Part shown: positions 1 to 64,000 of the stretch, piece by piece | How the letters are laid out: each line of letters opens with the position of its first letter | Numbering within the stretch: the stretch's first letter is position 1 | NCBI GenBank assembly: GCA_036496605.1 | Contig: DASXKV010000050.1 | Location: 248,001-312,000 of the forward strand | DNA from: Gemmatimonadaceae bacterium | GTDB taxonomy: Bacteria; Gemmatimonadota; Gemmatimonadetes; Gemmatimonadales; Gemmatimonadaceae | Direction of reading: 5' to 3' | DNA length: 64,000 nucleotides | The notes under the pieces: generated by a model | What the model saw: the letters and a program-made list of their open reading frames with translations, nothing else | What the model was told of the DNA's origin: nothing | Database searches by the model: none | Position numbers and translations under genes: made by a program

Positions 1-1
1 G

Positions 2-388
2 CTCGCTCTCCGCTCCGACGTGGCCGGCGAGACGGTGCACCTGTGCGCCGGTGATGGCGCGCTCCCGCTCGACGAACTGCTCGACATCACGTACGCGCGC
101 TGGGCCCAGCATCCCGAATGGCGGCGTCGGCGCGTCGCGCGTCCCGTCGTTGCCGATCTCGCCACCTACACGTTGTTCGAACGGACGATCGAGCAGGTCG
201 GTGACGCTTCACTGAGGCGCCTGACGCGTGCCCTGTCACACTTCGTGCCTCAGCTCGCGCTCCCCAAGCGCTTCCAGACGACAAACGCCGAACGACTCCT
301 CGGGCATAGGGCACCACCAGTGCGCGCCTTCTGGCTGCCGATGATCGACAATCTCGTCGCGCGGCACTCGATTCGGAGGGCCGCGTGA
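2..388 (+). CDS. C-terminal part of an SDR/thioester-reductase-like NAD(P)-binding protein (5' end outside window)
   Basis: The reading frame is open from base 2, so this is the tail of a gene that starts upstream. The 128 visible residues include a VHLCAGDG segment followed by LPLDELLDI, which resembles the end of the NAD_binding_4 (fatty acyl/thioester reductase, male-sterility) fold, then a helical C-terminal region rich in Arg. Such enzymes release carrier-bound thioesters as aldehydes or alcohols with NAD(P)H. The GTG of the next gene overlaps the TGA stop by 4 bp, so it is the first visible gene of the carrier-protein operon. The catalytic Ser-Tyr-Lys part lies outside the window, so the family assignment is inferred from the tail and context only. 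Confidence 0.5.
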   Translation, partial: LALRSDVAGETVHLCAGDGALPLDELLDITYARWAQHPEWRRRRVARPVVADLATYTLFERTIEQVGDASLRRLTRALSHFVPQLALPKRFQTTNAERLLGHRAPPVRAFWLPMIDNLVARHSIRRAA

Positions 389-642
389 GTATGGCAATGT
401 TCGTGTCGCGCACCGTGGATTGGGTCAATCGGACGCTCGTTCCACCAGGCGTTACCGTCGATGCCGACACGCCACTCTTCGCGAACGGGCTGATCAACTC
501 GATTCGCATTCTCAAGCTCATCGCCTGGACGGAGCACGCGCTCGGGATCCGCATTCCGGACACTCAGATTCGCATGGATTACTTTCGCACGGTGCGCCGC
601 ATCGCCGAGACCTTCGCTGGAGACTCCGATGTGGCCGCGTGA
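385..642 (+). CDS. Free-standing acyl/peptidyl carrier protein
   Basis: An 85-residue acidic helical protein of carrier-protein size. The phosphopantetheine attachment site is GLINSIRIL with Ser39; the usual DSL is NSI here. The later helices (LIAWTEHALGIRIPD, then FRTVRRIAETF) fit the ACP fold. GTG start at 385 overlaps the preceding stop; an ATG at 391 is an alternative. It sits directly before, and overlaps by 14 bp, an amino acid:carrier-protein ligase, so it is probably the cognate acceptor that carries an aminoacyl thioester rather than a fatty-acid-synthesis ACP. The carrier fold is seen; the aminoacyl cargo is inferred. Confidence 0.85.
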   Translation: MSMAMFVSRTVDWVNRTLVPPGVTVDADTPLFANGLINSIRILKLIAWTEHALGIRIPDTQIRMDYFRTVRRIAETFAGDSDVAA

Positions 643-1537
643 GGCAGTCATCAGGGTACTGCGTGCCCGTGGTGAGCTGTGGGACATTGCGCCCGGCGTG
701 ACCGTGCTTCGGGGCGATGCCGCGACCTTGCTTCGCGCGCTCGAGCGCGCAATCGGCGCACTGTGTGGCGTCGAGACCAGCGATGATTGGCGTGTGCCAC
801 CGGCGATCGACTTCGCGACACTCGCGCGCGCGGACTATTTCGCATCCTTCCCGCAATGGTTGACGCTCGCGTCGCATCTGAGCGACGATCCCGATGTACT
901 GCGCAATGTCGCCGAGCATAACGAGCTGAGTGGTGCCGTGGCGCCGGCGCGCCTCGCACTCAACCCGGCGGTCTGTTATCACGTTTACGCTGCGCTCGCG
1001 GGCGATATCATCAATGCTCCGAAGATCGTGACAGCGCAATCCGAGTGCTGGCGGCACGAGGGCGGCCGACACGTACCGCTCGAGCGAGGATGGGCCTTCA
1101 CGATGCGCGAGGTGGTGTGCGTCGGCAGCGACGAGGACGCGCGCGCCTTCCTCGAACGATCGGTCGAGCGCGTTGGTGATCTCGCACGCACGCTCGAACT
1201 GGACGCGACGGTCGAGGTCGCGACCGACCCCTTCTTCGCGCCAGTCGCGCGAGCGAAGCTGCTGCTCCAGCAGATGAAGGAGCTCAAGCGCGAGCTTCTC
1301 TTGCCGGTGAGTCCGCAGGCGCGCATTGCCGCGTCCTCGTTCAACCTGCACGACACCTTCTTCGGCGAGAGCTTCGACATCCGGCTCGCCAATGGACGGC
1401 CTGCGACGAGCGCCTGCGTCGCATTCGGTCTCGAGCGCTGGCTCCTCGCCATTCTCGTTAGGTACGGGCCCGATGCGGCACGGTGGCCGGCCATTCCATT
1501 ATCGATCGGCGACCTCGCCGAGGCACGACATGGCTGA
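629..1537 (+). CDS. Amino acid:[carrier protein] ligase (atypical seryl-tRNA synthetase homolog)
   Basis: A 302-residue class II aminoacyl-tRNA-synthetase-like catalytic core without a tRNA-binding domain. Cys116 (PAVCYH), Glu161 (TMREVVCVGS) and Cys263 (SACVAFGLER) are spaced like the Cys/Glu/Cys zinc ligands of archaeal-type SerRS and of the Bradyrhizobium/Agrobacterium amino acid:carrier-protein ligases. SECWRHEG plus TMREVV form motif 2 and VAFGLERWLLAIL forms motif 3. Known members activate Gly or Ala with ATP and load the 4'-phosphopantetheine of a small carrier protein. The adjacent upstream carrier gene is the expected partner. Substrate cannot be read from sequence. The start ATG lies inside the carrier gene, typical of translational coupling. 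Confidence 0.85.
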   Translation: MWPREAVIRVLRARGELWDIAPGVTVLRGDAATLLRALERAIGALCGVETSDDWRVPPAIDFATLARADYFASFPQWLTLASHLSDDPDVLRNVAEHNELSGAVAPARLALNPAVCYHVYAALAGDIINAPKIVTAQSECWRHEGGRHVPLERGWAFTMREVVCVGSDEDARAFLERSVERVGDLARTLELDATVEVATDPFFAPVARAKLLLQQMKELKRELLLPVSPQARIAASSFNLHDTFFGESFDIRLANGRPATSACVAFGLERWLLAILVRYGPDAARWPAIPLSIGDLAEARHG

Positions 1538-2282
1538 GACGATTCCGTCGGCCGGCTCGCTGTACGCGCGCCACGCCCGCGCCGCCGACCGCGGCGCCTG
1601 GTCGGTGGAGCACGATATCCGCTGGGTCGCGATCAATCGCGGCCGTGCACTTGCCCAGCCGGATATTCTCGCCAAGCTGCGCGCCGCCGCCCTCATCGAG
1701 TCGTTCCATCCGGTCAACCTCTCACGGCTCATTCGCTTTGCATGGGACGACGTCGACGCCGGCGTCGTGTTCTCGCTCGAGATGTACGAGGGATTCAAAC
1801 ACTTCCATGCCCTGCGCATGTATCTCGACGCCGTCGGCTTCGAGCCGCGCATTACCGACGAAGAGCTCGGGCAGATTCGGCAGCGGACGGACCGCAACGA
1901 TCTCGATCCGACGGATCCCGTTGGTCCGCTCGTCGAGTTCATGCTCAGCGAGCACCTCGCCGCGTACTTCTTCCGTCGACTCGGCGAGCAGGCCGAGGAG
2001 GCACAGCTGCGCGTATTGCTCGCGCTCATCGCCGCCGACGAGGTGCGCCACGCGCAGGCGGCGTCCGACCTCATCGCCAAGCGCATCGCCGCGAATCTTG
2101 AGCTCGCGCCTAACGTACTTCGCGCCGCGGCGCACTTCCGACACTATGGCGAAGAGGCCGTTGGCCAGGTGCCGACGGCGATGGAGGGCGACGAGATCGC
2201 GATTCGTACTTTCGCCACGCGCATCGAGCGACTCTGCGGGATGCGCTTCGTCGATCACCTCAAGATCGAACTGGAGCTCTGA
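1530..2282 (+). CDS. Ferritin-like diiron protein (putative oxygenase/desaturase), first of a pair
   Basis: A 250-residue, all-helical protein. Metal-ligand candidates are EMYEGFKH in the first half and a glutamate in SEHLAAYFFRRL followed by DEVRHAQ in the second, the pattern of ferritin-like carboxylate diiron enzymes related to acyl-ACP desaturases and AurF-like N-oxygenases. ATG at 1530 overlaps the ligase stop by 8 bp; longer upstream extensions would be antisense-like readings of the ligase gene. The position after a carrier protein and its ligase suggests oxidation, desaturation or N-oxygenation of the carrier-bound amino acid, which is inference. The exact subfamily is not recognised. 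Confidence 0.65.
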   Translation: MAETIPSAGSLYARHARAADRGAWSVEHDIRWVAINRGRALAQPDILAKLRAAALIESFHPVNLSRLIRFAWDDVDAGVVFSLEMYEGFKHFHALRMYLDAVGFEPRITDEELGQIRQRTDRNDLDPTDPVGPLVEFMLSEHLAAYFFRRLGEQAEEAQLRVLLALIAADEVRHAQAASDLIAKRIAANLELAPNVLRAAAHFRHYGEEAVGQVPTAMEGDEIAIRTFATRIERLCGMRFVDHLKIELEL

Positions 2283-2284
2283 CC

Positions 2285-2833
2285 ATGCAAATCACCAATC
2301 GCGAGCTCACGCTCCTCAACTTCTACCGTGCGTCGGAGCTGCACGGTGGACTCGTCCTCGGACGACTCGTGCAGCATGTGCGCGAGCCGGAGTTGATCCT
2401 CCGTCTCACCGCGCACAGCGCCGAGGAAATTCTGCACGCGCAGCTCTGGACCGAGACAATCGTCGCCGTCGGCGGCCAGCCGAGCGCTACCTCGGACACG
2501 TATCAGTCCCGTTATGCAGCCGCGCTCGGTGCTCCGACTTCGTTGCTGGAGGTGATGGCCCTGACGCAGGTCTTCGAGCGCGGCGTCTACCGGCACTTTG
2601 TGATGCATTTGCGACGGACGGGCACTCATCCGCGCGTGCGAGCAACGCTTCGCCGCATGCTCGCCGACGAGCGCGGGCATCTCTCATGGGTGAAAGAGTG
2701 GCTCGACGCCCAGGCCGGTTCGCGCCGTGCCGCCGTGCCGGCACTGATGCGCCGCTATACCGTCGTCGATGCTGCGATTCGCAGACAGCTGATGAGTGAT
2801 TACGAATGGAGGGAGTTGGCATGCGCGTCCTGA
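2285..2833 (+). CDS. Ferritin-like diiron protein, second of the pair
   Basis: A 182-residue four-helix protein with the full canonical ligand set: Glu in ASELHGG, EEILHA (E..H), Glu in VFERGVYRH and DERGHL (E..H). This is the arrangement of bacterioferritin/rubrerythrin-like diiron centres. It lies 2 bp after the previous diiron gene and overlaps the next gene by 13 bp. Because both neighbours in the pair carry metal ligands, they may be two separate oxidative steps, or an enzyme and a helper. Substrate unknown; not similar enough to a named enzyme for a symbol. Confidence 0.65.
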   Translation: MQITNRELTLLNFYRASELHGGLVLGRLVQHVREPELILRLTAHSAEEILHAQLWTETIVAVGGQPSATSDTYQSRYAAALGAPTSLLEVMALTQVFERGVYRHFVMHLRRTGTHPRVRATLRRMLADERGHLSWVKEWLDAQAGSRRAAVPALMRRYTVVDAAIRRQLMSDYEWRELACAS

Positions 2834-3987
2834 CCGTTACCGAACGCCTATCAACGGGTCGCGCCGAACGCATCGCGCTCCCGAATACCGTCGACGACCG
2901 GCTCTACTTTGCGCAGGTACGCGAGGATCCAGAGCTGGAGCTACACGCACTAACCCCTGGACCTAACGACTCGTTCGTCGTCGTCGGCTCGGGGGGATGC
3001 ACGGCGCTCTCGCTTCTTGGCGGTGGCGCCGGCCATGTCACTGCGGTCGACGTCAATACCACACAGGGGCATCTCATCGAGCTCAAGCTCGCGGCGCTCA
3101 CTGTCCTCTCACGCTGGGACGCGCTGGCCTTCCTCGGCGCATGCGATTGTCTCGTTGGCGAGCGCATCGACATGTACGCCGAGTTACGGCCACAACTCTC
3201 CTTCCGCGCGCGTGCATACTGGGACACGCAGCTCTCGGCCATTTCGGACGGTGTACTCGGCGCCGGCGTCACCGAGCGCTTCATTCGCATGCTCGTGCGC
3301 GCCCTGCGCGTCGTGCTGCGACCGCGTTCTGGTCTGGAACGCATGCTCGGTTGTGAGTCGATCGACGCGCAGCGGGGACTCTTCGCACGCGAGTGGAACA
3401 CGATTCGCTGGCGCCTCTTCTTTCGGATTCTGCTCAATCGAGCCGCGTTCCGTCGGACGTACGACCCGGCGTTCTTCAACCACCTCGAGCGCCCGAGCTT
3501 CGCCGAGCATTTCCGACGGTGCGCCGAGCATGCGCTCACCGAGCTGCCGGTGCGCGGGAATTATTTCCTGCACCACATGATCACTGGGCGCTACGACGTC
3601 GACGCGGACGACGGGGTCCCACCGTATCTCACGGAGGCGGGTTACGAAGCGATTGGCGCGTCGAGCGAGCGACTCACCGTCGTCGACGGAACGATGACCG
3701 ATTATCTCCGGACGCTTCCGGATCACAGCGTCTCCGGCTTCTCGCTCTCGAATATCTGCGAGTGGTTGGCGCCCAACGATATCGACGCATTGTTTGCCGA
3801 GATCGTGCGCACGGCGGTGCCGAATGCGACGCTCTGCTTCCGGAACTTCGTCGGTTGGACCGAGGTGCCGACGCGCTTTCGCTCGGTCGTTCCCGAGGAT
3901 CGTTCGCTTGGCGAGCGGCTGATTCCACGGGATCGGAGCGTCGTTGCGCGACGCTTCGCCGTCTGCCGCGTAAACGCGGAGGCGTGA
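2821..3987 (+). CDS. DUF3419/BtaA-like S-adenosylmethionine 3-amino-3-carboxypropyl transferase
   Basis: A 388-residue protein with the BtaA/DUF3419 signature: FAQVREDPELELHAL, then a nucleotide-binding stretch VVVGSGGCTALSLLGGGAG, AVDVNTTQGHLIELKLAAL, and a C-terminal SNICEWL segment. BtaA transfers the 3-amino-3-carboxypropyl group of SAM to diacylglycerol in betaine-lipid synthesis; relatives act on other acceptors. No BtaB N-methyltransferase is adjacent, so ordinary DGTS lipid synthesis is unlikely to be complete here. ATG 2821 is preferred to 2806 because GGAGGG lies about 7 nt before it. The operon context suggests the acceptor is the product built on the carrier protein. Confidence 0.75.
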   Translation: MRVLTVTERLSTGRAERIALPNTVDDRLYFAQVREDPELELHALTPGPNDSFVVVGSGGCTALSLLGGGAGHVTAVDVNTTQGHLIELKLAALTVLSRWDALAFLGACDCLVGERIDMYAELRPQLSFRARAYWDTQLSAISDGVLGAGVTERFIRMLVRALRVVLRPRSGLERMLGCESIDAQRGLFAREWNTIRWRLFFRILLNRAAFRRTYDPAFFNHLERPSFAEHFRRCAEHALTELPVRGNYFLHHMITGRYDVDADDGVPPYLTEAGYEAIGASSERLTVVDGTMTDYLRTLPDHSVSGFSLSNICEWLAPNDIDALFAEIVRTAVPNATLCFRNFVGWTEVPTRFRSVVPEDRSLGERLIPRDRSVVARRFAVCRVNAEA

Positions 3988-3989
3988 TC

Positions 3990-5117
3990 ATGGGCGCCGC
4001 AGTGTCCGCGCGTCCTGCCATCTGCGTGCGCGACGCCGATGCCGGTGACAATGACGCGCTCCTCGAGATCGCCGCCTCGTGTCCGATGGAAGGCGACATC
4101 GCGCTCGCGATGACTCGCGCTCCCGATTTCTTCCAGCTCAATCGGCTCGAGGGTGCGCAATGGCGCGTCGGCGTCGCGGAAATGGACGGCCGAGTAGTGG
4201 GATGCGTCATGGGAGCGCAGCGACGCGCGTACCTCAATGGAGAGGAACGCTGGACCTTCTACACTGGCGACTTGAAGGTTCATCCGACGAAGCGGCGTGC
4301 AGGCGTGGCGGACGCGCTGAGTGAATGGGTACGAACCGCGCTCGGGGATATGGGAGGTAGCGGCGCGCCAGTCCTCCTCACCATTCTCGGCGGGAATCGC
4401 GCGATGGAGCGTCGTACCCTCGGTCGCGGCCGCGTCCCGCGCTTCGAACGGTTCGCGACGATTCGAGCATTCTCAATTCCGCTGCTCTTTCCGCGGCGAT
4501 TCGGACAGACGTCGCCGCGCGTCCATCGTGCAACGATGGCCGATATCGAGGAGATGATCGTCCTGTGGAAGCGCGTCGCGCCGGCGCGGCAGTTCGCGCC
4601 GGTGCTCACTCCCGAGAGTTTCGCCGAGTGGGTCGCCAGCGCGCCTGGACTCGATGTCTCGGATTTCCGTCTCGCGCGAGATAGTGCCGGCCGACTCCTC
4701 GGCTTTCTCGGCTGGTGGGATCAGTCGTCATTCAAGCAGCTTCGCGTGATGCGGTACTCGCCGAGGCTCGGCGTCGTGAGAGCCGTCATCAATGGCCTCG
4801 CAAGCCTGACGCACGGCGTGGCGCTCCCGAGTCCCGGAGAGGCCCTTCGTTATTGCACGGCGACGCACGTCTGCGTGCCCGGCGAAAAGTCCGACGTACT
4901 GAGGGCTCTCGTTAGGTCGAGCTACGGCGAGCTCCGTGACTCTCGTCATGCATTCGCGACGATCGGTCTCGACGTGCGCGATCCGCTTTGTGGCGCGCTC
5001 GATGGGCTTTTCGTTCAGCCGACAGATTCGCACGCGTTCGTTTGCACGGCACTTGGAGATTATTCGGGACCGTCGCTCGTCGATCGGCCGTTGCAGTACG
5101 AGATCGCGCTCGTATGA
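3990..5117 (+). CDS. Tandem GNAT-family N-acyltransferase
   Basis: A 375-residue protein with two GNAT-like halves. The N-terminal half holds the acetyl-CoA-binding motif (LKVHPTKRRAGVADAL, R-x-x-G-x-A type, near residue 95). The C-terminal half (from about residue 185, TMADIEEMIVLWKR) resembles a second, degenerate GNAT fold. ATG 3990 is used; GTG 3984 is an alternative. It starts 2 bp after the BtaA-like gene and overlaps the transporter by 4 bp. Probable role: N-acylation of the pathway product, or self-protection. The GNAT fold is clear for the first half, the role is inferred. Confidence 0.75.
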   Translation: MGAAVSARPAICVRDADAGDNDALLEIAASCPMEGDIALAMTRAPDFFQLNRLEGAQWRVGVAEMDGRVVGCVMGAQRRAYLNGEERWTFYTGDLKVHPTKRRAGVADALSEWVRTALGDMGGSGAPVLLTILGGNRAMERRTLGRGRVPRFERFATIRAFSIPLLFPRRFGQTSPRVHRATMADIEEMIVLWKRVAPARQFAPVLTPESFAEWVASAPGLDVSDFRLARDSAGRLLGFLGWWDQSSFKQLRVMRYSPRLGVVRAVINGLASLTHGVALPSPGEALRYCTATHVCVPGEKSDVLRALVRSSYGELRDSRHAFATIGLDVRDPLCGALDGLFVQPTDSHAFVCTALGDYSGPSLVDRPLQYEIALV

Positions 5118-7414
5118 ACCGGTCGCGACTCTCGGACGCTCTCCCGTCGTTGATCGTAAGACATCGCGCCATTGTGGTGCTCGGCTGGATCATCACATCC
5201 GCGCTGATGCTGCCGAACGCTCGGCACTTGGAGTCGGTGTTGCGCGTTGCGGCGCGCGTGGATGGCAGTGAGTCCGCGACGGTGGACGAGCAGCTCGCGC
5301 GGCGCTTTCGATCTCCATTTGCACACTCAGTCGTTCTCGTGGCGACAGGTCTTCCGTCGCCCACCGAGTCGACCGGACGTGCCGTGTTGCTCGGCCTGAC
5401 CGACTCGTTGCAGACTCTCCGTGGCGTGACGCGGGTATTCTCCTACCTCGATGGGCGCGAGCCTCTCTTCGTGGGAGATGGCGGCTACTTCCTCGTCGTC
5501 GGGTTGTCGGATGGGCGCGAAGCGGATGTCATGCTCGATACGCTGCGTGTGGCAACGCAACGCTGGGCCGCGCTGCTACGGCACGATTACGCGAGTGTGT
5601 CGCTGCGATTCACGGGCGAGACAGCGCTCAACGTCGATCTTCGGCGGAAGAGTGCCGACGACGCGCGGCGCGCCGAGTGGCGCGTGCTACCCGTCACGCT
5701 CGTTCTGTTGGTCGTCGCGTTCGGCGCACTCGTTGCCGCGCTTCTGCCGATCGGTGCGGCGCTCCTCTCGATTGGCATCGCGTTAGGCGCCGCAGCGCTG
5801 CTCGGACATCTTTGGTCGCTGTCGATTCTGCTTCAGAATGTCGTGACGATGATCGGGCTGGGGCTCGGTATCGATTATTCGCTGCTCGTCCTGCAGCGGT
5901 TCCGAGAGGAGCTTCTCATTGCCGACGATCGACAGCGCGCCGCCGCGCAGGCGCTGCGTCACGCCGCGCCGACGATCCTTCTCTCCGCATCGGCGGTCGC
6001 GATCGGCTTTGCGGCGCTGGCGATGATCCCCGTAAACGAGCTGCGGTCGGTTGCGGTGGGCGGACTGCTCGTGACGGCAGCTTCGATGCTCGTCGCGACG
6101 ACGCTCGTGCCCGTCGTGCTGGGAACGCTGGGTCGTCGCATCGACATTGGGCGCGTGAGTCGCGTTAGGCGCCGGGTCGGCATCGGATGGCAGCGCTGGG
6201 CGGCTTTTGTGACGCGACACCCCGGCCGCGTGTTGCTGTTTGCTGGCGCAGCCATTGGGCTACTCGCAATGCAGTCGCGACGACTGACGACCGGCCAGCC
6301 ATCGATCGATTGGTTACCGAAGCAGATGGAATCCGCCGTTGCACTGCGTGAATTGACCTCGATGGAACGCGGCGCCATCGTGCAGACGCTGCGTCTCACC
6401 CTCGACTTGCCATCCGACGTCTCCGCGGTCGACGATAGCGGATGGGCGGCGACTTCGCGGCTGGCGCGACGACTCGTCGCCGACTCGTCGGTAGCGCGGG
6501 TCCGATCGCTGCCAGGACTGGTCGCGCCGATGGGCAACGCGCTACCGCGCAATGTGATGCTCCAGACACTTCCTCCGGACGTCAGGCAGATGTTCGTGAG
6601 CGGCGATGACCATGCGGCGATGTTGGAGGTCATCCCGCGCGAGGGTTTGTCGCCGGATGAGCTAGCCGCGCTCGTCAGGCGCATTCGCGACATGCCTCCG
6701 GCGAGCGCGACGCCAGCGGGCACATCGATGCTTCGCGTCGGCGGAGTTCCGGCACTCAACATCGACTACGAGACCGCGGTGGCCGGGCCGCGACAACTCA
6801 CGCGCGTCGTTTCACTGATCGTCGTCGCGACGTTCGTCGTGCTCGCGATCGGCTTTCGTTCGCTACTCGTTCCGCTCAAGGCAATTACTCTCAATCTGCT
6901 CGCCGTTGCCGCGGCATTCGGTGCCGTGACACTCGTCTTTCAGGAAGGCATCGGCGCCTCGCTACTCGGCGTCGCTAGCCCGCTCGGTCGTGTGTTCCCG
7001 GCGGTACTGGTGCTGGTCTTCTGCATCGTCTTCGGTCTGAGCATGGATTACGAAGTCTTCCTTGTCGCGCGCGTGCGCGAAGGACGATTAGCTGGTCTCG
7101 GCGAGCGCCAGGCAATCGCGCAAGGTCTGACGTGTACGGCACGACTGATCACGAGCGCCGCCGCGATCATGATCGCCGTGTTCGGCGCGTTCATGCTCGG
7201 CGATTTCTTGCTGATGAAGGTGCTCGGCTTTGCGTTGGCGTTCGCGGTACTGATCGACGCGACCGTAATGCGCCTGGCAATCAGTCCGGCGTTATTGGTG
7301 ATCGCGGGTCGCTGGAATTGGTGGCCGGGCGAGCGGAGAGCGCAGAAGCCAGCAACGCGTTTGCGAGAGGAAGCGCACGCGCATCTCCTACGACTTGAAA
7401 AGGGAAATTTATGA
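5114..7414 (+). CDS. MMPL/RND-family exporter
   Basis: A 766-residue inner-membrane protein with about 11-12 membrane segments in two similar halves, each beginning with one segment, a large periplasmic domain and a block of hydrophobic helices. The proton-relay Asp-Tyr motifs are visible in both halves (GLGLGIDYSLLVL and FGLSMDYEVFLV). MMPL proteins export lipids, polyketides and siderophores using the proton gradient. The ATG overlaps the GNAT stop (ATGA), so it is the last gene of the carrier-protein operon and its likely exporter. Confidence 0.88.
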   Translation: MNRSRLSDALPSLIVRHRAIVVLGWIITSALMLPNARHLESVLRVAARVDGSESATVDEQLARRFRSPFAHSVVLVATGLPSPTESTGRAVLLGLTDSLQTLRGVTRVFSYLDGREPLFVGDGGYFLVVGLSDGREADVMLDTLRVATQRWAALLRHDYASVSLRFTGETALNVDLRRKSADDARRAEWRVLPVTLVLLVVAFGALVAALLPIGAALLSIGIALGAAALLGHLWSLSILLQNVVTMIGLGLGIDYSLLVLQRFREELLIADDRQRAAAQALRHAAPTILLSASAVAIGFAALAMIPVNELRSVAVGGLLVTAASMLVATTLVPVVLGTLGRRIDIGRVSRVRRRVGIGWQRWAAFVTRHPGRVLLFAGAAIGLLAMQSRRLTTGQPSIDWLPKQMESAVALRELTSMERGAIVQTLRLTLDLPSDVSAVDDSGWAATSRLARRLVADSSVARVRSLPGLVAPMGNALPRNVMLQTLPPDVRQMFVSGDDHAAMLEVIPREGLSPDELAALVRRIRDMPPASATPAGTSMLRVGGVPALNIDYETAVAGPRQLTRVVSLIVVATFVVLAIGFRSLLVPLKAITLNLLAVAAAFGAVTLVFQEGIGASLLGVASPLGRVFPAVLVLVFCIVFGLSMDYEVFLVARVREGRLAGLGERQAIAQGLTCTARLITSAAAIMIAVFGAFMLGDFLLMKVLGFALAFAVLIDATVMRLAISPALLVIAGRWNWWPGERRAQKPATRLREEAHAHLLRLEKGNL

Positions 7415-7422
7415 TGAAACCG

Positions 7423-8937
7423 CTAATCGCTGCTTGTTAGGCTCGCAAGCCGAATCCGCGCGTGGCGCCGGTTTGGCTCCGTTGCCAGCGTTGCGCGATA
7501 TTCAGCAGCCGCCTCAATTGGCCGACCCAGAACAACGAACATGTCCCCGAGAAGCTCATGGGCCGGCGCGAGCGGTCCGGGCGTAACGGCGCTCTTTTCC
7601 GTCGCACCTTCACGCGTCGCCGCCTCGCGCATGTGTGTTACCGCGTCTGCCTCTCGATGTTCGGCGAGATCGAGCCACGCTTGCGCACCGAGTTGCTGAA
7701 TCGCGACCTGCTCTGCCCAATAGCCTTCACCAGCGGCTTTGAGTCTTTGCTGAATCGACGCCAGCGAGTCGATCGCGGCGTGTGCCTTGCGCGCGTCGCC
7801 AATGTGTGACGCGCCGAGTGCCCGCGCGAAGTAGGTCATCGCGTCGGCGTAGGGGTACGAGCTCGGCTTGGCCTCCAGCGCGGCGGCCTCCGTCCACGCG
7901 TCGCGCTCCAGCGCCCAGCGCGCGGGGATCGCGGCAAGTGCGAAGACGCCGGCGGAACCTGGTGCGGCACCGGTGATCGCTTTTGGATCGAAGCGGGCGG
8001 CGAGCGCCGGAAGCGCGTCGAGCAGCTTCTTCGCTTCAGAGTCTTTACCGAGTTGCAAATTGGCGTACATGGCGTAATCGGAAGCGTGGAGCGCCTCGGC
8101 AATCGAGCCGCTCTCGAGCGCAACGCGCATCGAGCGGTTGTTCGCGCCGACCGATTCCTCCCACAGGCCGACGCGCGTAAACGTGTGCGATGGCATGTGC
8201 AGCGCGTGCGCCGCAGAAGGCGCGATGCTCGCGTACTTGCGAGCGGCGGCGCGGGCTTTGTCGGCGAGCGCCGGATAGTCGTAGCTGTGGATGATGTAGT
8301 GCGCCAGTCCTGGGTGATTCGGCTGCTTTACCCAAAGCGACTCGAGGACCGCGCCGGCGCGGAGCTGATTCGCGTACGTTTTGTCCGTCGGCGACGCGGC
8401 GGCGGTGAGTGCAATCGCGTGAAAGATCATCGCTTCCGTATCCGCCGGCTCCTGCGTAACGAGATCGGCCATCGCGTGCTCGTAGGCGGCGACACGAGCG
8501 GGCTGGTCGCTATGCTCGAAGTCGTCGTACAGCTTGCTGACCGCGCGGACGTAGCCACGCTCGCGCTCCGTGGCGGGCGCGCCAAGTCGCGACGCAGCGT
8601 CGGACGCCTGTCGGCCTTGTTGCAGTAGGGACGGCGCCCGATTGCCAGCGGCCATCGGATTCCCCCATCGGCTGAGGGCGATGCCCCAATACGCCATCGC
8701 GCACGCAGAGTCGGCGGCGAGCACGTCGTTGAAGCCCCGGATCGATGCGCCGAACTCGAACGAATGCAGCAGTGCCACCGCGCGGTCAAACGATGGCGCA
8801 ACGCTCGGCCTGCACGACGTCGCGAAGTGAACGGTGCCGAGACGCTCCGCAGCGTCGTGCGCGTGTTCCTGTGCGCGAGCAGTCAACGGCCGCAGAACCA
8901 GCAGAGCGCTCACACCGACGAGGTACGCGTGCCTCAT
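7423..8937 (-). CDS. Secreted TPR-repeat protein
   Basis: A 504-residue protein with a signal peptide (LVGVSALLVLRPLTARAQ) and repeated helical pairs of TPR type (for example CAMAYWGIALSRWG, HALHMPSHTFTRVGLWEESV, LAPAHELLGDMFVVLGRPIEAAAEY). HAxHMPSHTF is a feature of a widespread exported TPR family of unknown function. The start is the MRHAYL codon at 8937; readings that continue further would run antisense through glpK. It converges with the MMPL gene and lies 14 bp after the glpK stop, so it may be cotranscribed with glpF and glpK. Confidence 0.8.
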   Translation of the reverse strand: MRHAYLVGVSALLVLRPLTARAQEHAHDAAERLGTVHFATSCRPSVAPSFDRAVALLHSFEFGASIRGFNDVLAADSACAMAYWGIALSRWGNPMAAGNRAPSLLQQGRQASDAASRLGAPATERERGYVRAVSKLYDDFEHSDQPARVAAYEHAMADLVTQEPADTEAMIFHAIALTAAASPTDKTYANQLRAGAVLESLWVKQPNHPGLAHYIIHSYDYPALADKARAAARKYASIAPSAAHALHMPSHTFTRVGLWEESVGANNRSMRVALESGSIAEALHASDYAMYANLQLGKDSEAKKLLDALPALAARFDPKAITGAAPGSAGVFALAAIPARWALERDAWTEAAALEAKPSSYPYADAMTYFARALGASHIGDARKAHAAIDSLASIQQRLKAAGEGYWAEQVAIQQLGAQAWLDLAEHREADAVTHMREAATREGATEKSAVTPGPLAPAHELLGDMFVVLGRPIEAAAEYRATLATEPNRRHARIRLASLTSSD

Positions 8938-8951
8938 GTCGACCTCCCTCT

Positions 8952-10436
8952 TTACTCCTTCGCCCAGGCCTTTGCTCGATCCACCGCGCGGTCCCAGCCC
9001 TTCGCGATCGTCTTCCGCTCCGCGGGCTTCATCCGCGGGGCAAATTGCTTGTCGACCTGCCATTGCTGCGCGATGTCCGCCTGCGACTTCCAGAATCCCA
9101 CCGCGAGCCCCGCCAGGTACGCCGCGCCTAACGCGGTCGTCTCGGCCACCTTGGGACGCACGACGGCTACGCCTAACAAGTCGGCCTGGAGTTGCATGAG
9201 CAGATTGTTCACGCTCGCGCCGCCGTCGACGCGGAGCTGCTTGAGCTTGATGCCGGCGTCGGCCTCCATCGCCGCGAGCACCTCTTTCGTCTGAAGCGCG
9301 ATCGCCTCGAGCGCGGCACGCGCCAGGTGCGCCTTGGTCGTGCCTCTCGTCAGGCCGACGATCGTGCCACGCGCGTATCCGTCCCAGTGCGGCGCGCCGA
9401 GTCCGGCGAACGCGGGAACGAGATAGACGCCGCCGGCGTCGGGGACGCTCGCCGCGAGCGCCTCGATCTCCGGCGACGCGCGAAAGAACTCGAGGCCGTC
9501 GCGCAGCCACTGCACGAGCGCGCCAGCAATGAAGATGCTCCCCTCGAGCGCATACTCGGTACGATTGCCAATCGTCCATGCAACTGTCGTCAGCAAGTTG
9601 TTCTTCGACGCGATGCGCTTGGTTCCAGTGTTCATGAGCATAAAACAGCCTGTGCCGTACGTGTTCTTCGCCATGCCGGGCTTGGTGCACGCCTGCCCGA
9701 AGAGCGCCGCCTGCTGATCGCCGGCAATGCCCGCGATCGGAATCGGCGCGCCGAGGAGCATCGTGTCGCCATAGATCTCACTCGACGAGCGCACGTCGGG
9801 GAGCATCGAGCGCGGAACACCGAAGATCTTGAGGAGCTCGTCGTCCCAATGTCCCTTCACGATGTCAAACAGCATAGTCCGCGACGCGTTGCTTGCATCC
9901 GTAACGTGCGCGCGGCCATTGGTAAGGTTCCAGACGAGCCAGGAATCGACGGTGCCGAACGCGAGCTCGCCCGCCTTCGCCCGCGCCTTTGCTCCTTTCA
10001 CATTCTCTAAAATCCACTGCACCTTCGTGCCGGAGAAATACGCGTCCAGCACCAGCCCTGTTTTTCGCCTGATGAGCCGATCGAGTTTGCGCGCCCGAAG
10101 ACGGTCGCACATCGGTGCCGTGCGCCGATCTTGCCAGACGATCGCGTTGCAGATCGGCTCACCCGTCGCACGATCCCAGACCAACGTCGTCTCGCGTTGA
10201 TTCGTTATGCCGATCGCGGCAATGTCTTTCGGAGACGCATTCGCTTTCGTGAGCGCCTCAGCCGCCACGCCCGCCTGCGAGGACCAGATCTCCCGCGGAT
10301 CGTGTTCGACCCATCCAGGCTTCGGGAAGATCTGCGGGAACTCCTTCTGCGCGACGGAAACGATCGAGCCGGAGTGATCGAAGAGGATTGCGCGGGAGCT
10401 GGTAGTGCCTTGGTCGAGCGCGAGGATGTATTGCAT
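8952..10436 (-). CDS. glpK: Glycerol kinase
   Basis: A full-length (494 aa) FGGY kinase that phosphorylates glycerol to glycerol 3-phosphate. It starts with [17 protein letters not shown], the phosphate-binding loop of the family; [13 protein letters not shown], the [14 protein letters not shown] segment, [13 protein letters not shown] and the C-terminal [19 protein letters not shown] are all typical. The glycerol facilitator gene lies upstream on the same strand, separated by a G-rich repeat element, forming a glpF-glpK uptake unit. Regulation is not evident beyond the intergenic element. Confidence 0.97.
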
Positions 10437-10452
10437 GTGCTCAAGCTTGGAT

Positions 10453-10524
10453 TGGGGTTCTAAGGGGCTAGAGACTAGGGGTTAGAGCCTAGCCTTCGTG
10501 GCCCCCAGGCTCTAGCCCCTAGCC
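10453..10524. repeat. G-rich intergenic element A, partly inverted
   Basis: Between glpF and glpK. The left half is GGGG-rich with CTAGGGG/TAAGGGG units; the right half (near 10508-10524) is the inverse, with GGCTCTAGCCCCTAGCCC, so a hairpin can form. Related elements occur near 21443, 37870, 44575 and 54969. It ends about 16 nt upstream of the glpK start. Confidence 0.7.
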
Positions 10525-10532
10525 CTCTTAAG

Positions 10533-11264
10533 TCACGATTTCCACAGCACATGATACAGTAGCGCTCCCAGCACGCCACCGATCGTGGGCCCGACAATCG
10601 GAATCCACGCATACCCCCAATCGGACCCACCCTTGCCTGCTATCGGCAGCACGGCATGCGCAATTCGCGGCCCCAAATCGCGCGCGGGGTTGATCGCGTA
10701 GCCCGTCGGCCCACCTAACGAGAGACCGATCGCCGCAACGATGACACCGACGAGCACCGGGCCGAAGCCCTTCTGGAGCTCAGATCCGGGCAAGAAGTTC
10801 CCCGGTGATATCACCGCGAGCAGCGCCAGCACGAGCATGAACCCGCCGATGACCTCCGCGAGGAGATTCGCGCCCGGTTTGCGGATCGCCGGGTTGGTCG
10901 AGAACACCGCGAGCTTCGTCGCCGGGTCCGGCGTGGCCGCCCAGTGCGGCAGATACGTCAACCACACGAGCACGGCGCCGAGGAAACCGCCGGCGATCTG
11001 CGCGGCGATGTACCCTGGCACTTTCGCCCACGGAAACGTCCCGATCGCCGCGAGCGCGATCGTGACCGCGGGATTCAGGTGCGCGCCGCTGATGCTGATC
11101 ACGGCGTACACCGCGATCGTGACGGCGAACGCCCACCCGGCGGCAATGACGATCCACCCGGAGTTGTAGCCCTTGCTGCGTTGGAGGACGACGTTGGCGA
11201 CGACGCCGTCGCCGAGGACGATGAGGATCGCCGTGCCGAACAGCTCAGCGAGGAGAGCGGACAT
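10533..11264 (-). CDS. glpF: Glycerol facilitator (MIP/aquaporin family)
   Basis: A 243-residue six-helix channel with both half-helix signatures: SGAHLNPAVT (NPA) and GYAINPARDLGPR (NPA with Asp after Arg, the glycerol-channel form). It passes glycerol across the inner membrane for GlpK. Start MSALLAELFG at 11264 is chosen because the family begins close to that helix; a longer reading to 11327 adds an unlikely basic leader. Located upstream of glpK in the same direction. Confidence 0.93.
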   Translation of the reverse strand: MSALLAELFGTAILIVLGDGVVANVVLQRSKGYNSGWIVIAAGWAFAVTIAVYAVISISGAHLNPAVTIALAAIGTFPWAKVPGYIAAQIAGGFLGAVLVWLTYLPHWAATPDPATKLAVFSTNPAIRKPGANLLAEVIGGFMLVLALLAVISPGNFLPGSELQKGFGPVLVGVIVAAIGLSLGGPTGYAINPARDLGPRIAHAVLPIAGKGGSDWGYAWIPIVGPTIGGVLGALLYHVLWKS

Positions 11265-11293
11265 GTTCGCGGGAGAGTGGCGCCGGAAGTAAA

Positions 11294-11494
11294 ATGGAGG
11301 ACACCTCGCGGCGCGCGTTCTGGCCAAGCTTCAGCGGTCTCGAATTCTCGCGCGAATTGGCGCGCTGTGCCAGATGCCGCGGGCGCAAACGCAGCGATGC
11401 GGTGGAGCAGATGCCCTGGCGCGGGGGGCACGCGTCCGACAGCGAGGTGGATGAGATCCTCGACATGGATAAGGATATCGCCGACGACGATTAG
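11294..11494 (+). CDS. Possible small protein with a CxxC and acidic tail
   Basis: A 66-codon frame with mostly G/C third positions, a CARC motif in a basic middle part and a very acidic end (DMDKDIADDD). It lies in the divergent region between glpF and the large lipoprotein gene. No family recognised and no strong ribosome-binding site, so it may be a chance frame. Confidence 0.35.
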   Translation: MEDTSRRAFWPSFSGLEFSRELARCARCRGRKRSDAVEQMPWRGGHASDSEVDEILDMDKDIADDD

Positions 11495-11533
11495 CGAAGC
11501 AACGCGAAGCGACGCGAAGCGTTCGCGCGACAC
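11494..11533. repeat. Short 10-bp tandem repeat (GCGAAGC units) ending in a small hairpin
   Basis: GCGAAGC occurs at 11494, 11504 and 11514, then GTTCGC closes a small hairpin. It precedes an AT-rich promoter-like region. Confidence 0.5.
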
Positions 11534-11540
11534 CATCCCC

Positions 11541-11600
11541 ATGTGTGCACGATCACACATAACGATATGTTCGAACAAATTTTCTCGCATTCCGCGAGAA
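11541..11600 (+). promoter_or_regulatory. AT-rich regulatory region with two inverted repeats
   Basis: ATGTGTG/CACACAT (arms 11541-11547 and 11554-11560) is a perfect 7-bp inverted repeat close to the CRP/FNR-type TGTGA-N6-TCACA. A second repeat TTCTCGC/GCGAGAA (11582-11600) follows. The tract is AT-rich in a GC-rich region and lies about 125 bp before the large lipoprotein gene. Function as operator is inference. Confidence 0.45.
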
Positions 11601-11724
11601 TTGTTTTGTTTTTCGCTCGACAACATTGTGCGCGGCATATCCTCCGCATACGCACGACCGAACTTTGGCGGCCCGTCGATCAGGGCCGTCGACACGTCAG
11701 TCGCATCAGTTGCTGGAGGAGTCA

Positions 11725-14136
11725 ATGCAGTGGTTCCCCGCTCGTTCTCCTGCGCGATGGTCGCTATACGTCGCGCTCGTCGCCATCACTGCGAGCTGTC
11801 ACGATGCGGTCTCGCGCAGCCTCGCTGTACCTAACGACTCCCTGACGGCGTCGCTCGCGCGCGGGCCCGCATCGCCCGCGGCCGCCAGCCCGACCCCGCC
11901 GACGATCTATCCGACCGACGGATCCTACGGATGGAGCTTCAACGGCACGACCGACTCGCTCCGATCCGGTGCCCTCACGACAAGCGATTTGCGAACGCCA
12001 TTTCTCGCGGCAACCGATCCCGCGAGCAGTGGGTGGCTCTGGGCAGCTGGCGAAGGCCCCGGCCAGATCAATGCCGCAAAGCGTGCGTATCCCGTCAGTG
12101 TCAGTGTGATCGGACCTTCGTTCTTCTATACGTTGCCCGCAGCGCGGAAGAGAGTCTACGTCCGCTTCATGTACGAGCAGAGCAACCCCTTCAACTTCGA
12201 CGGCACCACCAGCAATCGGGACTCGCTCACAATCGTGCGGTTCAGCAATCAGAGTCAGCAGCAGATCGTTAGCGCGGCGGCCGCTCCCGGCGGCGCAATG
12301 ATCGCCGCTTGGAACTCCAGTTGGACCCGATCGCCCTCACGGTCCTCGACCTTCAATCTCAATTCCGGGCTCGGTCAGTGGACCTGTTACGAGATGATGG
12401 TCGACCTGACCGTGCGACGTCAGGCGCATACGACAATTTGGGCAAATGGCAACGTCGTTCTCGATAACACGATCACCGGTCGGCGCGTGCCAAGCTCCAC
12501 GAGTTCGATTCGCTATCTGCGCTTCGACGGAGCGATCAATAGCATGAAGAGCGCGTCGACGGCATGGTTCGCACTCATCGGGGTGAGCGGTCAGCAGATG
12601 GGGTGTCCGCCATCTTCGCCGCCGCCCCCGCCGCCCCCGCCGTCGAGCGCGACACAGCTGGGCCTAACGACTCAACCGTCGAGCGCGGCCCAGAGCGGAA
12701 TTGCCTTTCCGCAGCAGCCACTCGTACAACTGCGAGACAGTGCCGGTAATGCCGTCAGCCAGGCGGACGTCGTCGTGAGCGCCGCGATCGCCAGCGGCGG
12801 TGGCACGTTAGGCGGCACCGCCTCGGTGTCGACCGATTCCAGTGGCCGAGCGGCCTTCAGCAACCTGTCGATCAGCGGTACGGTCGGCGCACGGACGCTG
12901 CGCTTCGCCTCGGGGACGCTCACCACCGTCGTGTCCAGCACGGTCAATCTCTCCGCCGGTCCGGCGACGCAGCTCTCGATCACGATGCAGCCGTCGAGCA
13001 CCGCGCAGAGCGGCGTCGCCTTCGCGCAACAGCCGGTGGTTCAACTCCGCGACCCGGCGAACAACGCCGTGAGCCAATCGGGTATGGCGGTCACGGCAAC
13101 CATCGCTAGTGGAGGCGGTTCGTTGGGCGGCGTCACCACGATCACCACGAGCACGACCGGAGCAGCCACATTCACCAACTTGGCGATCACCGGAAGTGGC
13201 GCGCAGACGCTGCAGTTCGCCGCGCCAGGATTGACGACGGTCACCTCGGCAGCGATCAACGTCAGCTCAGGCGGCACGGGCGGCGGCACTGTCCTCTTCT
13301 CCGAGAGTTTCGAGGATACGAATTTCGGTGCACGGGGCTGGTACGACCTCGGCGGGATGACGAGCCTCTCGTCGACCGACCACATCACCGGCAGCACGCA
13401 CTCGCTGCAGATCAACTTCCCGCAAGGGGCGATGAAGCCGAGTCCGAACGCCAACGCCCGACACCTGTTCACGCCCAGCGACGCCGTGTATGTGCGCTAC
13501 TGGATCAAGCACAGCTCGAATTGGGTTGGCTCAGGACACAATTATCACCCGCACGAGTTCTACATACTCAGCACCCTCGACGATCAGTACGCGGGCCCGT
13601 CGTTCAACTATCTCGCGACGTACATCGAGGACAACTGGATGTCCGATGGCGGCCACCCGCTGCTCCAATCGCAGGATGCGCAGAACATCGATGTGACTCG
13701 CATCAATCAGGATCTGACGAACGTCACCGAGAACCGTGCCATCTCCGGGTGCAATGGAAATCCCGACAACACACCCGAGATCAGCTGCTATCAGAGCGGG
13801 AGCGACTGGAACAATGTGAAAGTGTGGCGTTCGGCGCAGCCCGCGTTCGTCAATGCAACGGGCCCGACGTACAAGGGGGATTGGCACAAGGTCGAGGCGT
13901 ACTACAAACTGAACTCGATCGTCAACGGCATCGGGCAGCGCGATGGCGTCGCTCAGTATTGGGTCGACGGTGTGCTGTACATCGATCGACACGACTTGAT
14001 GTTCCGCACCGGTGCGCATCCGACGCTGCAGTTCAAGCAGTTACTGATGGCGCCCTACATCGGCGACGGCTCGCCGGTCGCGCAGTCGCTCTGGTACGAT
14101 GATCTGGTCGTGATGACGGCTCCGCCGTCACCGTAA
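11725..14136 (+). CDS. Large surface lipoprotein with two jelly-roll-like domains and two Ig-like repeats
   Basis: An 803-residue protein with a lipoprotein signal (VALVAITASC). Order: N-terminal beta-rich domain (about residues 60-290, polysaccharide-lyase or lectin-like, with GQWTCYEMMVDLT), a proline run, two Ig-like repeats of about 100 residues (each beginning ATQL, then QPSS.AQSG and VVQLRD), and a C-terminal jelly-roll-like domain with GDWHKVEAYYKLNS and SLWYDDLVVMT. The Ig repeats resemble Big_1-type adhesin modules. GGAGGA precedes ATG 11725. Likely cell-surface carbohydrate binding or degradation; enzyme activity is not demonstrable from the sequence. Confidence 0.8.
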   Translation: MQWFPARSPARWSLYVALVAITASCHDAVSRSLAVPNDSLTASLARGPASPAAASPTPPTIYPTDGSYGWSFNGTTDSLRSGALTTSDLRTPFLAATDPASSGWLWAAGEGPGQINAAKRAYPVSVSVIGPSFFYTLPAARKRVYVRFMYEQSNPFNFDGTTSNRDSLTIVRFSNQSQQQIVSAAAAPGGAMIAAWNSSWTRSPSRSSTFNLNSGLGQWTCYEMMVDLTVRRQAHTTIWANGNVVLDNTITGRRVPSSTSSIRYLRFDGAINSMKSASTAWFALIGVSGQQMGCPPSSPPPPPPPPSSATQLGLTTQPSSAAQSGIAFPQQPLVQLRDSAGNAVSQADVVVSAAIASGGGTLGGTASVSTDSSGRAAFSNLSISGTVGARTLRFASGTLTTVVSSTVNLSAGPATQLSITMQPSSTAQSGVAFAQQPVVQLRDPANNAVSQSGMAVTATIASGGGSLGGVTTITTSTTGAATFTNLAITGSGAQTLQFAAPGLTTVTSAAINVSSGGTGGGTVLFSESFEDTNFGARGWYDLGGMTSLSSTDHITGSTHSLQINFPQGAMKPSPNANARHLFTPSDAVYVRYWIKHSSNWVGSGHNYHPHEFYILSTLDDQYAGPSFNYLATYIEDNWMSDGGHPLLQSQDAQNIDVTRINQDLTNVTENRAISGCNGNPDNTPEISCYQSGSDWNNVKVWRSAQPAFVNATGPTYKGDWHKVEAYYKLNSIVNGIGQRDGVAQYWVDGVLYIDRHDLMFRTGAHPTLQFKQLLMAPYIGDGSPVAQSLWYDDLVVMTAPPSP

Positions 14137-14154
14137 ACCACGGCCAGGCTCCCG

Positions 14155-14190
14155 AGCTCGGCGGTTTAGTATATCATAAACCGCCGAGCT
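14155..14190. terminator. Perfect 14-bp stem hairpin between convergent genes
   Basis: Arms 14155-14168 and 14177-14190 (AGCTCGGCGGTTTA and its complement), 8-nt AT-rich loop. It sits between the lipoprotein stop at 14136 and the convergent stop at 14202; a bidirectional terminator is likely. Confidence 0.8.
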
Positions 14191-14201
14191 TGCGGAGGGG
14201 A

Positions 14202-15041
14202 CTACGGTGGCGGGGGTGGCGCCGACTCGGCCGGAGCACCCTCGGGTGACTCGACGACGATGTACGTCGTCTCCGTGCCCTCGAACTCGGGCTGATACCA
14301 GACACCGCCGCAGTGATTGTACGTCACGCCACCGTAGACAGCCACCGGACAGCTTGGTGGCAATGCGTACACTGTGGACCCGATCGCGGCGGCCGTGACT
14401 GCACCAGCCACGAATCCGGCGGCAGCCGCACCCCATCCCCCATAACAGCAACCATAGCCGCCGTTCCAGTTTCCACCGCCGGCAACGATGTCGTTGTCCT
14501 GGATGTTGATCGGCCGATCGTTGCTGATGTTCGTGCGATCGCCATTACCGATGTTGGTGCGATTACCATTGCCGATGTCAGTGCGATTCCCATTGCCCAC
14601 ATTGGGGCGATTGCCGTTCCCGACAGTCGCGCCGCCGCCGGGCCGGTTCGCGAGGTTGCCGCCGCCTGTACTGGGCCGGTTCGCGAGGTTGCCGCCACCA
14701 GCACTCGGTCGGCTCGCCGGCGGGCTAACGCTCGGACGATTCGCACCCGGACTGACGTTCGGGCGGCTCGCGGTTGGCGTCGACGGACGCGGCGCTGGTC
14801 GCGAGAAGTTGCCACCGCTCGGACGCGAGGGACGTGACGTCACACTCGTTCGCGCACCGCCGCGCGACATGCCACCGCCAGCGCCGCGCGACATGCCACC
14901 GCCACCGCCGCGCGACATGCCACCGCCGCCACCGCCGCCGCGTCTACCACCACCGCCGCCGCGGCGCTGGGCGTCCGCGCGCGCACTCAGACCGGCGGTT
15001 GCCAGGCACGCGAGCAGAAGGATCGTCATGAGTCTCTTCAT
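14202..15041 (-). CDS. Secreted Gly/Asn-rich repeat protein
   Basis: A 279-residue protein with a signal peptide (LMTILLLACLATAGLSARADA), a Gly-Arg-rich region with repeated GGGMSRG units, a Ser/Pro/Arg region, an array of short repeats of the form NGNRTNIG, a hydrophobic Gly/Ala stretch (WGAAAAGFVAGAVTAAAIG) and a C-terminal small domain ending in a proline run (near VYGGVTYNHCGGVWY). The end resembles DUF6515/RcnB-like periplasmic tails but I cannot assign it firmly. GAGAGGG lies upstream of the ATG at 15041. It follows the DUF2092 gene by 14 bp and is probably cotranscribed. Confidence 0.75.
   Translation of the reverse strand: MKRLMTILLLACLATAGLSARADAQRRGGGGGRRGGGGGGGMSRGGGGGMSRGAGGGMSRGGARTSVTSRPSRPSGGNFSRPAPRPSTPTASRPNVSPGANRPSVSPPASRPSAGGGNLANRPSTGGGNLANRPGGGATVGNGNRPNVGNGNRTDIGNGNRTNIGNGDRTNISNDRPINIQDNDIVAGGGNWNGGYGCCYGGWGAAAAGFVAGAVTAAAIGSTVYALPPSCPVAVYGGVTYNHCGGVWYQPEFEGTETTYIVVESPEGAPAESAPPPPP
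14520..14640. repeat. Tandem 18-27-bp coding repeats (NGNR-x-NIG)
   Basis: Five imperfect direct repeats inside the Gly-rich gene, each with a GTGCGATT-CCATT-type core, encode the NGNRTNIG array. The DNA similarity suggests expansion by slippage or recombination. Confidence 0.6.
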
Positions 15042-15055
15042 AATCTTTCCCTCTC

Positions 15056-15916
15056 CTACTGTCGTGCAGTATTGGATGACGATGCAACGACGGGCACTTC
15101 GGCGATTGGGATGGCCTTCGCGAGAGGCGGCGCTCGAAAGACGAACGTATTGTCGTCGAACGATGGCGCGAGGTTCCACGTGTACGTCGCCGTGTGTTGA
15201 GGCCGAGCCTCATCGGTGAGGGTCGTGATGACGATTCGGCACGGCAACGGGTTCTCGCCACGTTGAATCCACAGCTGCCAATCGAGCCCCTCCTGCCGGA
15301 ACGCGTACTGTTCACACGTCACGTCGTTGATCGCGCTCGGACCGAGATCCGTGGCCGACGTGATCGCTTTCACGTCGCTCTCTGGTGTTCCCCATCGAAA
15401 GAGATCGACAAGCGGCAGTTCGATGTCGTACTTGTCCTCGAGGTCGTCCGCGAGCTTCTCGATTGTGGACGGCGCGGCAACGGTCGCGTAGAACTCCGGC
15501 CGCGGCGCGTAGAGGGTGAAATTTTTCCCATCATAGAAAAAGAGACGTCGTTGTCGGTCGTTCTTCACCTCGGCGAAAAGCCGGTCCGGCCGCCTCGCGA
15601 CGAGCTCCACGGAGCGGATGATTTGAACTTTCTGACCATCCGTTCGCACGTCCTCGGTAACGACGTCGGCAGCGAGCTTGAAGTCCTTGAGCGTACGAAG
15701 GTAGTTGCCCATGAGCTCGAGCTGCGCGAGCGCGTCTTGATCGAGTACGGGCGTCGTGTCCGCCGTCACTTCTCCGTGCGAGATCTCCGTGTGGTTCGGC
15801 GCGCTCGCAACGACGGGCTGCACACGCGACGGCACCACCTTCAGAAGCGTGGCAATGACGGCGATCGCGGCGATCACGCCGATGACTGTGACCGTGATCT
15901 GACGTGAGCGACTCAT
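15056..15916 (-). CDS. DUF2092 family membrane-anchored protein
   Basis: A 286-residue protein with one N-terminal membrane segment (VTVIGVIAAIAVIATLL) and a DUF2092 domain: ALAQLELMGNYLRTLKDF, then SVELVARRPDRLFAEVKNDR and RRLFFYDGKNFTLYAPR. The fold is LolA/LolB-like, so a periplasmic lipid- or lipoprotein-binding role is plausible. Pairs in the same order with Gly-rich secreted proteins are common in such genomes. Upstream of the Gly-rich gene by 14 bp. Confidence 0.85.
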   Translation of the reverse strand: MSRSRQITVTVIGVIAAIAVIATLLKVVPSRVQPVVASAPNHTEISHGEVTADTTPVLDQDALAQLELMGNYLRTLKDFKLAADVVTEDVRTDGQKVQIIRSVELVARRPDRLFAEVKNDRQRRLFFYDGKNFTLYAPRPEFYATVAAPSTIEKLADDLEDKYDIELPLVDLFRWGTPESDVKAITSATDLGPSAINDVTCEQYAFRQEGLDWQLWIQRGENPLPCRIVITTLTDEARPQHTATYTWNLAPSFDDNTFVFRAPPLAKAIPIAEVPVVASSSNTARQ

Positions 15917-16003
15917 CGAACTCTCCGGAATGCTGACATCGGAGTATCTATCGCGGGTGGACCGCCGTGTTATGCGACCTTGGACGAACGACGCGTGATT
16001 CGC

Positions 16004-16789
16004 TCACTCCATGGTCTGCCTGAGCTCGACCAGCGCCTGATCGATGCCGTTCACGCGTGAGAAGCCGAGGCGCGGGTACTCGAGCTCGATGATGACGTAG
16101 GTCGCCACCGACACGCTCGCCGCAACGCCGATGATGTAGATCCAATTCCGCGCGGGACCGCCGGCGAGTCCGTAGCCGGCAAACAGCGCAGCCGCGAGCG
16201 CCGTGACGCCGAGCATCGTCCAGATCAGCGTCGGCGGGTGCAACCGGCGAGCCATGCGCTCCTTCTCGACCACTCCGAAGAGCTCGTTGAGTGCGGGCAA
16301 GAGTAGCATGCGTGCTCGTTCACCGGTCGGCGTTAGGCACACGGCGACCGAACGCGTCCAGAGGTTGTCTTGCGCCTTCGTGACCGCCTCCGGCTCATGG
16401 GTCATTCGAATCGAGCCCGGCGCCTCGGAGTACCACGCAACCAGGGCGTCCAGGTAGCCCCGAAATTCGCCGCGGACTGCGCCCTGGAGCTCCACTGGAA
16501 GCAAATCGATGCGTTGCCACGCCGTGCCGGCGGCGTTGGCTTCGTCGCCAACGATCTCTCGCCGATGCTCGAATCGGCCAGCGGCGCCCGAGAAGGCGAA
16601 ACCGACGAGCAACGCGAACAGGCTGTACACAGCACTGTCGACGACACCCACGCCGGTGCGAGCGTTGCTGCCGCGCCGCGCGATCTGGCGCAGACCAAAT
16701 CGGCGTCCGAGCTCGATGAACAGCAGCATCGCGGAGAAGAGACCGACGGCGATGCCAATAGCGATGATCGCGAAGCGAATGTGCAACAT
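16004..16789 (-). CDS. DUF4239/bestrophin-like membrane protein
   Basis: A 261-residue protein with about four membrane segments: an N-terminal one (FAIIAIGIAVGLFSAMLLFI), VVDSAVYSLFALLVGFAFSG, and two near the C-terminus (IWTMLGVTALAAALFAGY, WIYIIGVAASVSVATYVII). The layout and GFAFSGAAGRFEHRR match DUF4239. Start MLHIRF at 16789, 7 bp after the porin gene, so it is the last gene of the aspA-ansB-porin operon. A role in transport is possible but not shown. Confidence 0.75.
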   Translation of the reverse strand: MLHIRFAIIAIGIAVGLFSAMLLFIELGRRFGLRQIARRGSNARTGVGVVDSAVYSLFALLVGFAFSGAAGRFEHRREIVGDEANAAGTAWQRIDLLPVELQGAVRGEFRGYLDALVAWYSEAPGSIRMTHEPEAVTKAQDNLWTRSVAVCLTPTGERARMLLLPALNELFGVVEKERMARRLHPPTLIWTMLGVTALAAALFAGYGLAGGPARNWIYIIGVAASVSVATYVIIELEYPRLGFSRVNGIDQALVELRQTME

Positions 16790-16796
16790 AGAACCC

Positions 16797-18092
16797 CTAG
16801 AGTCGCAACTGGAGTCGTGATTGAAAGAATTGCGTCGCGCCTTTCGTCCCGAATCGGGTGAGCACGCCGTACCCGTACCCAAACTCGAGACGAATATTGT
16901 CGGTGACGTACCAATTGATCATCGGCGTGACTCGCCAGAAGATCCCGCCCTGGATCGGCCCATTCGTCAGGTTGCTATATGAGAACTTGATCAATGGTGC
17001 CCAGGCACCAGGCCCGCCTTGCATCACCGTGCTGTCCGGTGAGACTTCTTTGAAGTAGTTGCCAGCGAGATTGAAGCTTCGAACTTCACCGGTGGTGATC
17101 CACGAGACGACAGCCTCTCCGCCATGGAACCATGGATTGCCAGTCTGGCTCGAGTTCACCTTCTGCCAGTAATACTCTCCCCCAAGGAGCAATCGACCCG
17201 GACGGTAGTAGAGCTCAGGACCGAAAGTGAGCGCCGATGCGGCGGCGAACGGCCCGGTGTCGATGAAGTACAGCGCGGGAAACGCCTCCGGCTTCGACCG
17301 CAATCGCAGGGTGTCGTGATTCGCGTCGCCGATGCGGAAGTTCATCGCCATGTGCAACAACGTGCCGCTCGTGTCCGACGCGCGTGGATCCCAACCCGCG
17401 CGCGCGACGAATTGATAGTTGTATGACGAGAAGCTCTGCCCTTCGGACAAGGCGTCGGTGAATGCGCCCAGATTCCAGAAGACGTGCGACGTCGGCAGGT
17501 AGCCGAGCCATTTGATGCCGTCGGCGAGCAGAGGAACCGTTGCGTCAGTGAATGGCAGTCGCTCCATCGACCAGCCGTCGTAGCCGACCATCACCTTGTT
17601 GAGGCTGAATCCCTCTTTCGCGCGCCCGATGAAGAAGTGGCTGTAGATCTCGGGGACGGCGATCATGAGTCCCGTTTGCCGAACCAGCCACTTATATGTT
17701 GCCGCGTCGTACATGACGCCGGCTTGCCACGTGAACGACCGCTTGGTCTTGAAGCGCCCGCCGAGCAGAATGCGTGCGTCGCGCAGCCGAAATTCCGGAT
17801 TCAGGTTCGGGAACTGCTCCCTACTCGCCGAGTCCTGCGAGTACGCAGCGACGTCGAAGAGCAAACCCGCACCCACGTGCAGGGTCATGAAACCGAGATC
17901 CCACTCCGGGCGGGTGAGCAAACTCCGGCGCAGGGATTCATTGTCGGCCTCGCCGGCCGTGAGCTCGTTCACGAGGATCGAGTCCCGCGTCGAATCCGTC
18001 CGTGTCGCCGTGGGACCAGGCTTCTGCCCCAGGGCTGTCATGATATTCGTTAGGCTGAGCGCGACAAGTGCGATGGCCGTGCGACGCCTCAC
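16797..18092 (-). CDS. Phosphate-selective-porin (OprP/O)-like outer-membrane protein
   Basis: A 431-residue beta-barrel protein with a signal peptide (IALVALSLTNIMTALGQ), aromatic-rich alternating strands (ARILLGGRFKTKRSFTWQAGVMYD; DNIRLEFGYGYGVL) and a terminal RLQLRL ending typical of barrel proteins. The family is porin_O_P. It starts 5 bp after the asparaginase gene, which suggests it lets asparagine, aspartate or related anions across the outer membrane; that substrate is inferred from the operon. Confidence 0.8.
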   Translation of the reverse strand: MRRRTAIALVALSLTNIMTALGQKPGPTATRTDSTRDSILVNELTAGEADNESLRRSLLTRPEWDLGFMTLHVGAGLLFDVAAYSQDSASREQFPNLNPEFRLRDARILLGGRFKTKRSFTWQAGVMYDAATYKWLVRQTGLMIAVPEIYSHFFIGRAKEGFSLNKVMVGYDGWSMERLPFTDATVPLLADGIKWLGYLPTSHVFWNLGAFTDALSEGQSFSSYNYQFVARAGWDPRASDTSGTLLHMAMNFRIGDANHDTLRLRSKPEAFPALYFIDTGPFAAASALTFGPELYYRPGRLLLGGEYYWQKVNSSQTGNPWFHGGEAVVSWITTGEVRSFNLAGNYFKEVSPDSTVMQGGPGAWAPLIKFSYSNLTNGPIQGGIFWRVTPMINWYVTDNIRLEFGYGYGVLTRFGTKGATQFFQSRLQLRL

Positions 18093-18097
18093 GATGG

Positions 18098-19210
18098 TCA
18101 GTACTCGTCGAAGTAACGCTGGATCGTCAGCGGATCAGTCGTCTTGAGCAGCGCCAGGCGCAGCAGCACGCGCGCTTTCTGCGGATTCAGGCCTAACGAC
18201 GCGACGAAGTGCAGGCTGTCGTCGTTCACCTCGACGTTCCGTCCGACCTGGCCCGTTGTGACGCGTGACGAACGCACGCAGACGATGCCGCGCTTCTCCT
18301 GTGCCTCGAGCGCGGCGAGCGCAGGCTTCGTCATGTTGCCATTCCCGACGCCGGCGATGATGATGCCCTTGGCGCCGGCCGCGGCGGCCGCGTTGATCAG
18401 CGCGCCGTCCATGTTCTCCGTCGCCATGATGATGTCGACGCGCGGCAGGACGGTCGTCTTCTCGACGGCGAAGTCCGTGCTCACCGTGTTCTTGCCGACC
18501 GGACCGCGATACCACTCCGGCACGCCGTAGGCAACGGTGCCGATCAGGCCGGAAAGCGGCGACATGAACGTTTGCACGGCCGTCGTGCTCGTCTTCGTGA
18601 GCGACGACGCGCCGTGGATCCAATCGTTGACCACGACGAGCACGCCCTTGCCCGCGGCGTCCCGGTTCGCGGCGACGGCCACGGCATTGTAGAAGTTCAG
18701 CGGACCGTCCGCCGAAAGCGCCGTCGAGGGACGCATTGACGCGGTCAGCACCACCGGCTTGCGCGACTTGACGACGAGGTTGAGGAAATACGCAGTCTCC
18801 TCGATCGTGTCGGTCCCGTGTGTGATCACGACGCCCGAGACATCCGGCATCGCCAGGAGCTCGTTGACGCGATTCGCGAGCTTGAGCCACACCTCGTCGT
18901 TCATGTCCTGCGAGCCGATGTTCGAAATCTGCTCGCCACGCAGATGCGCCAGCTTCTTCGCCTGCGGCACTGCGTTGAGCAATTGCTCGACACCGACCTG
19001 GCCGCTCGAGTAGCCGGACTGCACGTCGCTCGCCGCGGCACCGGCGATGGTACCACCGGTCGCAAGCACAACGACGGTCGGTAGGCCGTCGTGATTGTGA
19101 TTGCCATTCCCGTCCTGAGCGATCGCGCACGACGGCACAAAGCCCATCGATACAAGGAGCGCCACGATTACTGGAAGTTGCGCTCTCCAATCACTAGTGC
19201 GACTCGACAT
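18098..19210 (-). CDS. ansB: Type II (periplasmic) L-asparaginase
   Basis: A 370-residue asparaginase that hydrolyses L-asparagine to aspartate and ammonia. The N-terminal signal (VIVALLVSMGFVPSCAIAQ) directs it to the periplasm. Both catalytic threonine regions are present: LATGGTIAGAA and VITHGTDTIEETAYFL; the family segment TASMRPSTALSADGPLN follows. The product aspartate is the substrate of aspartase, whose gene lies 53 bp upstream, so the two form a consecutive pathway to fumarate and two ammonia. Confidence 0.95.
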   Translation of the reverse strand: MSSRTSDWRAQLPVIVALLVSMGFVPSCAIAQDGNGNHNHDGLPTVVVLATGGTIAGAAASDVQSGYSSGQVGVEQLLNAVPQAKKLAHLRGEQISNIGSQDMNDEVWLKLANRVNELLAMPDVSGVVITHGTDTIEETAYFLNLVVKSRKPVVLTASMRPSTALSADGPLNFYNAVAVAANRDAAGKGVLVVVNDWIHGASSLTKTSTTAVQTFMSPLSGLIGTVAYGVPEWYRGPVGKNTVSTDFAVEKTTVLPRVDIIMATENMDGALINAAAAAGAKGIIIAGVGNGNMTKPALAALEAQEKRGIVCVRSSRVTTGQVGRNVEVNDDSLHFVASLGLNPQKARVLLRLALLKTTDPLTIQRYFDEY

Positions 19211-19263
19211 GGGACTTCTCCTGTTGGATCAATCGCTCACCGAGTGATGAGCGCCTTCAGCGC

Positions 19264-20667
19264 CTAACGCCCGGACCCCGTGAGGGCCGTCGGGTTGAGG
19301 ATTTCGTCAATCTGCTGATCGGTGAGGATGTGCTTCTCACGGACCAGCTCGAGGATGCCGTCGCCCGATTCGAGCGCCTCGGCGGCGAGCTCCGTCGCCT
19401 TGTCGTACCCGATGACGGGATTGAGCGCCGTGACCGTCCCAATGCTCGACTCGAGGTAATGTTGACAGACGTCGGCGTTGGCGGTGATCCCGTCGATGCA
19501 GAACTTGCGCAGCGTGTTCGCGGCGTTCACGAAAAGCTGTTGCGACTCGAAGATCGCCGCGGCCATTACCGGCTCGAATGCGTTGAGCTGGAGCTGGCCC
19601 GCCTCGGCCGACAGCGTTACGACGAGGTCGTTCCCAATCACTCGATAGGCAACCATGTTCGTGACTTCCGGAATCACCGGATTCACCTTGCCCGGCATGA
19701 TGGACGAACCGGGCTGGGTCGCGGGCAGATTGATCTCGTGCAGACCGCAACGGGGACCCGACGACAGCAGTCGCAGGTCGTTGCCGACTTTAGCAAGTTT
19801 GATCGCGAGGCTCTTGAGCGCCGACGAGTAGAGCACGAACCCCTGCGTGTCCTGCGTCGCTTCCACGAGATCCTCGGCAAGACGAATCGGCATCAGCGTA
19901 ATCTTCCCGAGATGATCGGCGCACTTTTGCGCGTAGCCCTTCGGCGCATTGAGGCCGGTGCCGATCGCGGTGCCACCCATGCTCACTTCGCACAGTACTA
20001 CCTTGATCGCCTCGAGCGCGCGCACTTCGTCGGCGAGCGTTCGGGCAAACGCCTTGAACTCCTGCCCGAGTGTCATCGGCACCGCGTCCTGCAGCTGGGT
20101 GCGGCCCATCTTTACGATGTTGCTGAACTCCTTTGCTTTGACCCGGAAGGCCTCGATGAGGTCTTCGAACGCCGAGACGACCTGCGCGTTCCCGAGGGCC
20201 ATGCCGATGTGCATCGCTGTCGGATACGAGTCGTTCGTCGACTGCGAGCGGTTCACATGATCGTGTGGATCGACGTACTTGTATTCACCCTTGACGTGAC
20301 CCATCAGCTCGAGCGCGCGATTCGCGATGACCTCGTTCGCGTTCATGTTCGTCGACGTGCCCGCGCCGCCCTGTAGAATGTCGAGCTGAAACTGCTCGTG
20401 GAGCTTGCCGTCGATGATCTCCTTGCACGCGCCCTCGATACCGTCGAGCACCTCGCGCGAGAAACCGCCCGTCTCGAAGTTCGCGCGCGCCGCCGCGAGC
20501 TTCACCATCGCGAGCGCCTTGATGAAGTTGGGAAACTGACTCAGCGGCTGACCGGTGATCTGAAAGTTCTCGAGTGCGCGCGCAGTCTGTACGCCGTAGT
20601 ACGCGTCCGCCGGTACTTCGAAATCGCCTAGCAGATCGTGCTCAGTCCGAGTCTTCTTCGCGGGCAT
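19264..20667 (-). CDS. aspA: Aspartate ammonia-lyase
   Basis: A 467-residue member of the fumarase/aspartase superfamily: aspartate to fumarate plus ammonia. Seen: GVQTARALENFQITG near the start, GGAGTSTNMNANEVIANRA, and the signature SSIMPGKVNPVIPEV with the catalytic serine in the preceding flexible loop. GEYKYVDPHDHVNRSQSTND is characteristic of the superfamily. Start MPAKKTRTEHD at 20667 with GGTGAGG upstream; a longer frame to 20814 is not coding-like. First gene of the asparagine catabolic operon. Confidence 0.93.
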   Translation of the reverse strand: MPAKKTRTEHDLLGDFEVPADAYYGVQTARALENFQITGQPLSQFPNFIKALAMVKLAAARANFETGGFSREVLDGIEGACKEIIDGKLHEQFQLDILQGGAGTSTNMNANEVIANRALELMGHVKGEYKYVDPHDHVNRSQSTNDSYPTAMHIGMALGNAQVVSAFEDLIEAFRVKAKEFSNIVKMGRTQLQDAVPMTLGQEFKAFARTLADEVRALEAIKVVLCEVSMGGTAIGTGLNAPKGYAQKCADHLGKITLMPIRLAEDLVEATQDTQGFVLYSSALKSLAIKLAKVGNDLRLLSSGPRCGLHEINLPATQPGSSIMPGKVNPVIPEVTNMVAYRVIGNDLVVTLSAEAGQLQLNAFEPVMAAAIFESQQLFVNAANTLRKFCIDGITANADVCQHYLESSIGTVTALNPVIGYDKATELAAEALESGDGILELVREKHILTDQQIDEILNPTALTGSGR

Positions 20668-20960
20668 GCGAACCTCACCATTCGATGTAAACGGCGTGTG
20701 CCGCGCGTCGAGGCCTAACGAGGCGCGGTCGCGAATGCGATGACAAACGCAAGCTGAGACCTCGCTCAGCCGCGACCGAGTGGACGAAGGTCCAACCGGC
20801 GAACGCGGCTGCACTGCCCGGGTTGGACAATCACCGTCGTCGAGCGTCGTACGTCACAGGTCAGAGTGACGACTTCTGTTTCGCCGCCGTGCGGCGAATC
20901 GTCGAGCATCGGAGGCGCGCTGCTGCGTCCTCGGCGACGCCTCTTCGACGAGGAGACTCG
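20668..20960. promoter_or_regulatory. Divergent intergenic region of aspA
   Basis: 293 bp between divergent genes. It holds one CCTAACG heptamer near 20713 and an inverted repeat GTCCAACC/GGTTGGAC (about 20791-20827), a possible regulator site or the base of an attenuator. No clear sigma70 boxes were recognised. Confidence 0.35.
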
Positions 20961-21401
20961 ATGGACATCCAGATCCAGTTCTCGCGCGACGGTGTAGGGT
21001 CCGTGGTCGTACCGGGCCTCGCGTATGCCGGTGTGCGAACCCTGGCGAAGTTGCTGCCCTCAATCGTGCCGACCAGCGCGACGCTCGCGCTACTCGGCGC
21101 GCTGCTCTGGTTCGCCGCGGCGATTTATCTCTTCTTCGTCGTCACCTGGCAGCGCGACGACAATTGGCTCGCGGCCGGTCTGCTCATCGGCTTGGTCATC
21201 TTCGGCGGCGCGCTGGCGGCGGATTTTCTCGTCGGCATGCTCGACATGGGCTCGCTAGCCAGATCGATGCCCGGCATGCTCGAATCGTCGGTTGGATTGA
21301 TTCTGCGGACGCTCGTGCTCATTCCGGCGTCCGGCGGAGTAGTCGCGGGCGCGCGGTGGCTCACCGCAGAGATAGGACGCGGCGGCGCGATCACGCGCTA
21401 G
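20961..21401 (+). CDS. Small integral membrane protein of unknown function
   Basis: A 146-residue protein with about four hydrophobic segments (LALLGALLWFAAAIYLFFVV; LAAGLLIGLVIFGGALAADFLV; SSVGLILRTLVLIPASGGVVAGA). ATG 20961 is preceded by GAGGAG at the right distance. Divergent from aspA; no family recognised. Followed by element B of the G-rich family. Confidence 0.6.
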   Translation: MDIQIQFSRDGVGSVVVPGLAYAGVRTLAKLLPSIVPTSATLALLGALLWFAAAIYLFFVVTWQRDDNWLAAGLLIGLVIFGGALAADFLVGMLDMGSLARSMPGMLESSVGLILRTLVLIPASGGVVAGARWLTAEIGRGGAITR

Positions 21402-21442
21402 ACTCCCCGCGGCTCTCGCCTCGTTGGGCGGCCGCAATGACA

Positions 21443-21462
21443 TAGGGGCTTGGGGCTAGCGG
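21443..21462. repeat. G-rich intergenic element B
   Basis: A short member of the GGGGCT-T/A-GGGGCTAG family, downstream of the membrane protein and about 100 bp before the kinase gene. Confidence 0.5.
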
Positions 21463-21561
21463 CCAGAGATGCAGGACGCCGAGCGCGTTGCGCGTCTCGC
21501 GTTGTGAAGCGTTAATTCCGAGTCTCGCGCGTTCCACATCCATCGTCCTTCGATCAAGCCA

Positions 21562-22695
21562 GTGTCGCAACTCTCGACTCCGACCGCGTACAGCTACGAG
21601 TCCGGCCGTACCTACCGGCTCGAGCGGCTCATCGGCAAGGGCGGTTTTGGCGAGGTCTATCTCGCGACGGCGACGCCATCGGAAGGGATGCCAGCGCAGG
21701 TGTGCGTCAAGATCAGTGAGCGCATGACGGCGTGGCTCCGCGAGGCGTACTTCGCCGAGTTGCTCGATCGCGAGCCGCGAGCGCTCCGCGTGTTCGACCG
21801 TTTCGCGATCGTGGACGGTCTCCGCATGCGCTACTGCCTCGCGATGGAGTACGCCGAACATGGAGACCTGAGCGCGTGGTTGGCGCAGAAGGGGCCGCAG
21901 TCCGAGCGTTTCGTTAGGCGCGAGATCGCCGCGATCCTCAAGGCGCTCGATGCACTTCATCGCGGCCAGGCAATGCACCGCGATCTCACGCCGTTCAACG
22001 TCTTCGTCTGCGAGAACGAGGAGCTCAAGCTCGGCGACTTCGGGATCGCGACGCATCAACTCAGTCGCCGCGGCGTCACCGCCGATGCGTTCAACGTCCT
22101 CAACGCGCCGACGGAGATCGCGTGGGGAAAGATCCGTCGCTGGCAGCAGCGCGACGACATCTATCAGGTCGGCCTCATCGCGTCGATGCTGCTGAAAGGC
22201 GACATCACGAGCCCGATGCGGAGCAAGGATGTCCGGCGCCTCCCCTGCAGCGACCATCTCAAGGAAGTCATCCACCGCTGCCTCGGCTCACGCGGCAAGC
22301 GTTACGAGGCCGCGAACGAGCTCATCGCCGCGCTCCACGCCAAGTCGAGTCAGCCAAATCTCGGCCGGATCACGAGCCTAACGGGTAAGCACATCGCATT
22401 CACCGGCTTCCTCAGCCGCCCGCGCAGCGAGGCGATCGCTGCGGCCAAGAAGGCAGGCGCGATCGTGCAATCGAAGCCAGGGCAGTCGACGGATGTCCTC
22501 GTGCGCGGGAAGCCTAACAAGCAGCAGATCGCTGGCCAGGTCGGCGGGACGAAGCTGATGGAGATCCGCCGAATGGCGGCGCTCGGGCATCCGGTCAAGG
22601 TGATCGGGGATGGGCAGTTCTGGAGGTTAGTGGACACACGGCCGACTCGCGGCAAGACAAGGACACCTCGTAAACGCGGCAACGTGCGCCGATGA
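21562..22695 (+). CDS. Serine/threonine protein kinase fused to a BRCT domain
   Basis: 377 residues. Kinase: glycine loop IGKGGFGEVYLA (25-34), probable ATP Lys50, HRDLTPFNVFV catalytic loop (Asp141, Asn146; the usual Lys of HRDLKP is Thr), DFG at 159-161. The kinase part is short and lacks a transmembrane segment. From about 272 to 357 there is a BRCT domain: SLTGKHIAFTGFLSRPR, ..AKKAGAIVQSK..STDVLV.., GHPVKVIGDGQFWRLV, like the NAD-ligase BRCT. A basic tail follows. GTG start. BRCT domains bind DNA ends or phosphopeptides, so a cytosolic DNA-damage-linked role is possible (inference). Confidence 0.85.
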   Translation: MSQLSTPTAYSYESGRTYRLERLIGKGGFGEVYLATATPSEGMPAQVCVKISERMTAWLREAYFAELLDREPRALRVFDRFAIVDGLRMRYCLAMEYAEHGDLSAWLAQKGPQSERFVRREIAAILKALDALHRGQAMHRDLTPFNVFVCENEELKLGDFGIATHQLSRRGVTADAFNVLNAPTEIAWGKIRRWQQRDDIYQVGLIASMLLKGDITSPMRSKDVRRLPCSDHLKEVIHRCLGSRGKRYEAANELIAALHAKSSQPNLGRITSLTGKHIAFTGFLSRPRSEAIAAAKKAGAIVQSKPGQSTDVLVRGKPNKQQIAGQVGGTKLMEIRRMAALGHPVKVIGDGQFWRLVDTRPTRGKTRTPRKRGNVRR

Positions 22696-22749
22696 CAAGC
22701 TGAACAACTCGGGCTTTCGTTGGCACAGCACAAAACCCAATTTTGCTCT

Positions 22750-23706
22750 ATGCGTGACATCCGAGGGGCAGCCGTGCAATTCCAGCACGCGCCCGGCGAC
22801 AAAGCGTACAATCTCTCCCGCGTTCGACACTTCGTCACCGAAGGCGCACGTTCTCACGTCGAGATCATCGCCTTCCCGGAGATGTGTCTCACCGGCTACT
22901 GGCACACGCGCAAGCTTTCGCGAGCAGAGATGAAGGCGCTGGCGGAGCCCGTACCCGATGGACCGTTGAGCCAGGAGCTCCTGCGTCTCTCGAGCGAGCA
23001 TGGCATGACCATCGGCGCAGGCCTGATCGAAGAGGCTCCTGACAGCCGGCTCTACAACGGGTACGTCGTCGCCATGGCTAATGGGACGTGGGCCGTCCAC
23101 CGCAAGCTGCACGAGTTCGTGAGCGAATACCTGGCCAACGGCGATCGCTACACGGTCTTCGATACGCCGCATGGCTGCCGAGTCGGCGTGCTCACCTGTT
23201 ACGACAACAACATCGTCGAGAATGCGCGAGCGACAGCGCTCGCCGGCGCCGAGATCCTCCTCGCGCCGCATCAGACGGGCGGGTGCAACTCGGTTAGCCC
23301 GCGCGCCATGAAGCCGGTGGATCCGGCGATCTGGGCGCGTCGACACGAGGATCCCGACGCGATTCGGGCCGAACTCTGTGGACCGAAGGGGCGAGCGTGG
23401 ATCATGCGCTGGCTTCCGAGTCGCGCGCACGACAACGGGATGTTCCTCCTCTTCGCCAACGGAATTGGTCCGGACGACGACGAGATCCGTACCGGAAACG
23501 CAATGATACTTGACCCGTACGGGGAGGTGATCGTCGAGACCAGTGAGCCAGGCGACGCCATGGTCATGGCGGACCTCGATGCCTCGCTCATCCCAACGTC
23601 GTCTGGCCGCCGGTGGCTGCGCGCACGGCGACCGGAATTATACGAATCCTTAACTCGGCGAACGGGCAACGAAATGGATACGCGCCGCGTCCGATTTGGA
23701 GAGTAG
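22750..23706 (+). CDS. Carbon-nitrogen hydrolase (nitrilase superfamily)
   Basis: A 318-residue cytosolic amidohydrolase. The Glu-Lys-Cys triad is visible: IIAFPEMCLTGYW (Glu), VHRKLHEF (Lys) and GVLTCYDNNIVENARATALAG (Cys). It cleaves an amide or nitrile C-N bond; N-carbamoylputrescine amidase or omega-amidase-like enzymes are relatives but the substrate is not readable. ATG 22750 is preferred to 22720 because homologs start near RGAAVQF. It is followed 4 bp later by a lipoprotein gene. Confidence 0.85.
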   Translation: MRDIRGAAVQFQHAPGDKAYNLSRVRHFVTEGARSHVEIIAFPEMCLTGYWHTRKLSRAEMKALAEPVPDGPLSQELLRLSSEHGMTIGAGLIEEAPDSRLYNGYVVAMANGTWAVHRKLHEFVSEYLANGDRYTVFDTPHGCRVGVLTCYDNNIVENARATALAGAEILLAPHQTGGCNSVSPRAMKPVDPAIWARRHEDPDAIRAELCGPKGRAWIMRWLPSRAHDNGMFLLFANGIGPDDDEIRTGNAMILDPYGEVIVETSEPGDAMVMADLDASLIPTSSGRRWLRARRPELYESLTRRTGNEMDTRRVRFGE

Positions 23707-23710
23707 TAGC

Positions 23711-24397
23711 ATGCGAGTTGCGAGAATACTGATCACGCTCTTGGCGGTCGGCGCCGTCGCCGGCTGCGACGTCGCCGCGACCACCCTCACTGGCACGACG
23801 GGCGGTCAGCCCGCAGTGCGCGTCGTCAACGCATTCACGAGTCCCGTCGACGTGCTCGTCGACGGCAGCGTTGCGATCTCCGCGCTCGCCGCCGGCCAGG
23901 TCGTCTCCACCAACACGACGGCCGGCAATCACTCGGTCGTGCTACGGCCAACAGGCGCGAGCACGACGACGTCGCAGACGATCACCGCGGCCACGGGCGC
24001 GATGAGCACGATTGCCGCCGCGGTCGCCGTGGGCGGCGCGCTGACGAGCGCAGTACTCGACGACACGAACAACGTCGTCCCATCCGGCGCAACGAAGCTG
24101 CGAGTAATCCACCTCGCGCCGAATGCGGGCACGCTGCAGGTCTATCGCACACAGCCTGACTTCTCGACGCCGGTCTCGTGGCAATCGCCGTTTAATTATC
24201 AATCGGACCCGACGAGCGCGACGTTCGTCCAGAGCACGGTCGGAAGCTGGGAGGTTCGCGTCTGGCAATCGCCGGCCGACGCGAGTGGCTGGGACACCGC
24301 GCCCGCGAGAATCATCGTGCCACTCGTGAGCGGCGAGAAGGCAACGATTGTGATTCTCGACAAGACCGGTGGAGGCGTGCGGCTTCAGTTGCTCTAG
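23711..24397 (+). CDS. DUF4397 lipoprotein
   Basis: A 228-residue protein with a lipoprotein signal (ILITLLAVGAVAGC) and the DUF4397 pattern: AVRVVNAFTSPVDVLVDG, then KLRVIHLAPNAGTLQVYR and VGSWEVRVWQ. DUF4397 domains are beta-sandwich surface proteins of unknown role. The gene starts 4 bp after the nitrilase gene and is probably transcribed with it. Confidence 0.8.
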   Translation: MRVARILITLLAVGAVAGCDVAATTLTGTTGGQPAVRVVNAFTSPVDVLVDGSVAISALAAGQVVSTNTTAGNHSVVLRPTGASTTTSQTITAATGAMSTIAAAVAVGGALTSAVLDDTNNVVPSGATKLRVIHLAPNAGTLQVYRTQPDFSTPVSWQSPFNYQSDPTSATFVQSTVGSWEVRVWQSPADASGWDTAPARIIVPLVSGEKATIVILDKTGGGVRLQLL

Positions 24398-24434
24398 CCG
24401 CCGCGACGCCCCCGTCACGCTCACAGGGTAGATG

Positions 24435-25364
24435 CTATCGACGCTCCGACACCATCAGCTTCCCAAGATCTGCCCACCTTACGAGGATGACGTTGTTGTC
24501 CCGCAGCGCCTTCTTGAACTCCGCGCTCCGCACGACATCGTAGTCCCGTTGACGCCACGCCGAGCCGTACGGCTCGTGGTTCACCGTCACCGCCTGGAGC
24601 TCGGAGTCGTCGTGGCCGAGGTGCACGATGATTTCGTTGAGTCCCGGTTTGAGATTGGCGATCGTGTTGAGGTAGAACTCCTTCCAGTGATCGCGCGCGA
24701 CGTCCGGCGACGCAACGACCACGTTGTCTACGGCGATGTCATTTGGCGAGAGCGGCATCGGCGAACCGCCCTGGAGGCTGCCGCGAAACGCGAGAAATGG
24801 CAGATGATAGTCGTGCGCGACCTTCACGTACGTCGCCATCAGTTCCGGCGTCGTGAAGAGGGCACCCATGTGGCTGTCGAGATGCGTCGGGCGAACGCCG
24901 AGCGCCATCGCGCGATCGATCTGCGCTCGTAATTCACGTTCGACGTCCGCGGCCTTCGCTCTCGCGACGACGGGCGGTACATCGGACGGAAAGGTCCCAT
25001 CCGCGTCGAGTAAACTCTGAACCTGGTCGCTCGGCGCAACACTTCCCCACCGGTATGTTTGCCACTCGCTGGTGAGCGTTAGGTGCAAGCCCAGATCGGC
25101 GTCGGGGTGCGCCTTGGCGTACGCGGCGACCTCCGTCACCCACGGCGTCGGCATCATGATGCTCGCCGACGAGATCGCACCCTGATCGAGCGCGTCGAAG
25201 CTCGCCGAGTTCACGGAATGCGCAACGCCGAGGTCGTCGCCGTGGAGGATGAGGAGCTTCGCGTTGGCGGGATAGCCAAGTCGTTCGGCAACGGTCTTCG
25301 TCTGCGCGGGCAATGTGGCAGCGAACATCAAAAGAGCCAGTGACGCATAGTGCAGCTGGTGCAT
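24435..25364 (-). CDS. Secreted YdjC/ChbG-like carbohydrate deacetylase
   Basis: A 309-residue protein with a signal peptide (ALLMFAATLPAQ). Metal ligands of the YdjC fold are visible: LILHGDDLGVAHSVN, LGLHLTLTSEW and THLDSHMGALF. Family members remove acetyl groups from chito-oligosaccharides. The nearby GH20 hexosaminidase would act on the same kind of sugar. Start MHQLHY at 25364. Confidence 0.85.
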   Translation of the reverse strand: MHQLHYASLALLMFAATLPAQTKTVAERLGYPANAKLLILHGDDLGVAHSVNSASFDALDQGAISSASIMMPTPWVTEVAAYAKAHPDADLGLHLTLTSEWQTYRWGSVAPSDQVQSLLDADGTFPSDVPPVVARAKAADVERELRAQIDRAMALGVRPTHLDSHMGALFTTPELMATYVKVAHDYHLPFLAFRGSLQGGSPMPLSPNDIAVDNVVVASPDVARDHWKEFYLNTIANLKPGLNEIIVHLGHDDSELQAVTVNHEPYGSAWRQRDYDVVRSAEFKKALRDNNVILVRWADLGKLMVSERR

Positions 25365-25429
25365 TGAAGCCTCCGTGGCGCGTTCCTGGGTAGGTCGCAA
25401 GGCAAGAGAGTACCAGCATCGCCGCCAGG

Positions 25430-25458
25430 TGGAAAGGAAGCGCGCGGAGCGCTACTAT
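25430..25458 (+). promoter_or_regulatory. Candidate leaderless promoter of the 25465 gene
   Basis: TGGAAA (25430-25435), 17 nt, then TACTAT (25453-25458); six bases later is the ATG, so transcription would start at or next to the start codon. Confidence 0.4.
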
Positions 25459-25464
25459 AGCGAC

Positions 25465-25989
25465 ATGATTCGCTCTGCATGGTTGGCCTTGATTGGCAGC
25501 ATCACAGTCGCAAGCTGCGAAAGCCCTACTGGCCCGGCGCGCGACAACTCGCCGGTTCAAACGGACGCGACGGCCTATACTCTTCTCCGGACCGCTCACG
25601 CGTACCAGGCGACGGCGCTTGCAACGTACGTCAATCGGACCGGCAACTCGGTCTACTATGCGCGCTGTACCAGTTCTGACACTGGTCCCATGTGGGGGCT
25701 CGGGCGGACGGGGGCCGACAGCTTACGTCGGTTTTTCACGTCTTTCGCATGGGCATGCGTAGGCGGCGTACCGATGGGCGAGATCAAACCGGGAGAGAGC
25801 GTCACGGCTCGCGTCATCCTCGGTTCCCTCGATGAACCGAGCATGAACCCGCCACTCCGACCGGAAGACATCACCGGCACCCTGCGGGTTTTTCTCGAGC
25901 TCTGCGCGCAGTACGGCGCTGACTCCGATAATTGCGTGCGGGCGCCGCTAACGCTCCGCCAGTCAAACGCTTTCCTCGTTCGATTCTGA
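25465..25989 (+). CDS. Lipoprotein of unknown function
   Basis: A 174-residue protein with a lipoprotein signal (LIGSITVASC) and a beta-rich body with four cysteines (YYARC, WACVGG, LELCAQYG, DNCVR) that may form two disulfides. No family recognised. No ribosome-binding site; a TACTAT box 6 nt upstream suggests a leaderless mRNA. The GH20 gene follows 31 bp later. Confidence 0.65.
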   Translation: MIRSAWLALIGSITVASCESPTGPARDNSPVQTDATAYTLLRTAHAYQATALATYVNRTGNSVYYARCTSSDTGPMWGLGRTGADSLRRFFTSFAWACVGGVPMGEIKPGESVTARVILGSLDEPSMNPPLRPEDITGTLRVFLELCAQYGADSDNCVRAPLTLRQSNAFLVRF

Positions 25990-26020
25990 ACCCGACCGCC
26001 GACACTCAACACCAACGCGC

Positions 26021-27676
26021 ATGCCCCCGCAGGGACTCACCGCCGGCCGGCTTGCCGCCGGCCTAACGATTGGTTGCTTGCTCTCCGCGTGCCGCCCCAC
26101 GCCGTCACCGCAGACCGCGGCGACGCCCGCAACGCGCCCACGACCCGTACAGATGGCACCGCTCGCCACGCTCAACGCACACCGCGTCATCCCCGAGCCC
26201 GTTTCGGTGAGCGCGGGTACGGGCGCGCCCTTCGCGCTCAGTGCGACGACGGCGATCGTCGTCCCCGCGAACAACGCTGACGCGGCGCGCGTCGCCGAGC
26301 AGCTCGCCGCAATGCTCCGGCGCTCGACGGGCTACCCTTACCCCGTCTCCACTGCCGACACGCCCGTGCCTAACGGCGCAATCGTGCTCCGGCTCGGCGG
26401 CGGTGCGGAGCTTGGGAGCGAAGGCTACGACCTCACGATCGATGCGAATGCGGCGCAGATCCTCGCCAGCACCGCTGCCGGGCTCTTTTACGGGACGCAA
26501 ACGCTCCGTCAACTGCTCCCCGCACCGGTCGAGGCCGAACAGAATGAGCTGCGGATGGTCAGCGCGTGGACGCTTCCGCCCGGCAGGATCATCGATCACC
26601 CACGCTTTGCGTGGCGTGGAGCGATGCTCGACGTCGCTCGCCATTTCTTCACCGTCCACGAAGTGAAAGAGACGATCGACCTCCTCGCACTCTACAAGCT
26701 GAATACACTGCACCTGCACCTCTCCGACGACCAGGGATGGCGCATTGCGATAGACTCCTGGCCCAACCTCACGATCGTTGGAGGTAGCACCGAGGTCGGA
26801 GGTCATCCCGGTGGCTTCTACACCAAGCAGGACTACGCGTCGATCGTTAGGTACGCGCAGGATCGGTTCATCACGATCGTGCCGGAGATCGACATGCCGG
26901 CGCACACCAACGCCGCGATCGCTTCTTATCCGCAACTCGGATGCAGCAAGCCGACCCCGGGCGTCTATGGCGGGACGCAAGGAGCCGGCGTCTACACTGG
27001 TATCGCCGTCGGCTTCAGCTCACTCTGCCCAGACAGCGAGGTGGTTTACAAGTTCATCGACGACGTCGTGCGCGAGTTGAGCGCGATGACGCCGGGCCCG
27101 TACTTCCACGTCGGCGGCGACGAGGTCGAAGCGCTCACGAACGAGCAGTACGCGCGCTTCGTCAATCGAGTGCAGGACGTCGTCTACAAGTACAACAAGA
27201 CGATGGTCGGCTGGGAGGAGATCGGCAAAGCGCAGCTCCGTCCGACGACGATCGCACAGCAATGGAAGAGCGACAGCGCGCTGCTCGCGTTCAAGCAGGG
27301 CGCCAAGCTCCTGCTCTCGCCGGCGAGCAAAGCCTATCTCGACATGAAGTACACGCCTTCGACCGAGCTCGGTCTCGACTGGGCGGGCTACGTCGATCTG
27401 CGCACGTCGTATGACTGGGATCCTGTGACATACCTGCAGGGTGTCCCGGAGCAGGCCGTCGTCGGCGTCGAGGCGCCGCTCTGGTCCGAGACGGTGCAGA
27501 ACATCACCGCGGCGCAGTACATGATCGTTCCTCGACTTCCGGCGATCGCCGAGGTCGCCTGGACGCCCGCATCGGCCAAGAACTGGGACAGTTTCCGTTC
27601 GCGGATCGCCGCGCACGCCCCGCGCTGGCGATTCCTCGGCGTGAACTACTATCCGTCACCAGAGGTTGCGTGGTGA
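26021..27676 (+). CDS. Beta-N-acetylhexosaminidase (GH20) lipoprotein
   Basis: A 551-residue exported enzyme that removes terminal GlcNAc/GalNAc. Lipoprotein signal GLTIGCLLSAC; a GH20b N-terminal domain (SAGLF YGTQTLRQLL region), then the catalytic barrel with RGAMLDVARHFF, LHLSDDQGWRI, PEIDMPAH and the catalytic pair in HVGGDE (Asp367-Glu368). C-terminal WSETVQNITAAQYMIVPRL is typical. Acts in chitin or peptidoglycan/glycan turnover, in keeping with the neighbouring YdjC-like deacetylase. Confidence 0.93.
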   Translation: MPPQGLTAGRLAAGLTIGCLLSACRPTPSPQTAATPATRPRPVQMAPLATLNAHRVIPEPVSVSAGTGAPFALSATTAIVVPANNADAARVAEQLAAMLRRSTGYPYPVSTADTPVPNGAIVLRLGGGAELGSEGYDLTIDANAAQILASTAAGLFYGTQTLRQLLPAPVEAEQNELRMVSAWTLPPGRIIDHPRFAWRGAMLDVARHFFTVHEVKETIDLLALYKLNTLHLHLSDDQGWRIAIDSWPNLTIVGGSTEVGGHPGGFYTKQDYASIVRYAQDRFITIVPEIDMPAHTNAAIASYPQLGCSKPTPGVYGGTQGAGVYTGIAVGFSSLCPDSEVVYKFIDDVVRELSAMTPGPYFHVGGDEVEALTNEQYARFVNRVQDVVYKYNKTMVGWEEIGKAQLRPTTIAQQWKSDSALLAFKQGAKLLLSPASKAYLDMKYTPSTELGLDWAGYVDLRTSYDWDPVTYLQGVPEQAVVGVEAPLWSETVQNITAAQYMIVPRLPAIAEVAWTPASAKNWDSFRSRIAAHAPRWRFLGVNYYPSPEVAW

Positions 27677-27701
27677 TCGTTAGGCCCAACCCTCCACCCT
27701 C

Positions 27702-28124
27702 GTGACTGCTTCTCAGACCGACCGCGCACAACCCGAGTCATTTCGCGGACGCGCGTTGATGGTGTCCCTCACCGTGAACAACCTCGAACGGAGCCGAGAT
27801 TGGTATCGTGACGTCATCGGTTTTACCGTCGATCGCGAGCACCAACGAGACGGCAAATTGATGGCGGTGTCGCTCAAAGCCGGCGCCGTCCAGATCCTGG
27901 TCAACCAGGACGACGGCGCGAAGGGAGCGAATCGCGTCAAAGGCGTCGGCTTCTCGATGCAGATCACGACGACACAGAACATCGACGAGCTCGCGAAGCG
28001 CGCCAAGGATCACGGCGCGACGCTCGACACGGAACCCATGGACACACGGTGGGGGGCACGGATATTCCGCCTCACCGACCCCGACGGATTCAAGCTCACC
28101 ATCTCATCCGAGCGCCCTTCGTGA
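27702..28124 (+). CDS. VOC (glyoxalase/bleomycin-resistance) superfamily protein
   Basis: A 140-residue protein with beta-alpha-beta-beta-beta modules: VSLTVNNLERSRDWYRDVIGF and a C-terminal RIFRLTDPDGFKLTIS. Metal-binding positions are not fully obvious, so it may be a binding protein rather than an enzyme. GTG start at 27702 with a 25-bp gap from GH20; its stop overlaps the GTG of the CPBP gene by 4 bp. Confidence 0.85.
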   Translation: MTASQTDRAQPESFRGRALMVSLTVNNLERSRDWYRDVIGFTVDREHQRDGKLMAVSLKAGAVQILVNQDDGAKGANRVKGVGFSMQITTTQNIDELAKRAKDHGATLDTEPMDTRWGARIFRLTDPDGFKLTISSERPS

Positions 28125-29011
28125 ACCATTCCCAACAGAGTACGCGAGCCTCGCTCGCGACGTTTCTCTGCCTAACGTTTGGCCTCAGCGCGATCTGGTA
28201 CACGCTGATCATCCAGGCGCACAGCCTCGGCGCGCATGGCGGCCTGTACGTCCTCGCGCTCATGTGGTCTCCGGGCACGAGCGCGCTCGTTACGCGTCTG
28301 ATCTTCCAGCGCAACCTGCGCGGCGAAGGGTGGGGCTGGAACATGATCACGACGCGCAGCGCGATCCTCGCGTACCTCCTCCCGTTAGGCTACGCGACCG
28401 TCGCCTATGGACTCGTCTGGGCGACCGGCCTCGGCGGCGTCGATCTCAGCCGGTTCCACTACGGCATCGCAACCTTCCTCGTGGTCGGATCGCTTCAGAG
28501 CTTGATGTCGGCGACCGGCGAGGAGCTCGGCTGGCGCGGCTTCCTCGTGCCGACGCTCGCGAAGACGATGTCGTTCGGACGACTCTCACTCCTGAGCGGC
28601 GCGATCTGGGCCGTCTGGCACATGCCGCTCATCATCTTCGCCGACTACAACGGCGGCACGCCTGCCTGGTACTCGGTGACCTGCTTCGCGCTGATGGTCG
28701 TCGCGCTCGGCGTCCCCTTCGCGTGGCTGCGATTGCGCTCCGGAAGCGTCTGGCCCGCGGCGATCCTGCACGCGTCGCACAATCTGTTCGTCCAGGCCTT
28801 CTTCGATCGCGTGACGGTGGACACGGGCCCGACACGCTGGCTCACGGGTGAATTCGGCGCGGCGTTGGCGCTCGCGATCGTCGTCACAGCGTGGATTTTC
28901 TGGCGGTATCGCGGCTCGGTAATGATGCCTAACGAAGCACCAGGCGTTGCCGCGCCCTCCTTGTCGACGCATGCGGACGCGCTCAATGCGACGCCAGTCG
29001 GCCGCGGCTGA
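28121..29011 (+). CDS. CPBP-family intramembrane metalloprotease
   Basis: A 296-residue protein with about eight membrane segments. The CAAX-protease/bacteriocin-processing signatures are complete: GEELGWRGFLVP (EExxxR), AIWAVWHMPLI (motif with His) and ILHASHNLFVQ (HxxxN). Abi family members cleave within the membrane or give bacteriocin self-immunity. GTG start overlaps the VOC stop (GTGA). Confidence 0.87.
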   Translation: MNHSQQSTRASLATFLCLTFGLSAIWYTLIIQAHSLGAHGGLYVLALMWSPGTSALVTRLIFQRNLRGEGWGWNMITTRSAILAYLLPLGYATVAYGLVWATGLGGVDLSRFHYGIATFLVVGSLQSLMSATGEELGWRGFLVPTLAKTMSFGRLSLLSGAIWAVWHMPLIIFADYNGGTPAWYSVTCFALMVVALGVPFAWLRLRSGSVWPAAILHASHNLFVQAFFDRVTVDTGPTRWLTGEFGAALALAIVVTAWIFWRYRGSVMMPNEAPGVAAPSLSTHADALNATPVGRG

Positions 29012-29036
29012 TCAATGAGGCGTTGGGCCGTCGCAC

Positions 29037-29984
29037 ATGACACGCGTCGACTATGACTCGATCGCGGCGGATTATGACGAACGCTACGCGCGCAACGACT
29101 ACCGCGGGGTCGCCGATGCGCTGACGCGGTTTCTGCGCACGACGAGGTCGCCCGTCGTGCTCGAGGTGGGGTGTGGCACCGGTCATTGGCTTGCCGTCGC
29201 CGCCAGCGCGTCAAGCCTCGTCACCGGCGTCGATCGATCGTGGGAAATGCTCCGCCGCGCGCGACGCGCCGCGCCACGCGCGCTCATCGTCCACGGAACA
29301 GCGGAGCAGCTCCCTTGGGCGTCGCAGAGCATGGATCGCGTGTTCTGCATCAACGCGTTCCATCACTTTGCCGACAAAGCTGCGTTTCTCCGGGAGTGCC
29401 GACGGGTACTGCGTCCGGGCGGCGCGTTCCTCACCGTCGCCATCGATCCGCACATCGCGACTGACAAATGGTGGATCTACGACTACTTCCCGACAAGCCT
29501 CGAGGCCGACCGTCGGCGTTACGCATCCACTGATCTCCTTCGCCGCGATCTTCTCGACCTCGGATTCGCGGCCGCGTCGACCGAGGTTGTGCAACACATG
29601 CCCGCCGAGCGCTCCTTTGACGTCGCTCTCGCGCGCGGATCACTCGAGCGCTCGTCGACATCCCAGCTGATGGTGATCAGCGACGCCGAATACGAGTCGG
29701 GCATTGCGCGTCTCCGAAAGGACCGCCCCGTGCTGCGATCGGATTTGCGACTTTATGGAACAGTCGCCACCCTGTCAGCCCGAGCAGCGCGCCTCACAGT
29801 CCCTGTCATCCTGAGGAGCGAAGCGACGAAGGATCTCCTTTTCACCGCGAGAACCGAGAATGAATGTCACGCTCAGGGCGTGAGGCGCAGACCAGCCGCA
29901 AGCGAGATCAATCGCGGTTTGAAGGATCAAAATCTGAAAGCGCTCACCACGTTTGAGTCGGAGTCGGATGCGCATCATACTTAA
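29037..29984 (+). CDS. Class I SAM-dependent methyltransferase, with a read-through repeat tail
   Basis: 315 residues. A Methyltransf_11 domain occupies about the first 240: YDSIAADYDERYA, VVLEVGCGTGHWL (SAM motif I), FCINAFHHFADK and LRPGGAFLTVAI. From about residue 255 the frame crosses the repeat element near 29804 and reads the diagnostic VILRSEATKDLL, so the last ~60 residues are probably not an ancestral part of the enzyme. The end overlaps the convergent gene by 210 bp. Substrate unknown. Confidence 0.8.
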   Translation: MTRVDYDSIAADYDERYARNDYRGVADALTRFLRTTRSPVVLEVGCGTGHWLAVAASASSLVTGVDRSWEMLRRARRAAPRALIVHGTAEQLPWASQSMDRVFCINAFHHFADKAAFLRECRRVLRPGGAFLTVAIDPHIATDKWWIYDYFPTSLEADRRRYASTDLLRRDLLDLGFAAASTEVVQHMPAERSFDVALARGSLERSSTSQLMVISDAEYESGIARLRKDRPVLRSDLRLYGTVATLSARAARLTVPVILRSEATKDLLFTARTENECHAQGVRRRPAASEINRGLKDQNLKALTTFESESDAHHT

Positions 29985-30188
29985 GAAAAGCCCAAGTATC
30001 GTAACCGCGGTCAAGGGCATCATGATGAACAAGACGACCGCCGCAGTGCGACCTGTAATTGTATTGGGAGATTCCGCGCCTTGTGAAAGCACGACTGCGA
30101 ACCCTGTGACGAAGATCGCGAACTCGATGCCGGCGATTCGCCACAGGATCCTTGCCAGCCTTCCCAGCCCATGGTCTGAAACCTCCAT
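29775..30188 (-). CDS. Small two-helix membrane protein, C-terminus running into the repeat element
   Basis: A 137-residue frame with two membrane segments (IEFAIFVTGFAVVLS; AAVVLFIMMPLTAVTILGLFL) and a basic tail. The last ~35 residues (ILGSRGEKEILRRFAPQDDR) are the reverse reading of the repeat at 29804. ATG 30188 shares the palindrome CATG with the divergent gene at 30187. No family recognised; the true end may be upstream of the repeat. Confidence 0.5.
   Translation of the reverse strand: MEVSDHGLGRLARILWRIAGIEFAIFVTGFAVVLSQGAESPNTITGRTAAVVLFIMMPLTAVTILGLFLSMMRIRLRLKRGERFQILILQTAIDLACGWSAPHALSVTFILGSRGEKEILRRFAPQDDRDCEARCSG
29804..29840. repeat. Dispersed SEATKDL-type intergenic repeat
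   Basis: Starts near TGTCATCCTGAGGAGCGA and ends near GATCTCCTT. This sequence is recognisable as a widespread bacterial repeat that, when translated, gives VILRSEATKDL. It lies at the junction of the convergent methyltransferase and membrane-protein genes and forms the 3' end of both frames. Confidence 0.75.
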
Positions 30189-30573
30189 GCGACACCTCCT
30201 CCTATACCGTATACCCTTTCTCGGTTTCGTGCTCGCGACAACTTTGGCTGTTGCGAGTTGTGGCAAATTCGCTCAACAGGCCGATGCCCAATTCGGCGAT
30301 CAGCATTTCAAAACATCGATCGCATTGGTCGAGCTGTATCATGTGCGACATGGCGCCTATCCCGCCTCGCTCGCGGATCTAGACTTCATTGGCGATTGGG
30401 ACAAGATCGCGTTGGTCAACGTTCGCTACGAGCGACTGTCCGACGGCTATGCGCTCGATGTCGTGCGAGGTTGGGTCGGCAAACCCACGATCAGCTACCC
30501 GAAGGAGTTCTGGCACGGGCTCGGGTTGAAGCGAACGAATGTAGCCATGATACCGCCGCCAAACGGCGATTGA
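30187..30573 (+). CDS. Small lipoprotein, type-IV-pilin-like G-region
   Basis: 128 residues: lipoprotein signal (FVLATTLAVASC) then a soluble domain with IALVELYHVRHGAYPASLADL, a pattern seen in pseudopilin/GspG-like proteins (YxxxHGxYPxSLxDL). It is likely a surface or periplasmic protein. Divergent start with the membrane protein via CATG, and the following gene begins 4 nt after its stop. Confidence 0.65.
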   Translation: MRHLLLYRIPFLGFVLATTLAVASCGKFAQQADAQFGDQHFKTSIALVELYHVRHGAYPASLADLDFIGDWDKIALVNVRYERLSDGYALDVVRGWVGKPTISYPKEFWHGLGLKRTNVAMIPPPNGD

Positions 30574-30576
30574 GCT

Positions 30577-31425
30577 ATGCGTGACCCGTCGGGAATACGA
30601 GCAGAGTTCGACGAGGAATGCCGACGCGTCGGCGTGCGACTCGACGATGTCCTGCATTTGCTCGACCCATCGCCGCCGCGTGTGCCAGGACTGCACGCAA
30701 TTGGATTCGACCTCGCCGTGGGCCTCGAGTATCTCCAGGCCATGCCGGACAATGCCGGCACGATCGCGTTCGTCGAGTGCATGCGGCCGCATCTGCTGCT
30801 GGCCGCCCATCACCGCGCAACGTTGGCCGGCGCGCAACAAGGAGCCTTACAGGCCGGGCCGAGAGTCGAGTTGTCCCCCGCGCCCATCATGGCGTACCGA
30901 ACGATGCGCGAGATCGACGATTACGAAGAGTACTTGCTCGCGGTCGTCTGTTCGCTCAGCGGCGACGACGCGGCACGCGATCGCGTGCTCGAGCGTCGCG
31001 GCATCTACACGCGATACGCAGAGATCTTCGACGCGTACCTCGAGCTCGCCGGCGACGGCGTCGAGGGAGCCGAGGCCCTGCGGCGCGCGACCTTTCTCTA
31101 CTGGTGCTCCGCGACTCAACCAGCGTGCCTAACGGGCGTGGCCGAGTTGGCCGAGTCGCAGGAGTTGGATGTCGTCGAAACGCTCGACCATCTCTGCGAG
31201 CGAGGCACGCTCGATCCGCAGTTGCGCTGGATGCTCGGCTACTATCACGGTCGCTTCCCGGCTGTGTTCGGCCGCTTCGAAAAGACGCGTGCGCTGCAGC
31301 GCGTGCTCAGGCGGACATTTCCCGAAGCATGGCGCGCCGCCGAGCCCGAGACGCGAGATTTTGAGCATCGCGGCCTCATGGGAAGGTTCTGGAATGACGT
31401 CATCACGAGCGCGACTGACGACTGA
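30577..31425 (+). CDS. Conserved protein of unknown function (intact copy of a duplicated gene)
   Basis: 282 residues, acidic and helical, without signal or membrane segment. Notable segments: RLDDVLHLLDPSPPRVPGL, ELAESQELDVVETLDHLC, RWMLGYYHGRFPAVFGRF and GLMGRFWNDVI. A decayed second copy lies at 35139-35709. No family recognised. It begins 4 bp after the lipoprotein stop, so the two probably form one unit; the convergent DUF4249 gene ends 6 bp away. Confidence 0.75.
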   Translation: MRDPSGIRAEFDEECRRVGVRLDDVLHLLDPSPPRVPGLHAIGFDLAVGLEYLQAMPDNAGTIAFVECMRPHLLLAAHHRATLAGAQQGALQAGPRVELSPAPIMAYRTMREIDDYEEYLLAVVCSLSGDDAARDRVLERRGIYTRYAEIFDAYLELAGDGVEGAEALRRATFLYWCSATQPACLTGVAELAESQELDVVETLDHLCERGTLDPQLRWMLGYYHGRFPAVFGRFEKTRALQRVLRRTFPEAWRAAEPETRDFEHRGLMGRFWNDVITSATDD

Positions 31426-31430
31426 CACAA

Positions 31431-32618
31431 CTATTGCCGCACGAACTTGAACGGCCCGCCACCAATTCGAAAGTTGCCCGTGATCGTGTCGCCCTTGAGC
31501 GTCCCGTCGAAGACCTCCGTAGTGTCCGCCGCCGACCACGCCGAGAGGAGAACCAGCTCGAGCTGGCCATTGTGCGCCGAGCCGAGCATCCCGCACGGAA
31601 GACAACCGACGTAGCCGAGGCGCGGGCGCGGCCAGTATTGCCCGCTCAGTGCATCGGCTTGACCACTGCGCGACCCCGGCGACTCGACCCAGATGTTGAA
31701 CTCGGTGAACTGCGCGCCGAGTGCGGGAATCGTCGATTGGTCGAGCTGAAAGCGGCCCTCGATCGCCTCCGTCTGCGGTGCCGTAACCTGCACGCTGTCG
31801 TACCGCAGCCTGACGAGTGAGCCGAACACGCCGAGTCCACCGCTCACACGACTGATCAGCCCCTCGCCCGAAAGCGGATCGTTGTGCGTCCGATACCAGT
31901 CGTAGTAGTTGGAGTCGACGGCGGACACCGTCACCGCTTGCGCGAATCCCGGGATGAAGACGTGCGGCAGGTCGTCGAGATCCGCGTTGCGCAACATCCC
32001 GGGAAGCTGCACGTGCGTGCTCTCGGTGAAGAACGAGCGCGGCCCGAATGGCGTCTCGACGCGCACGAAGTAGCTCCGCGCCGTCGGCGACGCCGGCCAG
32101 TCGAGCATCAGCGTGGCGCTCGAGCGATCGAAGCTGCCTAACGCCGCGCTCATCGCCGTCGCACCGTCCGGCACCGACGTCTCGGCGCTGAGCTGCTCAC
32201 CCGCGGTCGTTACCACCGTGAGCCGGTACGTCGCGTTCCGTTGGAGTGAGCTGCCCGCGAGCGCGAAACGGTAGACACCGTGCCCGGCCCCAGGGCCGCC
32301 GTTGTTGTCCTCGTGCGCGACGAGCGTGCCGCCGTCCGGCGTCGTCAGCGTCATGAGCGCCCCGGTCTCCGCGATCCCCGCGTCGCTCCCGATCGGATCC
32401 TCGAGATCGAACGACGGCGCGATGATGTCGACGCGCCCGGAATTCGTGCGCTCCAGTAGCACGACTTGGGTCTGCGCGCTTCCGCTCAACACACCGTGCA
32501 GTGCGAGCTGCGGCGTCGTGCGCGGAATCGCCGTCTTATCGAGCTCGCACCCGCAGACGAGCGCGACGAGGACCGGAGAGTACTTCCTCAACTCAAAACG
32601 CAACGCGTACCCCCACAC
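31431..32618 (-). CDS. DUF4249-like outer-membrane lipoprotein
   Basis: A 395-residue protein with a lipoprotein signal (YSPVLVALVCGC) and beta-rich repeats. Members of DUF4249 are found next to TonB receptors, as here: its start overlaps the receptor stop by 26 bp. It probably acts as an accessory surface lipoprotein of the receptor, in the way SusD-like proteins do, though it is not SusD. A late CGCGMLG-type cysteine pair (GCLPCGM) is present. Confidence 0.75.
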   Translation of the reverse strand: MWGYALRFELRKYSPVLVALVCGCELDKTAIPRTTPQLALHGVLSGSAQTQVVLLERTNSGRVDIIAPSFDLEDPIGSDAGIAETGALMTLTTPDGGTLVAHEDNNGGPGAGHGVYRFALAGSSLQRNATYRLTVVTTAGEQLSAETSVPDGATAMSAALGSFDRSSATLMLDWPASPTARSYFVRVETPFGPRSFFTESTHVQLPGMLRNADLDDLPHVFIPGFAQAVTVSAVDSNYYDWYRTHNDPLSGEGLISRVSGGLGVFGSLVRLRYDSVQVTAPQTEAIEGRFQLDQSTIPALGAQFTEFNIWVESPGSRSGQADALSGQYWPRPRLGYVGCLPCGMLGSAHNGQLELVLLSAWSAADTTEVFDGTLKGDTITGNFRIGGGPFKFVRQ

Positions 32619-34917
32619 TCGGCAGAATCGGAAACTGGGTGTATCCTCGCCGCGTCGGACTGGCGGTCGCGTAGTCGTAGAAATAAACGAAGACGTTGCG
32701 CGCGTTGTACGCGTTGACGACGCTCACGTACGGCGCAACGGTCGCTCCGCGCACCGTCATCTCTCGCGAGACGTCGAGATCCAGCCGTTGCGTCGCCGGG
32801 AAGCGCGCCGAGTTGCGTGCCCCGCCTAACGGCTCGAGATAGATCGGCGGATTCCCCGTTCCCCACGTATCGTTTGCGGGATCATAAACTCGGCGGGCGA
32901 TCTGGCCGACGATCGGCGTGTAGGGCGTTCCCGTCGCGTAGCCGAGGCGCGCACCGATGCGGTAGTGCGCAAGCCGCCACGTCGCGACGGCATTGACATC
33001 GTGTCGCCGGTCATTGCCCGGAGCCCACCGCACGCCGTCGCGCTCGTGCGACGCGACACCGTACGAGTACGAAAGCCAACCCGTTGGCCCTCGCGCCGGC
33101 TGCCAACGCGCTAGCAGATCGACCCCGTAGGTGAGACCAGTCGCGGCGAAAAACTCGTCGCCGCGGACCGTTGGATCTTCGTACGGATTCGCGTCGAGGA
33201 CGCGATCGTACTTCTTCACGTAGCCCTCGATCTTGATCGACGTCGTCTCCAGTCGTCGCTCCACGCCCGCGACCCAGTGCCACGCCGTCTCGACGGGAAT
33301 GTACTGATCGCTCGCGAGCCAGATGTCGAAGAAGCGGAACGGACCGTCGCCGGCGAGCGAATGCATGTTCTGCGTGACGCGGCCGGCCGCCGCAGTGAGC
33401 GCGATCGTCGGCGTCGCGAAGTATTTGACGGACAGTCTCGGCGACAACGCCGCCCAATCACGACCGCCGCTGAGCGCGTCGCCGCGCAATCCACCTTCGA
33501 TCACCCAGCGGTAGGACACACGCCAGATGTCATCGAGCCATGCCGCATACGACATCGGGTCCTGGACGATGTCGAACGCGCTTGTTCCCGTCTCGGCCGA
33601 GCTGGATGAATAACCAACGTGCGTCGACGCGACCTCGTAACCGAGCGACCAGTCGTTGGCGCTGGTGCGCATCGCCAAAGACCCGTTTACTCGAACGTCG
33701 CGCACGTCGCTGCGCTGCGTCTCGGCGCCTTCCCCGATGTCGAGGCGCGTCGAGAACGCCGATGTGGAGACGCGCTGCTCGAACGAAATCCTCGAGGTGA
33801 AGTCCTTCGACAGCGTCGCGCCAACGACGCGGTTCCCCCAATCGTACTGCCACCCTCCCTGCCCCGCGCTCGAGAAGCTCGAGTCGTTGACCAGGCTGGC
33901 GAGGTTCAGATCGAGCAGGTCCTTGCCCGCGTATCCAGTGACGGCGACACGCCAGGCGTTAGGCAGCGTGTACGCGACATGTCCCTCGAGATCGACGAAG
34001 TGATAGGGGAAGTTGTCGCGGCTGAAGGCAGCCGCGACGGCATCGGCATAGGTCCGCCGGGCGGCGAAGCTCCAGTTGCCGCGGCCACTGCCCAACGCGC
34101 CGGCGAGCCGGGCCGACGTCGCGAGCACGGAGACGTCGGTCGTCCCGTGGATTCCCGCGCGCGTCTCATCTGCCGAGTGCACGTCGAGCACACTCGAGAG
34201 GCGGCCGTCGTAGCGCGCGGGGAAGGCACCGGTCATGAGCTCGATACCACCGACGGTCGCGTCCATGAACGTCGAGAACAGCCCGCCCATGTGAAATGGA
34301 TTGTAGATCGGAATCCCGTCGAGCAGCACGAGATTCTGGTCGGCGCTCCCGCCGCGAACATTGAGCCCCGTATTGTAGTCGTTGCGCGCGCTCACGCCCG
34401 CGAGGAGCTGGACGACGCGCGCGACGTCCGGCTCTCCGATCGCAGGCACACCTGCCATCAGACGCGCGGGCATCGCGATCGTGCCGACGTTCGGTCGCGC
34501 GGTAAACGACTCGACCTCAGTGCGCGCGACGTCGGTGCGGACGGGCGCGAGCTGCTGCGCCTCCGTCTCCAATACGATGCTCACGCGAAGCGTATCGTTA
34601 GGCGCGACGCCGACAACACGATCGAGCGACCGGTAGCCGAGGCGCTGGATGTGAATCGTCGCGCGGCCGGCCGGAACGTTGATGAGCGCGAACCGGCCGG
34701 CGGAGTCGGTCGTAGTTCGTACAGCGCTGCCACTGACGCCGACCGCCGCACCGGGAATTGGCGAGCTATCGGGCCGGCTCGTCACTCGACCGATGATGAT
34801 TCCACTACTCGGCGTTTGTGCGCCGAGCATCGCGGGAACGAAGAAGATCAGCAGGCCCTTTACAGGGTTCACGAACTCGTGCCTGGAGAAAGGTCGCCAA
34901 ATCTGCGCCCGCGGCAT
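32593..34917 (-). CDS. TonB-dependent receptor with carboxypeptidase-regulatory-like N-terminal domain
   Basis: 774 residues: signal peptide (LLIFFVPAMLGAQ), a CarboxypepD_reg-like domain (IIIGRVTSRPDSSPIPGAAV..YRSLDRVV), a plug with NVRGGSADQNLVLLDGIPIYNPFH, then a 22-strand barrel ending in GVRVAF. It imports an unknown large substrate with TonB energy. The ATG at 34917 gives a basic leader; GTG 34872 would start right at the signal peptide and is an alternative. A TATACT box lies at 34944. Confidence 0.92.
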   Translation of the reverse strand: MPRAQIWRPFSRHEFVNPVKGLLIFFVPAMLGAQTPSSGIIIGRVTSRPDSSPIPGAAVGVSGSAVRTTTDSAGRFALINVPAGRATIHIQRLGYRSLDRVVGVAPNDTLRVSIVLETEAQQLAPVRTDVARTEVESFTARPNVGTIAMPARLMAGVPAIGEPDVARVVQLLAGVSARNDYNTGLNVRGGSADQNLVLLDGIPIYNPFHMGGLFSTFMDATVGGIELMTGAFPARYDGRLSSVLDVHSADETRAGIHGTTDVSVLATSARLAGALGSGRGNWSFAARRTYADAVAAAFSRDNFPYHFVDLEGHVAYTLPNAWRVAVTGYAGKDLLDLNLASLVNDSSFSSAGQGGWQYDWGNRVVGATLSKDFTSRISFEQRVSTSAFSTRLDIGEGAETQRSDVRDVRVNGSLAMRTSANDWSLGYEVASTHVGYSSSSAETGTSAFDIVQDPMSYAAWLDDIWRVSYRWVIEGGLRGDALSGGRDWAALSPRLSVKYFATPTIALTAAAGRVTQNMHSLAGDGPFRFFDIWLASDQYIPVETAWHWVAGVERRLETTSIKIEGYVKKYDRVLDANPYEDPTVRGDEFFAATGLTYGVDLLARWQPARGPTGWLSYSYGVASHERDGVRWAPGNDRRHDVNAVATWRLAHYRIGARLGYATGTPYTPIVGQIARRVYDPANDTWGTGNPPIYLEPLGGARNSARFPATQRLDLDVSREMTVRGATVAPYVSVVNAYNARNVFVYFYDYATASPTRRGYTQFPILPSVGVRVAF

Positions 34918-34943
34918 CGGCGTGTCCAGCGGCCTGCACGTTC

Positions 34944-34949
34944 AGTATA
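34944..34949 (-). promoter_or_regulatory. Possible -10 box of the TonB receptor gene
   Basis: TATACT on the minus strand about 27 nt before the ATG at 34917, in an AT-richer patch. The -35 box is unclear. Confidence 0.3.
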
Positions 34950-35037
34950 GTTCTACTGTTCGATGTCGTGCGGCAGCCGGCAACCGTTGATCGAGGAGCG
35001 CTGCTGCCTAACGGCGCTACCTCGGCCTTGGACGTGA

Positions 35038-35136
35038 AACGCGTCCGACTTTGATTCGGTCGCAGCAGACTATGACAAACGCGACGCGCGAAACGGTAGA
35101 TCCGGTACCCAGTGCCGCGGCCTAACGGCGAATGAG
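35038..35136 (+). pseudogene. Remnant of a methyltransferase N-terminus and a lipoprotein 3' end
   Basis: Bases 35038-35102 align with the start of the 29037 methyltransferase gene (here SDFDSVAADYDKRDARN against VDYDSIAADYDERYARN). The next stretch matches the last codons of the 30187 lipoprotein gene and its spacer (CCTAACGGCGAATGAGCTATG against CCAAACGGCGATTGAGCTATG, from 30565). The middle of that block has been deleted. It is the left part of a duplicated and decayed copy of the 29.0-31.4 kb region. Confidence 0.7.
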
Positions 35137-35138
35137 CT

Positions 35139-35709
35139 ATGCGTGACCCGTCGGGAATACGAGCGGAGTTCGAGGACGAATGCCGCCGCGTCGGCGTGCG
35201 CCTCGACGACGCGCTCCACCTGCTCGACCCCGCGCCGCCGCGTGCACCGGGCCTGCATGGCAATATGCCTCGACGTTCCCGTGGGCCTCGAGTATCTCCA
35301 GGCCATGCCTGACAATGCGGGCACAGTCGCGTTCGTCGAGGTCATGCGCGTCGAGGAGGCGCTGCGACGCGTCGCCTTCCTCCTCTGGTGCGCGGCGACA
35401 CAGCCGGCGTGCCTCACTGGTGTCGCCGAATTGACCGAGTCGCAGGAGTTGGACGTCGTCGAAACGCTCGACGGCGTCTGCAAGGAAGGCGAGCTCGATC
35501 CCCAACTCCGATGGATGCTCGGCTACTATCACGGTCGCTTCCCGGCTGTGTTCGGCCGCTTCGAGCGTGCGCGCGCGCTTCAGCACGTGCTCAAGCAGAC
35601 GTTCCCGGAAGCCTGGCGGAGCGCGGACCGCGAGGCGCGGCACTTCGAGGGACGTGGGCTAATGGGCAGGTTCTGGAGTGACGTCATCACGAGCGAAGAG
35701 CGCGACTGA
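35139..35709 (+). pseudogene. Decayed second copy of the 30577 gene
   Basis: The first codons (MRDPSGIRAEF) match the 30577 product. The frame then shifts near 35263-35290, and the part corresponding to about residues 70-158 is missing; the rest (VGLEYLQAMPDNAG, LTESQELDVVETLDGVC, RWMLGYYHGRFPAVFGRF, GLMGRFWSDVI) continues in another frame to the stop at 35709. A downstream start in the shifted frame could still make a shorter protein, but the missing centre and the shift indicate a broken gene. Confidence 0.75.
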
Positions 35710-35816
35710 TGAACGACGCAATCTCGTCCACAGGACGTTGACACTGTGTGCATGGCGCGATCGCGCGATTCGTCTTAATTAGCAAATCAGCAGCTCGAGG
35801 ATCGTCGAGAGTACAA

Positions 35817-36041
35817 ATGGTCAAATGGGTCAAGCTGACGAACGTTGGCTCGGGCTTCGCCGCCGAGCTCCTGGTCGAACGATTGCGCGGCGCCGGGCTG
35901 CATGCGCGAAGCTCGGGTGACGTTGGTATGTTCGGCGCGGGATTCCAGGGTCCCACCGCGCGCGGCATCGACGTCTTCGTCCTCGTCAACGAGCTGAGTG
36001 CCGCGCGCGAGATCCTAGAGGAGACCAGTGAGCCTGGTTAG
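35817..36041 (+). CDS. Small DUF2007-like putative signal-transducing protein
   Basis: A 74-residue protein with the pattern VKLTNVGSGFAAELLVERLRGAGLHARSS..., then a beta segment IDVFVLVNELSAAREIL, like the ferredoxin-like DUF2007 family (PII-type fold). No partner gene is obvious. Start ATG at 35817; the upstream stretch contains the 3' end of the decayed gene. Confidence 0.65.
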   Translation: MVKWVKLTNVGSGFAAELLVERLRGAGLHARSSGDVGMFGAGFQGPTARGIDVFVLVNELSAAREILEETSEPG

Positions 36042-36157
36042 AGCACGTCCGCGCGGTCGCGTACTTCTGGGCGATAGCGCCATTGCCGTTGTGGGCATTC
36101 GCGATTCGACACGTTTGGCGTGCACCGCAACCATCTCGTCTGACGGCACCTAACGAC

Positions 36158-36187
36158 AACGGGCGACCGCATCAGCGGCCGCCCGTT
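36158..36187. terminator. Strong hairpin between convergent genes
   Basis: Arms 36158-36170 and 36175-36187 pair over 13 bp with one mismatch, 4-nt loop. It separates the + gene ending at 36041 from the DinB gene ending at 36209. Confidence 0.75.
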
Positions 36188-36208
36188 CCAAACCGAGGCT
36201 GCAGACTG

Positions 36209-36799
36209 CTAATTGCCCGCGGCTTTGGGACGCGGAAGCGCCGTCGGCGGCAAGATCTTGTTCAGACGCATGTAATTCGAGATCTGGCTGTAGTGATCGG
36301 CCATGTCGAGCGCGTGGCCGAGGACCATGTTCGCGCGCGCGAACTGCCGCGACTGGCCATTACCGAAGGTCAGCGTCACCTGGTCCGCCAGCTTCCCGTC
36401 GCTCAGCTGCGCGAACGCGTCCTCACAGAACTTGAATGACGCCTTGAGCTTCGAGACGAGCGTGTCCTTAGGCCACTTCGCCTTCATCGAATCGGCGGTC
36501 GTCGAATCCTTCGCCGATATCGTCGCCTTCATCTCGCCGAAGTTGTTACAAAAGAAGTAGTTGTCGCTCGCCAAGTGCTGGGCAATGTACCCGATGGAGA
36601 GTTGGCCGGGCGTCGGCTTGTACCCGAAGATCGATTCGGGTATGGAATCGAAGGCCTGAGCGAGGTTACGCTGATAGGACATGGTCCGGCCACGGAATGA
36701 CATCGTGATCGGATCGGTCGCCGGCGTACCCGACGGCTGTTGGGCAACGGCAGTCACTGGGAGCGCCAACACCAGCAAGGCAACGAAGGAGGTTCTCAT
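36209..36799 (-). CDS. Secreted DinB-like (YfiT) protein
   Basis: A 196-residue protein with a signal peptide (LLVLALPVTAVAQ) followed by a DinB four-helix bundle (YQRNLAQAFDSIPESIFGYKPT, then IAQHLASDNYFFCNN and MVLGHALDMADHYSQIS; His near HLAS and HALDMADH are metal-site candidates). Such exported DinB proteins are common here; the function is unknown. Its start codon shares the tetramer CATG with the GNAT gene on the other strand. Confidence 0.75.
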   Translation of the reverse strand: MRTSFVALLVLALPVTAVAQQPSGTPATDPITMSFRGRTMSYQRNLAQAFDSIPESIFGYKPTPGQLSIGYIAQHLASDNYFFCNNFGEMKATISAKDSTTADSMKAKWPKDTLVSKLKASFKFCEDAFAQLSDGKLADQVTLTFGNGQSRQFARANMVLGHALDMADHYSQISNYMRLNKILPPTALPRPKAAGN

Positions 36800-37352
36800 G
36801 TCATCGTCCGGAGCTGAGGATGCCCGTGATTCTGGCCGGCGCCCGCCGACGGCGCAACGGTCCGAAATGACCGGAGATGGTAAACTCGTCATCGAGTCCG
36901 CGCGGCTCGACCTCGTCCTCGATACGCGCGAGGCCGTGCTCGCGCGCATCGAAGCGCTGAGTCCCGCCGACCGCGCGGAGGTGTCGCCGGAATGGGTCGA
37001 GCGCATGCGCCAGTCGACGCCGAGTCCGTGGACGCATGGCATGTCGCTGGTCGAGCGAACGTCGGGCGCGGTCGTTGGCAGCGGGGGGTATAAGGGTCCG
37101 CCAGACGACGACGGCGCGGTCGAGATCGCGTACGGCATCGGTGAGGAGTATCGCGGCCGCGGTTATGCCAAGGAAGGCGCCGCGGCGCTCGTCGAGTTCG
37201 CCCTCGGCGCCGGTGCGCGTTTAGTCTATGCTCACACTCGACCCGAAAATTCTGCGTCGGCCCGTGTTCTCGAATCGTGCGGCTTCGAGCGCGTCGGCGA
37301 AGTGGTCGATCCTGAGGACGGTCTCGTTTGGCGGTGGGAGCACCGAGAGTGA
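36798..37352 (+). CDS. GNAT N-acetyltransferase
   Basis: 184 residues of RimJ/RimL type: EIAYGIGEEYRGRGYAKEGAAALVEF (acetyl-CoA motif A near residue 115) and VYAHTRPENSASARVLESCGF (motif B). Start ATG 36798 has AAGGAGG five bases before it, better than ATG 36867, so the start lies inside the palindrome used by the divergent DinB gene. Acetylates a small molecule or protein N-terminus; substrate unknown. Confidence 0.82.
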   Translation: MSSSGAEDARDSGRRPPTAQRSEMTGDGKLVIESARLDLVLDTREAVLARIEALSPADRAEVSPEWVERMRQSTPSPWTHGMSLVERTSGAVVGSGGYKGPPDDDGAVEIAYGIGEEYRGRGYAKEGAAALVEFALGAGARLVYAHTRPENSASARVLESCGFERVGEVVDPEDGLVWRWEHRE

Positions 37353-37383
37353 CTACTATGTGCGCCGGTCCGATTAGGCTGAC

Positions 37384-37869
37384 ATGACGACATCGTTCTC
37401 GGCCCTCGCTCAGCTGCTCATCGCGCTCTCGCTCGTCGCTTGCGGCCGGACCACGCTGCCGCCGGCAACCGGCAACGCCTCCCAGCAAGCGCTCGCGGGC
37501 GACTGGGTCGTCGAATTCCGACTCGACAGCATGCGCACGGCCGGGAAGTGGCAAGCGGCGTCCTCGAGCTCCGCACGGGGCACCCTCCGACTCACCGACT
37601 CCAGCACACGCAGCGAGACCGTTCGCTCGACCATTGACGTCGACTTCACACCCCTCCTCGGCCGCCCGATGTCCTGCTTCGACCCGCGCCCGACATCGAC
37701 GACGATCAGCCAGAACGGCGAGAGCACGAGCCTGGACTTCACGCCCGGCGCCGCGGACTGCGGATTCGGCGCCTCCGGAAAGTTTTATGGAGACTCATTG
37801 GTCGGAACGTGGGTGGAGACGTCCTTCATCGGACCGATGGCGACGGGCCGGTTCCGCATGAAGCGGTGA
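37384..37869 (+). CDS. Lipoprotein of unknown function
   Basis: 161 residues: lipoprotein signal (LLIALSLVACG) and a beta-barrel-like body (GDWVVEFRLDSMR, GKFYGDSLVGTWVETSF, GRFRMKR) reminiscent of lipocalin-type secreted proteins. No family recognised. Element C of the G-rich family starts just after its stop. Confidence 0.6.
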   Translation: MTTSFSALAQLLIALSLVACGRTTLPPATGNASQQALAGDWVVEFRLDSMRTAGKWQAASSSSARGTLRLTDSSTRSETVRSTIDVDFTPLLGRPMSCFDPRPTSTTISQNGESTSLDFTPGAADCGFGASGKFYGDSLVGTWVETSFIGPMATGRFRMKR

Positions 37870-37936
37870 TTGGGGCTAGGGGCTAGTGGGCTAGAAGGCT
37901 CCGCTTTTCATCTAGCCCCGAGCGCCTAGGCCCTCG
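37870..37936. repeat. G-rich intergenic element C
   Basis: GGGGCTAGGGGCTAGTGGGCTAG on the left, and TCTAGCCCCGAGCGCCTAGG on the right in inverse orientation; the two halves can pair. Confidence 0.65.
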
Positions 37937-38098
37937 CAGATCGTGACGCGCGACACATTCCTTGCTGCCTAACGAGCGATTTTCAGCGAGCTCGGCAACA
38001 CATCGTTCGGAGATTCGTGACGTGCATAACAGACGGCGCGTCACCCCGCTGATATCTACTCGCCCACCTTCACGCGCCCACTTCAACAGGACGTTGTC

Positions 38099-38632
38099 AT
38101 GGCAATCTGGAAGGAACCGACCACATCCAAAAAGGACACGATAATGACCCCTACCGCTGAACCAGCACTGCAGAAAGAGCCCGAGCTTCGCCCCGTTGAT
38201 GTCGCCCCGCAGTCGGCTCGTCGAGCGGTGCCGCGTGACGCGAAGGAGTCCGTGATCTGTGCCGACATCAACATCACCGGCAAGATCGATGGCACGGGCC
38301 ATGTCCGGATCGCCGGCCGTTTCGAGGGTGACGTCCACATCCAAGGCGACCTCACCATCGACGCCGGAGCGAAGCTCACCGGCGCCGTCAGCGCCAACTC
38401 CGTCACGATCGGTGGCGAGATCGTGGGCAACATCGAGAATGCCGCCAGCGTCGAGATCCTCGCGACGGGTGTTCTCAATGGGGACCTCAAGGCCGGCACG
38501 CTCAGCGTCGCCGCCGGCTCGCGTATGCGCGGCCGCGTGGAGTTTGGCTGGGGTGACGAGCGCGATCAACTTCCTGAGAAATCTTCGGCGTCGAAGTCCA
38601 CGCTGAGCCTGGGGAATCGACACGCCTCGTGA
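38099..38632 (+). CDS. Bactofilin
   Basis: A 177-residue polymer-forming cytoskeletal protein: a disordered N-terminus, then the beta-helical bactofilin domain from about residue 45 to 140 (INITGKIDGTGHVRIAGRFEGDVH, ..GAVSANSVTIGGEIVGNI, ..GDLKAGTLSVAAGS). Bactofilins organise cell-shape and envelope machinery. Its stop overlaps the GTG start of the next gene by 4 bp, so the two are translationally coupled. Confidence 0.9.
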   Translation: MAIWKEPTTSKKDTIMTPTAEPALQKEPELRPVDVAPQSARRAVPRDAKESVICADINITGKIDGTGHVRIAGRFEGDVHIQGDLTIDAGAKLTGAVSANSVTIGGEIVGNIENAASVEILATGVLNGDLKAGTLSVAAGSRMRGRVEFGWGDERDQLPEKSSASKSTLSLGNRHAS

Positions 38633-39027
38633 GTACGCTGCGAAGGACTCCGGCTGGTGCGACGCGCACCTGTCCTCACTGCCGGGCAGTGATTCTGCAG
38701 AGCACGAGCGTCTGTCCTTCGTGCAAGAAGCACGTGCGGTTTGGAGGTCCGGGTGGAGACGCGGTTGTCTCCACCCTCACCCCACTCCGCGTCGAAGGCG
38801 CGATTCGTCATCCGAACATCGGCGAGGCCTGGGAGTACGCGGTGATGATCACGATCACCAACGACCGCGGCGAGGAGACCGCACGCCAGATCGTCGGCGT
38901 CGGCGCCATCCCACCGGGCGAGCAGCGGAAGTTCACGTTCTCCGTCGAGGTCTTCACGCCGGCGGGAGCGGTCGAGCAAGAGGCTGACGCCAAGATCCCC
39001 GCGATTCGAGGCAGCTCCGCGAACTGA
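38629..39027 (+). CDS. Zinc-ribbon small protein coupled to the bactofilin
   Basis: 132 residues: an N-terminal zinc ribbon with two CxxC pairs (RTCPHCRA; VCPSCKKHV) and an Ig-like beta domain (LRVEGAIRHPNIGEAWEYAVMITITNDRG, ending near ...IPPGEQRKFTFSVEV). The ribbon may bind zinc, and the C-terminal part resembles extracellular or membrane-associated carrier domains. GTG start overlaps the bactofilin stop. A partner role for the bactofilin is an inference. Confidence 0.65.
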   Translation: MSTLRRTPAGATRTCPHCRAVILQSTSVCPSCKKHVRFGGPGGDAVVSTLTPLRVEGAIRHPNIGEAWEYAVMITITNDRGEETARQIVGVGAIPPGEQRKFTFSVEVFTPAGAVEQEADAKIPAIRGSSAN

Positions 39028-39152
39028 TCGCATCACGACTGTTCGGCGTCGCGGGCTGGCTCGCTGCCAGCATCGTTCTTTGGGACATCCGGGCGTAGCA
39101 GTTGCAGGCCTCCTCACGGTCGAGAAGCCATCTCTCAACCGTGGAGGTTCAG

Positions 39153-39500
39153 ATGCGCTCGTCCATCGTCCGGCATGCGCGCGCCCTCATCACCGTCATC
39201 CTCGTCATCGCGGCCCTAACGGCGACGGCGATTCTGACGCGAACGTCGACCGTCCGCGCGCAGCAGCCGTCCGGAAATCCCGCCGAACAGGTGCGGCAGA
39301 TGCAGGCAATGATGCGGGCGAACATTGAGGCCGTGATGGAGGGCACCCTAGCGGTGATGTCGCGCAAGGAGACCGCCGGCCAGATGGCGACTTTTTCAAA
39401 GAACTATCTCGACGCGCTCGTGGCGAAGGGCTTCACGCGCCAGGAGGCACTCGCTCTCGTCGCGGCGCACTCGCCGACGGTAATTCCTGGAGCTCGGTGA
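39153..39500 (+). CDS. Small exported helical protein
   Basis: 115 residues with one N-terminal membrane/signal segment (ALITVILVIAALTATAIL) and a helical body (EQVRQMQAMMRANIEAVMEGTLAVMSRKETAGQMATF). GGAGG precedes the ATG. No family recognised. Confidence 0.6.
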   Translation: MRSSIVRHARALITVILVIAALTATAILTRTSTVRAQQPSGNPAEQVRQMQAMMRANIEAVMEGTLAVMSRKETAGQMATFSKNYLDALVAKGFTRQEALALVAAHSPTVIPGAR

Positions 39501-39657
39501 ATCCACCTCGCGTACCATAGCCAACGGAGTGCCACGCCTTGAAGAAGAGGACATTGCGCTCGCTGGCCGGCGTTCGCACAATTCCCACGGATTAGCGATA
39601 CCGAGGGATGCTCGACGTCTCATTAGAGTGCATTGAAGACCTCAGTCCAACGACGCG
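39501..39657. other. Short intergenic region with no recognised feature
   Basis: 157 bp between two same-strand genes; I see no repeats, hairpins or clear promoter boxes in it. Confidence 0.6.
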
Positions 39658-39927
39658 ATGATCATTCTGTGGGTGTTCCTTGGCGTGGCATTCTGGGGCA
39701 CAGTCCTCGGCGGCGGCCTTTACTTCCTTCGGCGCTATGTGCGGGCCATCGAACGCCGGGGAACTGGGGAGCAGGTAGTCGCCGAGCTTCGGGAACGCCT
39801 GTCGAGCATGGAGGAGATCGTCGACAGCCTCCGGAGCGACGTGAATCGCCTCGAGGAGAGTGAGGAGTTCACGACGCGGCTGCTGACGAGTGGTGGTGGC
39901 CCGTCGGCCACACGCCCTAAGGGGTAA
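39658..39927 (+). CDS. Small single-membrane-span protein with a coiled coil
   Basis: 89 residues: IILWVFLGVAFWGTVLGGGLYF is a membrane segment; VVAELRERLSSMEEIVDSLRSDVNRLEES is a predicted coiled coil. No family recognised. The next gene starts 2 bp after its stop. Confidence 0.65.
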   Translation: MIILWVFLGVAFWGTVLGGGLYFLRRYVRAIERRGTGEQVVAELRERLSSMEEIVDSLRSDVNRLEESEEFTTRLLTSGGGPSATRPKG

Positions 39928-39929
39928 GC

Positions 39930-40370
39930 TTGCAAAGCGTTAGGCAGGAGCGCTCCGCAGCGCGCGACGCCTACGACGAGCTCTGTACCTACACGCTTAC
40001 GCACCCCGACCCGTCATTCATTCACCAGCAGGTCGTCGACGCCTTCGCCGCACAGAACGCGAGCGAGACGAGCAAGCCGATCAGCGTCACCTTCGCGCTC
40101 GTGGGACTCTACCTCCACGTCGAGAAAGGATTCAACGGGCGCGAGGTGCAACGCGTTCACATGCAGCTCGCGCGTCAGAAGCACAAGTGGCCCTCGTTCT
40201 CACTCCCAGAGGCGCGCGGTGCGATTACCGCGCTCGACGTAATAAAAACGCCGGAAGGGACTGAGCGCGATCGCGCGATCCACGACTGGTGTTCCGCGGT
40301 CTGGGGTGCATTCGTCGGCAACCGGGAGAGGATTATCAGTCTACTCAATAACCGTCGTCTTGGCTCTTAG
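39930..40370 (+). CDS. DUF5946 family protein
   Basis: 146 residues with the DUF5946 pattern: AYDELCTYTLTHPDPSFIHQQVVDAFAAQ (conserved His), SVTFALVGLYLHVEKGFNGREVQRVHMQLA and WPSFSLPEARGAIT. Cytosolic, function unknown. TTG start at 39930 is the only start near the 2-bp gap from the previous gene. Confidence 0.7.
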   Translation: MQSVRQERSAARDAYDELCTYTLTHPDPSFIHQQVVDAFAAQNASETSKPISVTFALVGLYLHVEKGFNGREVQRVHMQLARQKHKWPSFSLPEARGAITALDVIKTPEGTERDRAIHDWCSAVWGAFVGNRERIISLLNNRRLGS

Positions 40371-40453
40371 CAGAGTGTTAGGCATTTCGGGATGAGCATT
40401 GGGAGACTCTTTCTTAGCACCGCTGGTGTCGCCACCTTCGTCGAAGGGCACCC

Positions 40454-41131
40454 GTGAAACATCTCGCCGCGAAGGCATGGTTCTCGATCGTCGCGCTGGC
40501 AATCGTCATGGCGCTGCTGCTCTTCGGTCTTGCGGGGACGACGCGCTACTGGCAGGGCTGGGTCTACCTCGCGATCTTCATCGGCCTAACGATTGTCACC
40601 ACGCTCGATCTGCTGAAGCGCGATCCGGCGCTCCTCGAGCGTCGCATGGTCGGCGGGCCGACCGCCGAGCAGCGCCCGGTTCAGAAGATCATCATGTGGG
40701 GCGCATCGGCGGCTTTTGTCGCGATGCTCGTCGTGCCCGCGCTCGATTATCGCTATGGATGGTCGCATGTACCGGTCTCTCTAGTTGTCGTCGGCGACAT
40801 CCTCGTCGCGTTAGGATTCACCTTGATCATGATCGTCTATCGCGCAAATACGTACACGGCCGCGACAATCCAGATCGCGCAGAACCAGACGGTGATCTCG
40901 ACCGGCCCGTACGCGATCGTGCGACATCCGATGTACGCGAGCGCGTCGCTCTACGTACTCGGGACTCCGCTCGCGCTCGCGTCGTGGTGGGGCCTCGTCG
41001 CCGTCGCGGTGTTCGTTCCGCTGCTCGCGTGGCGGCTGCTCGACGAGGAGCGGTTCCTCGCCGCGGATCTGCCGGGTTACGCCGAGTATCAGCGAAAGGT
41101 CCGTCATCGTCTCGTTCCCTTCGTGTGGTAG
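40454..41131 (+). CDS. Isoprenylcysteine carboxyl methyltransferase (ICMT/PEMT)-like membrane protein
   Basis: 225 residues with five membrane segments. The SAM-binding end shows TGPYAIVRHPMYASASLYVLG and LLDEERFLAADLPGYAEYQRKVRHRLVPFVW, the signature of the ICMT-like family that methylates isoprenyl cysteines or lipids in the membrane. The bacterial substrate is unknown; no prenyltransferase is nearby. Confidence 0.85.
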   Translation: MKHLAAKAWFSIVALAIVMALLLFGLAGTTRYWQGWVYLAIFIGLTIVTTLDLLKRDPALLERRMVGGPTAEQRPVQKIIMWGASAAFVAMLVVPALDYRYGWSHVPVSLVVVGDILVALGFTLIMIVYRANTYTAATIQIAQNQTVISTGPYAIVRHPMYASASLYVLGTPLALASWWGLVAVAVFVPLLAWRLLDEERFLAADLPGYAEYQRKVRHRLVPFVW

Positions 41132-41159
41132 CGCGTATAAGTGTATCTTGCAGCCGCAT

Positions 41160-41206
41160 GCCTCAGCGCGCTCTACCCTCAGCGCTCTACCCTCCGCGCT
41201 CTGCCC
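41160..41206. repeat. Triple imperfect direct repeat before the PspC gene
   Basis: The unit AGCGCTCTACCCT/CCGCGCTCT recurs three times, about 16 bp each, directly before the GTG 41211 start. Possible slippage-prone leader. Confidence 0.45.
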
Positions 41207-41210
41207 CCAG

Positions 41211-41663
41211 GTGAATCCGGTCCCCTCACCAGTCGCTAGCTCCGACGCGCCCGCACCGCGCCTCTGGCGCTCGCGCACGAATCGCGTCGTGTTAGGCGTC
41301 ATCGGCGGGCTCGCGGAGAAGCTTGGCTGGGAAGCGAAGCCGATGCGACTCCTCGCCGGATTGCTCGGCGTGCTCACGCTTCCGCTCGGCGCGCTCCCCG
41401 TCATCGTTCCCTATGTCGCGCTCTGGGGAATCACGCGTGCGCGAGGCGCAGCCGTACCCACTCAGCCGCTTCGCCGCTCGCGAGACAATCAAGTAGTCGC
41501 TGGCGTGCTCGGTGGAATCGCCGAGTGGCTCGGCGTCAAGCCGATGCTCGTGCGGCTGTCGTACAGCGCGCTCACGCTCGCGACGTTCGGATTGCCGGGT
41601 GTGGCGACGTACCTGGTTCTGTGGGCGAAGACGAAAGTCGCGGAGCCAGGCCAGAAGTCCTGA
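41211..41663 (+). CDS. Double PspC-domain membrane protein
   Basis: 150 residues with two PspC domains: LWRSRTNRVVLGVIGGLAEKLG, then LRRSRDNQVVAGVLGGIAEWLG, each followed by a hydrophobic pair (LLAGLLGVLTLPLGALPVIV; ALTLATFGLPGVATYLVLW). PspC proteins are envelope-stress sensors. The GTG 41211 start is preferred; the TTG at 41148 adds a repeat-derived leader. Confidence 0.8.
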   Translation: MNPVPSPVASSDAPAPRLWRSRTNRVVLGVIGGLAEKLGWEAKPMRLLAGLLGVLTLPLGALPVIVPYVALWGITRARGAAVPTQPLRRSRDNQVVAGVLGGIAEWLGVKPMLVRLSYSALTLATFGLPGVATYLVLWAKTKVAEPGQKS

Positions 41664-41670
41664 GATTGCT

Positions 41671-41716
41671 GGTGATTGGTGGTTGGTGAACCACCAACCA
41701 CCAGCCACCAATCACC
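41671..41716. terminator. GGTGG-rich hairpin between convergent genes
   Basis: GGTGATTGGTGG (41671-41682) pairs with CCACCAATCACC (41705-41716), and an inner GGTTGGTG/CACCAACC stem adds to it. Between the PspC stop at 41663 and the minus-strand stop at 41712; serves both directions. Confidence 0.7.
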
Positions 41717-43031
41717 TAGGGATGACCCCGTAGTACCGCGCCATCCAGTACGGCAGCAGATAGTCGATCCCTGCCGTCTCGACGAGGCCCTGATCCCCGC
41801 CGTACAACAGCTGTGGACTACGCTGCCAGAGGAAATCGGTGTTGGGCCGATCGTTCACCGCGACGATGCCGCACGCCTTGTTGGTGCCGCACACCTGGTA
41901 CTTGTTGCTCACGTGCGTGAAATAGTCCCGGCGCGAGCGCTCGAGCCACAGACCGAGGAAGTTGGGCGTGTCGGAGTCGCGAAGGGCATTGGCGCCGCGG
42001 AGCGCCCGATCGATCATGTTGAAATGTGCGTTCTGGTGCGTGGCCGTGCACCGCCGCAGCACGCCGTAGGCATTCGCATAGAAGGGACGGTAGAGCGAGG
42101 CGGCCGGCTCGAGCCTAACGAGATCGAACATTCCGATATAGTCCAGATTGAACTTGAAGTAGCCGCCGTACGTGTCGGAACACTCGGCGCGGATCGGCAC
42201 GCTGACGAGCGGCGCGTGTGCCGCCGCGAACGCTGTGTACACGGCTTCGTGCTTCAGCGGATTCAGATGACGGCCGATCTGGAGGAACGTCAGCTGCTCG
42301 TCGGGCCGGCCGTTGAACGTCGTCGAGAATGAGCCGTTAGGCATCTGGACGCTCCAGCCGTGCGTGATCAGATTGGTGAGGAGTCGCGTCACGAGCGCCG
42401 ACGCTTGCGCGCGAAGGTTTGCGTCGGGAACAAAGTCGTAGACGACGGCCAGACCGAAGAAGACGCCCGCGTACTGATCCCGCGAGGTGTTACCGATCCA
42501 ATAAACCCGCTGGCCGTTGTACGTCGTCGCGTACATCCCGTTGTGGCCTTCGTCGGCGGTGATTTTGGCGAGGTAAGGCGAGCTCGCCGGCACCCACGAT
42601 CGCGCGAGGACATTGCGGTCCGTCTGCGTCGTCACGTCGACCAATGATTGAACGCCGTTGAGCGCGCGCCGCACGGCGTCGAGTGCGTCTGCCGATTGCG
42701 TCACCGCGTACCGGAAGGACTCGGCGGCGAGATAGTGTCCGGTCCAGATCGCGCCGTCGCCCATGCGATTGTACGTCGTAACCGTCGTGTAGCCGGCTGA
42801 CGACGGATCCGACGACGCGAATCCCGGATCGGCGAGCGTGCCGTACGGCATGTGGAGCGCGCGGATGTTGGCCGAGATCGCATCGGCGTCGGCTTGCGTC
42901 GGGACCGGTGTCGCCGCCACGACGGCGACCTGCCGCGTAGTTAACGTGCTCTTAAGAGGGTTCAGCGGCTCCGTCGATTGACAAGCGCTGATCGCGACAA
43001 CGATGATGAGGAGGGCGAGGGCGTTGCGCAT
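41712..43031 (-). CDS. Secreted lipoprotein, (alpha/alpha) barrel-like, unknown function
   Basis: 439 residues: lipoprotein signal (LLIIVVAISAC), then a helical body with several aromatic/His segments (MGDGAIWTGHYLAAESFRYAVTQS, GLAVVYDFVP, HQNAHFNMIDRAL). The repeated helix-loop-helix layout with internal Gly and acid residues resembles a glycosidase or other alpha/alpha-toroid enzyme, but no active-site motif can be named. Start MRNALAL at 43031. Confidence 0.65.
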   Translation of the reverse strand: MRNALALLIIVVAISACQSTEPLNPLKSTLTTRQVAVVAATPVPTQADADAISANIRALHMPYGTLADPGFASSDPSSAGYTTVTTYNRMGDGAIWTGHYLAAESFRYAVTQSADALDAVRRALNGVQSLVDVTTQTDRNVLARSWVPASSPYLAKITADEGHNGMYATTYNGQRVYWIGNTSRDQYAGVFFGLAVVYDFVPDANLRAQASALVTRLLTNLITHGWSVQMPNGSFSTTFNGRPDEQLTFLQIGRHLNPLKHEAVYTAFAAAHAPLVSVPIRAECSDTYGGYFKFNLDYIGMFDLVRLEPAASLYRPFYANAYGVLRRCTATHQNAHFNMIDRALRGANALRDSDTPNFLGLWLERSRRDYFTHVSNKYQVCGTNKACGIVAVNDRPNTDFLWQRSPQLLYGGDQGLVETAGIDYLLPYWMARYYGVIPR

Positions 43032-43095
43032 ACACACTCCTGGGGACTCCGGCGCTCCTGCGCGCAAACAGGATGCCGGACGTGACGAAGGAACC

Positions 43096-43617
43096 ATGTT
43101 TTCCAGACCTCACCTAACGATTCGCTTCAAGCGCCACCCCGACGGCACCGCGTCGCTCACCTGCCTGCGCGCGGACGGCACGTCAACCTGGCAACGGCAG
43201 AATGGCTCGCTCGGCGCCGTTTTTCCGCCGCACGACCTCACGCACTACGCGGTCGAGACGACCCTCGGCTACCAACGCGGGTTCTATGGCCTGATCGCGC
43301 AGGGGTGGGACATCGCCGATTTCGTGAAGCCCTGGCCAAAGGGGCCGATCCCGGTCGAGGCGCAGGAGGTCGAGCTCATCGTTGGCTTCTTCGATACGGA
43401 GCGCCGGAGCGTAACGCAGATGTCGGAGACGGAGTTCAATGATCACGCCAAGCGATATGTCGCGGCGCGCAAGTCGCTGAAGCCGGCATCGTTAGGCTCG
43501 GCGCCGCGGCTGTCGACGGAGCAGATCGACACTGTCCGGTCGGTTCGATCGGAGCTGTTGACGCGATGGTCGTCGTTGGGTCGGGGTGAGGCGATGGAAT
43601 TGCTTTTCCCGGGTTGA
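43096..43617 (+). CDS. Conserved cytosolic protein of unknown function
   Basis: 173 residues: beta strands (LTIRFKRHPDGTASLTCLRADGTSTW), a central HDLTHYAVETTLGYQRGFYGLIAQGWDIADF, and a helical end (QIDTVRSVRSELLTRWSSLGRGEAMELLF). GAAGGA lies before ATG 43096. I do not recognise the family. Confidence 0.6.
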   Translation: MFSRPHLTIRFKRHPDGTASLTCLRADGTSTWQRQNGSLGAVFPPHDLTHYAVETTLGYQRGFYGLIAQGWDIADFVKPWPKGPIPVEAQEVELIVGFFDTERRSVTQMSETEFNDHAKRYVAARKSLKPASLGSAPRLSTEQIDTVRSVRSELLTRWSSLGRGEAMELLFPG

Positions 43618-43680
43618 TCTCCGGTCAGAAAGAGGCTCAAGACCGCTTGAGGTCAGGGCCCTGGTAGTCACCGGCCACGC

Positions 43681-44061
43681 TCAGGCCTGGGCGGCGACGA
43701 TCGGTCCAGCCCCGACGAGTCGCCGACTTCGCGAATCGACCTTGAGATTCAATCCCTCGAGCGAGCGCGCGCCGAGCAAAACGAGATCGCCTTCCTCGGC
43801 GAACACGACGTCGTCCGCGGTCGCAATCCCCTCAGCGTGTACAATGGCAAAACCGATTTCACGCTCTACGACTTGTCCACTGGCCAGCACGAATCGATAG
43901 CGCCGCTCGGCGGTGACGCCGAGACCTTCGAGGACGCGTCGCGGGATCCACGTGAGCTCACTGCCAGTGTCTACGAGGACGTCGTTCAGCGCGCGCAGCA
44001 GCCCGCGTCGACCCGGATGCTCGACGCTCATGGTGACGCGAAAGGTTCCCATGTCACTCAT
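43681..44061 (-). CDS. Retropepsin-like aspartic protease
   Basis: 126 residues. The catalytic motif DTGSELTWIPRRVLEGLGV and the second strand region VVEREIGFAIVHAEG.., VLLGARSLEGLNL give the single-domain, dimeric retropepsin fold seen in bacterial clan AA proteins. No signal peptide. Its stop-start neighbourhood with the DinB gene (16 bp) suggests cotranscription. Substrate unknown. Confidence 0.75.
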   Translation of the reverse strand: MSDMGTFRVTMSVEHPGRRGLLRALNDVLVDTGSELTWIPRRVLEGLGVTAERRYRFVLASGQVVEREIGFAIVHAEGIATADDVVFAEEGDLVLLGARSLEGLNLKVDSRSRRLVGAGPIVAAQA

Positions 44062-44076
44062 GATGTGCTTCTGCTC

Positions 44077-44574
44077 TCAGAATCCCGGCATCTTTTCATC
44101 GGCGGTCGGGCCGTAAATCGACGGCACGGGCACGTCGATCAAGCGCAGGTACACGGTGAGCTGCCCGCGGTGGTGAATCAGGTGATTGATGTGCTGGCGG
44201 ACGACCTCGCCACGCGGCTGCGTAAAGACTGTCCGATCGCCGAACTTTAGCGACCAGTCGACCTTGTAGTCGGCGTCCCTCGCCGCCTTGAACGCGGCGC
44301 GGGCGTCGGCGACGTTCTTGTCGAACATCGCGAGCAGGTCTTGAGTCTTCTCGTAACTGTAGCCGACCCCTCCTTTCAGGTTGAGCTCCGTGTTGGTCAG
44401 CGTCTGCGCGATCCACCCTGGCATCCACGACACGAGCTGCGTCAGATGGCCTAACGAGAACGACTTCTCGTGCGGCTTCCATTTCCCTTTGTCGGCCGGG
44501 ACCCGTTCGATGACACGGCGCGTGGTCTTCATTTCCTGTTCGAACTCGGGGAGGAAGTTTTCCGAAATGGACAT
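44077..44574 (-). CDS. DinB-like (YfiT) protein
   Basis: 165 residues, cytosolic. Helices with the DinB metal-site histidines are visible: HEKSFSLGHLTQLVSWMPGW and RQHINHLIHHRGQLTVYLRL. The family holds metal-dependent thiol transferases. ATG 44574 lies 2 nt from the start of element D. Confidence 0.8.
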   Translation of the reverse strand: MSISENFLPEFEQEMKTTRRVIERVPADKGKWKPHEKSFSLGHLTQLVSWMPGWIAQTLTNTELNLKGGVGYSYEKTQDLLAMFDKNVADARAAFKAARDADYKVDWSLKFGDRTVFTQPRGEVVRQHINHLIHHRGQLTVYLRLIDVPVPSIYGPTADEKMPGF

Positions 44575-44602
44575 AGGGCTAGGGGCTGGGGATTGGGGTT
44601 AG
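44575..44602. repeat. G-rich intergenic element D (four G-runs)
   Basis: GGGCTAGGGGCTGGGGATTGGGG on the plus strand: four runs of three or four G with loops of 2-3 nt, which fits the classical G-quadruplex rule. Directly upstream of the DinB start. Confidence 0.65.
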
Positions 44603-44621
44603 CGCGTCGCGAACATTGAGC

Positions 44622-45131
44622 TTAGCCGTGTTCAACCGCATGGCGCCAGAAGGACATGGTGCGCTCGCCGATCACGCGGCCGTGCGATGCATAGATCCCC
44701 TCGAGGCACGCGAAGAGCTGTTCGGCGCGCTGCTCGAGGCCCAGGAGGGAGAGCGATTTCAGAATCCGCGTGAGGCGCAGGAAGTTGTGATTGAATGACG
44801 TCAGCCAGTTCATGGAGCGATCGGCGAACCTCGGCGCGCGGATGATTCGGTCGCCGGTGATCTCGAGGCCGTAGAAGTCGAGCATGACCTCGAGCGAGCG
44901 CTCGAGGTTGCGGCGAAGCGTGTCGTTGGAGCGAAAGCGCGCGATCGTCGCATCGTCGAGAATCGGCGCCTCTGGATTGAACGCACTGCGCTCGGTGAGC
45001 GGGAAAAGCCACTGGATGTAGTCGTGATTGTCTTCGAGCTCCTCGTGCGGGAATTGCCAGACATCCGTTAGTCGTCGGCCCGTGGCATCCTGTCCCGTTC
45101 CGGAGTAGAAAGCGATGACGGCTTCGTTCAT
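44622..45131 (-). CDS. Opioid growth factor receptor (OGFr)-like conserved domain protein
   Basis: 169 residues matching the OGFr N-terminal conserved region: VIAFYSGTGQDATGRRL, then LEDNHDYIQWLFPLTERSAFN, IARFRSNDTLRRNLERSLEVMLDFYGL. The signature HDYIQWLFP is diagnostic. The eukaryotic protein binds met-enkephalin, but the bacterial role is unknown. ATG overlaps the sirtuin stop by 4 bp, so the sirtuin is upstream in a two-gene unit. Confidence 0.8.
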   Translation of the reverse strand: MNEAVIAFYSGTGQDATGRRLTDVWQFPHEELEDNHDYIQWLFPLTERSAFNPEAPILDDATIARFRSNDTLRRNLERSLEVMLDFYGLEITGDRIIRAPRFADRSMNWLTSFNHNFLRLTRILKSLSLLGLEQRAEQLFACLEGIYASHGRVIGERTMSFWRHAVEHG

Positions 45132-45856
45132 GGCCAGGCGAGCCTAACGAGGCGCGGCAGAATCTCGCCGGCTGTCCCGACGAGTTGTGTGACGTGATGC
45201 CCCCACGGCTGTCCCTCCATGTCCGGGTTGACGATCACGACGTCCGCACCGTGCCGCTCTGCGTACCGCGGAACCTCCGTCGCCGGCCACACCAGGTTCG
45301 ACGTCCCTACCGAGATCAGGAGGTCGCACGCTGCCGCCGCGTCGCGCGCCTGCTCGAGCGCGCCTGCGGGGAGCATCTCTTCGAACATCACGACGTCCGG
45401 CCGCAACAGACCACCGCACTTCGGGCAGACCGGATCGGCGATCCATTCCGACCGCACATTGCACTCGAAGCAGCGCGCCTCGCGCAGATTGCCGTGCAGC
45501 TCGATGACGTTCTTGCTCCCGGCACGCTGGTGCAGGCTGTCGATGTTCTGCGTCACGAGGAGGAACTCTTCGGCGTGGCGCTCGATCTCGACGATGGCGT
45601 AATGACCCGGATTCGGCTCGACTTCCCGTGCCTTCGTCGCGCGTGACGAGTACCAGTGCCACGCGTTAGGCTGATTACGCCGGTAGCCGTCGGGGTAGGC
45701 AAAGTTGCGGACGTCGACCTCGTTCCAGAGCGCGTTCGCCGCCGCACGGAAGGTCGGCACGCCGCTTTCGGCGGACACGCCGGCGCCCGTGAAGACGACC
45801 ACGCGTCGCGCCTTACGAAGGCACGACGCGACGGTTAGAAGCTGCTCATCAGCCAT
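45128..45856 (-). CDS. NAD-dependent protein deacetylase (sirtuin)
   Basis: 242 residues with all sirtuin signatures: VVVFTGAGVSAESGVPTFR, LLVTQNIDSLHQRAG, VIELHGNLREARCFEC, zinc cysteines (CFEC and CPKC) and the later GTSNLVWPA. It removes acyl groups from lysine using NAD+. Its gene is divergent from the LOG-like gene and overlaps the OGFr gene by 4 bp. Confidence 0.92.
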   Translation of the reverse strand: MADEQLLTVASCLRKARRVVVFTGAGVSAESGVPTFRAAANALWNEVDVRNFAYPDGYRRNQPNAWHWYSSRATKAREVEPNPGHYAIVEIERHAEEFLLVTQNIDSLHQRAGSKNVIELHGNLREARCFECNVRSEWIADPVCPKCGGLLRPDVVMFEEMLPAGALEQARDAAAACDLLISVGTSNLVWPATEVPRYAERHGADVVIVNPDMEGQPWGHHVTQLVGTAGEILPRLVRLAWP

Positions 45857-45944
45857 GGGTACTCCGGATGCTACTCCGTGCGTCTTACCAGGGGCACGCG
45901 CAACGCCTTCTACAAGTATTCGCCCAACTCTGGTATGAAAGTAT

Positions 45945-45973
45945 TTGCTGTCGCGGACGATCCCAACTATGAT
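45945..45973 (+). promoter_or_regulatory. Near-consensus sigma70 promoter of a leaderless gene
   Basis: TTGCTG (45945-45950), a 17-nt spacer, TATGAT (45968-45973), then six bases to GTG 45980. A transcription start at the usual distance would fall on the start codon, so the mRNA would have no leader. Confidence 0.6.
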
Positions 45974-45979
45974 TGCCGC

Positions 45980-46459
45980 GTGCCCCGCACCTGTGTCGCC
46001 GTCGTCGGGCCTGGAGAGAACGCGTCCGCCACCGCCATCGCCGACGCAACGACCGTCGGTCGACTGGTCGCCGAGCGTGGATGGGTGACACTCACCGGCG
46101 GCCGCGCGGTAGGCGTGATGGCCGCGGCGACGCGTGGCGCGGCTGACGCAGGCGGCCTCACGATCGGTGTGCTCCCGGGCACCGACAAACGCCATGCCGC
46201 GCCCGACGTCGCCGTCGCCCTCGCGACGGGACTCGGCGAAGCCCGAAACGCCGTTCTCGTCAGTGCCGCCGACGCCGTCATCGCCTGCGGCATGAGCAAT
46301 GGCACGGCATCCGAGGTCGCACTCGCTCTCCGCGCGGCCAAGCTAACGGTGCTCGTCAGGCCAGACGCGGATACACGAGCTTTCTTTAGCGCGGCGCACA
46401 TATGCGACACCCCAGAGCAAGCCGTAGAGTGGCTCGAGCCTCTGCTGTGCTCAGGATGA
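45980..46459 (+). CDS. TIGR00725/LOG-like Rossmann-fold protein
   Basis: 159 residues: VAVVGPGENASATAIADATTVGRLVAE, TLTGGRAVGVMAAATRGAADAGG, IGVLPGTDK and a later AVIACGMSNGTASEVALAL. This is the lysine-decarboxylase-like/LOG superfamily, with the conserved GGRAxGVM in place of PGGxGTxxE; members bind nucleotides, and function is unknown. GTG 45980 is chosen because of the promoter at 45968; ATG 45935 is an alternative. Confidence 0.75.
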   Translation: MPRTCVAVVGPGENASATAIADATTVGRLVAERGWVTLTGGRAVGVMAAATRGAADAGGLTIGVLPGTDKRHAAPDVAVALATGLGEARNAVLVSAADAVIACGMSNGTASEVALALRAAKLTVLVRPDADTRAFFSAAHICDTPEQAVEWLEPLLCSG

Positions 46460-46936
46460 CAATTCCCGCGTCATCTCGATCATCGTCCTTCGAAACCCTG
46501 CCCTCTCGAACAACCGCTGCGCCGGCTCATTCTGCTCGGCGGTCGAGAGCACGACGCGCGGCGAGCCTCTTTCTTTCAAGAACGCTAAAGTCGCGTCGAG
46601 CAGCTTGCGGCCGACGCCGTGCTGCCGGCGGTCGGGATCGACGATGATATCGTGAATCACGCCAGCGCTATCACGAAGGGACATCCAGTCCTTCCCCTCG
46701 ACCGCGGCGTACGTGTACCCGATCACGTCACCATCTTGCTCGGCGACGAGCACGCACACGTCGGGGTCCTCGAGCTGCGTCCCGAGAAAATGACCGTACC
46801 CCTCGGCAGTGTGACGCGTCGCCGGGATGAAGCGCTTCTTGTCGAACTCATAGTGCGTGCGAACGAGGAGCGCGCCGAGCCGGCCCACGGTCGGCATGTC
46901 GTTCAGAGTCGCGCGGCGGACGATGATCTCGGGCAC
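46451..46936 (-). CDS. GNAT N-acetyltransferase
   Basis: 161 residues: IIVRRATLNDMPTVGRLG, GVIHDIIVDPDRRQHGVGRKLLDATLAFLKERG (acetyl-CoA motif) and a C-terminal PAQRLFERAGFRRTMIEMTREL. GTG at 46936 is taken as start; longer readings pass into the antisense of the RDD gene. It is the last gene of the RDD-RDD-GNAT unit. Confidence 0.85.
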   Translation of the reverse strand: MPEIIVRRATLNDMPTVGRLGALLVRTHYEFDKKRFIPATRHTAEGYGHFLGTQLEDPDVCVLVAEQDGDVIGYTYAAVEGKDWMSLRDSAGVIHDIIVDPDRRQHGVGRKLLDATLAFLKERGSPRVVLSTAEQNEPAQRLFERAGFRRTMIEMTRELSS

Positions 46937-46947
46937 GAGTGCGGAAA

Positions 46948-47628
46948 CTAATCCGCTCCCGCTGGATGCGTCGTCGGCCGATACGCGTCGACCTCGATGA
47001 CCTGCGTGTCCGCCGCCTGGTCGCCGAGCCGGCGGCCGTCCTCGCGCGCGAGCACGACGATCGGCTCGATGAGCGGGCCCGCGACCGGAACGACGCCGAC
47101 CAGACCGCCGATGAAGCAGCGCAGCGCCGAACCGCCGGTATTGCACGGCCGATTCGTCTTGACGTTCACGACCATCAGGCCGACGGCCTTTTTCCCGATG
47201 CTCTGCCCATTCGGTCGTCCATCTTTCGTGAGACCATAGTACATCGACCACGCGATCGCGCCGAAGAGGTTGATCAACACCGTGGTTTCGGTTTGCCGCG
47301 GCAGTTTGAAGATGAGCGCGATTATGCCCGCGACGATCATCGGTCCCATCCCGATGACCTTGTCGATGATGGACGCGCCGAATCGTGCGCCGAGCCGCGC
47401 CTTCGGGTAACGCCAGATGATCTCAGCCGGCTCGCGCACCGCCGTTGCGAGCTCCACTCGCTTCGCCGCGCGGCCTTCCGGCGTATCGATGCGGCGATGT
47501 GCCGACTCTTCGGCGAGCGCCTGACGAGCTTCCGACGTCAGCGTCTCCGGGTCACACTCGAGCAGGTTTAGCAACTCCTGATCGGCGTAGCTCGCGTAAC
47601 GCAACCGGAAGTCTTCCAACGTGCGCAT
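46948..47628 (-). CDS. RDD-family membrane protein (second of a tandem pair)
   Basis: 226 residues: an N-terminal helical cap (YASYADQELLNLLECDPETLTSEARQALAEE), then an RDD domain with RLGARFGASIIDKVIGM, a KDGRPNGQSIGKKAVGLMVV segment and about three membrane helices. It is a clear paralog of the gene immediately upstream (3-bp gap). RDD proteins may transport Na+/H+ or other ligands. Confidence 0.88.
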   Translation of the reverse strand: MRTLEDFRLRYASYADQELLNLLECDPETLTSEARQALAEESAHRRIDTPEGRAAKRVELATAVREPAEIIWRYPKARLGARFGASIIDKVIGMGPMIVAGIIALIFKLPRQTETTVLINLFGAIAWSMYYGLTKDGRPNGQSIGKKAVGLMVVNVKTNRPCNTGGSALRCFIGGLVGVVPVAGPLIEPIVVLAREDGRRLGDQAADTQVIEVDAYRPTTHPAGAD

Positions 47629-47631
47629 GGA

Positions 47632-48294
47632 CTACCGCGTCGGCACGTAAGTATCGAGAGGAATGACCTGCGTTCCTGCCGCGCGATCCCCGAGGCGGCG
47701 ACCATCCTCGGCCGCGAGCGCGACGATGGGCTCGATGAAGAAGCCGAAGATCGGGACGAGGTTGACCGCTCCCCAGATCAGCGCACGGATCGCTGACTCG
47801 CCCTTGGAGCAGGGCTTGTTCGTCGTCGTGTTCACGACCATCAGGTCCATCATCTCCTTGCCGATGCTCTGCCCGTCGTCGCGGCCGTCCTTGGTGAAGC
47901 CATACCAGACCGCCCAGCCAATGCAGCCAACGAAGAGGAGGACCGAAGCCGCAGAGCGGCCATTAAATTGATTCGTAATGGCGAGGAAGACCGCGGCAAC
48001 GATGATCGGGACGACGCAGACGATGCAGTCGATGATGTACGCGAGGAAGCGCGAGCCGAAGTTGGCCTTGACGTAACGCTGAACGCCCGCCGCGCCGGCC
48101 GGGGCATACGCGCCGATGCCAGCGACGACCTCGGGCCATCCGGGCGGCAACGTGAGCCCGCGTCGCACGGCTTCGTCGATGAGAGCCTGCCGCGACTCAG
48201 GCGTTAGGCGCTCGGGACCGACGTTCATGACTGCGAGCAGGTCGGCGTCCGAGGTACGGGCGTAGCGCTCCCGAAGGGCATCGGTCGTGTACAT
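47632..48294 (-). CDS. RDD-family membrane protein (first of a tandem pair)
   Basis: 220 residues: N-terminal cap (YARTSDADLLAVMNVGPERLTPESRQALIDEA), then GSRFLAYIIDCIVCVVPIIVAAVF, KDGRDDGQSIGKEMMDLMVV and FFIEPIVALAAEDGRRLGDRAAGTQV. The cap and the RDD core align with the downstream paralog, so a local duplication is likely. The start is MYTTDA at 48294. Confidence 0.88.
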   Translation of the reverse strand: MYTTDALRERYARTSDADLLAVMNVGPERLTPESRQALIDEAVRRGLTLPPGWPEVVAGIGAYAPAGAAGVQRYVKANFGSRFLAYIIDCIVCVVPIIVAAVFLAITNQFNGRSAASVLLFVGCIGWAVWYGFTKDGRDDGQSIGKEMMDLMVVNTTTNKPCSKGESAIRALIWGAVNLVPIFGFFIEPIVALAAEDGRRLGDRAAGTQVIPLDTYVPTR

Positions 48295-48367
48295 GTCCAA
48301 GGCTCGGCGTGGGGTTCGCCGAGACAATGCAGCGCCGCCTCACGCATTCGCAAGTGCGAACAGTGAC

Positions 48368-48898
48368 TCAGGGCGGGTCGATCCCGATGCTGACGAAACC
48401 GACCTCGAGCAACCAGACCGGAGTATCCAAGCCGAAGAACTTGTGGACCGTGACGCCGGTGCGGAGGCCGACGCCGTGAGAGTGGACGACCGCCGCGATG
48501 CCCGCATTCAGGCCGGCAACGCCGCCGCCGCCACCGCCACCGCCGGGCGTGAATGCGCCGATCGCGCTCACACCGGCCGAGGGAAGCAGGATGAAGTGTG
48601 GCCTGACAAGGGGAACCGTGACGTCGCCCCGAAAGCCGAAGGCTATGATGCCGTTCGCGAAGAGCCACGGCATGGTTCCGAAAGCTATGTCGCCACCGAT
48701 CCGGCCGGAGCAGACTTGGGTAAAGTTGAGGCCGAACGTGAACAGCTCGGGGACGATTTGACTCCGCACACCGGGGAAGCCTAACGACATGCCGATGAGC
48801 CACTCGGCCGGAGCGTTAGCCGCCGTGTCGGGCGGCGTCTGTGCCTGGAGAGGGGCGGCGCCGAGAAGGAGCACGACGAGAACACGTGCGGCAAGCAT
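48368..48898 (-). CDS. Secreted beta-rich protein (outer-membrane-like)
   Basis: 176 residues: signal peptide (VLVVLLLGAAPLQAQ), an alternating hydrophobic body (WLIGMSLGFPGVRSQIV, GGDIAFGTMPWLFANGIIAFGF, RGDVTVPLVRPHFILLPSAGV) and a poly-Gly stretch (FTPGGGGGGGGVAG). It looks like a small barrel or porin-like protein; family not recognised. A CGTTAGG-type motif flanks its leader. Confidence 0.6.
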   Translation of the reverse strand: MLAARVLVVLLLGAAPLQAQTPPDTAANAPAEWLIGMSLGFPGVRSQIVPELFTFGLNFTQVCSGRIGGDIAFGTMPWLFANGIIAFGFRGDVTVPLVRPHFILLPSAGVSAIGAFTPGGGGGGGGVAGLNAGIAAVVHSHGVGLRTGVTVHKFFGLDTPVWLLEVGFVSIGIDPP

Positions 48899-49143
48899 GA
48901 GTACTCCTCGAGAAGTGTGACATCTCACTAACGCGGCAGATGTCGCACTTTCGGCTCATTCCGCTCGTGCGCGGAATTCACGCAGCCCCCATGGCTGACT
49001 CACTGGCGGTCATTTCAGCGCAGCCAACGCCGGCCGCGAACGGAAAGGATTGGGTCTCTCGCAGAAGGATTAGGGGAAGGGACAGGCCATGCCGCATCGT
49101 GCGCAATGTCCGCTTGCCCCCCATCCGCCGAGCCGAGCAGATT
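48899..49143. other. Divergent intergenic region, nothing specific recognised
   Basis: 245 bp between two divergent genes. No long hairpins or repeats seen apart from the promoter-size space itself. Confidence 0.5.
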
Positions 49144-49719
49144 ATGGCCATGCCTGCCATGCAACGCCTCTGGAGCGCGCGCGAGGTTCGCGACCTCATC
49201 GAGAAGAACGCTTTCGCGACGCCGCGCTACGAGCTCGTGAATGGCGAGCTCCTCGTGACGCCGTCGCCGAATGCGTTGCACCAGGACGCGGCGTACCTCC
49301 TGCTTCGGGCGCTGAACGATTACTTCAAGATCGTCCCCATTGCCCACGGATATACGGCGCCCTTGGACGTCGACCTCGAGCCGGAGCTGGTCGTCCAGCC
49401 GGACGTCCTCGTTGTACCGATGCGGGAGTTTGAGCGGTTGCGGCGCGAGAAGCTGCCGGTACGCGAGCTCCTGATTGCCGCGGAGATCCTGTCGGCAAGC
49501 AGTGGTCGGTTCGATCGTGTCACCAAGCGCGAGCCATATCAGCGGCACGTCAGTGAGTACTGGATCGTCGATCTCGATGCGCGACTGTTCGAACGCTGGT
49601 TGCCTAACGATACACGCCCCGAGATCCTGGCCCGGGAGCTGATATGGCATCCGTCGGGTGCGTCCGAGGCTTTCCGCCTCGATCTAGTGCACTACTTCGC
49701 TGAGTGCCTCGGCGAGTAA
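49144..49719 (+). CDS. Uma2/DUF820 family endonuclease-like protein
   Basis: 191 residues of the PD-(D/E)XK type: RYELVNGELLVTPSPNALHQ, ..DVDLEPELVVQPDVLVVP.., IAAEILSASSGRFDRVTKREPYQRHVSEYWIVD with the conserved E..D..K pattern. The chemistry is not established for most members. ATG 49144 is used; the longer upstream frame is unlikely. Confidence 0.85.
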   Translation: MAMPAMQRLWSAREVRDLIEKNAFATPRYELVNGELLVTPSPNALHQDAAYLLLRALNDYFKIVPIAHGYTAPLDVDLEPELVVQPDVLVVPMREFERLRREKLPVRELLIAAEILSASSGRFDRVTKREPYQRHVSEYWIVDLDARLFERWLPNDTRPEILARELIWHPSGASEAFRLDLVHYFAECLGE

Positions 49720-49764
49720 GAAGTCCGCGACCCAATCTCACATCGGGATGAGGGGGCACTGAAC

Positions 49765-50358
49765 ATGGCTCGCGCGATTCATGTTGTCCTCTTTGATGGC
49801 TTCGCCGACTGGGAACCGGCCCATGCGCTGGCGGAGCTGCGCCGCTGGGGCAAGCGCGAAGTACGCAGCGTCGGATTCACGACTGCTCCGGTCGTTTCCA
49901 TGGGCGGGCTCCGAGTCACGCCCGACCTCGCGTTGAGCGCGGTGCAGCTGGCCGACGTCGAGCTGCTACTTCTGCCCGGCGGCGACATGTGGCAAGAGGG
50001 CGCATACCCGGTGGCCGAGTTGGAGGCGCTCATTCACGATCTGGTGAAAGTGGAGAGGCCCGTCGCCGCGATTTGCGCGGCGACGCTGGCTCTCGTCCGC
50101 AGCGGCGTGCTCGATGACCGCAAGCACACGAGCAATGGGCGCGACTACGTCGCGCACTACGCGCCCGATCACCGTGCCGGCGCGCACTACGTCGAATCGC
50201 TGGCCGTTCGCGATCGCCACGTGATCACGGCGAGCGGGCTTGGCGCCGTCGATTTCGCTCGCGCCATCTTCGCCGAGCTCGCCGTCTTCACCGCCGAGAA
50301 CGAGCAACTCTGGTTCGACATGTTCAAGCACAATCGACTCCCCGCCACGGCGCTTTAG
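49765..50358 (+). CDS. DJ-1/PfpI family protein
   Basis: 197 residues: HVVLFDGFADWEPAHALAELRR, ELLLLPGGDMWQ, then the nucleophile elbow AAICAATLALVRSGVL with Cys in a conserved position, and a late HVITASGLGAVDFARAI. Members include glutamine amidotransferase-like deglycases and peptidases. Convergent with the YbjQ gene. Confidence 0.87.
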   Translation: MARAIHVVLFDGFADWEPAHALAELRRWGKREVRSVGFTTAPVVSMGGLRVTPDLALSAVQLADVELLLLPGGDMWQEGAYPVAELEALIHDLVKVERPVAAICAATLALVRSGVLDDRKHTSNGRDYVAHYAPDHRAGAHYVESLAVRDRHVITASGLGAVDFARAIFAELAVFTAENEQLWFDMFKHNRLPATAL

Positions 50359-50390
50359 TTACGCGACGCGTCGAAACCAATTTCCGTAGC

Positions 50391-51230
50391 TCATCCGGCA
50401 CTATCGAACGTCACTACCTGCTGCACGGCCTGCAGGGGCGTTAGCGACTTATCACTCATGGGAACGACCGCCGTTCCGACCGCAAAGAATTCGATCGCGT
50501 TCGCGCCCCACCCCCAATTGGATTCCTCCACACGAGCGCCGACGACGCCTGTTCCTCCGCGCTCGAGGGCTTCCGCTTGCATGCGCTCGAGTGCCGCTTC
50601 ACGCGCCGCGTACGTCGCCTCCGTATAGATCTTCATCTCCTGGTTGCGGCCGACCTGCTTCAGTGCCTGCATGAAGCTCAGATGCGCGATGTGATACACG
50701 CATGCACCCATCGATAGACTCACGGGCCGATAGCCCGCTCGTACCAGCTTCCACAGATCCTGGCCGCTCAAATCAGAGGTAAAGGGACGATTGTCCTTGG
50801 TCCGGAAGCTTCCTGTTCGTTCCCGATGACGAATGGCGGTGCCGATGGCTTGAAACTCGAGCACGCCCTCTTCCATTGCGTACTCTTTGAACACGAGTCG
50901 AACGCCGACGACGCCATCGCCCCCGAGGAGATCCGCCTCCTCTTCCATCCGCGTCATCGCGAGCTCTCGCGCGTCGAACATGGCTTTGGTCAGGACCGGC
51001 AGCTCCTGGCTCACGCTCCATTTTTGCCATTGAAAGCCGACGTGGTAGATCGATGAGCCCATCACCAGGCCGAGTGCCTCGAAGCCGACCTGTTCGACGA
51101 GTAAGAACTCATCTACCGACAGGTCACTCGTAAAAAACGCGGGACGGTCGCCCGCACCGCGCATTGCGCGAAGTCGTTGCGCAGCTCCACTGGGTAAATT
51201 CGCCGTCGACCCCGGAACGTAATTCGGCAT
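50391..51230 (-). CDS. Double YbjQ/DUF74 heavy-metal-binding-like protein
   Basis: 279 residues made of two related domains of about 100 residues: FFTSDLSVDEFLLVEQVGFEALGLVMGSS..., and FTSDLSGQDLWKLVRAGYRPVSLSMGAC..., each with a later helix rich in Arg/Glu (AMTRMEEEADLLGGDGVVGV; ALERMQAEALERGGTGVVGA). YbjQ domains form pentamers; the function is unknown. MPNYVPG at 51230 is the natural start. The internal duplication is clear. Confidence 0.75.
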   Translation of the reverse strand: MPNYVPGSTANLPSGAAQRLRAMRGAGDRPAFFTSDLSVDEFLLVEQVGFEALGLVMGSSIYHVGFQWQKWSVSQELPVLTKAMFDARELAMTRMEEEADLLGGDGVVGVRLVFKEYAMEEGVLEFQAIGTAIRHRERTGSFRTKDNRPFTSDLSGQDLWKLVRAGYRPVSLSMGACVYHIAHLSFMQALKQVGRNQEMKIYTEATYAAREAALERMQAEALERGGTGVVGARVEESNWGWGANAIEFFAVGTAVVPMSDKSLTPLQAVQQVVTFDSAG

Positions 51231-51281
51231 GAAGGCTCCTGTTCGTGAAGTGCGAAAGCAAACACGAATGCCCAGTCGCAA

Positions 51282-51674
51282 TCAACGTTTCGTCGAATTC
51301 AGCCATTGTTGCAGCGCGTCGCGGCCCTGCTGCGTGCGTCGAAGCTCGACCTCGATCGCGACGCCCAATTCGGCCAGGAACGCTTCGATCTCCATTGGAG
51401 TGGTGCGAATCACGACGCCGCGCACCTCTTGCTGCCGACTCGCTTCGAACGAATCGTCGGCACTTCTTCTCAGCACGTAGACGTGTTCGGCAACGGGCAG
51501 GCGAACGGCGGTGACACGTCGTCGCAAGAGGGTCCGCTCGACCTTCGCGCCGGGAACGATCGCCGAGAGTGTACTCACCAACTCGTCCAACATCTCATTG
51601 CGATCGGCTCTTGTGTATTGCGCGAGCAGAGCGGCGACGGTCACCTCTTCATATGATCCTTCTGAATCAGGCAT
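51282..51674 (-). CDS. Small acidic protein of unknown function
   Basis: 130 residues: two helical parts (EEVTVAALLAQYTRADRNEMLDELVSTLS and IEAFLAELGVAIEVELRRTQQGRDALQQWLN) around a beta-rich centre. It is 51 bp upstream of the YbjQ gene on the same strand and could be cotranscribed. No family recognised. Confidence 0.55.
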   Translation of the reverse strand: MPDSEGSYEEVTVAALLAQYTRADRNEMLDELVSTLSAIVPGAKVERTLLRRRVTAVRLPVAEHVYVLRRSADDSFEASRQQEVRGVVIRTTPMEIEAFLAELGVAIEVELRRTQQGRDALQQWLNSTKR

Positions 51675-51747
51675 GAGAGCTCACTGAAACGGACGCGTCA
51701 TCGGTACGGGGCACCTCGGCATGTTAATCCTCCGCCAGCCGTTGGGC

Positions 51748-52320
51748 TCAGGACACCAGTGGCAGATTCGCGAGCGCAGGAAGCAGCTGAAGGACCGACT
51801 CGCCCCGCTCGAGTGCCGCGAGCATTTGCCGCGTCACATCGATCGTGGTCTCGATCTTTATGTGCGACCCGGCACGCAGACGCTCGATGAAGATGGCGAA
51901 GCTCTGCCCTGCCCCGCTCGCGGACGGCCAACGGATTGCCTCGACACCAGCTTCTACAGCGACCTCCGCCACTTCGCGACAGCGTTCCATGCTCTCGTCG
52001 ACGAGATCGTTCGGCGTGAGTCCCCACGCATCCAATTGCTCGGGCGTGGTCAGATCGACGACAGCCTGCAGTGCGAGATCGAGGCCGAAGATGGATCGTG
52101 GGTGCATGTCGCCGAGCGAAACACGATCGCGCGCAGCGCGCCGGCGCAGCTCTTTTATCGCGGTTTGTGGTTCGCGGGAGGCGTAGACGGCGCCCAGCGA
52201 GGCAGTGTTGAAGCGGCCGGGGAAACTGCGGCTCGTCTGCGCGGTGCGGCTCAAATCACCGTAGCGCGGCGAGGTGATCCGAAACACGAGCCCGACGACG
52301 GGGTTGTCCGTCAGTATCAC
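51748..52320 (-). CDS. RES-domain toxin
   Basis: 190 residues with the RES fold: VFRITSPRYGDLSRTAQTSRSFPGRFN, GAVYASREPQTAIKELRRRA (the Arg and Tyr/Ser/Glu residues of the domain) and a C-terminal IRWPSASGAGQSFAIF. RES toxins degrade NAD+ by phosphorolysis. The partner antitoxin gene lies 27 bp upstream, giving a type II toxin-antitoxin pair. Confidence 0.88.
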   Translation of the reverse strand: MILTDNPVVGLVFRITSPRYGDLSRTAQTSRSFPGRFNTASLGAVYASREPQTAIKELRRRAARDRVSLGDMHPRSIFGLDLALQAVVDLTTPEQLDAWGLTPNDLVDESMERCREVAEVAVEAGVEAIRWPSASGAGQSFAIFIERLRAGSHIKIETTIDVTRQMLAALERGESVLQLLPALANLPLVS

Positions 52321-52347
52321 GGGCGTGACGTGCGGGGCAAACTGGCG

Positions 52348-52698
52348 TTAGAGCGAAGCGCCCGCGTTCAGGGCGTACAGGACGCCGGTGACGCGATCGA
52401 CGTGACCATCGACGATCATCTGTCGTGGGGTGCGGTTCTTCAGGACCACCAGTGGCTTGTCGAGCCATGCCTGCGCTGCTCGCGGTTTGGCGAAGAGCGC
52501 GTCGAGCTCCTCGAGGAATGCTTCGAATGCTTCCAGCCGCTTGAGGTAGACGGGCGTCGGCTCGCCACCTCTGCCGCCGCGCCAGCGATGCAGCGTCGGC
52601 TCGGTCGTGTTGAGCGCCTGCGCGAGTTCGGCGTAGCGGAACCCGAACTCGCTGTGCAACCGCTCTATCGCTTCGAGCTCACGTACGGTCGTGGCCAT
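52348..52698 (-). CDS. Xre-MbcA-ParS-type antitoxin of the RES toxin
   Basis: 116 residues: HTH part (RYAELAQALNTTEPTLHRWRGGRGGEP) and a MbcA/ParS-like C-terminus (AFEAFLEELDALFAKPRAAQAWLDKPLVVLKNRTP) that occludes the toxin. Start MATTVRELEAIERL at 52698. Upstream are the three 13-bp repeats that it probably binds for autorepression. Confidence 0.86.
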   Translation of the reverse strand: MATTVRELEAIERLHSEFGFRYAELAQALNTTEPTLHRWRGGRGGEPTPVYLKRLEAFEAFLEELDALFAKPRAAQAWLDKPLVVLKNRTPRQMIVDGHVDRVTGVLYALNAGASL

Positions 52699-52727
52699 CT
52701 GTCCCTCTGAGAGTGCCCCTCTCAAGG

Positions 52728-52766
52728 TAGCATATGTTAGTAGCATATGCAAGTAGCATATGCAAG
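52728..52766 (-). promoter_or_regulatory. Three direct 13-bp operator repeats of the toxin-antitoxin operon
   Basis: TAGCATATG at 52728, 52741 and 52754, period 13 bp, with 4-bp separators TTAG, CAAG, CAAG. The core holds CATATG, a palindrome. Just before the antitoxin start at 52698, so a cooperative autorepressor site is likely. Confidence 0.75.
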
Positions 52767-52868
52767 CAATACACATGCATAGGCGGACAGTTTGTCCGGG
52801 AGAGCAGATTGAAACGGAGCCGGCATAAGCAGATTCTCAACTTCTACGGCGAGTGACTCCCGAATGTC

Positions 52869-52899
52869 AAACGCCCAGGCCAACAGCACCGGGGCGTTT
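52869..52899 (-). terminator. Hairpin downstream of the M13 peptidase
   Basis: AAACGCCC (52869-52876) pairs with GGGCGTTT (52892-52899). It lies just after the M13 stop at 52918. Confidence 0.6.
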
Positions 52900-52917
52900 G
52901 TCGTCATTCTGCGTAGC

Positions 52918-54960
52918 TCACCAGATCTTTACTCGGTCGGCCGGCGCACGGTACATCTTGTCACTCGGCTGCACGTTGAACGTTTTCATGAACGTGTCGT
53001 TGTTCGTGAGCGGGATGAACGCGCGGGCGGGGCCCGGCGAGTGTGGGTTCGTCAGCAGCTGGTTGCGCAGGGCGGCGTCGCGGAACTTCGTGCGCCAGAT
53101 CTGCGCGTAGCCGAGGAAGAAGCGCTGATCCCCGGTGAAGCCGTCGATGACAGGCGCCTCGTGACCGTGCAGCGAGATCTTGTAGGCGCGGTAGGCCTGC
53201 GCGAGACCGCTGTTGTCGCCGATGTTCTCACCCATCGTTAGGCCCGGGTTGATGTGCAGGCCGTCGATCTCATCCAGCGCCGCGTACTCCGCGCCGAGCT
53301 TCTGCGTCCGCTCCTGGAATTTCTGCGCGTCGGCCGCCGTCCACCAGTCGCGGAGATTGCCGTAACCGTCCGACTTGCGACCCTGGTCGTCGAAACCGTG
53401 GCCGATCTCGTGCCCGATCACCGCGCCGATCGCGCCGAAGTTCACCGCGTCGTCGGCGTCGATATTGAAGAACGGCGGCTGCAGGATCGCCGCGGGAAAG
53501 ACGATCTCGTTGTTGACAGAGTTGTAATACGCGTTCACCGTCTGCGGCGTCATGCCCCATCGCGTGCGATCGACAGGACGTCCGAGCTGGCTCGCCATGT
53601 CGGCGTAGCGGAAGCGCGCCGCGCGCATCGCATTGCCGAGTAGATCATCGCGCTTTACGACGAGCTTCGAGTAGTCACGCCACTTGTCGGGGTAGCCGAT
53701 CTTCACCGTGAAGTGCGCGAGCTTGTCCTGCGCTTGCTGTTTGGTCGCGGGCGACATCCACTCGAGGCTGTCGATCCCGACCTTGTAGGCCGCGAGGATG
53801 TTCTTCACCAGCCCGTCCATGCGCGCCTTCGCCTCGGGCTTGAAATATTGCTTGACATAGAGCTTGCCCGCGGCCTCACCCATGGCGCCTTCCACGTCCG
53901 CGACGCCGCGCTTCCAGCGCGGGCTCATCTCCTGCTGACCGGCGAGGGTCTTGTTGCGGAACTCGAAGCGCGCGTTCTGGAACGCGGCCGGCAGCTGGTC
54001 GGCGTAGTCGTCGAGAAGCTTGAAGGTGATGTACTCGCGCCAGGTGGAGACCGGTGTGTTCGCGAGCACGTCGTTCATCGCCTTCACGTAGTCAGGCTGG
54101 TTGACGATGACGTCCGTCCCCTTGCTCAGCCCGGCCGCGTCCAGATACGAGTTCCAGTCATACGCCGGCGTCGCCGCCTCGAGCTGCGCGCGTGAGAACT
54201 TGTTGTACGTCAGGTCGCGATTGCGACTCTTGGCACGGTCCCACTGAGGCGTCGCGATCTGAGTTTCGAGCGCGAGAATGCGCGCCGCCGCGCCCGCCGG
54301 ATCCGGCTGGTGCGCGAGCGTGAACACTGTCGCGATGTAGTTCTCGTACGCCGTCCTGATTGCGAGCGTCTTCGCGTCCGTCCGGAGGTAGTAATCGCGG
54401 TCAGGCAGGCCAAGCCCGGACTGGCCGATCTGCACGATGTTCACCGTCGATTGCTTCGGGTCCTGCCCGACGCGCACGCCGAAAGGATTCGCGATCCCTA
54501 TCTGCGCGAACTTCGCAAAGGCGGCCGGCAGTTCCTTCGTCGACTTCACTGCAGCAATCTCGGCGAGGGTTGGCTCGAGCGGCTTGATGCCGAGCTGTTC
54601 GACGCGAGCCGAGTCCATGTAGGAGCTGTACAGATCGCCGATCTTGCGCTGCTCGGAGCCCGCGGGCGCGTTCGACTCGGCCGCGTTCTCGACGATCTGA
54701 TGAATGGCGGCGCGGCTCTTCTCGGTGAGCTCGTTGAACGCGCCCCAACTCGACGCGTCTGCCGGGATCTGCGTGTGCTCGAGCCACGAGCCGTTCACGA
54801 AGCGGAATAAGTCGTCTTGCGGACGGACGGCGCGGTCGAAGTTCGTGGTATCGACGCCGAGCGCGCGAACGGGTGCGGCTTGCTGCTGCTGGGCCGCGGC
54901 GGACACAGCGAGCAATGCGGACGCGGCCGCGGCGAGCGGGTAGCGGAGATGAGAATGCAT
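52918..54960 (-). CDS. M13 family metallopeptidase (neprilysin-like)
   Basis: 680 residues with signal peptide (LAAAASALLAVSAAAQ). The zinc motif HEIGHGFDDQG and the second motif ENIGDNSGLAQAYRA are complete, as are the substrate-binding NAYYNSVNNEIVFPAAILQPP and the C-terminal DKMYRAPADRVKIW. Exported endopeptidase that cleaves short peptides before hydrophobic residues. Start MHSHLRY at 54960. A G-rich element lies just upstream. Confidence 0.95.
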   Translation of the reverse strand: MHSHLRYPLAAAASALLAVSAAAQQQQAAPVRALGVDTTNFDRAVRPQDDLFRFVNGSWLEHTQIPADASSWGAFNELTEKSRAAIHQIVENAAESNAPAGSEQRKIGDLYSSYMDSARVEQLGIKPLEPTLAEIAAVKSTKELPAAFAKFAQIGIANPFGVRVGQDPKQSTVNIVQIGQSGLGLPDRDYYLRTDAKTLAIRTAYENYIATVFTLAHQPDPAGAAARILALETQIATPQWDRAKSRNRDLTYNKFSRAQLEAATPAYDWNSYLDAAGLSKGTDVIVNQPDYVKAMNDVLANTPVSTWREYITFKLLDDYADQLPAAFQNARFEFRNKTLAGQQEMSPRWKRGVADVEGAMGEAAGKLYVKQYFKPEAKARMDGLVKNILAAYKVGIDSLEWMSPATKQQAQDKLAHFTVKIGYPDKWRDYSKLVVKRDDLLGNAMRAARFRYADMASQLGRPVDRTRWGMTPQTVNAYYNSVNNEIVFPAAILQPPFFNIDADDAVNFGAIGAVIGHEIGHGFDDQGRKSDGYGNLRDWWTAADAQKFQERTQKLGAEYAALDEIDGLHINPGLTMGENIGDNSGLAQAYRAYKISLHGHEAPVIDGFTGDQRFFLGYAQIWRTKFRDAALRNQLLTNPHSPGPARAFIPLTNNDTFMKTFNVQPSDKMYRAPADRVKIW

Positions 54961-54968
54961 GTGACTGC

Positions 54969-55004
54969 TAATAGGGGCTAGGGGACAGGGACTAGGGGCT
55001 AGAA
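54969..55004. repeat. G-rich intergenic element E (four G-runs)
   Basis: GGGGCTAGGGGACAGGGACTAGGGG: four G-runs with 3-4-nt loops, a canonical G-quadruplex pattern. It lies 9 nt from the M13 start codon. Confidence 0.65.
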
Positions 55005-55043
55005 CCATAGGGTGCGCATTCGTCTACACACGGTACGCGGTGG

Positions 55044-55175
55044 ATGGTCCCTAACGCTGCAGATCCTCGTGATTCGGCACCGGGCCCAGCCACTCAGCGC
55101 GCGGTCGAGGCCGAGATCCAGAAGCGAGAGCTGAAAGTTGAGATTTCGCTCACGGAAGTCTTTGCGGGGCTCTGA
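55044..55175 (+). CDS. Possible 43-residue small protein
   Basis: ATG 55044 opens a frame ending at TGA 55175: MVPNAADPRDSAPGPATQR, then AVEAEIQKRELKVEISLTEV. It is followed at once by a strong terminator hairpin. The codon pattern and the amphipathic end support translation; no family recognised. Confidence 0.45.
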   Translation: MVPNAADPRDSAPGPATQRAVEAEIQKRELKVEISLTEVFAGL

Positions 55176-55182
55176 GTAGCCA

Positions 55183-55216
55183 AATGGCCTGCCGATATCG
55201 GCAGGCCATTCTCTTT
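55183..55216 (+). terminator. Perfect 28-bp palindrome with a T-rich tail
   Basis: Bases 55183-55210 form a perfect palindrome (left arm AATGGCCTGCCGAT), followed by CTCTTTT. Classic Rho-independent terminator downstream of the small 55044 gene. Confidence 0.85.
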
Positions 55217-55244
55217 TGCCATGCTGCTGCGGACTGGAGAAAGA

Positions 55245-56264
55245 TCAATACGACAATACGCACCCGCCGCTACCACTATTGAAGGCGTTGCTCCACAGCG
55301 ACTGCACCGGGTACGACCCCGTGCTCAACGTCACCCTCGCCGACGCACCCTGACCGGACGAGATCCAGGCGCACTTGTCCCCGTTCTCGGCGCCACTGCC
55401 ATCGAGCCAGCCCCCGTTCGGGAACTGGTCGCTAATGGTCTCGGCCAGCTCGTGGCCTTCGACAATGGTGATGCCGGCGTTCGAGCCCAGACCGTTGAAG
55501 TTCGCGCCGCAGCTCGCGCCCGCGTCTGTCATGTAGGGAAGGTTCGTGTAGGCCACGTTGCCATACGACGACGAAGTCGAGCTGTGGTAGCCGCAGTACT
55601 GCGTGCCGAAACCCGATGAACTGTTTCCATGCGAGGTCGCGATCACGTACTGCGCGGACGCGTTGCTCGACGCGCTCGTGTTGCCGAAGTGGGCGGCGGC
55701 TCTGACGGCTTCCGACGCGAGATTGGATTGGCTCGGGTGCGACGGAGCGGCGCCGCCATTGTCGAACCAGACGCCGACGAGGATTCCGGTTGTGTTGCCG
55801 GCGGCGGCGCCCGCACCGTTGCAGTAGACCGTGCCGCTCGAAACGGCCTGGCAGTACTGCGTCACGCTGTTCAGCCAGCTGCTGCCGCCCACACCATTGA
55901 GAAAACTCTGAACGGTGGCCGCCTCGCCAGACGGGTCGTTGTTGTTCCACTGCGACCCCCAGAAGACGACGTACGCGCGCGGAGCGGTCTCCACGCCGAT
56001 GCCGCCGACGCCGCCGTGATAAGACAGATCGTTGCTCCTGTGGAAACGCGAAAAGCGCGCGCGCTGTGCTCCTTCCACTGTGGTATGAACGTGGGCCGCG
56101 CGGAGGACTTCCATCCCGTCCGGGCTCCGAGAGAACGATGGCGACTCCGCGTTCGGCGACATCGCGGGTTCGGTCGGAGTGCGATTCACGTCCGAGCAGG
56201 CTGCGGCCACGACGAGCGTGACGAGGGCGGCGCCGATTTGCGACGTATTACGACGGTGATTCAT
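55245..56264 (-). CDS. Secreted lipoprotein with a HELAE zinc-site candidate
   Basis: 339 residues: lipoprotein signal (GAALVTLVVAAAC), a Ser/Asn-rich body with several Cys, and GITIVEGHELAETISDQFPNGGWLDGSGAENGDKCAWIS; HELAE gives the HExxE start of a metallopeptidase-like site. The last strand SNAFNSGSGGCVLSY ends the fold. It resembles the phosphate-induced/EXORDIUM-type extracellular proteins in pattern; activity is unproven. Start MNHRRN at 56264. Confidence 0.65.
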   Translation of the reverse strand: MNHRRNTSQIGAALVTLVVAAACSDVNRTPTEPAMSPNAESPSFSRSPDGMEVLRAAHVHTTVEGAQRARFSRFHRSNDLSYHGGVGGIGVETAPRAYVVFWGSQWNNNDPSGEAATVQSFLNGVGGSSWLNSVTQYCQAVSSGTVYCNGAGAAAGNTTGILVGVWFDNGGAAPSHPSQSNLASEAVRAAAHFGNTSASSNASAQYVIATSHGNSSSGFGTQYCGYHSSTSSSYGNVAYTNLPYMTDAGASCGANFNGLGSNAGITIVEGHELAETISDQFPNGGWLDGSGAENGDKCAWISSGQGASARVTLSTGSYPVQSLWSNAFNSGSGGCVLSY

Positions 56265-56552
56265 GCGACTGCTTCTCCTGAACAGTGTGACGCGCCCGTC
56301 GATTGAACGGGGGGAGGGGGCGCAAGTGAACACACCGCGCCATTGCGGTGACGTGCCCAGATTGTGTTCATCGCCGCGACCCGGTAAGCACGACGCTCGG
56401 AATGGCAGGCGTCGAAGCAACGTTCTGGCGTCGCGGTGTGCTCAGCTTCGATTACGGGGGCCCATTCTACATCAGGTACCGTGATCTGGCCAGATCACCC
56501 ACGGTTCATGCCGGGTGGCCCAACTCGGAGCGACGTCTCGTTTCTCCTGTAA
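56265..56552. other. Intergenic region with an 18-bp perfect palindrome
   Basis: Bases 56481-56498, GTGATCTGGCCAGATCAC, form a perfect 18-bp palindrome that could be a regulator site. No gene or clear promoter recognised in the rest. Confidence 0.5.
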
Positions 56553-56933
56553 CGCATCGGTGATGGCGGGCCCGGTGCGGAGCTCCTGCGTCCGGAGACG
56601 CGCGCGATGATGACGTCGAATCAGTTGACGCCCGAACAACGCACAACGACTCGCATGTTTGGACGGCCCATCTTCGCCGCGGGGCATGGCTATGGCATGG
56701 GCGTGGCCGTCGTCATGGAACCGGAGAAGGCGGATCCGCTGCAATGTCGCGGCGGCGTCGGCACGATCGGTTGGCCGGGGGCGTACGTCGGTTGGTGGCA
56801 GGCGGATCCGAACGACCACTCCGTGCTGATCTTCCTCGCACACAACATGGTCGAACTGCATCAGATGGCGCGCGGGATCGGTCTCGGTGTTTGGAGGGCG
56901 ATCGCGACTTTTCACCAGATCGCGGTCGCGTGA
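56553..56933 (+). pseudogene. C-terminal fragment of a class C beta-lactamase-like serine hydrolase
   Basis: The frame opens after a TAA at 56550 and gives ELLRPETRAMMTSNQLTPEQR, then GYGMGVAVVMEPEKADPL and GTIGWPGAYVGWWQADPNDHSVLIFLAHNMVEL. This is the end of the beta-lactamase family domain (about the last 120 residues); the SxxK and YxN motifs are absent. It is probably a truncated relic. Confidence 0.7.
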
Positions 56934-56961
56934 GTCGCATCGCCTAACGAGCGCGCAGGTA

Positions 56962-57456
56962 TCACAGGATCCGGACCCACGGCGGCGGGCTGCTCGACCG
57001 CTTGGATGCGCCGTCGAAGGTATCCACGAGACGACCGCTCCGGATGTCGCGAAGCTCGTAATGCTGCGGTGCGTCCCCGTGCACGGGCGCCTGCCGAATA
57101 GCCACGTATCTGCTGTCCTCGGAGAACTTCCATTCCCAAACGGGGAGTCCGTTGCCTTTGATCGTGCGGCGCTTTCCAGCGCGCAGGATTATGAGCTTGA
57201 GTGGGACTGGATAGCTCGTGCAGCAATTCGGGTAGAGCGCCAACCAGCCGACGGCGTCTCCGTCCGGCGATATGGCGACGCGATCCGCTGCCACCTGGCC
57301 GCTGTCCCGAGGCGGGCGAATCTCACGTCCTGTCGACGTAATGATGTGCACCCGTCCCGCCGAATCGATGTCGGCGCGAGTATAAGTCTGCGCGCCGCTC
57401 GCACCGGCGATAAACGTCCAGGTTACGACAATGAATTTAATTAAGTAGCTCTTCAC
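56962..57456 (-). CDS. Secreted protein of unknown function, beta-propeller-like
   Basis: 164 residues: signal peptide (YLIKFIVVTWTFIAGASGAQ), short beta strands (GRVHIITSTGREIRPPRD; DRVAISPDGDAVGWLALYPN; WKFSEDSRYVAIRQAPVHG) resembling WD40/TolB-type blades. It lies 11 bp after the decayed gene at 57468-58370. Confidence 0.6.
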   Translation of the reverse strand: MKSYLIKFIVVTWTFIAGASGAQTYTRADIDSAGRVHIITSTGREIRPPRDSGQVAADRVAISPDGDAVGWLALYPNCCTSYPVPLKLIILRAGKRRTIKGNGLPVWEWKFSEDSRYVAIRQAPVHGDAPQHYELRDIRSGRLVDTFDGASKRSSSPPPWVRIL

Positions 57457-57467
57457 GCTGCCGAGCG

Positions 57468-58370
57468 TTAGTGATAGTTCCAGTAGAATTCTACCTGCTT
57501 TGAGAAGTCGTCGTAGATGAGTACGTACGCATCGACATCATCGCCGGCCCTCCAGAACAGGAGCTCGCTCTTGCCGTCGCCATCGTAGTCACCGGCGTCG
57601 ACAAGGTCCATCTCATCACCGAGTGGCCTGGGCGTGGCGCCAACCAGGAACCAGTGGTTGAGCAACTGTGGATCCATCCAGCCGTCGCAGGGCTCCACGC
57701 CACCTCTCAGGCGGAGGCCGACGATCTCTCGCCCTCGGCTATTGCGGTAGGCCGACACGACGACGAGATCGCGCGCCGTGTATCGATAGACAATGTTGTG
57801 CTCGGAGGAGTCTCCCTTCGCAGAAACGGTGTAGCGACAGGTGTACGCCTTGCCGACGATCTTTCGGAACGCGGGGAACACGCTGTCGATCACCGGAGGA
57901 CTCGGTTGGAACGGCTTCCACGAATCCGGGTCGGCGTAATGGCCCGAAGTCACAGCAACAATGGGTCGGACTGCCGGCGCCTTGCACCAGCCCGCGAATC
58001 GATGCGACCGGTTGGCGATCGCGGGTATCCTCTGACCCGGCGTGACGTCGAGAGAGTGATCGCGGCGAAAGGTCCAATCGTCGCCCTCGAAGCCCGCATC
58101 GGTGGTGTTGAGTGTTCCCAAACTCTTCCCGTCGAATGCGAGCGTGAATTGCTGTGATTTGAGGTCGGTGCCGTTGAGCGAATCCCGACCAGTGAGCGGT
58201 GTCCATGACGGACCCCGGCGCGCGAATAGGGGTCAGACGCCGATCGAACGCGTCTCACTACACTGCGGTGGCTGCTCCAGCACTCCTATGACGGGAGGCG
58301 GCGCATGTCTGAGTGAGGTCGTAACAACCAGAACAGCGACTCCAGCGAGAGCTAGTGATCCGCGGATCAT
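57468..58370 (-). pseudogene. Secreted FG-GAP-like protein gene with an in-frame TGA
   Basis: Start ATG 58370 (MIRGSLALAGVAVLVVTTSL, a signal/anchor segment). The frame meets TGA at 58233-58235 (codon 46) and then goes on without break to 57468 with well-formed protein: GTDLKSQQFTLAFDGKSL, AGWCKAPAVRPIVAV, VDAGDYDGDGKSELLFWRAGDD (an FG-GAP-type calcium site). Either a point nonsense mutation, a sequencing error, or readthrough. A shorter product could start downstream. Confidence 0.65.
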
Positions 58371-58567
58371 GGGAGGATTGGTTGAGGGCGCGTTGCCGGC
58401 TCTCACAGGACGACCGCGCAAGTGACTGCGGCACAGGGGAACCATCCATGGCCTCGGCCGCGTTAGGTATCCTCTGGCGCCTCGGTCGGTTGTTGGCGCT
58501 CCGGCTCATCGAGCCAGTCCAAATCCAATCCCAACTCTCCGATGTCGATCGTTCAACTCTGCTCGAG

Positions 58568-58817
58568 TTAGAGTGAAGTAAGAAGTTCATCGCTTGGTCC
58601 GGCGTGGAGAAGTTCTTCGTCACTAGCTCTGCGTTGAATTTCGTCGAGCTCCACGTTGAGATTTTGCAGGGCTGTGGCCCCGACGCCCTCACCATCTCGG
58701 ATGAGTCCGAGAAGGAGATGCTCGGTCCCCACGTATTGGTGATTCAGGAATACGGCTTGCTCTCGGGCAATTGCGAGGACCTTCCCTAACGCGCTCGGTG
58801 AAGTTGAAGCTGTTCAT
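58568..58817 (-). pseudogene. Frameshifted Clp N-terminal-domain protein
   Basis: Minus-strand frame starting MNSFNFTERVR, then (after one extra base near 58790) KVLAIAREQAVFLNHQYVG, TEHLLLGLIRDGEGVGATAL and DEIQRRA..., ending in TAA at 58568. This is the ClpA/ClpC N-terminal domain (double Clp repeat motif). Total length 250 nt, not a multiple of three. Either a broken gene or a sequencing error; the frameshift lies beside a CGTTAGG heptamer. Confidence 0.6.
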
Positions 58818-58887
58818 GTGACCTCAGTAAGCTGAGAGCACGCAATCGCACGCGACGAGCGAGAGCGACTAGCACTTCGACTGCGCT

Positions 58888-59379
58888 CTAGCCGAGCTGC
58901 TTTGCCAGGATCTCCGAATACGGCTTGAACCCGGCACGCCGATAGAGACGCATCGCGCCCGCATTCTCACTCAAAACACCGATCCGGAGATCCGTCGCGC
59001 CGGCGGCCTTTGCCCAGCGCTCGGCCTCGTCGAGGAGCGCCACACCAAAGCCGCGCAGCCGAAAGCGCTCGCGGACGATCAGATCCGTGATGAATGCATA
59101 GTGTCCCGGCGGCTCGTCGAGTCCCTCGTGAGGCACGCGCGCCAGCACGCAAACGAAGCCGACCACCGTATCGTCGGACTCGACGACAAAAATCCTGCCA
59201 ACGCAGGTTTTGCACTGCTCGAAGAGGTACTCGAGATAGGCGTCGGCCATCGACTCGCCCGAGGCAAGTCGGTCGTCGATGCGGCGCATATCGTCCTGAA
59301 GCTCGACGATAAGGTTGCGCACCGAGGGGATGTCCTCCTCGCAATACGACCGGACGGCCAGATCTCTCGGTATGCTCAT
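58888..59379 (-). CDS. GNAT N-acetyltransferase
   Basis: 163 residues: LAVRSYCEEDIPSVRNLIVELQ, FITDLIVRERFRLRGFGVALLDEAERWAKAAGA (motif A) and DLRIGVLSENAGAMRLYRRAGF (motif B). ATG 59379 is preferred; longer frames go antisense to nothing known. Cytosolic; substrate unknown. Confidence 0.85.
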   Translation of the reverse strand: MSIPRDLAVRSYCEEDIPSVRNLIVELQDDMRRIDDRLASGESMADAYLEYLFEQCKTCVGRIFVVESDDTVVGFVCVLARVPHEGLDEPPGHYAFITDLIVRERFRLRGFGVALLDEAERWAKAAGATDLRIGVLSENAGAMRLYRRAGFKPYSEILAKQLG

Positions 59380-59557
59380 TGTCAGTGCAGTGTGTCGCGC
59401 GCGATCCGGCCTTTCACGATTCAGCCCAACGACCCCCGGCCGGTGATTTCTACAACGCTTCGTTAGGCCTCCGGGTTCCGGAATCTCGAGATCGTAAGTC
59501 TTGAACGTGGGCCGCGTCGAGACACAAACTGTCCTCACGTCACGGCTGTGGCGCTCG

Positions 59558-60037
59558 TTAGGTAGTTGTTCCGCGACGGCGCCTCATCAGATTCCAGATA
59601 AGGAAGACTACATAAGCCGCAAGCGCCGCCGCGACCGATCGTGAGATTTCAGCCCCCGCGCCGATACCGCCGATCATGAATGCTACGAAACTCGCGGCGC
59701 CCTCGGGAAAGGCTTCGATGATCGTTTTTTCGAGTGTTGTTCGCACACCGAGCGGTTGCGGGGCAGCACGCGCAGCCTCGTGAACCGCGAACTGCGTCGC
59801 TACGGTACCGGCCGCCAGAAGGCCTGCCGTGATTGCCCATCGCTCATCGCCAGGACCGTAGTCGACAATGCGGAATCCAGCCAGGAGCGCCGCGTCCCAT
59901 GCGCGCGCGGATAGCCACGAGAGGAGGACGCCCGCTGCTGCCAGCAACAGCCAAACGGAGCCAATTCCGCCGACGCGGCGCACTGGTGCGATCACCAAAC
60001 CGCTACCAAACATGGCCAACAGAAGTACAGGGTCCAT
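59558..60037 (-). CDS. Small integral membrane protein of unknown function
   Basis: 159 residues with about five hydrophobic segments (LLLAMFGSGLVIAPV; VWLLLAAAGVLLSWLSA; WAITAGLLAAGTVATQF; FPEGAASFVAFMIGGIG; SVAAALAAYVVFLIWNLM). Family not recognised. Confidence 0.6.
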   Translation of the reverse strand: MDPVLLLAMFGSGLVIAPVRRVGGIGSVWLLLAAAGVLLSWLSARAWDAALLAGFRIVDYGPGDERWAITAGLLAAGTVATQFAVHEAARAAPQPLGVRTTLEKTIIEAFPEGAASFVAFMIGGIGAGAEISRSVAAALAAYVVFLIWNLMRRRRGTTT

Positions 60038-60046
60038 GAGATCTCG

Positions 60047-60376
60047 TTAGGCGACCTGGCGGAATTCCGGGCTTCGCCCCTTGCGCGGAAGCAATTGGCA
60101 ATACTGGGTTCTTCGCAGAATTTCGGGACGATTGAGCTCTACCCGCGAGCCATCTCGCATCTGAAGCTCGATCTCGAAACTCGTTGCTGCCGTCTCGTGG
60201 CTCGGAGCTGGGCTCGCAGATGGTGGGTGAGATGCCGGAGCGCCACTTCGAAAGGGCCGGAGCTCATCACTGACGTCTCGCTTCTGGCGCTCGCCCTCGA
60301 CACAACTCGTCACGGAATTCCGCGAGCAACCGAGTGTTGTCATAGTGCGCCGGAGGAACTCCGCCCGCGATCCCAT
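60047..60376 (-). CDS. Uncertain short frame
   Basis: 109 codons starting at 60376, with a proline/serine-rich first half and a basic end (FEIELQMRDGSRVELNRPE, ..QYCQLLPRKGRS..). It follows the small membrane protein gene by 26 bp in the same direction. No family; the coding call is weak. Confidence 0.35.
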   Translation of the reverse strand: MGSRAEFLRRTMTTLGCSRNSVTSCVEGERQKRDVSDELRPFRSGAPASHPPSASPAPSHETAATSFEIELQMRDGSRVELNRPEILRRTQYCQLLPRKGRSPEFRQVA

Positions 60377-60402
60377 CGTCCACGCGTCGGCGCCGCAATC
60401 GA

Positions 60403-60693
60403 TCAGAGAAATGGGAAGACGAGCGCGAGCAGCCAGAGCACGACGCCGCCGATGAGGGCGAGCCGCAACGGCGCGCGTGCGAACAGCGATCGCGGTCCGC
60501 CATCGCCGAGCCAGCTCCAGGTCAGGAACAACGCGACGCCGATCGGCGCGAGCCCGGCGTAGCCGATCCAGAGGGCGGTGATCTTTACGTCCTTCGTGCG
60601 ACCGAGCAGGCGAACGACGATGACGGCTGCAACGAAGATCGAGCAGCTGAGGAGCCAGAATCGGCCGACCTGGCGTGCGGTCAAAGTTCTCAT
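60403..60693 (-). CDS. Small membrane protein
   Basis: 96 residues with three hydrophobic segments (FWLLSCSIFVAAVIVVRLL; ALWIGYAGLAPIGVALFLTWSWL; LRLALIGGVVLWLLALVFPFL) and a short polar start. Start MRTLTARQVG at 60693. Family not recognised; located downstream of the ADOP gene on the same strand. Confidence 0.6.
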   Translation of the reverse strand: MRTLTARQVGRFWLLSCSIFVAAVIVVRLLGRTKDVKITALWIGYAGLAPIGVALFLTWSWLGDGGPRSLFARAPLRLALIGGVVLWLLALVFPFL

Positions 60694-60780
60694 CACGCGT
60701 CCCGTTGAGTACATGCACAAACTGTCCTGGGTGCACGCGACGGCCCATCCGTCAGATGACGTAGGTGTTTGCCTCCTGTC

Positions 60781-63225
60781 CTACTCCGATTGTAACGCAC
60801 TCGCTGGATTCAACCGCGCGGCGCGAGCGGCGGGAATCGTGGTTGCCAGGACTGTGATCGCGGTAATTAGCAGCGTGGCAATTGCCAGGATCAACGGATC
60901 CGACGCGCGAATGGCGTATACACGATTGGAGATGAGCTGGCCGGAGAAATAGGCCAGCCCGATTCCGAGCGCGGCACCGACGAGACCGAGTATCACCCCT
61001 TGCCGCATAACGAGCAGGAACACGGAGCGCGGCGACGCGCCGAGGGCGAGACGTGTGGCCATTTCCTCACGCCGCAGCGAACCGGCGTACGAGACAACTC
61101 CGTAAATTCCAACCGCCGCAAGCACGATCGCGATGCTTCCGAAGATCAGCATCAGCGCCATCCCGAGCTCCTGCCGCCGGAGTGTGCCGCCGACGAGATC
61201 CGACGCGAGCTCGAAATCGAGCGCCATCGTCGGGTTGAGCTTCCGTACCTCGGCGCGGATGGCTCGCTCGACGGCGCCCGGGTCCGATCGTGACGTGGAC
61301 ACGACGGCGGTCACGCGCGGAAGCGGAAACTGCGTCAGCGGTTGATAGAAAGTGGGTTCCGCGGGATCGGCGAGAGACTTCTGCCTAACGTCGCCGACCA
61401 CGCCGACAATCGTCACCTCGTTCTTCGGATTGGGCGCCGGATATCCAGCGGAGAATTGCACGCCGATCGGGTCTCGGCCCTTGAGGTAGCGATCGACGAA
61501 CAGGCGGTTGACGATCGCGACCCGTACAGTGTTGGGGAGATCGCCTGAACCGAAATCGCGACCCTTGACGAGCGGCGTGCCCATCGCGGTGAAGAGTCCC
61601 GCGCTGACGACGCGTTGGCGCGTGCCCGGCGCACTGGCCGCGTCAAACGGTTCGCCATGGAACTGCGCCAGCAGCGAGCTCTCGAGCGTGCCGCGCATGG
61701 GATACGCCGAGACCAGCCCGGCCTCGGCGACGCCGCGGACACTCCGCACCGCCGTCAAGAGATCGAGCTGTGCCTGGCTCACGGCGGCGGGCGTGCGAAA
61801 TTGCGGACCGAGGAACGACGCGTCGAACAACAACCGCTTGTCGGTCACGAACCCGATGTCCGTGTTGCGGAGATTCGCGAATCCGCGAACGAGCCAGCCG
61901 GCGCCGGCGAGCAACATGATTGCCAGCGCGACTTCGGCCACCGTCATCGCCATGAGCCAGCGTGTCGTGCCGCGGCCGGCGCTCGCCGACCGTGAGCTGT
62001 CGTTCATGAGTGTTTTCATATCGCTACGCAGCAAGCGCAGCGCCGGAGCAAGCCCTATAATTGCGCCGGTGACGACGAGCACCGCGAGCGAGAAGAGCAG
62101 AACGCGCGCATCGAATTGCACCGCATCCAGACGCGGTAGCTTCGACGCGCCGATCGCGAGCAGCGCGCGGAGACCCAGCGCCCCAAGGGCGACCCCGACG
62201 ATCGTGCCGGCAACCGACAGGACCATCGACTCCGTCAGGAGCTGGCGAACCAGCCGTCCCCATCCAGCGCCTAACGCCGCCCGCACGGCCATCTCGCGCG
62301 CCCTCGCCGCGCCGCGCGCGAGCAACAGATTGGCGACGTTCACGCATGCGAGGAGCAGGAGCAGCCCCGTCGCCGACATGACGATGATCAGGATCGGCCC
62401 GAGATCGCCGACGATCGAGTCAACGAGCGGCCGCGGGACATAGACTCGGTTGCGGTCCGACGCGGGAAAGTCGGCGGCGAGGCCGCCAACGACCGTCGCC
62501 ATCTGGCCTTTCGCGCGCTCGATCGTCGTCCCATGTCGCAGGCGCATGAATCCTTCCTGCCCGTGGTTGACGTCGGTGGTCGGCACTGGCTGTGCAACCC
62601 AAATGTCGGCGCCGTGTGGAATGTCGAAGTCGCGCGGCGCGACGCCGGAAACGGTCGAGTTGAATTCGGCGAAGTGGATCGGCTTCCCAACCACTGCGGG
62701 ATCGCTGTGGTAGAACTGCTTCCACATCCGGGTCGAGATCACGATCGCCGGCGGTGGTCCGGGCTGCGGCGGTGCATTGGGCGGCGGTGGCGGGAGTACC
62801 TTGAAGTCGTCGTGCGAGAAGCCACCTGCGGTCATCGGGAGACCGAACAGCTCGAAGAACCCTTCGCTCACCGCCTGAACCTGCACGTGCGAGGGCGTTC
62901 CATCTGCCGCGAGAAGCGTCGCGTCGAACGACTGGAGTCCCGCCGCGCGCTCGATGGAGAGTTTGGGATCGTTCAGGCGGTAGATCTCTGCGCCCGACAG
63001 AAGCCCCGTCGTGACACGGCCGTCCGTGAGAGCCGTTCGCAGGCTGTAGAGGTCCTCCGCGTTTGGATACGGGAGCGGCTTGAGAAGGACAGCGCTCAGC
63101 GTCGTGAAAATTGCCGTCGTGGCGCCGATGCCTAACGCTAGTGTGACGATGGCCGTGAGCGGGAATCCCGGCGCACGGCGGAAGGCGCGGAGTGTAACGC
63201 GGATGTCCTGAAGCAGCGTTTCCAT
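60781..63225 (-). CDS. MacB/ADOP-family ABC transporter permease
   Basis: 814 residues of the acidobacterial-type duplicated permease (ADOP): starts with LLQDIRVTLRAFRRAPGFPLTAIVTLALGIGATTAIF, then a MacB-type periplasmic domain, a FtsX-like block (TGLLLLLACVNVANLLLARGAARAREMAVRAALGAGWGRL) and, near the end, a second FtsX block (YAGSLRREEMATRLALGASPRSVFLLVMRQGVILG). The cognate ATPase is not in the window. Substrate unknown. Confidence 0.9.
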   Translation of the reverse strand: METLLQDIRVTLRAFRRAPGFPLTAIVTLALGIGATTAIFTTLSAVLLKPLPYPNAEDLYSLRTALTDGRVTTGLLSGAEIYRLNDPKLSIERAAGLQSFDATLLAADGTPSHVQVQAVSEGFFELFGLPMTAGGFSHDDFKVLPPPPPNAPPQPGPPPAIVISTRMWKQFYHSDPAVVGKPIHFAEFNSTVSGVAPRDFDIPHGADIWVAQPVPTTDVNHGQEGFMRLRHGTTIERAKGQMATVVGGLAADFPASDRNRVYVPRPLVDSIVGDLGPILIIVMSATGLLLLLACVNVANLLLARGAARAREMAVRAALGAGWGRLVRQLLTESMVLSVAGTIVGVALGALGLRALLAIGASKLPRLDAVQFDARVLLFSLAVLVVTGAIIGLAPALRLLRSDMKTLMNDSSRSASAGRGTTRWLMAMTVAEVALAIMLLAGAGWLVRGFANLRNTDIGFVTDKRLLFDASFLGPQFRTPAAVSQAQLDLLTAVRSVRGVAEAGLVSAYPMRGTLESSLLAQFHGEPFDAASAPGTRQRVVSAGLFTAMGTPLVKGRDFGSGDLPNTVRVAIVNRLFVDRYLKGRDPIGVQFSAGYPAPNPKNEVTIVGVVGDVRQKSLADPAEPTFYQPLTQFPLPRVTAVVSTSRSDPGAVERAIRAEVRKLNPTMALDFELASDLVGGTLRRQELGMALMLIFGSIAIVLAAVGIYGVVSYAGSLRREEMATRLALGASPRSVFLLVMRQGVILGLVGAALGIGLAYFSGQLISNRVYAIRASDPLILAIATLLITAITVLATTIPAARAARLNPASALQSE

Positions 63226-63269
63226 TTCCTGGACTCCTCAGCTGGTGGGGCGCATAGCGTGGAAGGCGC

Positions 63270-64000
63270 CTAACGACTCAGGCGCAGCACGAGCGGCTGG
63301 ACAATCTCGCCCGGCGCGATCGTAACGGTGGTGGTGGAGAGCTCGGAGCCGCGCGACGCCTTGACGAGGAGCAGCGTGCCGGTGGGGACGTTGCAGATGC
63401 GGAACCAGCCGTCGTCTCGGGTGTCGGCGTGGGCGTCGCCGCCGGGCCATTCGACGGCGACACGGGCGTGCGCGACGAGCGTGCTGTCGCCGAACCAGAC
63501 GCGTCCGGCCACAACCGCCCGGTCCTTCTCCAGCGCATCGACCTGGCAGACGGTCGCGGCGGCGGCGGCCAACGGGATGAGATTGACGCGCGCGTCGACA
63601 ACCTCGTTAGGCTTGGCGGTGACGGCGACGCGCGCGGGCACGGCGTCGATGATCTCGTGGAGTGCCGTCGTGGCCTCGAACAGGTACTCGCCGGGGAGCA
63701 CTTGCTCGAACCGGACGTGGGCGCCGGCGTCGGCGTCGGCCTCGTAGGGCGAGCCGACGAGCCTAACGATGGCCCCGGCGGCGGGCTTGGCGTTGCCGTC
63801 AGCGGAGAGGGCGGCGAAAACGCGGACGGTGCCCGTTTCCTTTCGCCAGAGGACTGTTTGGGTGGAGTCGCCGCGCTTGACCGCGCGGAGGTCGCCGCCC
63901 GCGACTCGGACGACATCGGTCGTGAGTCGCCAGCGTCCGCGGCGCCCCGCGCTCACCGGCATGGGCTCGAGCCCGCGCATCGCGGACGTGTGGAGCGTGC
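63270..64000 (-). CDS. Carboxypeptidase-regulatory-like protein (5' end outside window)
   Basis: The frame is open to the right edge of the window (upstream of the ATG at 63980 it continues), so this is the C-terminal part of a larger protein. It contains GDLRAVKRGD, repeated beta-sandwich modules: AAGAIVRLVGSPYEADADAGAHVRFEQVLPGEY, then VVAGRVWFGDSTLVAHARVAVEWPGGDAHADTRDDG and FRICNVPTGTLLLVKASRG. Such domains often precede TonB receptors or stand alone as surface proteins. Confidence 0.6.
   Translation of the reverse strand, partial: TLHTSAMRGLEPMPVSAGRRGRWRLTTDVVRVAGGDLRAVKRGDSTQTVLWRKETGTVRVFAALSADGNAKPAAGAIVRLVGSPYEADADAGAHVRFEQVLPGEYLFEATTALHEIIDAVPARVAVTAKPNEVVDARVNLIPLAAAAATVCQVDALEKDRAVVAGRVWFGDSTLVAHARVAVEWPGGDAHADTRDDGWFRICNVPTGTLLLVKASRGSELSTTTVTIAPGEIVQPLVLRLSR

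Follow-up and report, generated by a model that had tools for sequence, protein, structure and literature searches.

The genes at the start of the analyzed DNA raise the question of whether an amino acid:carrier-protein ligase and the enzymes encoded beside it belong to a single pathway and, if so, what that pathway might make. The window, i.e., the whole stretch of 64,000 nucleotides that was analyzed (G000:C50:248001-312000), comes from the 5.97-Mb genome of a soil bacterium of the Gemmatimonadaceae, and 14 kb upstream of it were also read, which located the operon start. The operon consists of ten genes that form one unit of ~9.7 kb and begins 2.3 kb upstream of the window (Table 1). The first-pass annotation had counted eight genes, and the PPTase and KASIII-like genes upstream of the window bring the number to ten. 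Its individual gene assignments hold, and every gene it named was recovered in place, intact and tightly coupled, except for the reductase, which is cut by the window edge (full gene L002:13318-14388, i.e., window -683..388). We consider it highly probable (about 0.9) that these genes form a dedicated carrier-protein biosynthetic operon.

Table 1 Genes of the operon, with profile scores (cut-offs in brackets, where available) or other evidence. Positions refer to the window unless a locus is named.
Gene product	Position	Strand	Evidence
PPTase (Sfp/AcpS-type)	L002:11679-12356, outside window		PF01648, 36.3 bits
KASIII-like synthase	L002:12353-13321, outside window		PF08541, 59.3 bits (26.6); PF08545, 35.3 bits (24)
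SDR-type thioester reductase-like protein, C-terminal part	2..388	+	PF07993 (NAD_binding_4), 139.6 bits (20.1)
ACP	385..642	+	PF00550 (PP-binding), 29.9 bits (20.8); Ser39 invariant in 8
Amino acid:carrier-protein ligase, SerRS-like, catalytic core only	629..1537	+	3mey, E 4e-56
DI1, ferritin-like diiron protein, predicted acyl-ACP-desaturase fold	1530..2282	+	Model; DesA2 match
DI2, COQ7-like diiron protein	2285..2833	+	PF03232, 30.5 bits (23.5)
DUF3419 (BtaA-like), putative SAM 3-amino-3-carboxypropyl transferase	2806..3987	+	PF11899, 197 bits (28.2)
Tandem GNAT, N-myristoyltransferase-like	3990..5117	+	Model fold match to NMT; invariant C-terminal ALV
MMPL-family exporter	5114..7414	+	PF03176, 224.9 bits (20.5)

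The PPTase/KASIII, KASIII/reductase, reductase/ACP, and GNAT/MMPL junctions are 4-bp overlaps. The ACP and ligase genes overlap by 14 bp, the ligase and DI1 genes by 8 bp, and the DI2 and DUF3419 genes by 28 bp (13 bp if a later DUF3419 ATG at 2821 is used), while gaps of 2 bp separate DI1 from DI2 and DUF3419 from GNAT. Scans of the locus for promoters and terminators gave nothing above chance, and defense-system models gave no match. It should be noted that a long alternative frame lies open across DI1 (window 1483-2799, + strand, second frame). It has significant tblastn matches in relatives and is conserved enough to mislead searches; it is a high-GC frame artefact.

Scattering of the genes in related genomes had been named beforehand as a result that would count against a single pathway. 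Instead, nine or ten of the 395 Gemmatimonadota genomes, from three families, carried the gene set in the same order with protein identities of ~50-80%, and tblastn with the operon proteins showed the same order in seven other loci of the phylum. Such conservation of order and proteins across genomes shows that the operon is no chance arrangement. A DI1 profile run against the 395 genomes found close copies in ten genomes of three families, nine of which also have the DUF3419 and GNAT genes; in the tenth (G360), the contig end falls inside DI2. Pairwise identities in six complete loci averaged 48-66%, depending on the protein, with DI1 the highest. The identity patterns of seven operon proteins were weakly correlated (mean 0.24, reached by 6 of 2000 permutations), so single genes may possibly have been exchanged. 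The PPTase gene lies upstream of the operon only here and in three other loci (L011, L012, L013), and the other flanking genes, upstream and downstream, differ between genomes and are not conserved. The operon is also absent from many genomes of the same family, and this patchy distribution is the pattern of a specialized-metabolite cluster. Outside Gemmatimonadota, the search of whole genomes was limited to the ligase and close-relative patterns, and tblastn searches of plasmids with DI1 and DI2 gave no match. Another group of DI1 relatives, the third, was set aside; at 186 aa and about 30% identity, it stands alone among unrelated genes.

Parts of the operon also recur separately. A sister cluster with the order KAS-reductase-ACP-ligase-X-DI1-DI2 was found in five genomes, with 30-58% identity by protein, and none of the five had a DUF3419 match. 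One of its contigs (L081) begins at DI1, so that DI1-DI2 alone are visible there, and the X gene, read in L077 and L080, encodes a methyltransferase-fold protein (PF12147). The DI2 proteins of L077, L078, and L081 continue into a carrier domain at the C-terminus (PF00550, 46 bits in L078), and this fusion is physical evidence that diiron proteins of this family handle substrates bound to a carrier. Genome G158 encodes a DUF3419-GNAT fusion, evidence that the two proteins act in one route, and the fused gene lies immediately downstream of a MacB/FtsX-type ABC transporter. In G282, a GNAT gene (45% identity) adjoins an MMPL gene of the same type (50%), and the rest of the operon is absent. In two operon genomes, G312 and G340, GNAT and MMPL are separated by a radical SAM/SPASM gene (L086:4814-5830; L089:1838-2836), which was absent at full length from the other operon genomes searched. 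The G215 operon has no DI2, so the DI2 step is dispensable or done otherwise there. Since these modules recur separately, the operon is modular, with a core for building an ACP-tethered oxidized unit and a variable tailoring and export set.

The ligase has 302 aa, and its alignment with SerRS covers the core only, with no SerRS tRNA-binding domain. Residues C116, E161, and C263, which we take to be the zinc site of the amino acid:carrier-protein ligase family, had been picked out in the first-pass annotation and proved invariant in seven homologs, as did the class II residues R142, E144, and R270. The closest solved structure is Bradyrhizobium Bll0957 (PDB 3mey). The NCBIfam equivalog NF005479 scored 182.2 bits, below its cut-off of 357, and the protein is therefore assigned by sequence to a distant subfamily of amino acid:[carrier protein] ligases, with a predicted loading activity; its gene overlaps that of the ACP. 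The ligase has its SFNxH motif in common with both SerRS and the Bradyrhizobium ligase, so amino-acid specificity is not readable from it. The same genome has two further, mutually paralogous loci with ligases of this kind (L097, G000:C68:17000-34000; L098, G000:C33:9000-26000). Their neighbors, read by eye, are apparently an acyl-CoA dehydrogenase, CGS/sulfhydrylase-like, MetA-like acyltransferase, and PLP decarboxylase-like proteins, and a carrier protein.

Cys134 and His248 of the KASIII-like enzyme align with FabH-type enzymes. However, the Asn of the usual Cys-His-Asn triad is replaced by His279 in 12 of 12 proteins from both cluster types, so that the condensation chemistry may differ from the usual. 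No precedent that we found would predict that a KASIII enzyme reacts with an aminoacyl or acyl partner. The reductase matches the MxaA reductase domain (4u7w, E 1.3e-33), and Y150 and K154 of its YxxxK motif are invariant. Its TIGR01746 score of 101.3 bits is below the cut-off of 213.35.

The predicted model of DI1 (pLDDT 82.8) has a desaturase fold. Stearoyl-ACP desaturases come first among its matches (Z 18.4, with an rmsd of 3.2 for 232 residues), followed by R2lox (Z 16.6) and VlmB (Z 16.0). The sequence profile matches DesA2 (E 9.2e-8), and the Pfam match to PF03405 is below the cut-off (13.9 bits vs 22.7). Seven candidate metal ligands (E57, E84, E87, H91, E141, E171, H174) are invariant in 12 proteins, and the first iron motif is ExxxH (E87xxxH91), not ExxH. 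DI2 has the canonical E, ExxH, E, ExxH set conserved (E18, E48xxH51, E98, E129xxH132). The AurF-type N-oxygenases of the FDO family are reported to have a seventh His, placed four residues ahead of the second ExxH (PMC12154687). This residue is absent from DI1 and DI2 in all homologs aligned, which argues for oxidation at carbon. The earlier proposal that the diiron proteins oxidize a carrier-bound substrate gains support from the diiron-carrier fusion of the sister cluster, but neither diiron protein has the AurF-type residue.

The DUF3419 gene is the only copy in the genome. No solved relative of its product was found by sequence, and the protein is 28-38% identical to the phylum's stand-alone DUF3419 proteins. 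BtaA is the aminocarboxypropyl transferase of betaine-lipid synthesis (reviewed in PMC10491745). The family assignment makes the gene product a putative 3-amino-3-carboxypropyl transferase that would use SAM. In two genomes from two families (L067 in G184, L069 in G199), a different DUF3419 gene lies with CDP-alcohol phosphotransferase-like and HMG-CoA-reductase genes.

The GNAT model (pLDDT 84.8, pTM 0.86) matches N-myristoyltransferases (NMTs) with Z 24.7 over 308 residues, at full length to the last residue, and residue 375 lies inside the range aligned to NMT residue 496. The mycobacterial tandem GNAT 7q3a ties with them (Z 23.7), so the fold alone is not decisive, and the sequence match to NMT is weak (E 0.012; 9-14% identity). 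All ten operon copies retain the C-terminus E-[IST]-ALV-COOH, unlike the variable C-termini of the ligase, DUF3419, and MMPL proteins. Because three Val codons and two stop codons are used, with or without an ATGA overlap, the ending does not merely reflect where the following gene starts. Non-operon copies with 29-45% identity end in ETALV (L099) or EMALV (L100, L101), and more distant GNATs (L102-L104) keep the register of the ending with changed letters. The catalytic base of NMT is its C-terminal carboxylate (PMC7048800), and by analogy we infer that GNAT is an N-acyltransferase with the NMT mechanism. The acylation step proposed in the first-pass annotation is thereby sharpened to an NMT-like one. 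In G282 (L099) and G135 (L103), NMT-like GNAT relatives adjoin a second GNAT-like gene and, by eye, an apparent GH3-type ligase, possibly a further acylation cluster.

From these features we infer the substrates, the order of steps, and the product of a pathway as follows. The PPTase would arm the ACP, and the ligase would adenylate a small amino acid, of the Gly/Ala type to judge from its family, and load it onto the ACP. The KASIII-like enzyme, through Cys134-His248-His279, would join the ACP-bound unit to another acyl unit. DI1 and DI2 would oxidize the carrier-bound intermediate, most likely at carbon, and the reductase would off-load it as an aldehyde or alcohol. After release, the DUF3419 protein would transfer the C4 (3-amino-3-carboxypropyl) unit of SAM, the NMT-like GNAT would then N-acylate the molecule, and MMPL would lastly export a lipid-like metabolite. 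We give even odds to this overall scheme of a modular operon for an exported, lipid-like amino-acid derivative, and less than that to any single substrate in it. A bolder, rather doubtful proposal is that the operon makes a new class of bacterial lipoamino-acid metabolites by aminoacyl-ACP oxidation and SAM aminocarboxypropylation. A late NMT-type enzyme would then N-acylate the ACP-bound or SAM-derived amino acid via its own C-terminal carboxylate.

The oxidation could alternatively take place at nitrogen, with the ligase loading glycine or a similar amino acid, the diiron proteins converting its nitrogen to hydroxylamine or nitro, and the KASIII-like enzyme using the activated unit. Comparable genes are grouped on Tistrella plasmid pTM2 (ligase, ACP, diiron oxygenase, nitronate monooxygenase) and on a Streptomyces plasmid (ligase, ACP, diiron oxygenase, PPTase). 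Furthermore, DI2 of the sister cluster matches AurF, although below the cut-off (E 4.5e-6), and VlmB is among the DI1 fold matches. However, the seventh His reported for the FDO N-oxygenases (PMC12154687) is missing from both DI1 and DI2, and the best DI1 match is to acyl-ACP desaturases, which makes nitrogen oxidation unlikely.

We regard as similarly improbable a pathway to a membrane lipid of the cell, homoserine-ether-type (betaine-lipid-like), that MMPL would carry to the outer membrane. The shared family of BtaA and the DUF3419 protein (PMC10491745), the lipid transport carried out by MMPL proteins, and the NMT-like GNAT are consistent with such a product, but the operon is patchily distributed (10 of 395 genomes), the aminoacyl-carrier core has no role in a betaine lipid, and other members of the phylum have DUF3419 genes that stand alone. 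GNAT and MMPL could also serve self-protection, the one inactivating a bioactive product by acetylation and the other pumping it out. GNAT acetyltransferases such as PamZ can be self-resistance factors (PMC9054821), and GNAT and MMPL occur side by side in G282, which lacks the core. This role is nevertheless very unlikely, as the DUF3419-GNAT fusion ties GNAT to the alkylation step, and the full-length NMT match and fixed C-terminus fit a biosynthetic acyl transfer.

A biosynthetic operon for an exported amino-acid derivative, which is our preferred reading, would place a ligase, a carrier, two candidate carrier-acting oxidases, a reductase, a putative SAM-C4 transferase, an NMT-like acyltransferase, and an exporter in a transferable unit of ~9.7 kb. 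To our knowledge, no pathway with a known product has been assigned to amino acid:carrier-protein ligases, and we know of few small-molecule aminocarboxypropyl transferases. Being compact and conserved, the operon would allow a direct test of what these ligases do biologically, and it points to a possible prokaryotic counterpart of N-myristoyltransferase. The first-pass annotation knew of no described pathway with this combination of enzymes, which agrees with our open-access literature searches (DUF3419; amino acid:carrier-protein ligases with diiron enzymes; SAM-C4 natural products), although searches of this limited kind cannot prove absence. Ligase-carrier loci as such are a known kind of locus; none of these searches turned up one with the present set of enzymes.

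Among the known loci, Bradyrhizobium Bll0957 (3mey) and the rhizobial and Azospirillum ligases have the same catalytic core, zinc residues, and carrier-protein neighbor as the ligase described here. However, their loci have acyl-CoA dehydrogenase (as in Azospirillum) and DUF1839 neighbors, whereas here the neighbors are KASIII, a reductase, two diiron proteins, DUF3419, GNAT, and MMPL. Tistrella pTM2 and Streptomyces NBC_00335 have the ligase, ACP, and diiron oxygenase adjacent, as here, but with an AurF-annotated oxygenase and nitronate monooxygenase or type II PKS neighbors, and without DUF3419, NMT-like GNAT, or MMPL. The Nocardia dob (diazo) pathway resembles the proposed scheme in a carrier-held glycine-derived unit, a Claisen condensation, and a ferritin-like diiron oxidation (PMC12154687). 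It differs in its AMP-ligase, type I PKS, N-N chemistry, and AurF-type oxidase with the seventh His, and DUF3419 and MMPL go unmentioned there. Betaine-lipid synthesis by BtaA shares the DUF3419 family, which here lies within a carrier-protein pathway. Finally, GNAT resembles eukaryotic NMT in having two GNAT domains, in a full-length fold match that is tied with the one to 7q3a, and in a fixed C-terminal end that aligns with the catalytic C-terminus. It differs in that the two proteins share 9-14% identity and no significant sequence match, and in its place in a bacterial biosynthetic operon.

Follow-up and report, generated by a model that had tools for sequence, protein, structure and literature searches.

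The uptake words treated in the papers cited here belong to two proteobacterial families. DUS, the uptake words of Neisseriaceae, are put at about 1,900 copies in Neisseria gonorrhoeae and N. meningitidis and at thousands of copies in relatives (PMC3630211), and for known uptake words a gradual effect of mismatch load is described (PMC1939737). The uptake words of Pasteurellaceae are reported to show a gene-terminus bias (PMC2346458). A further account describes USS with AT-rich downstream segments and terminator pairs, and inverted DUS/USS pairs acting as terminators are said there to be common (PMC12616744). Another system that has to be considered is the integron, for whose integrase IntI GTTRRRY is given as the tolerated motif (PMC10127599). 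Gemmatimonadota are named among the integron-bearing phyla (PMC8618304).

In the window, i.e., the whole stretch of 64,000 nucleotides that was analysed, the heptamer CCTAACG occurs 63 times where 3.5 copies are expected, the largest of 100 shuffles containing 9, and the majority of words with one mismatch do not exceed expectation. An Rfam search of the window yielded no match. The window's own genome (G000; 5.97 Mb) contains 4,285 copies of CCTAACG and 929 of the reversed word, which was used as control. CCTAACG is the core of the full word GCCTAACG, a non-palindromic octamer which is found, on either strand, about once per 1.2–1.8 kb. This octamer is the top 8-mer by z-score in samples of G000 (~762 kb; 462 observed vs 14.6 expected), of a genome of the same genus (G001; 568 kb; 331 vs 9.7), of Gemmatirosa kalamazoonensis (G018; 240 kb; 142 vs 3.5) and of a genome of another genus (G022; 136 kb; 98 vs 2.9). 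G018 was assigned to this species by the identity of stretches from two of its replicons. A smaller excess of the heptamer was observed in samples of G013 (29 vs 5.2) and G007 (5 vs 1.0). The informative length of the word is only about 8–9 bp, with A being the preferred next base after GCCTAACG in the window's genus and the last G being relaxed in G022, where the core is different. Summed over all one-mismatch forms, counts are not raised in G000 (1107 vs 1150), G001 (749 vs 824) and G018 (270 vs 316), and are raised in G022 (217 vs 163). The single mismatch forms which are up in G000 are mainly CCTAACA, CATAACG and CCTGACG, the first of which is raised in all four genomes.

The sequence-only reading had pointed to two copies of one gene in the window, between which the heptamer would have been gained or lost by silent changes. 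The features of this region are as follows.

30559–30565, forward strand: CCAAACG in the tail of the upstream gene, no word
30577–31425, forward strand: intact gene encoding 282 aa, without a Pfam family at E 1e-5
31128–31134, forward strand: CCTAACG as part of GCCTAACG, at codons CTA-ACG-GGC of the intact gene
31431–32618, reverse strand: gene between the copies, with a weak DUF4249 match (26.5 bits, below the cut-off of 28.5)
32137–32143, forward strand: further copy of the word
32593–34917, reverse strand: TonB-dependent-receptor-like gene with Plug and CarboxypepD_reg domains, located between the copies
32825–32831, forward strand: further copy of the word
33957–33963, reverse strand: further copy of the word
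34596–34602, reverse strand: further copy of the word
35007–35013, forward strand: further copy of the word
35121–35127, forward strand: CCTAACG before the decayed copy, present by one base, Pro codon kept
35143–35709, forward strand: decayed copy of the gene at 30577, frameshifted, ~280 bp missing, 3′ half still open
35412–35418, forward strand: aligned slot CCTCACT in the decayed copy, Leu-Thr-Gly kept, no word

The motif of the intact gene lies where it had been reported, the codons at 31129–31137 reading CTA ACG GGC (LTG). The aligned codons of the second copy (35413–35421) read CTC ACT GGT, and thereby encode the same residues without the word, its heptamer slot differing from CCTAACG at two positions. 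This copy is rightly called decayed, as it has a one-base frameshift and lacks ~280 bp; the alignment of the two copies reaches 85% over 234 bp and 81% over 341 bp. The reported change in the reverse direction, CCAAACG against CCTAACG, is indeed a difference of one base, with the positions corrected to 30559 (from 30565) and 35121 (from 35122). It is also silent (CCA AAC GGC GAT TGA vs CCT AAC GGC GAA TGA), as both tails encode Pro-Asn-Gly followed by Asp or Glu and the stop in the frame of the upstream gene, only the tail of which is part of the aligned block. Silent gain or loss is thus borne out at both sites, whereas which copy gained or lost the word cannot be told, as the gene at 30577 has no match in either of the two same-genus genomes (G001 and G002) and only 34–35% matches in two other genera (search of 41 genomes, with matches in its own genome and in two genomes of other genera). 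On their own the two sites are an anecdote, and their significance lies in the genome as a whole. The finding is real and a small view of a striking genome-wide feature, the silent gain and loss between the copies being ordinary turnover of a maintained genomic word.

Within the G000 sample, 461 copies are coding, 86 are intergenic and 36 lie on boundaries, which corresponds to 0.70 copies per kb of coding and 0.84 per kb of intergenic DNA, these coding fractions being approximate as genes were called by a simple script. Coding sequences of G000 contain 460 words compared to 38 after synonymous codon shuffling within genes, a twelve-fold difference, and all four frames without an internal stop are in use by the word. 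A word acting on the level of DNA can in this manner dictate the use of rare codons and of stop codons: 40 of the 63 sampled TTA codons in G018 (64%) lie inside the word, as do 160 of 435 (37%) in G000, 119 of 225 (53%) in G001 and 41 of 124 (33%) in G022. For TAA stops the respective fractions are 10 of 20 in G018, 24 of 101 in G000, 12 of 76 in G001 and 4 of 18 in G022.

The strands are used nearly evenly, with 2205 and 2080 copies in the whole of G000. Per-stretch chi-square values fit even use in G000 (34.1 on 38 degrees of freedom) and amount to 37.6 on 40 in G001, 12.0 on 10 in G022 and 23.7 on 12 in G018. A weak imbalance is found in the pooled G000 sample (322/261) and on its contigs C50 (163/127) and C3 (70/56). 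A strong strand bias is therefore excluded and at most a weak imbalance is present. Orientation switches are random along C50 and more frequent than random along C3. Close pairs (<150 bp) are rarer than random on both contigs (16 vs 33.9 on C50, 6 vs 12.3 on C3), as are pairs closer than 100 bp in G001 (9 vs 24.1), whereas in G018 the latter are not rarer (11 vs 8.4). Inverted pairs within 100 bp are not enriched (5 of 17 in G000, 1 of 9 in G001, 3 of 11 in G018 and 1 of 4 in G022), and a bias of the word towards gene termini was not seen in the sampled genomes. In G018, 39 heptamers per 80 kb were counted in the chromosome sample and 53 and 52 in two megaplasmid samples. The small contig C1 of this genome was considered as a small plasmid and rejected, as the spacings of its words are the ones found at the start of C2 and it looks like an assembly overlap. 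Word-free gaps were likewise considered as mobile islands; 20 proteins from four of the longest gaps, only part of whose genes were looked at, turned out to be ordinary genes, with no mobile element among them.

That the motif should be retained in orthologs more often than neighbouring synonymous sites had been proposed along with the two gene copies, and the comparison was made on all alignments of G000 instead of the gene at 30577 (50 kb at 75% identity with G001, 12.5 kb at 76% with G002). The word is kept above its anagrams, with 13 of 35 sites against 405 of 2462 for G001 (Fisher p 0.004) and 7 of 10 against 132 of 575 for G002 (Fisher p 0.002). Residue-conserved codons inside the word are identical in 31 of 51 cases, compared to 16.6 expected from the same codons outside (CMH z 3.7); site numbers are small in this test, which pools G001 and G002 so that one G000 site may count twice. 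The reciprocal test with sites from G001 and G002 gave 33 of 68 against 23.3. Retention does not extend to all codons. While TTA is kept in 10 of 11 cases inside the word and in 5 of 25 outside, no retention was found for GTT (1 of 8 inside vs 20 of 116 outside) and AGG (2 of 5 vs 9 of 19). At the same time the word is not kept at 22 of the 35 G001-aligned sites, and retention is nil to slight against G018 (1 of 14) and G022 (1 of 5). The word is hence constrained, with fast turnover. An apparent depletion of one-mismatch forms at orthologous positions (2 of 33 ungapped G001 sites vs 31% for anagrams) was set aside as evidence, as the replacement of a rare codon such as TTA by a common one often takes changes at two positions.

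The organism of the window is assigned to Gemmatimonadaceae on the grounds that G018 belongs to its family. Within this family, 26 of 158 genomes are loaded with 223–4,469 octamers while the other 132 contain 70 or fewer. The loaded genomes fall in 11 of 35 genera, the distribution being bimodal, on or off by genus. One member of the otherwise loaded genus g21 (G063) has only 3 octamers, by loss or misplacement. In a phylum set of 200 genomes, 131 are from outside the family. Raw counts amount to 168–779 copies in eight of them, all from the same order, and to 69 or fewer in the other 123. Loaded and empty genera could not be told apart in a ranking by identity of a single protein. No alternative word resembling the loaded one was found in samples (up to 20 kb each) of 20 genomes from empty genera; the candidates, nine of the 20 samples being viewed by position, proved to be weaker words in scattered places or, in G004 and G014, local tandem repeats.

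From these observations it is inferred that DNA with the word is favoured by some ongoing process. The word is tentatively read as a candidate DNA-uptake-like self word that is kept by sequence-biased uptake or by selection, a reading which is quite possible if short of probable. Under biased uptake, imported self DNA with the word would replace alleles without it, in the manner of the uptake sequences known from Neisseriaceae and Pasteurellaceae, and synonymous gain and loss between gene copies would be the ordinary turnover of such a word. Uptake words provide the best fit because the octamer is sharp and non-palindromic, is dense, shows no strong strand bias, is retained with turnover and is present genus-wise. 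Like the DUS of Neisseriaceae, it is a short non-palindromic word with thousands of copies and clade-wise variants, and its density is of the order of the published DUS density. Unlike them, it is another word in another phylum, shows no excess of inverted pairs, has neighbour words that are not enriched overall in three of four genomes and is a candidate uptake word; among other reasons because inverted pairs are not enriched, it is not classed as a DUS. With USS it shares the order of density and the presence on both strands, but its informative part of ~8–9 bp differs from the organisation with AT-rich downstream segments and terminator pairs described for USS. Against uptake also speak the lack of a gene-terminus bias, the close pairs of G018 not being rarer, the ordinary genes in word-free gaps and the nil to slight retention against G018 and G022. 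In view of the gradual mismatch effect described in PMC1939737, the one-mismatch sums, which are not generally raised although they are in G022, may count against it as well.

ComEC was found in 37 and DprA in 38 of 41 genomes, both being present in G000. Both are shared by loaded and empty genera, so that the distribution of the word cannot be put down to them, and they make an uptake machinery plausible, nothing more. No report of a Gemmatimonad uptake sequence, of an overrepresented octamer or of the word as a genomic motif was found in open-licence PubMed Central. A candidate in Gemmatimonadota would add a new phylum to the families treated in the cited papers, and it is made testable by G. 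kalamazoonensis, a named loaded species with a complete genome.

The octamer GCCTAACG/CGTTAGGC is also the exact core word of integron attC sites (R′/R″ box, GTTRRRY/RYYYAAC), as CGTTAGGC holds GTTAGGC and fits GTTRRRY. The genome of the window encodes an IntI that looks intact (G000:C50:76067–77224, start uncertain), ~171 kb before the window. The protein is full-length by TIGR02249 (360.6 bits, cut-off 265), aligns to IntI 2a3v across the IntI-specific stretch with no gap longer than one residue, and its gene itself holds two copies of the word. At this place (L010:16067–19647, corresponding to G000:C50:76067–79647) the gene is followed by an IS91-like unit, consisting of an IntI-like tyrosine recombinase without the IntI-specific stretch and a Y2 transposase. 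No cassette array was found in the 60 kb around this IntI. Plasmid 1 of G. kalamazoonensis (NZ_CP007129.1) encodes an IntI as well (TIGR02249, 422.7 bits), which is followed within 9.2 kb by 11 attC-like sites with paired arms. Seven of the 22 ends of these sites are the exact octamer and the others are GTTAGAC, GTTAGGT, GTTAAGC or GTTGGGC forms. This integron, which is carried by a megaplasmid, lies within L267:12001–23881. Of the 26 loaded genomes, these two were searched for intI, and both have it.

A causal tie between the dispersed octamer and the integron integrase, for example as a field of putative R-box-like landing or binding sites, nevertheless appears unlikely. It is favoured by the IntI in the window's genome, by the octamer ends of the attC-like sites in G. 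kalamazoonensis and by the attC variant GTTGGGC being also raised in G022 (64 vs 18). In addition, non-loaded relatives contain one-strand rows of the word: among the copies listed, 18 of 18 octamers on G250:C5, 18 of 19 octamers on G235:C2 and 18 of 19 heptamers on G025:C95 lie on one strand, and the median spacings are 628, 842 and 630 bp, respectively (range 0.3–4.2 kb). To judge from the listed positions and strands, these three rows have the look of cassette arrays. However, the three genomes hold only 50–62 octamers, and in other empty relatives (G186, G212) the copies among those listed are scattered. The dispersed copies also lack, as a rule, the paired boxes, the stem and the spacer of attC. 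In a folding scan for R″/L″...L′/R′ sites of 55–150 bp the true array locus gave 23 entries in 25 kb, compared to none in 240 kb of G018, 10 in 136 kb of G022 and, both strands counted, 9 in ~670 kb of G000 without the window and L007–L008 (e.g., L015:4314, L024:11128). Octamers followed by an attC-like spacer number 0 of 142 in G018, 0 of 331 in G001, 0 of 98 in G022 and no more than 2 of 418 in G000. Also in G000, RYYYAAC-to-CGTTAGGC spacings (10) do not outnumber those in the opposite order (15). Moreover, IntI tolerates GTTRRRY and attC ends vary, yet in G000 a strong rise is confined to GTTAGGC (461 vs 29) and GTTAGGT (83 vs 14). The dispersed copies are thus not attC as a rule, the word being common to both. 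Same-strand clusters are no more frequent than in shuffled sequence (5 vs 6.1 in G000), and the cluster at L010 6266–8492 was rejected as a set of cassettes, five of its six words lying in one frame of 826 aa.

There is a modest chance, on the doubtful side, that in these Gemmatimonadaceae the self word of the genome is causally identical with the core site of the integron. In its boldest form, uptake or another DNA-handling step may recognise GCCTAACG/CGTTAGGC and preferentially import environmental cassettes with such attC ends, the chromosomal copies being a by-product; alternatively, the genome may be a field of putative high-affinity IntI sites. The identity of the word with the integron core raises the question whether one recognition word serves both the capture of cassettes and the uptake of DNA, a question that was not met in the cited literature.

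A Chi-like recombination word for an enzyme of the RecBCD, AddAB or AdnAB type is improbable to a greater degree. Chi sites are octamers that occur genome-wide, with a weaker excess and a clear strand bias. The word is likewise a non-palindromic octamer, it is present on all three large replicons of G018, and a weak strand imbalance does exist in the pooled G000 sample and in G018. However, this imbalance is at most weak, orientation switches at random or more often than that, and the excess is much larger than for Chi.

Very improbable is a word driven by methylation or repair, such as the cyanobacterial HIP1 (GCGATCGC) or a product of very-short-patch repair. HIP1 is also very frequent and patchy between related genera, being described as scarce in certain relatives, while others have alternate words in its place (PMC4390886). 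Yet HIP1 is palindromic and linked to methyltransferases, while GCCTAACG is not its own reverse complement. A repair process is opposed by the neighbour words, none of which is depleted enough to be the source from which the word was made: the largest deficit in coding sequences of G000 is ~57 (CCTCACG, 136 vs 192.9), compared to an excess of ~440 for the word, and all neighbours together are near expectation in the sums given above for this genome. A neutral origin from codon usage or mutational bias and chance, which would leave the two sites without further meaning and with which the high turnover of G001-aligned sites would agree, is hardly credible given the twelve-fold excess over codon shuffles, the copies in intergenic DNA and stop codons, the retention above matched codons and the near absence from most genera of the family.

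Other repeated sequences were observed in the window. A stretch of 30–40 bp at 29803–29842 (catcctgaggagcgaagcgacgaaggatctc) has matches of 84–100% at dozens of places in G001 and G002 and belongs to a dispersed, palindrome-like repeat family. A short imperfect palindrome at 41668–41717 (tggtggttggtgaaccaccaaccacc) has matches at a few places in G001. An ADOP permease is encoded at 60781–63225, short parts of which have matches at dozens of further places in G001 and G002.
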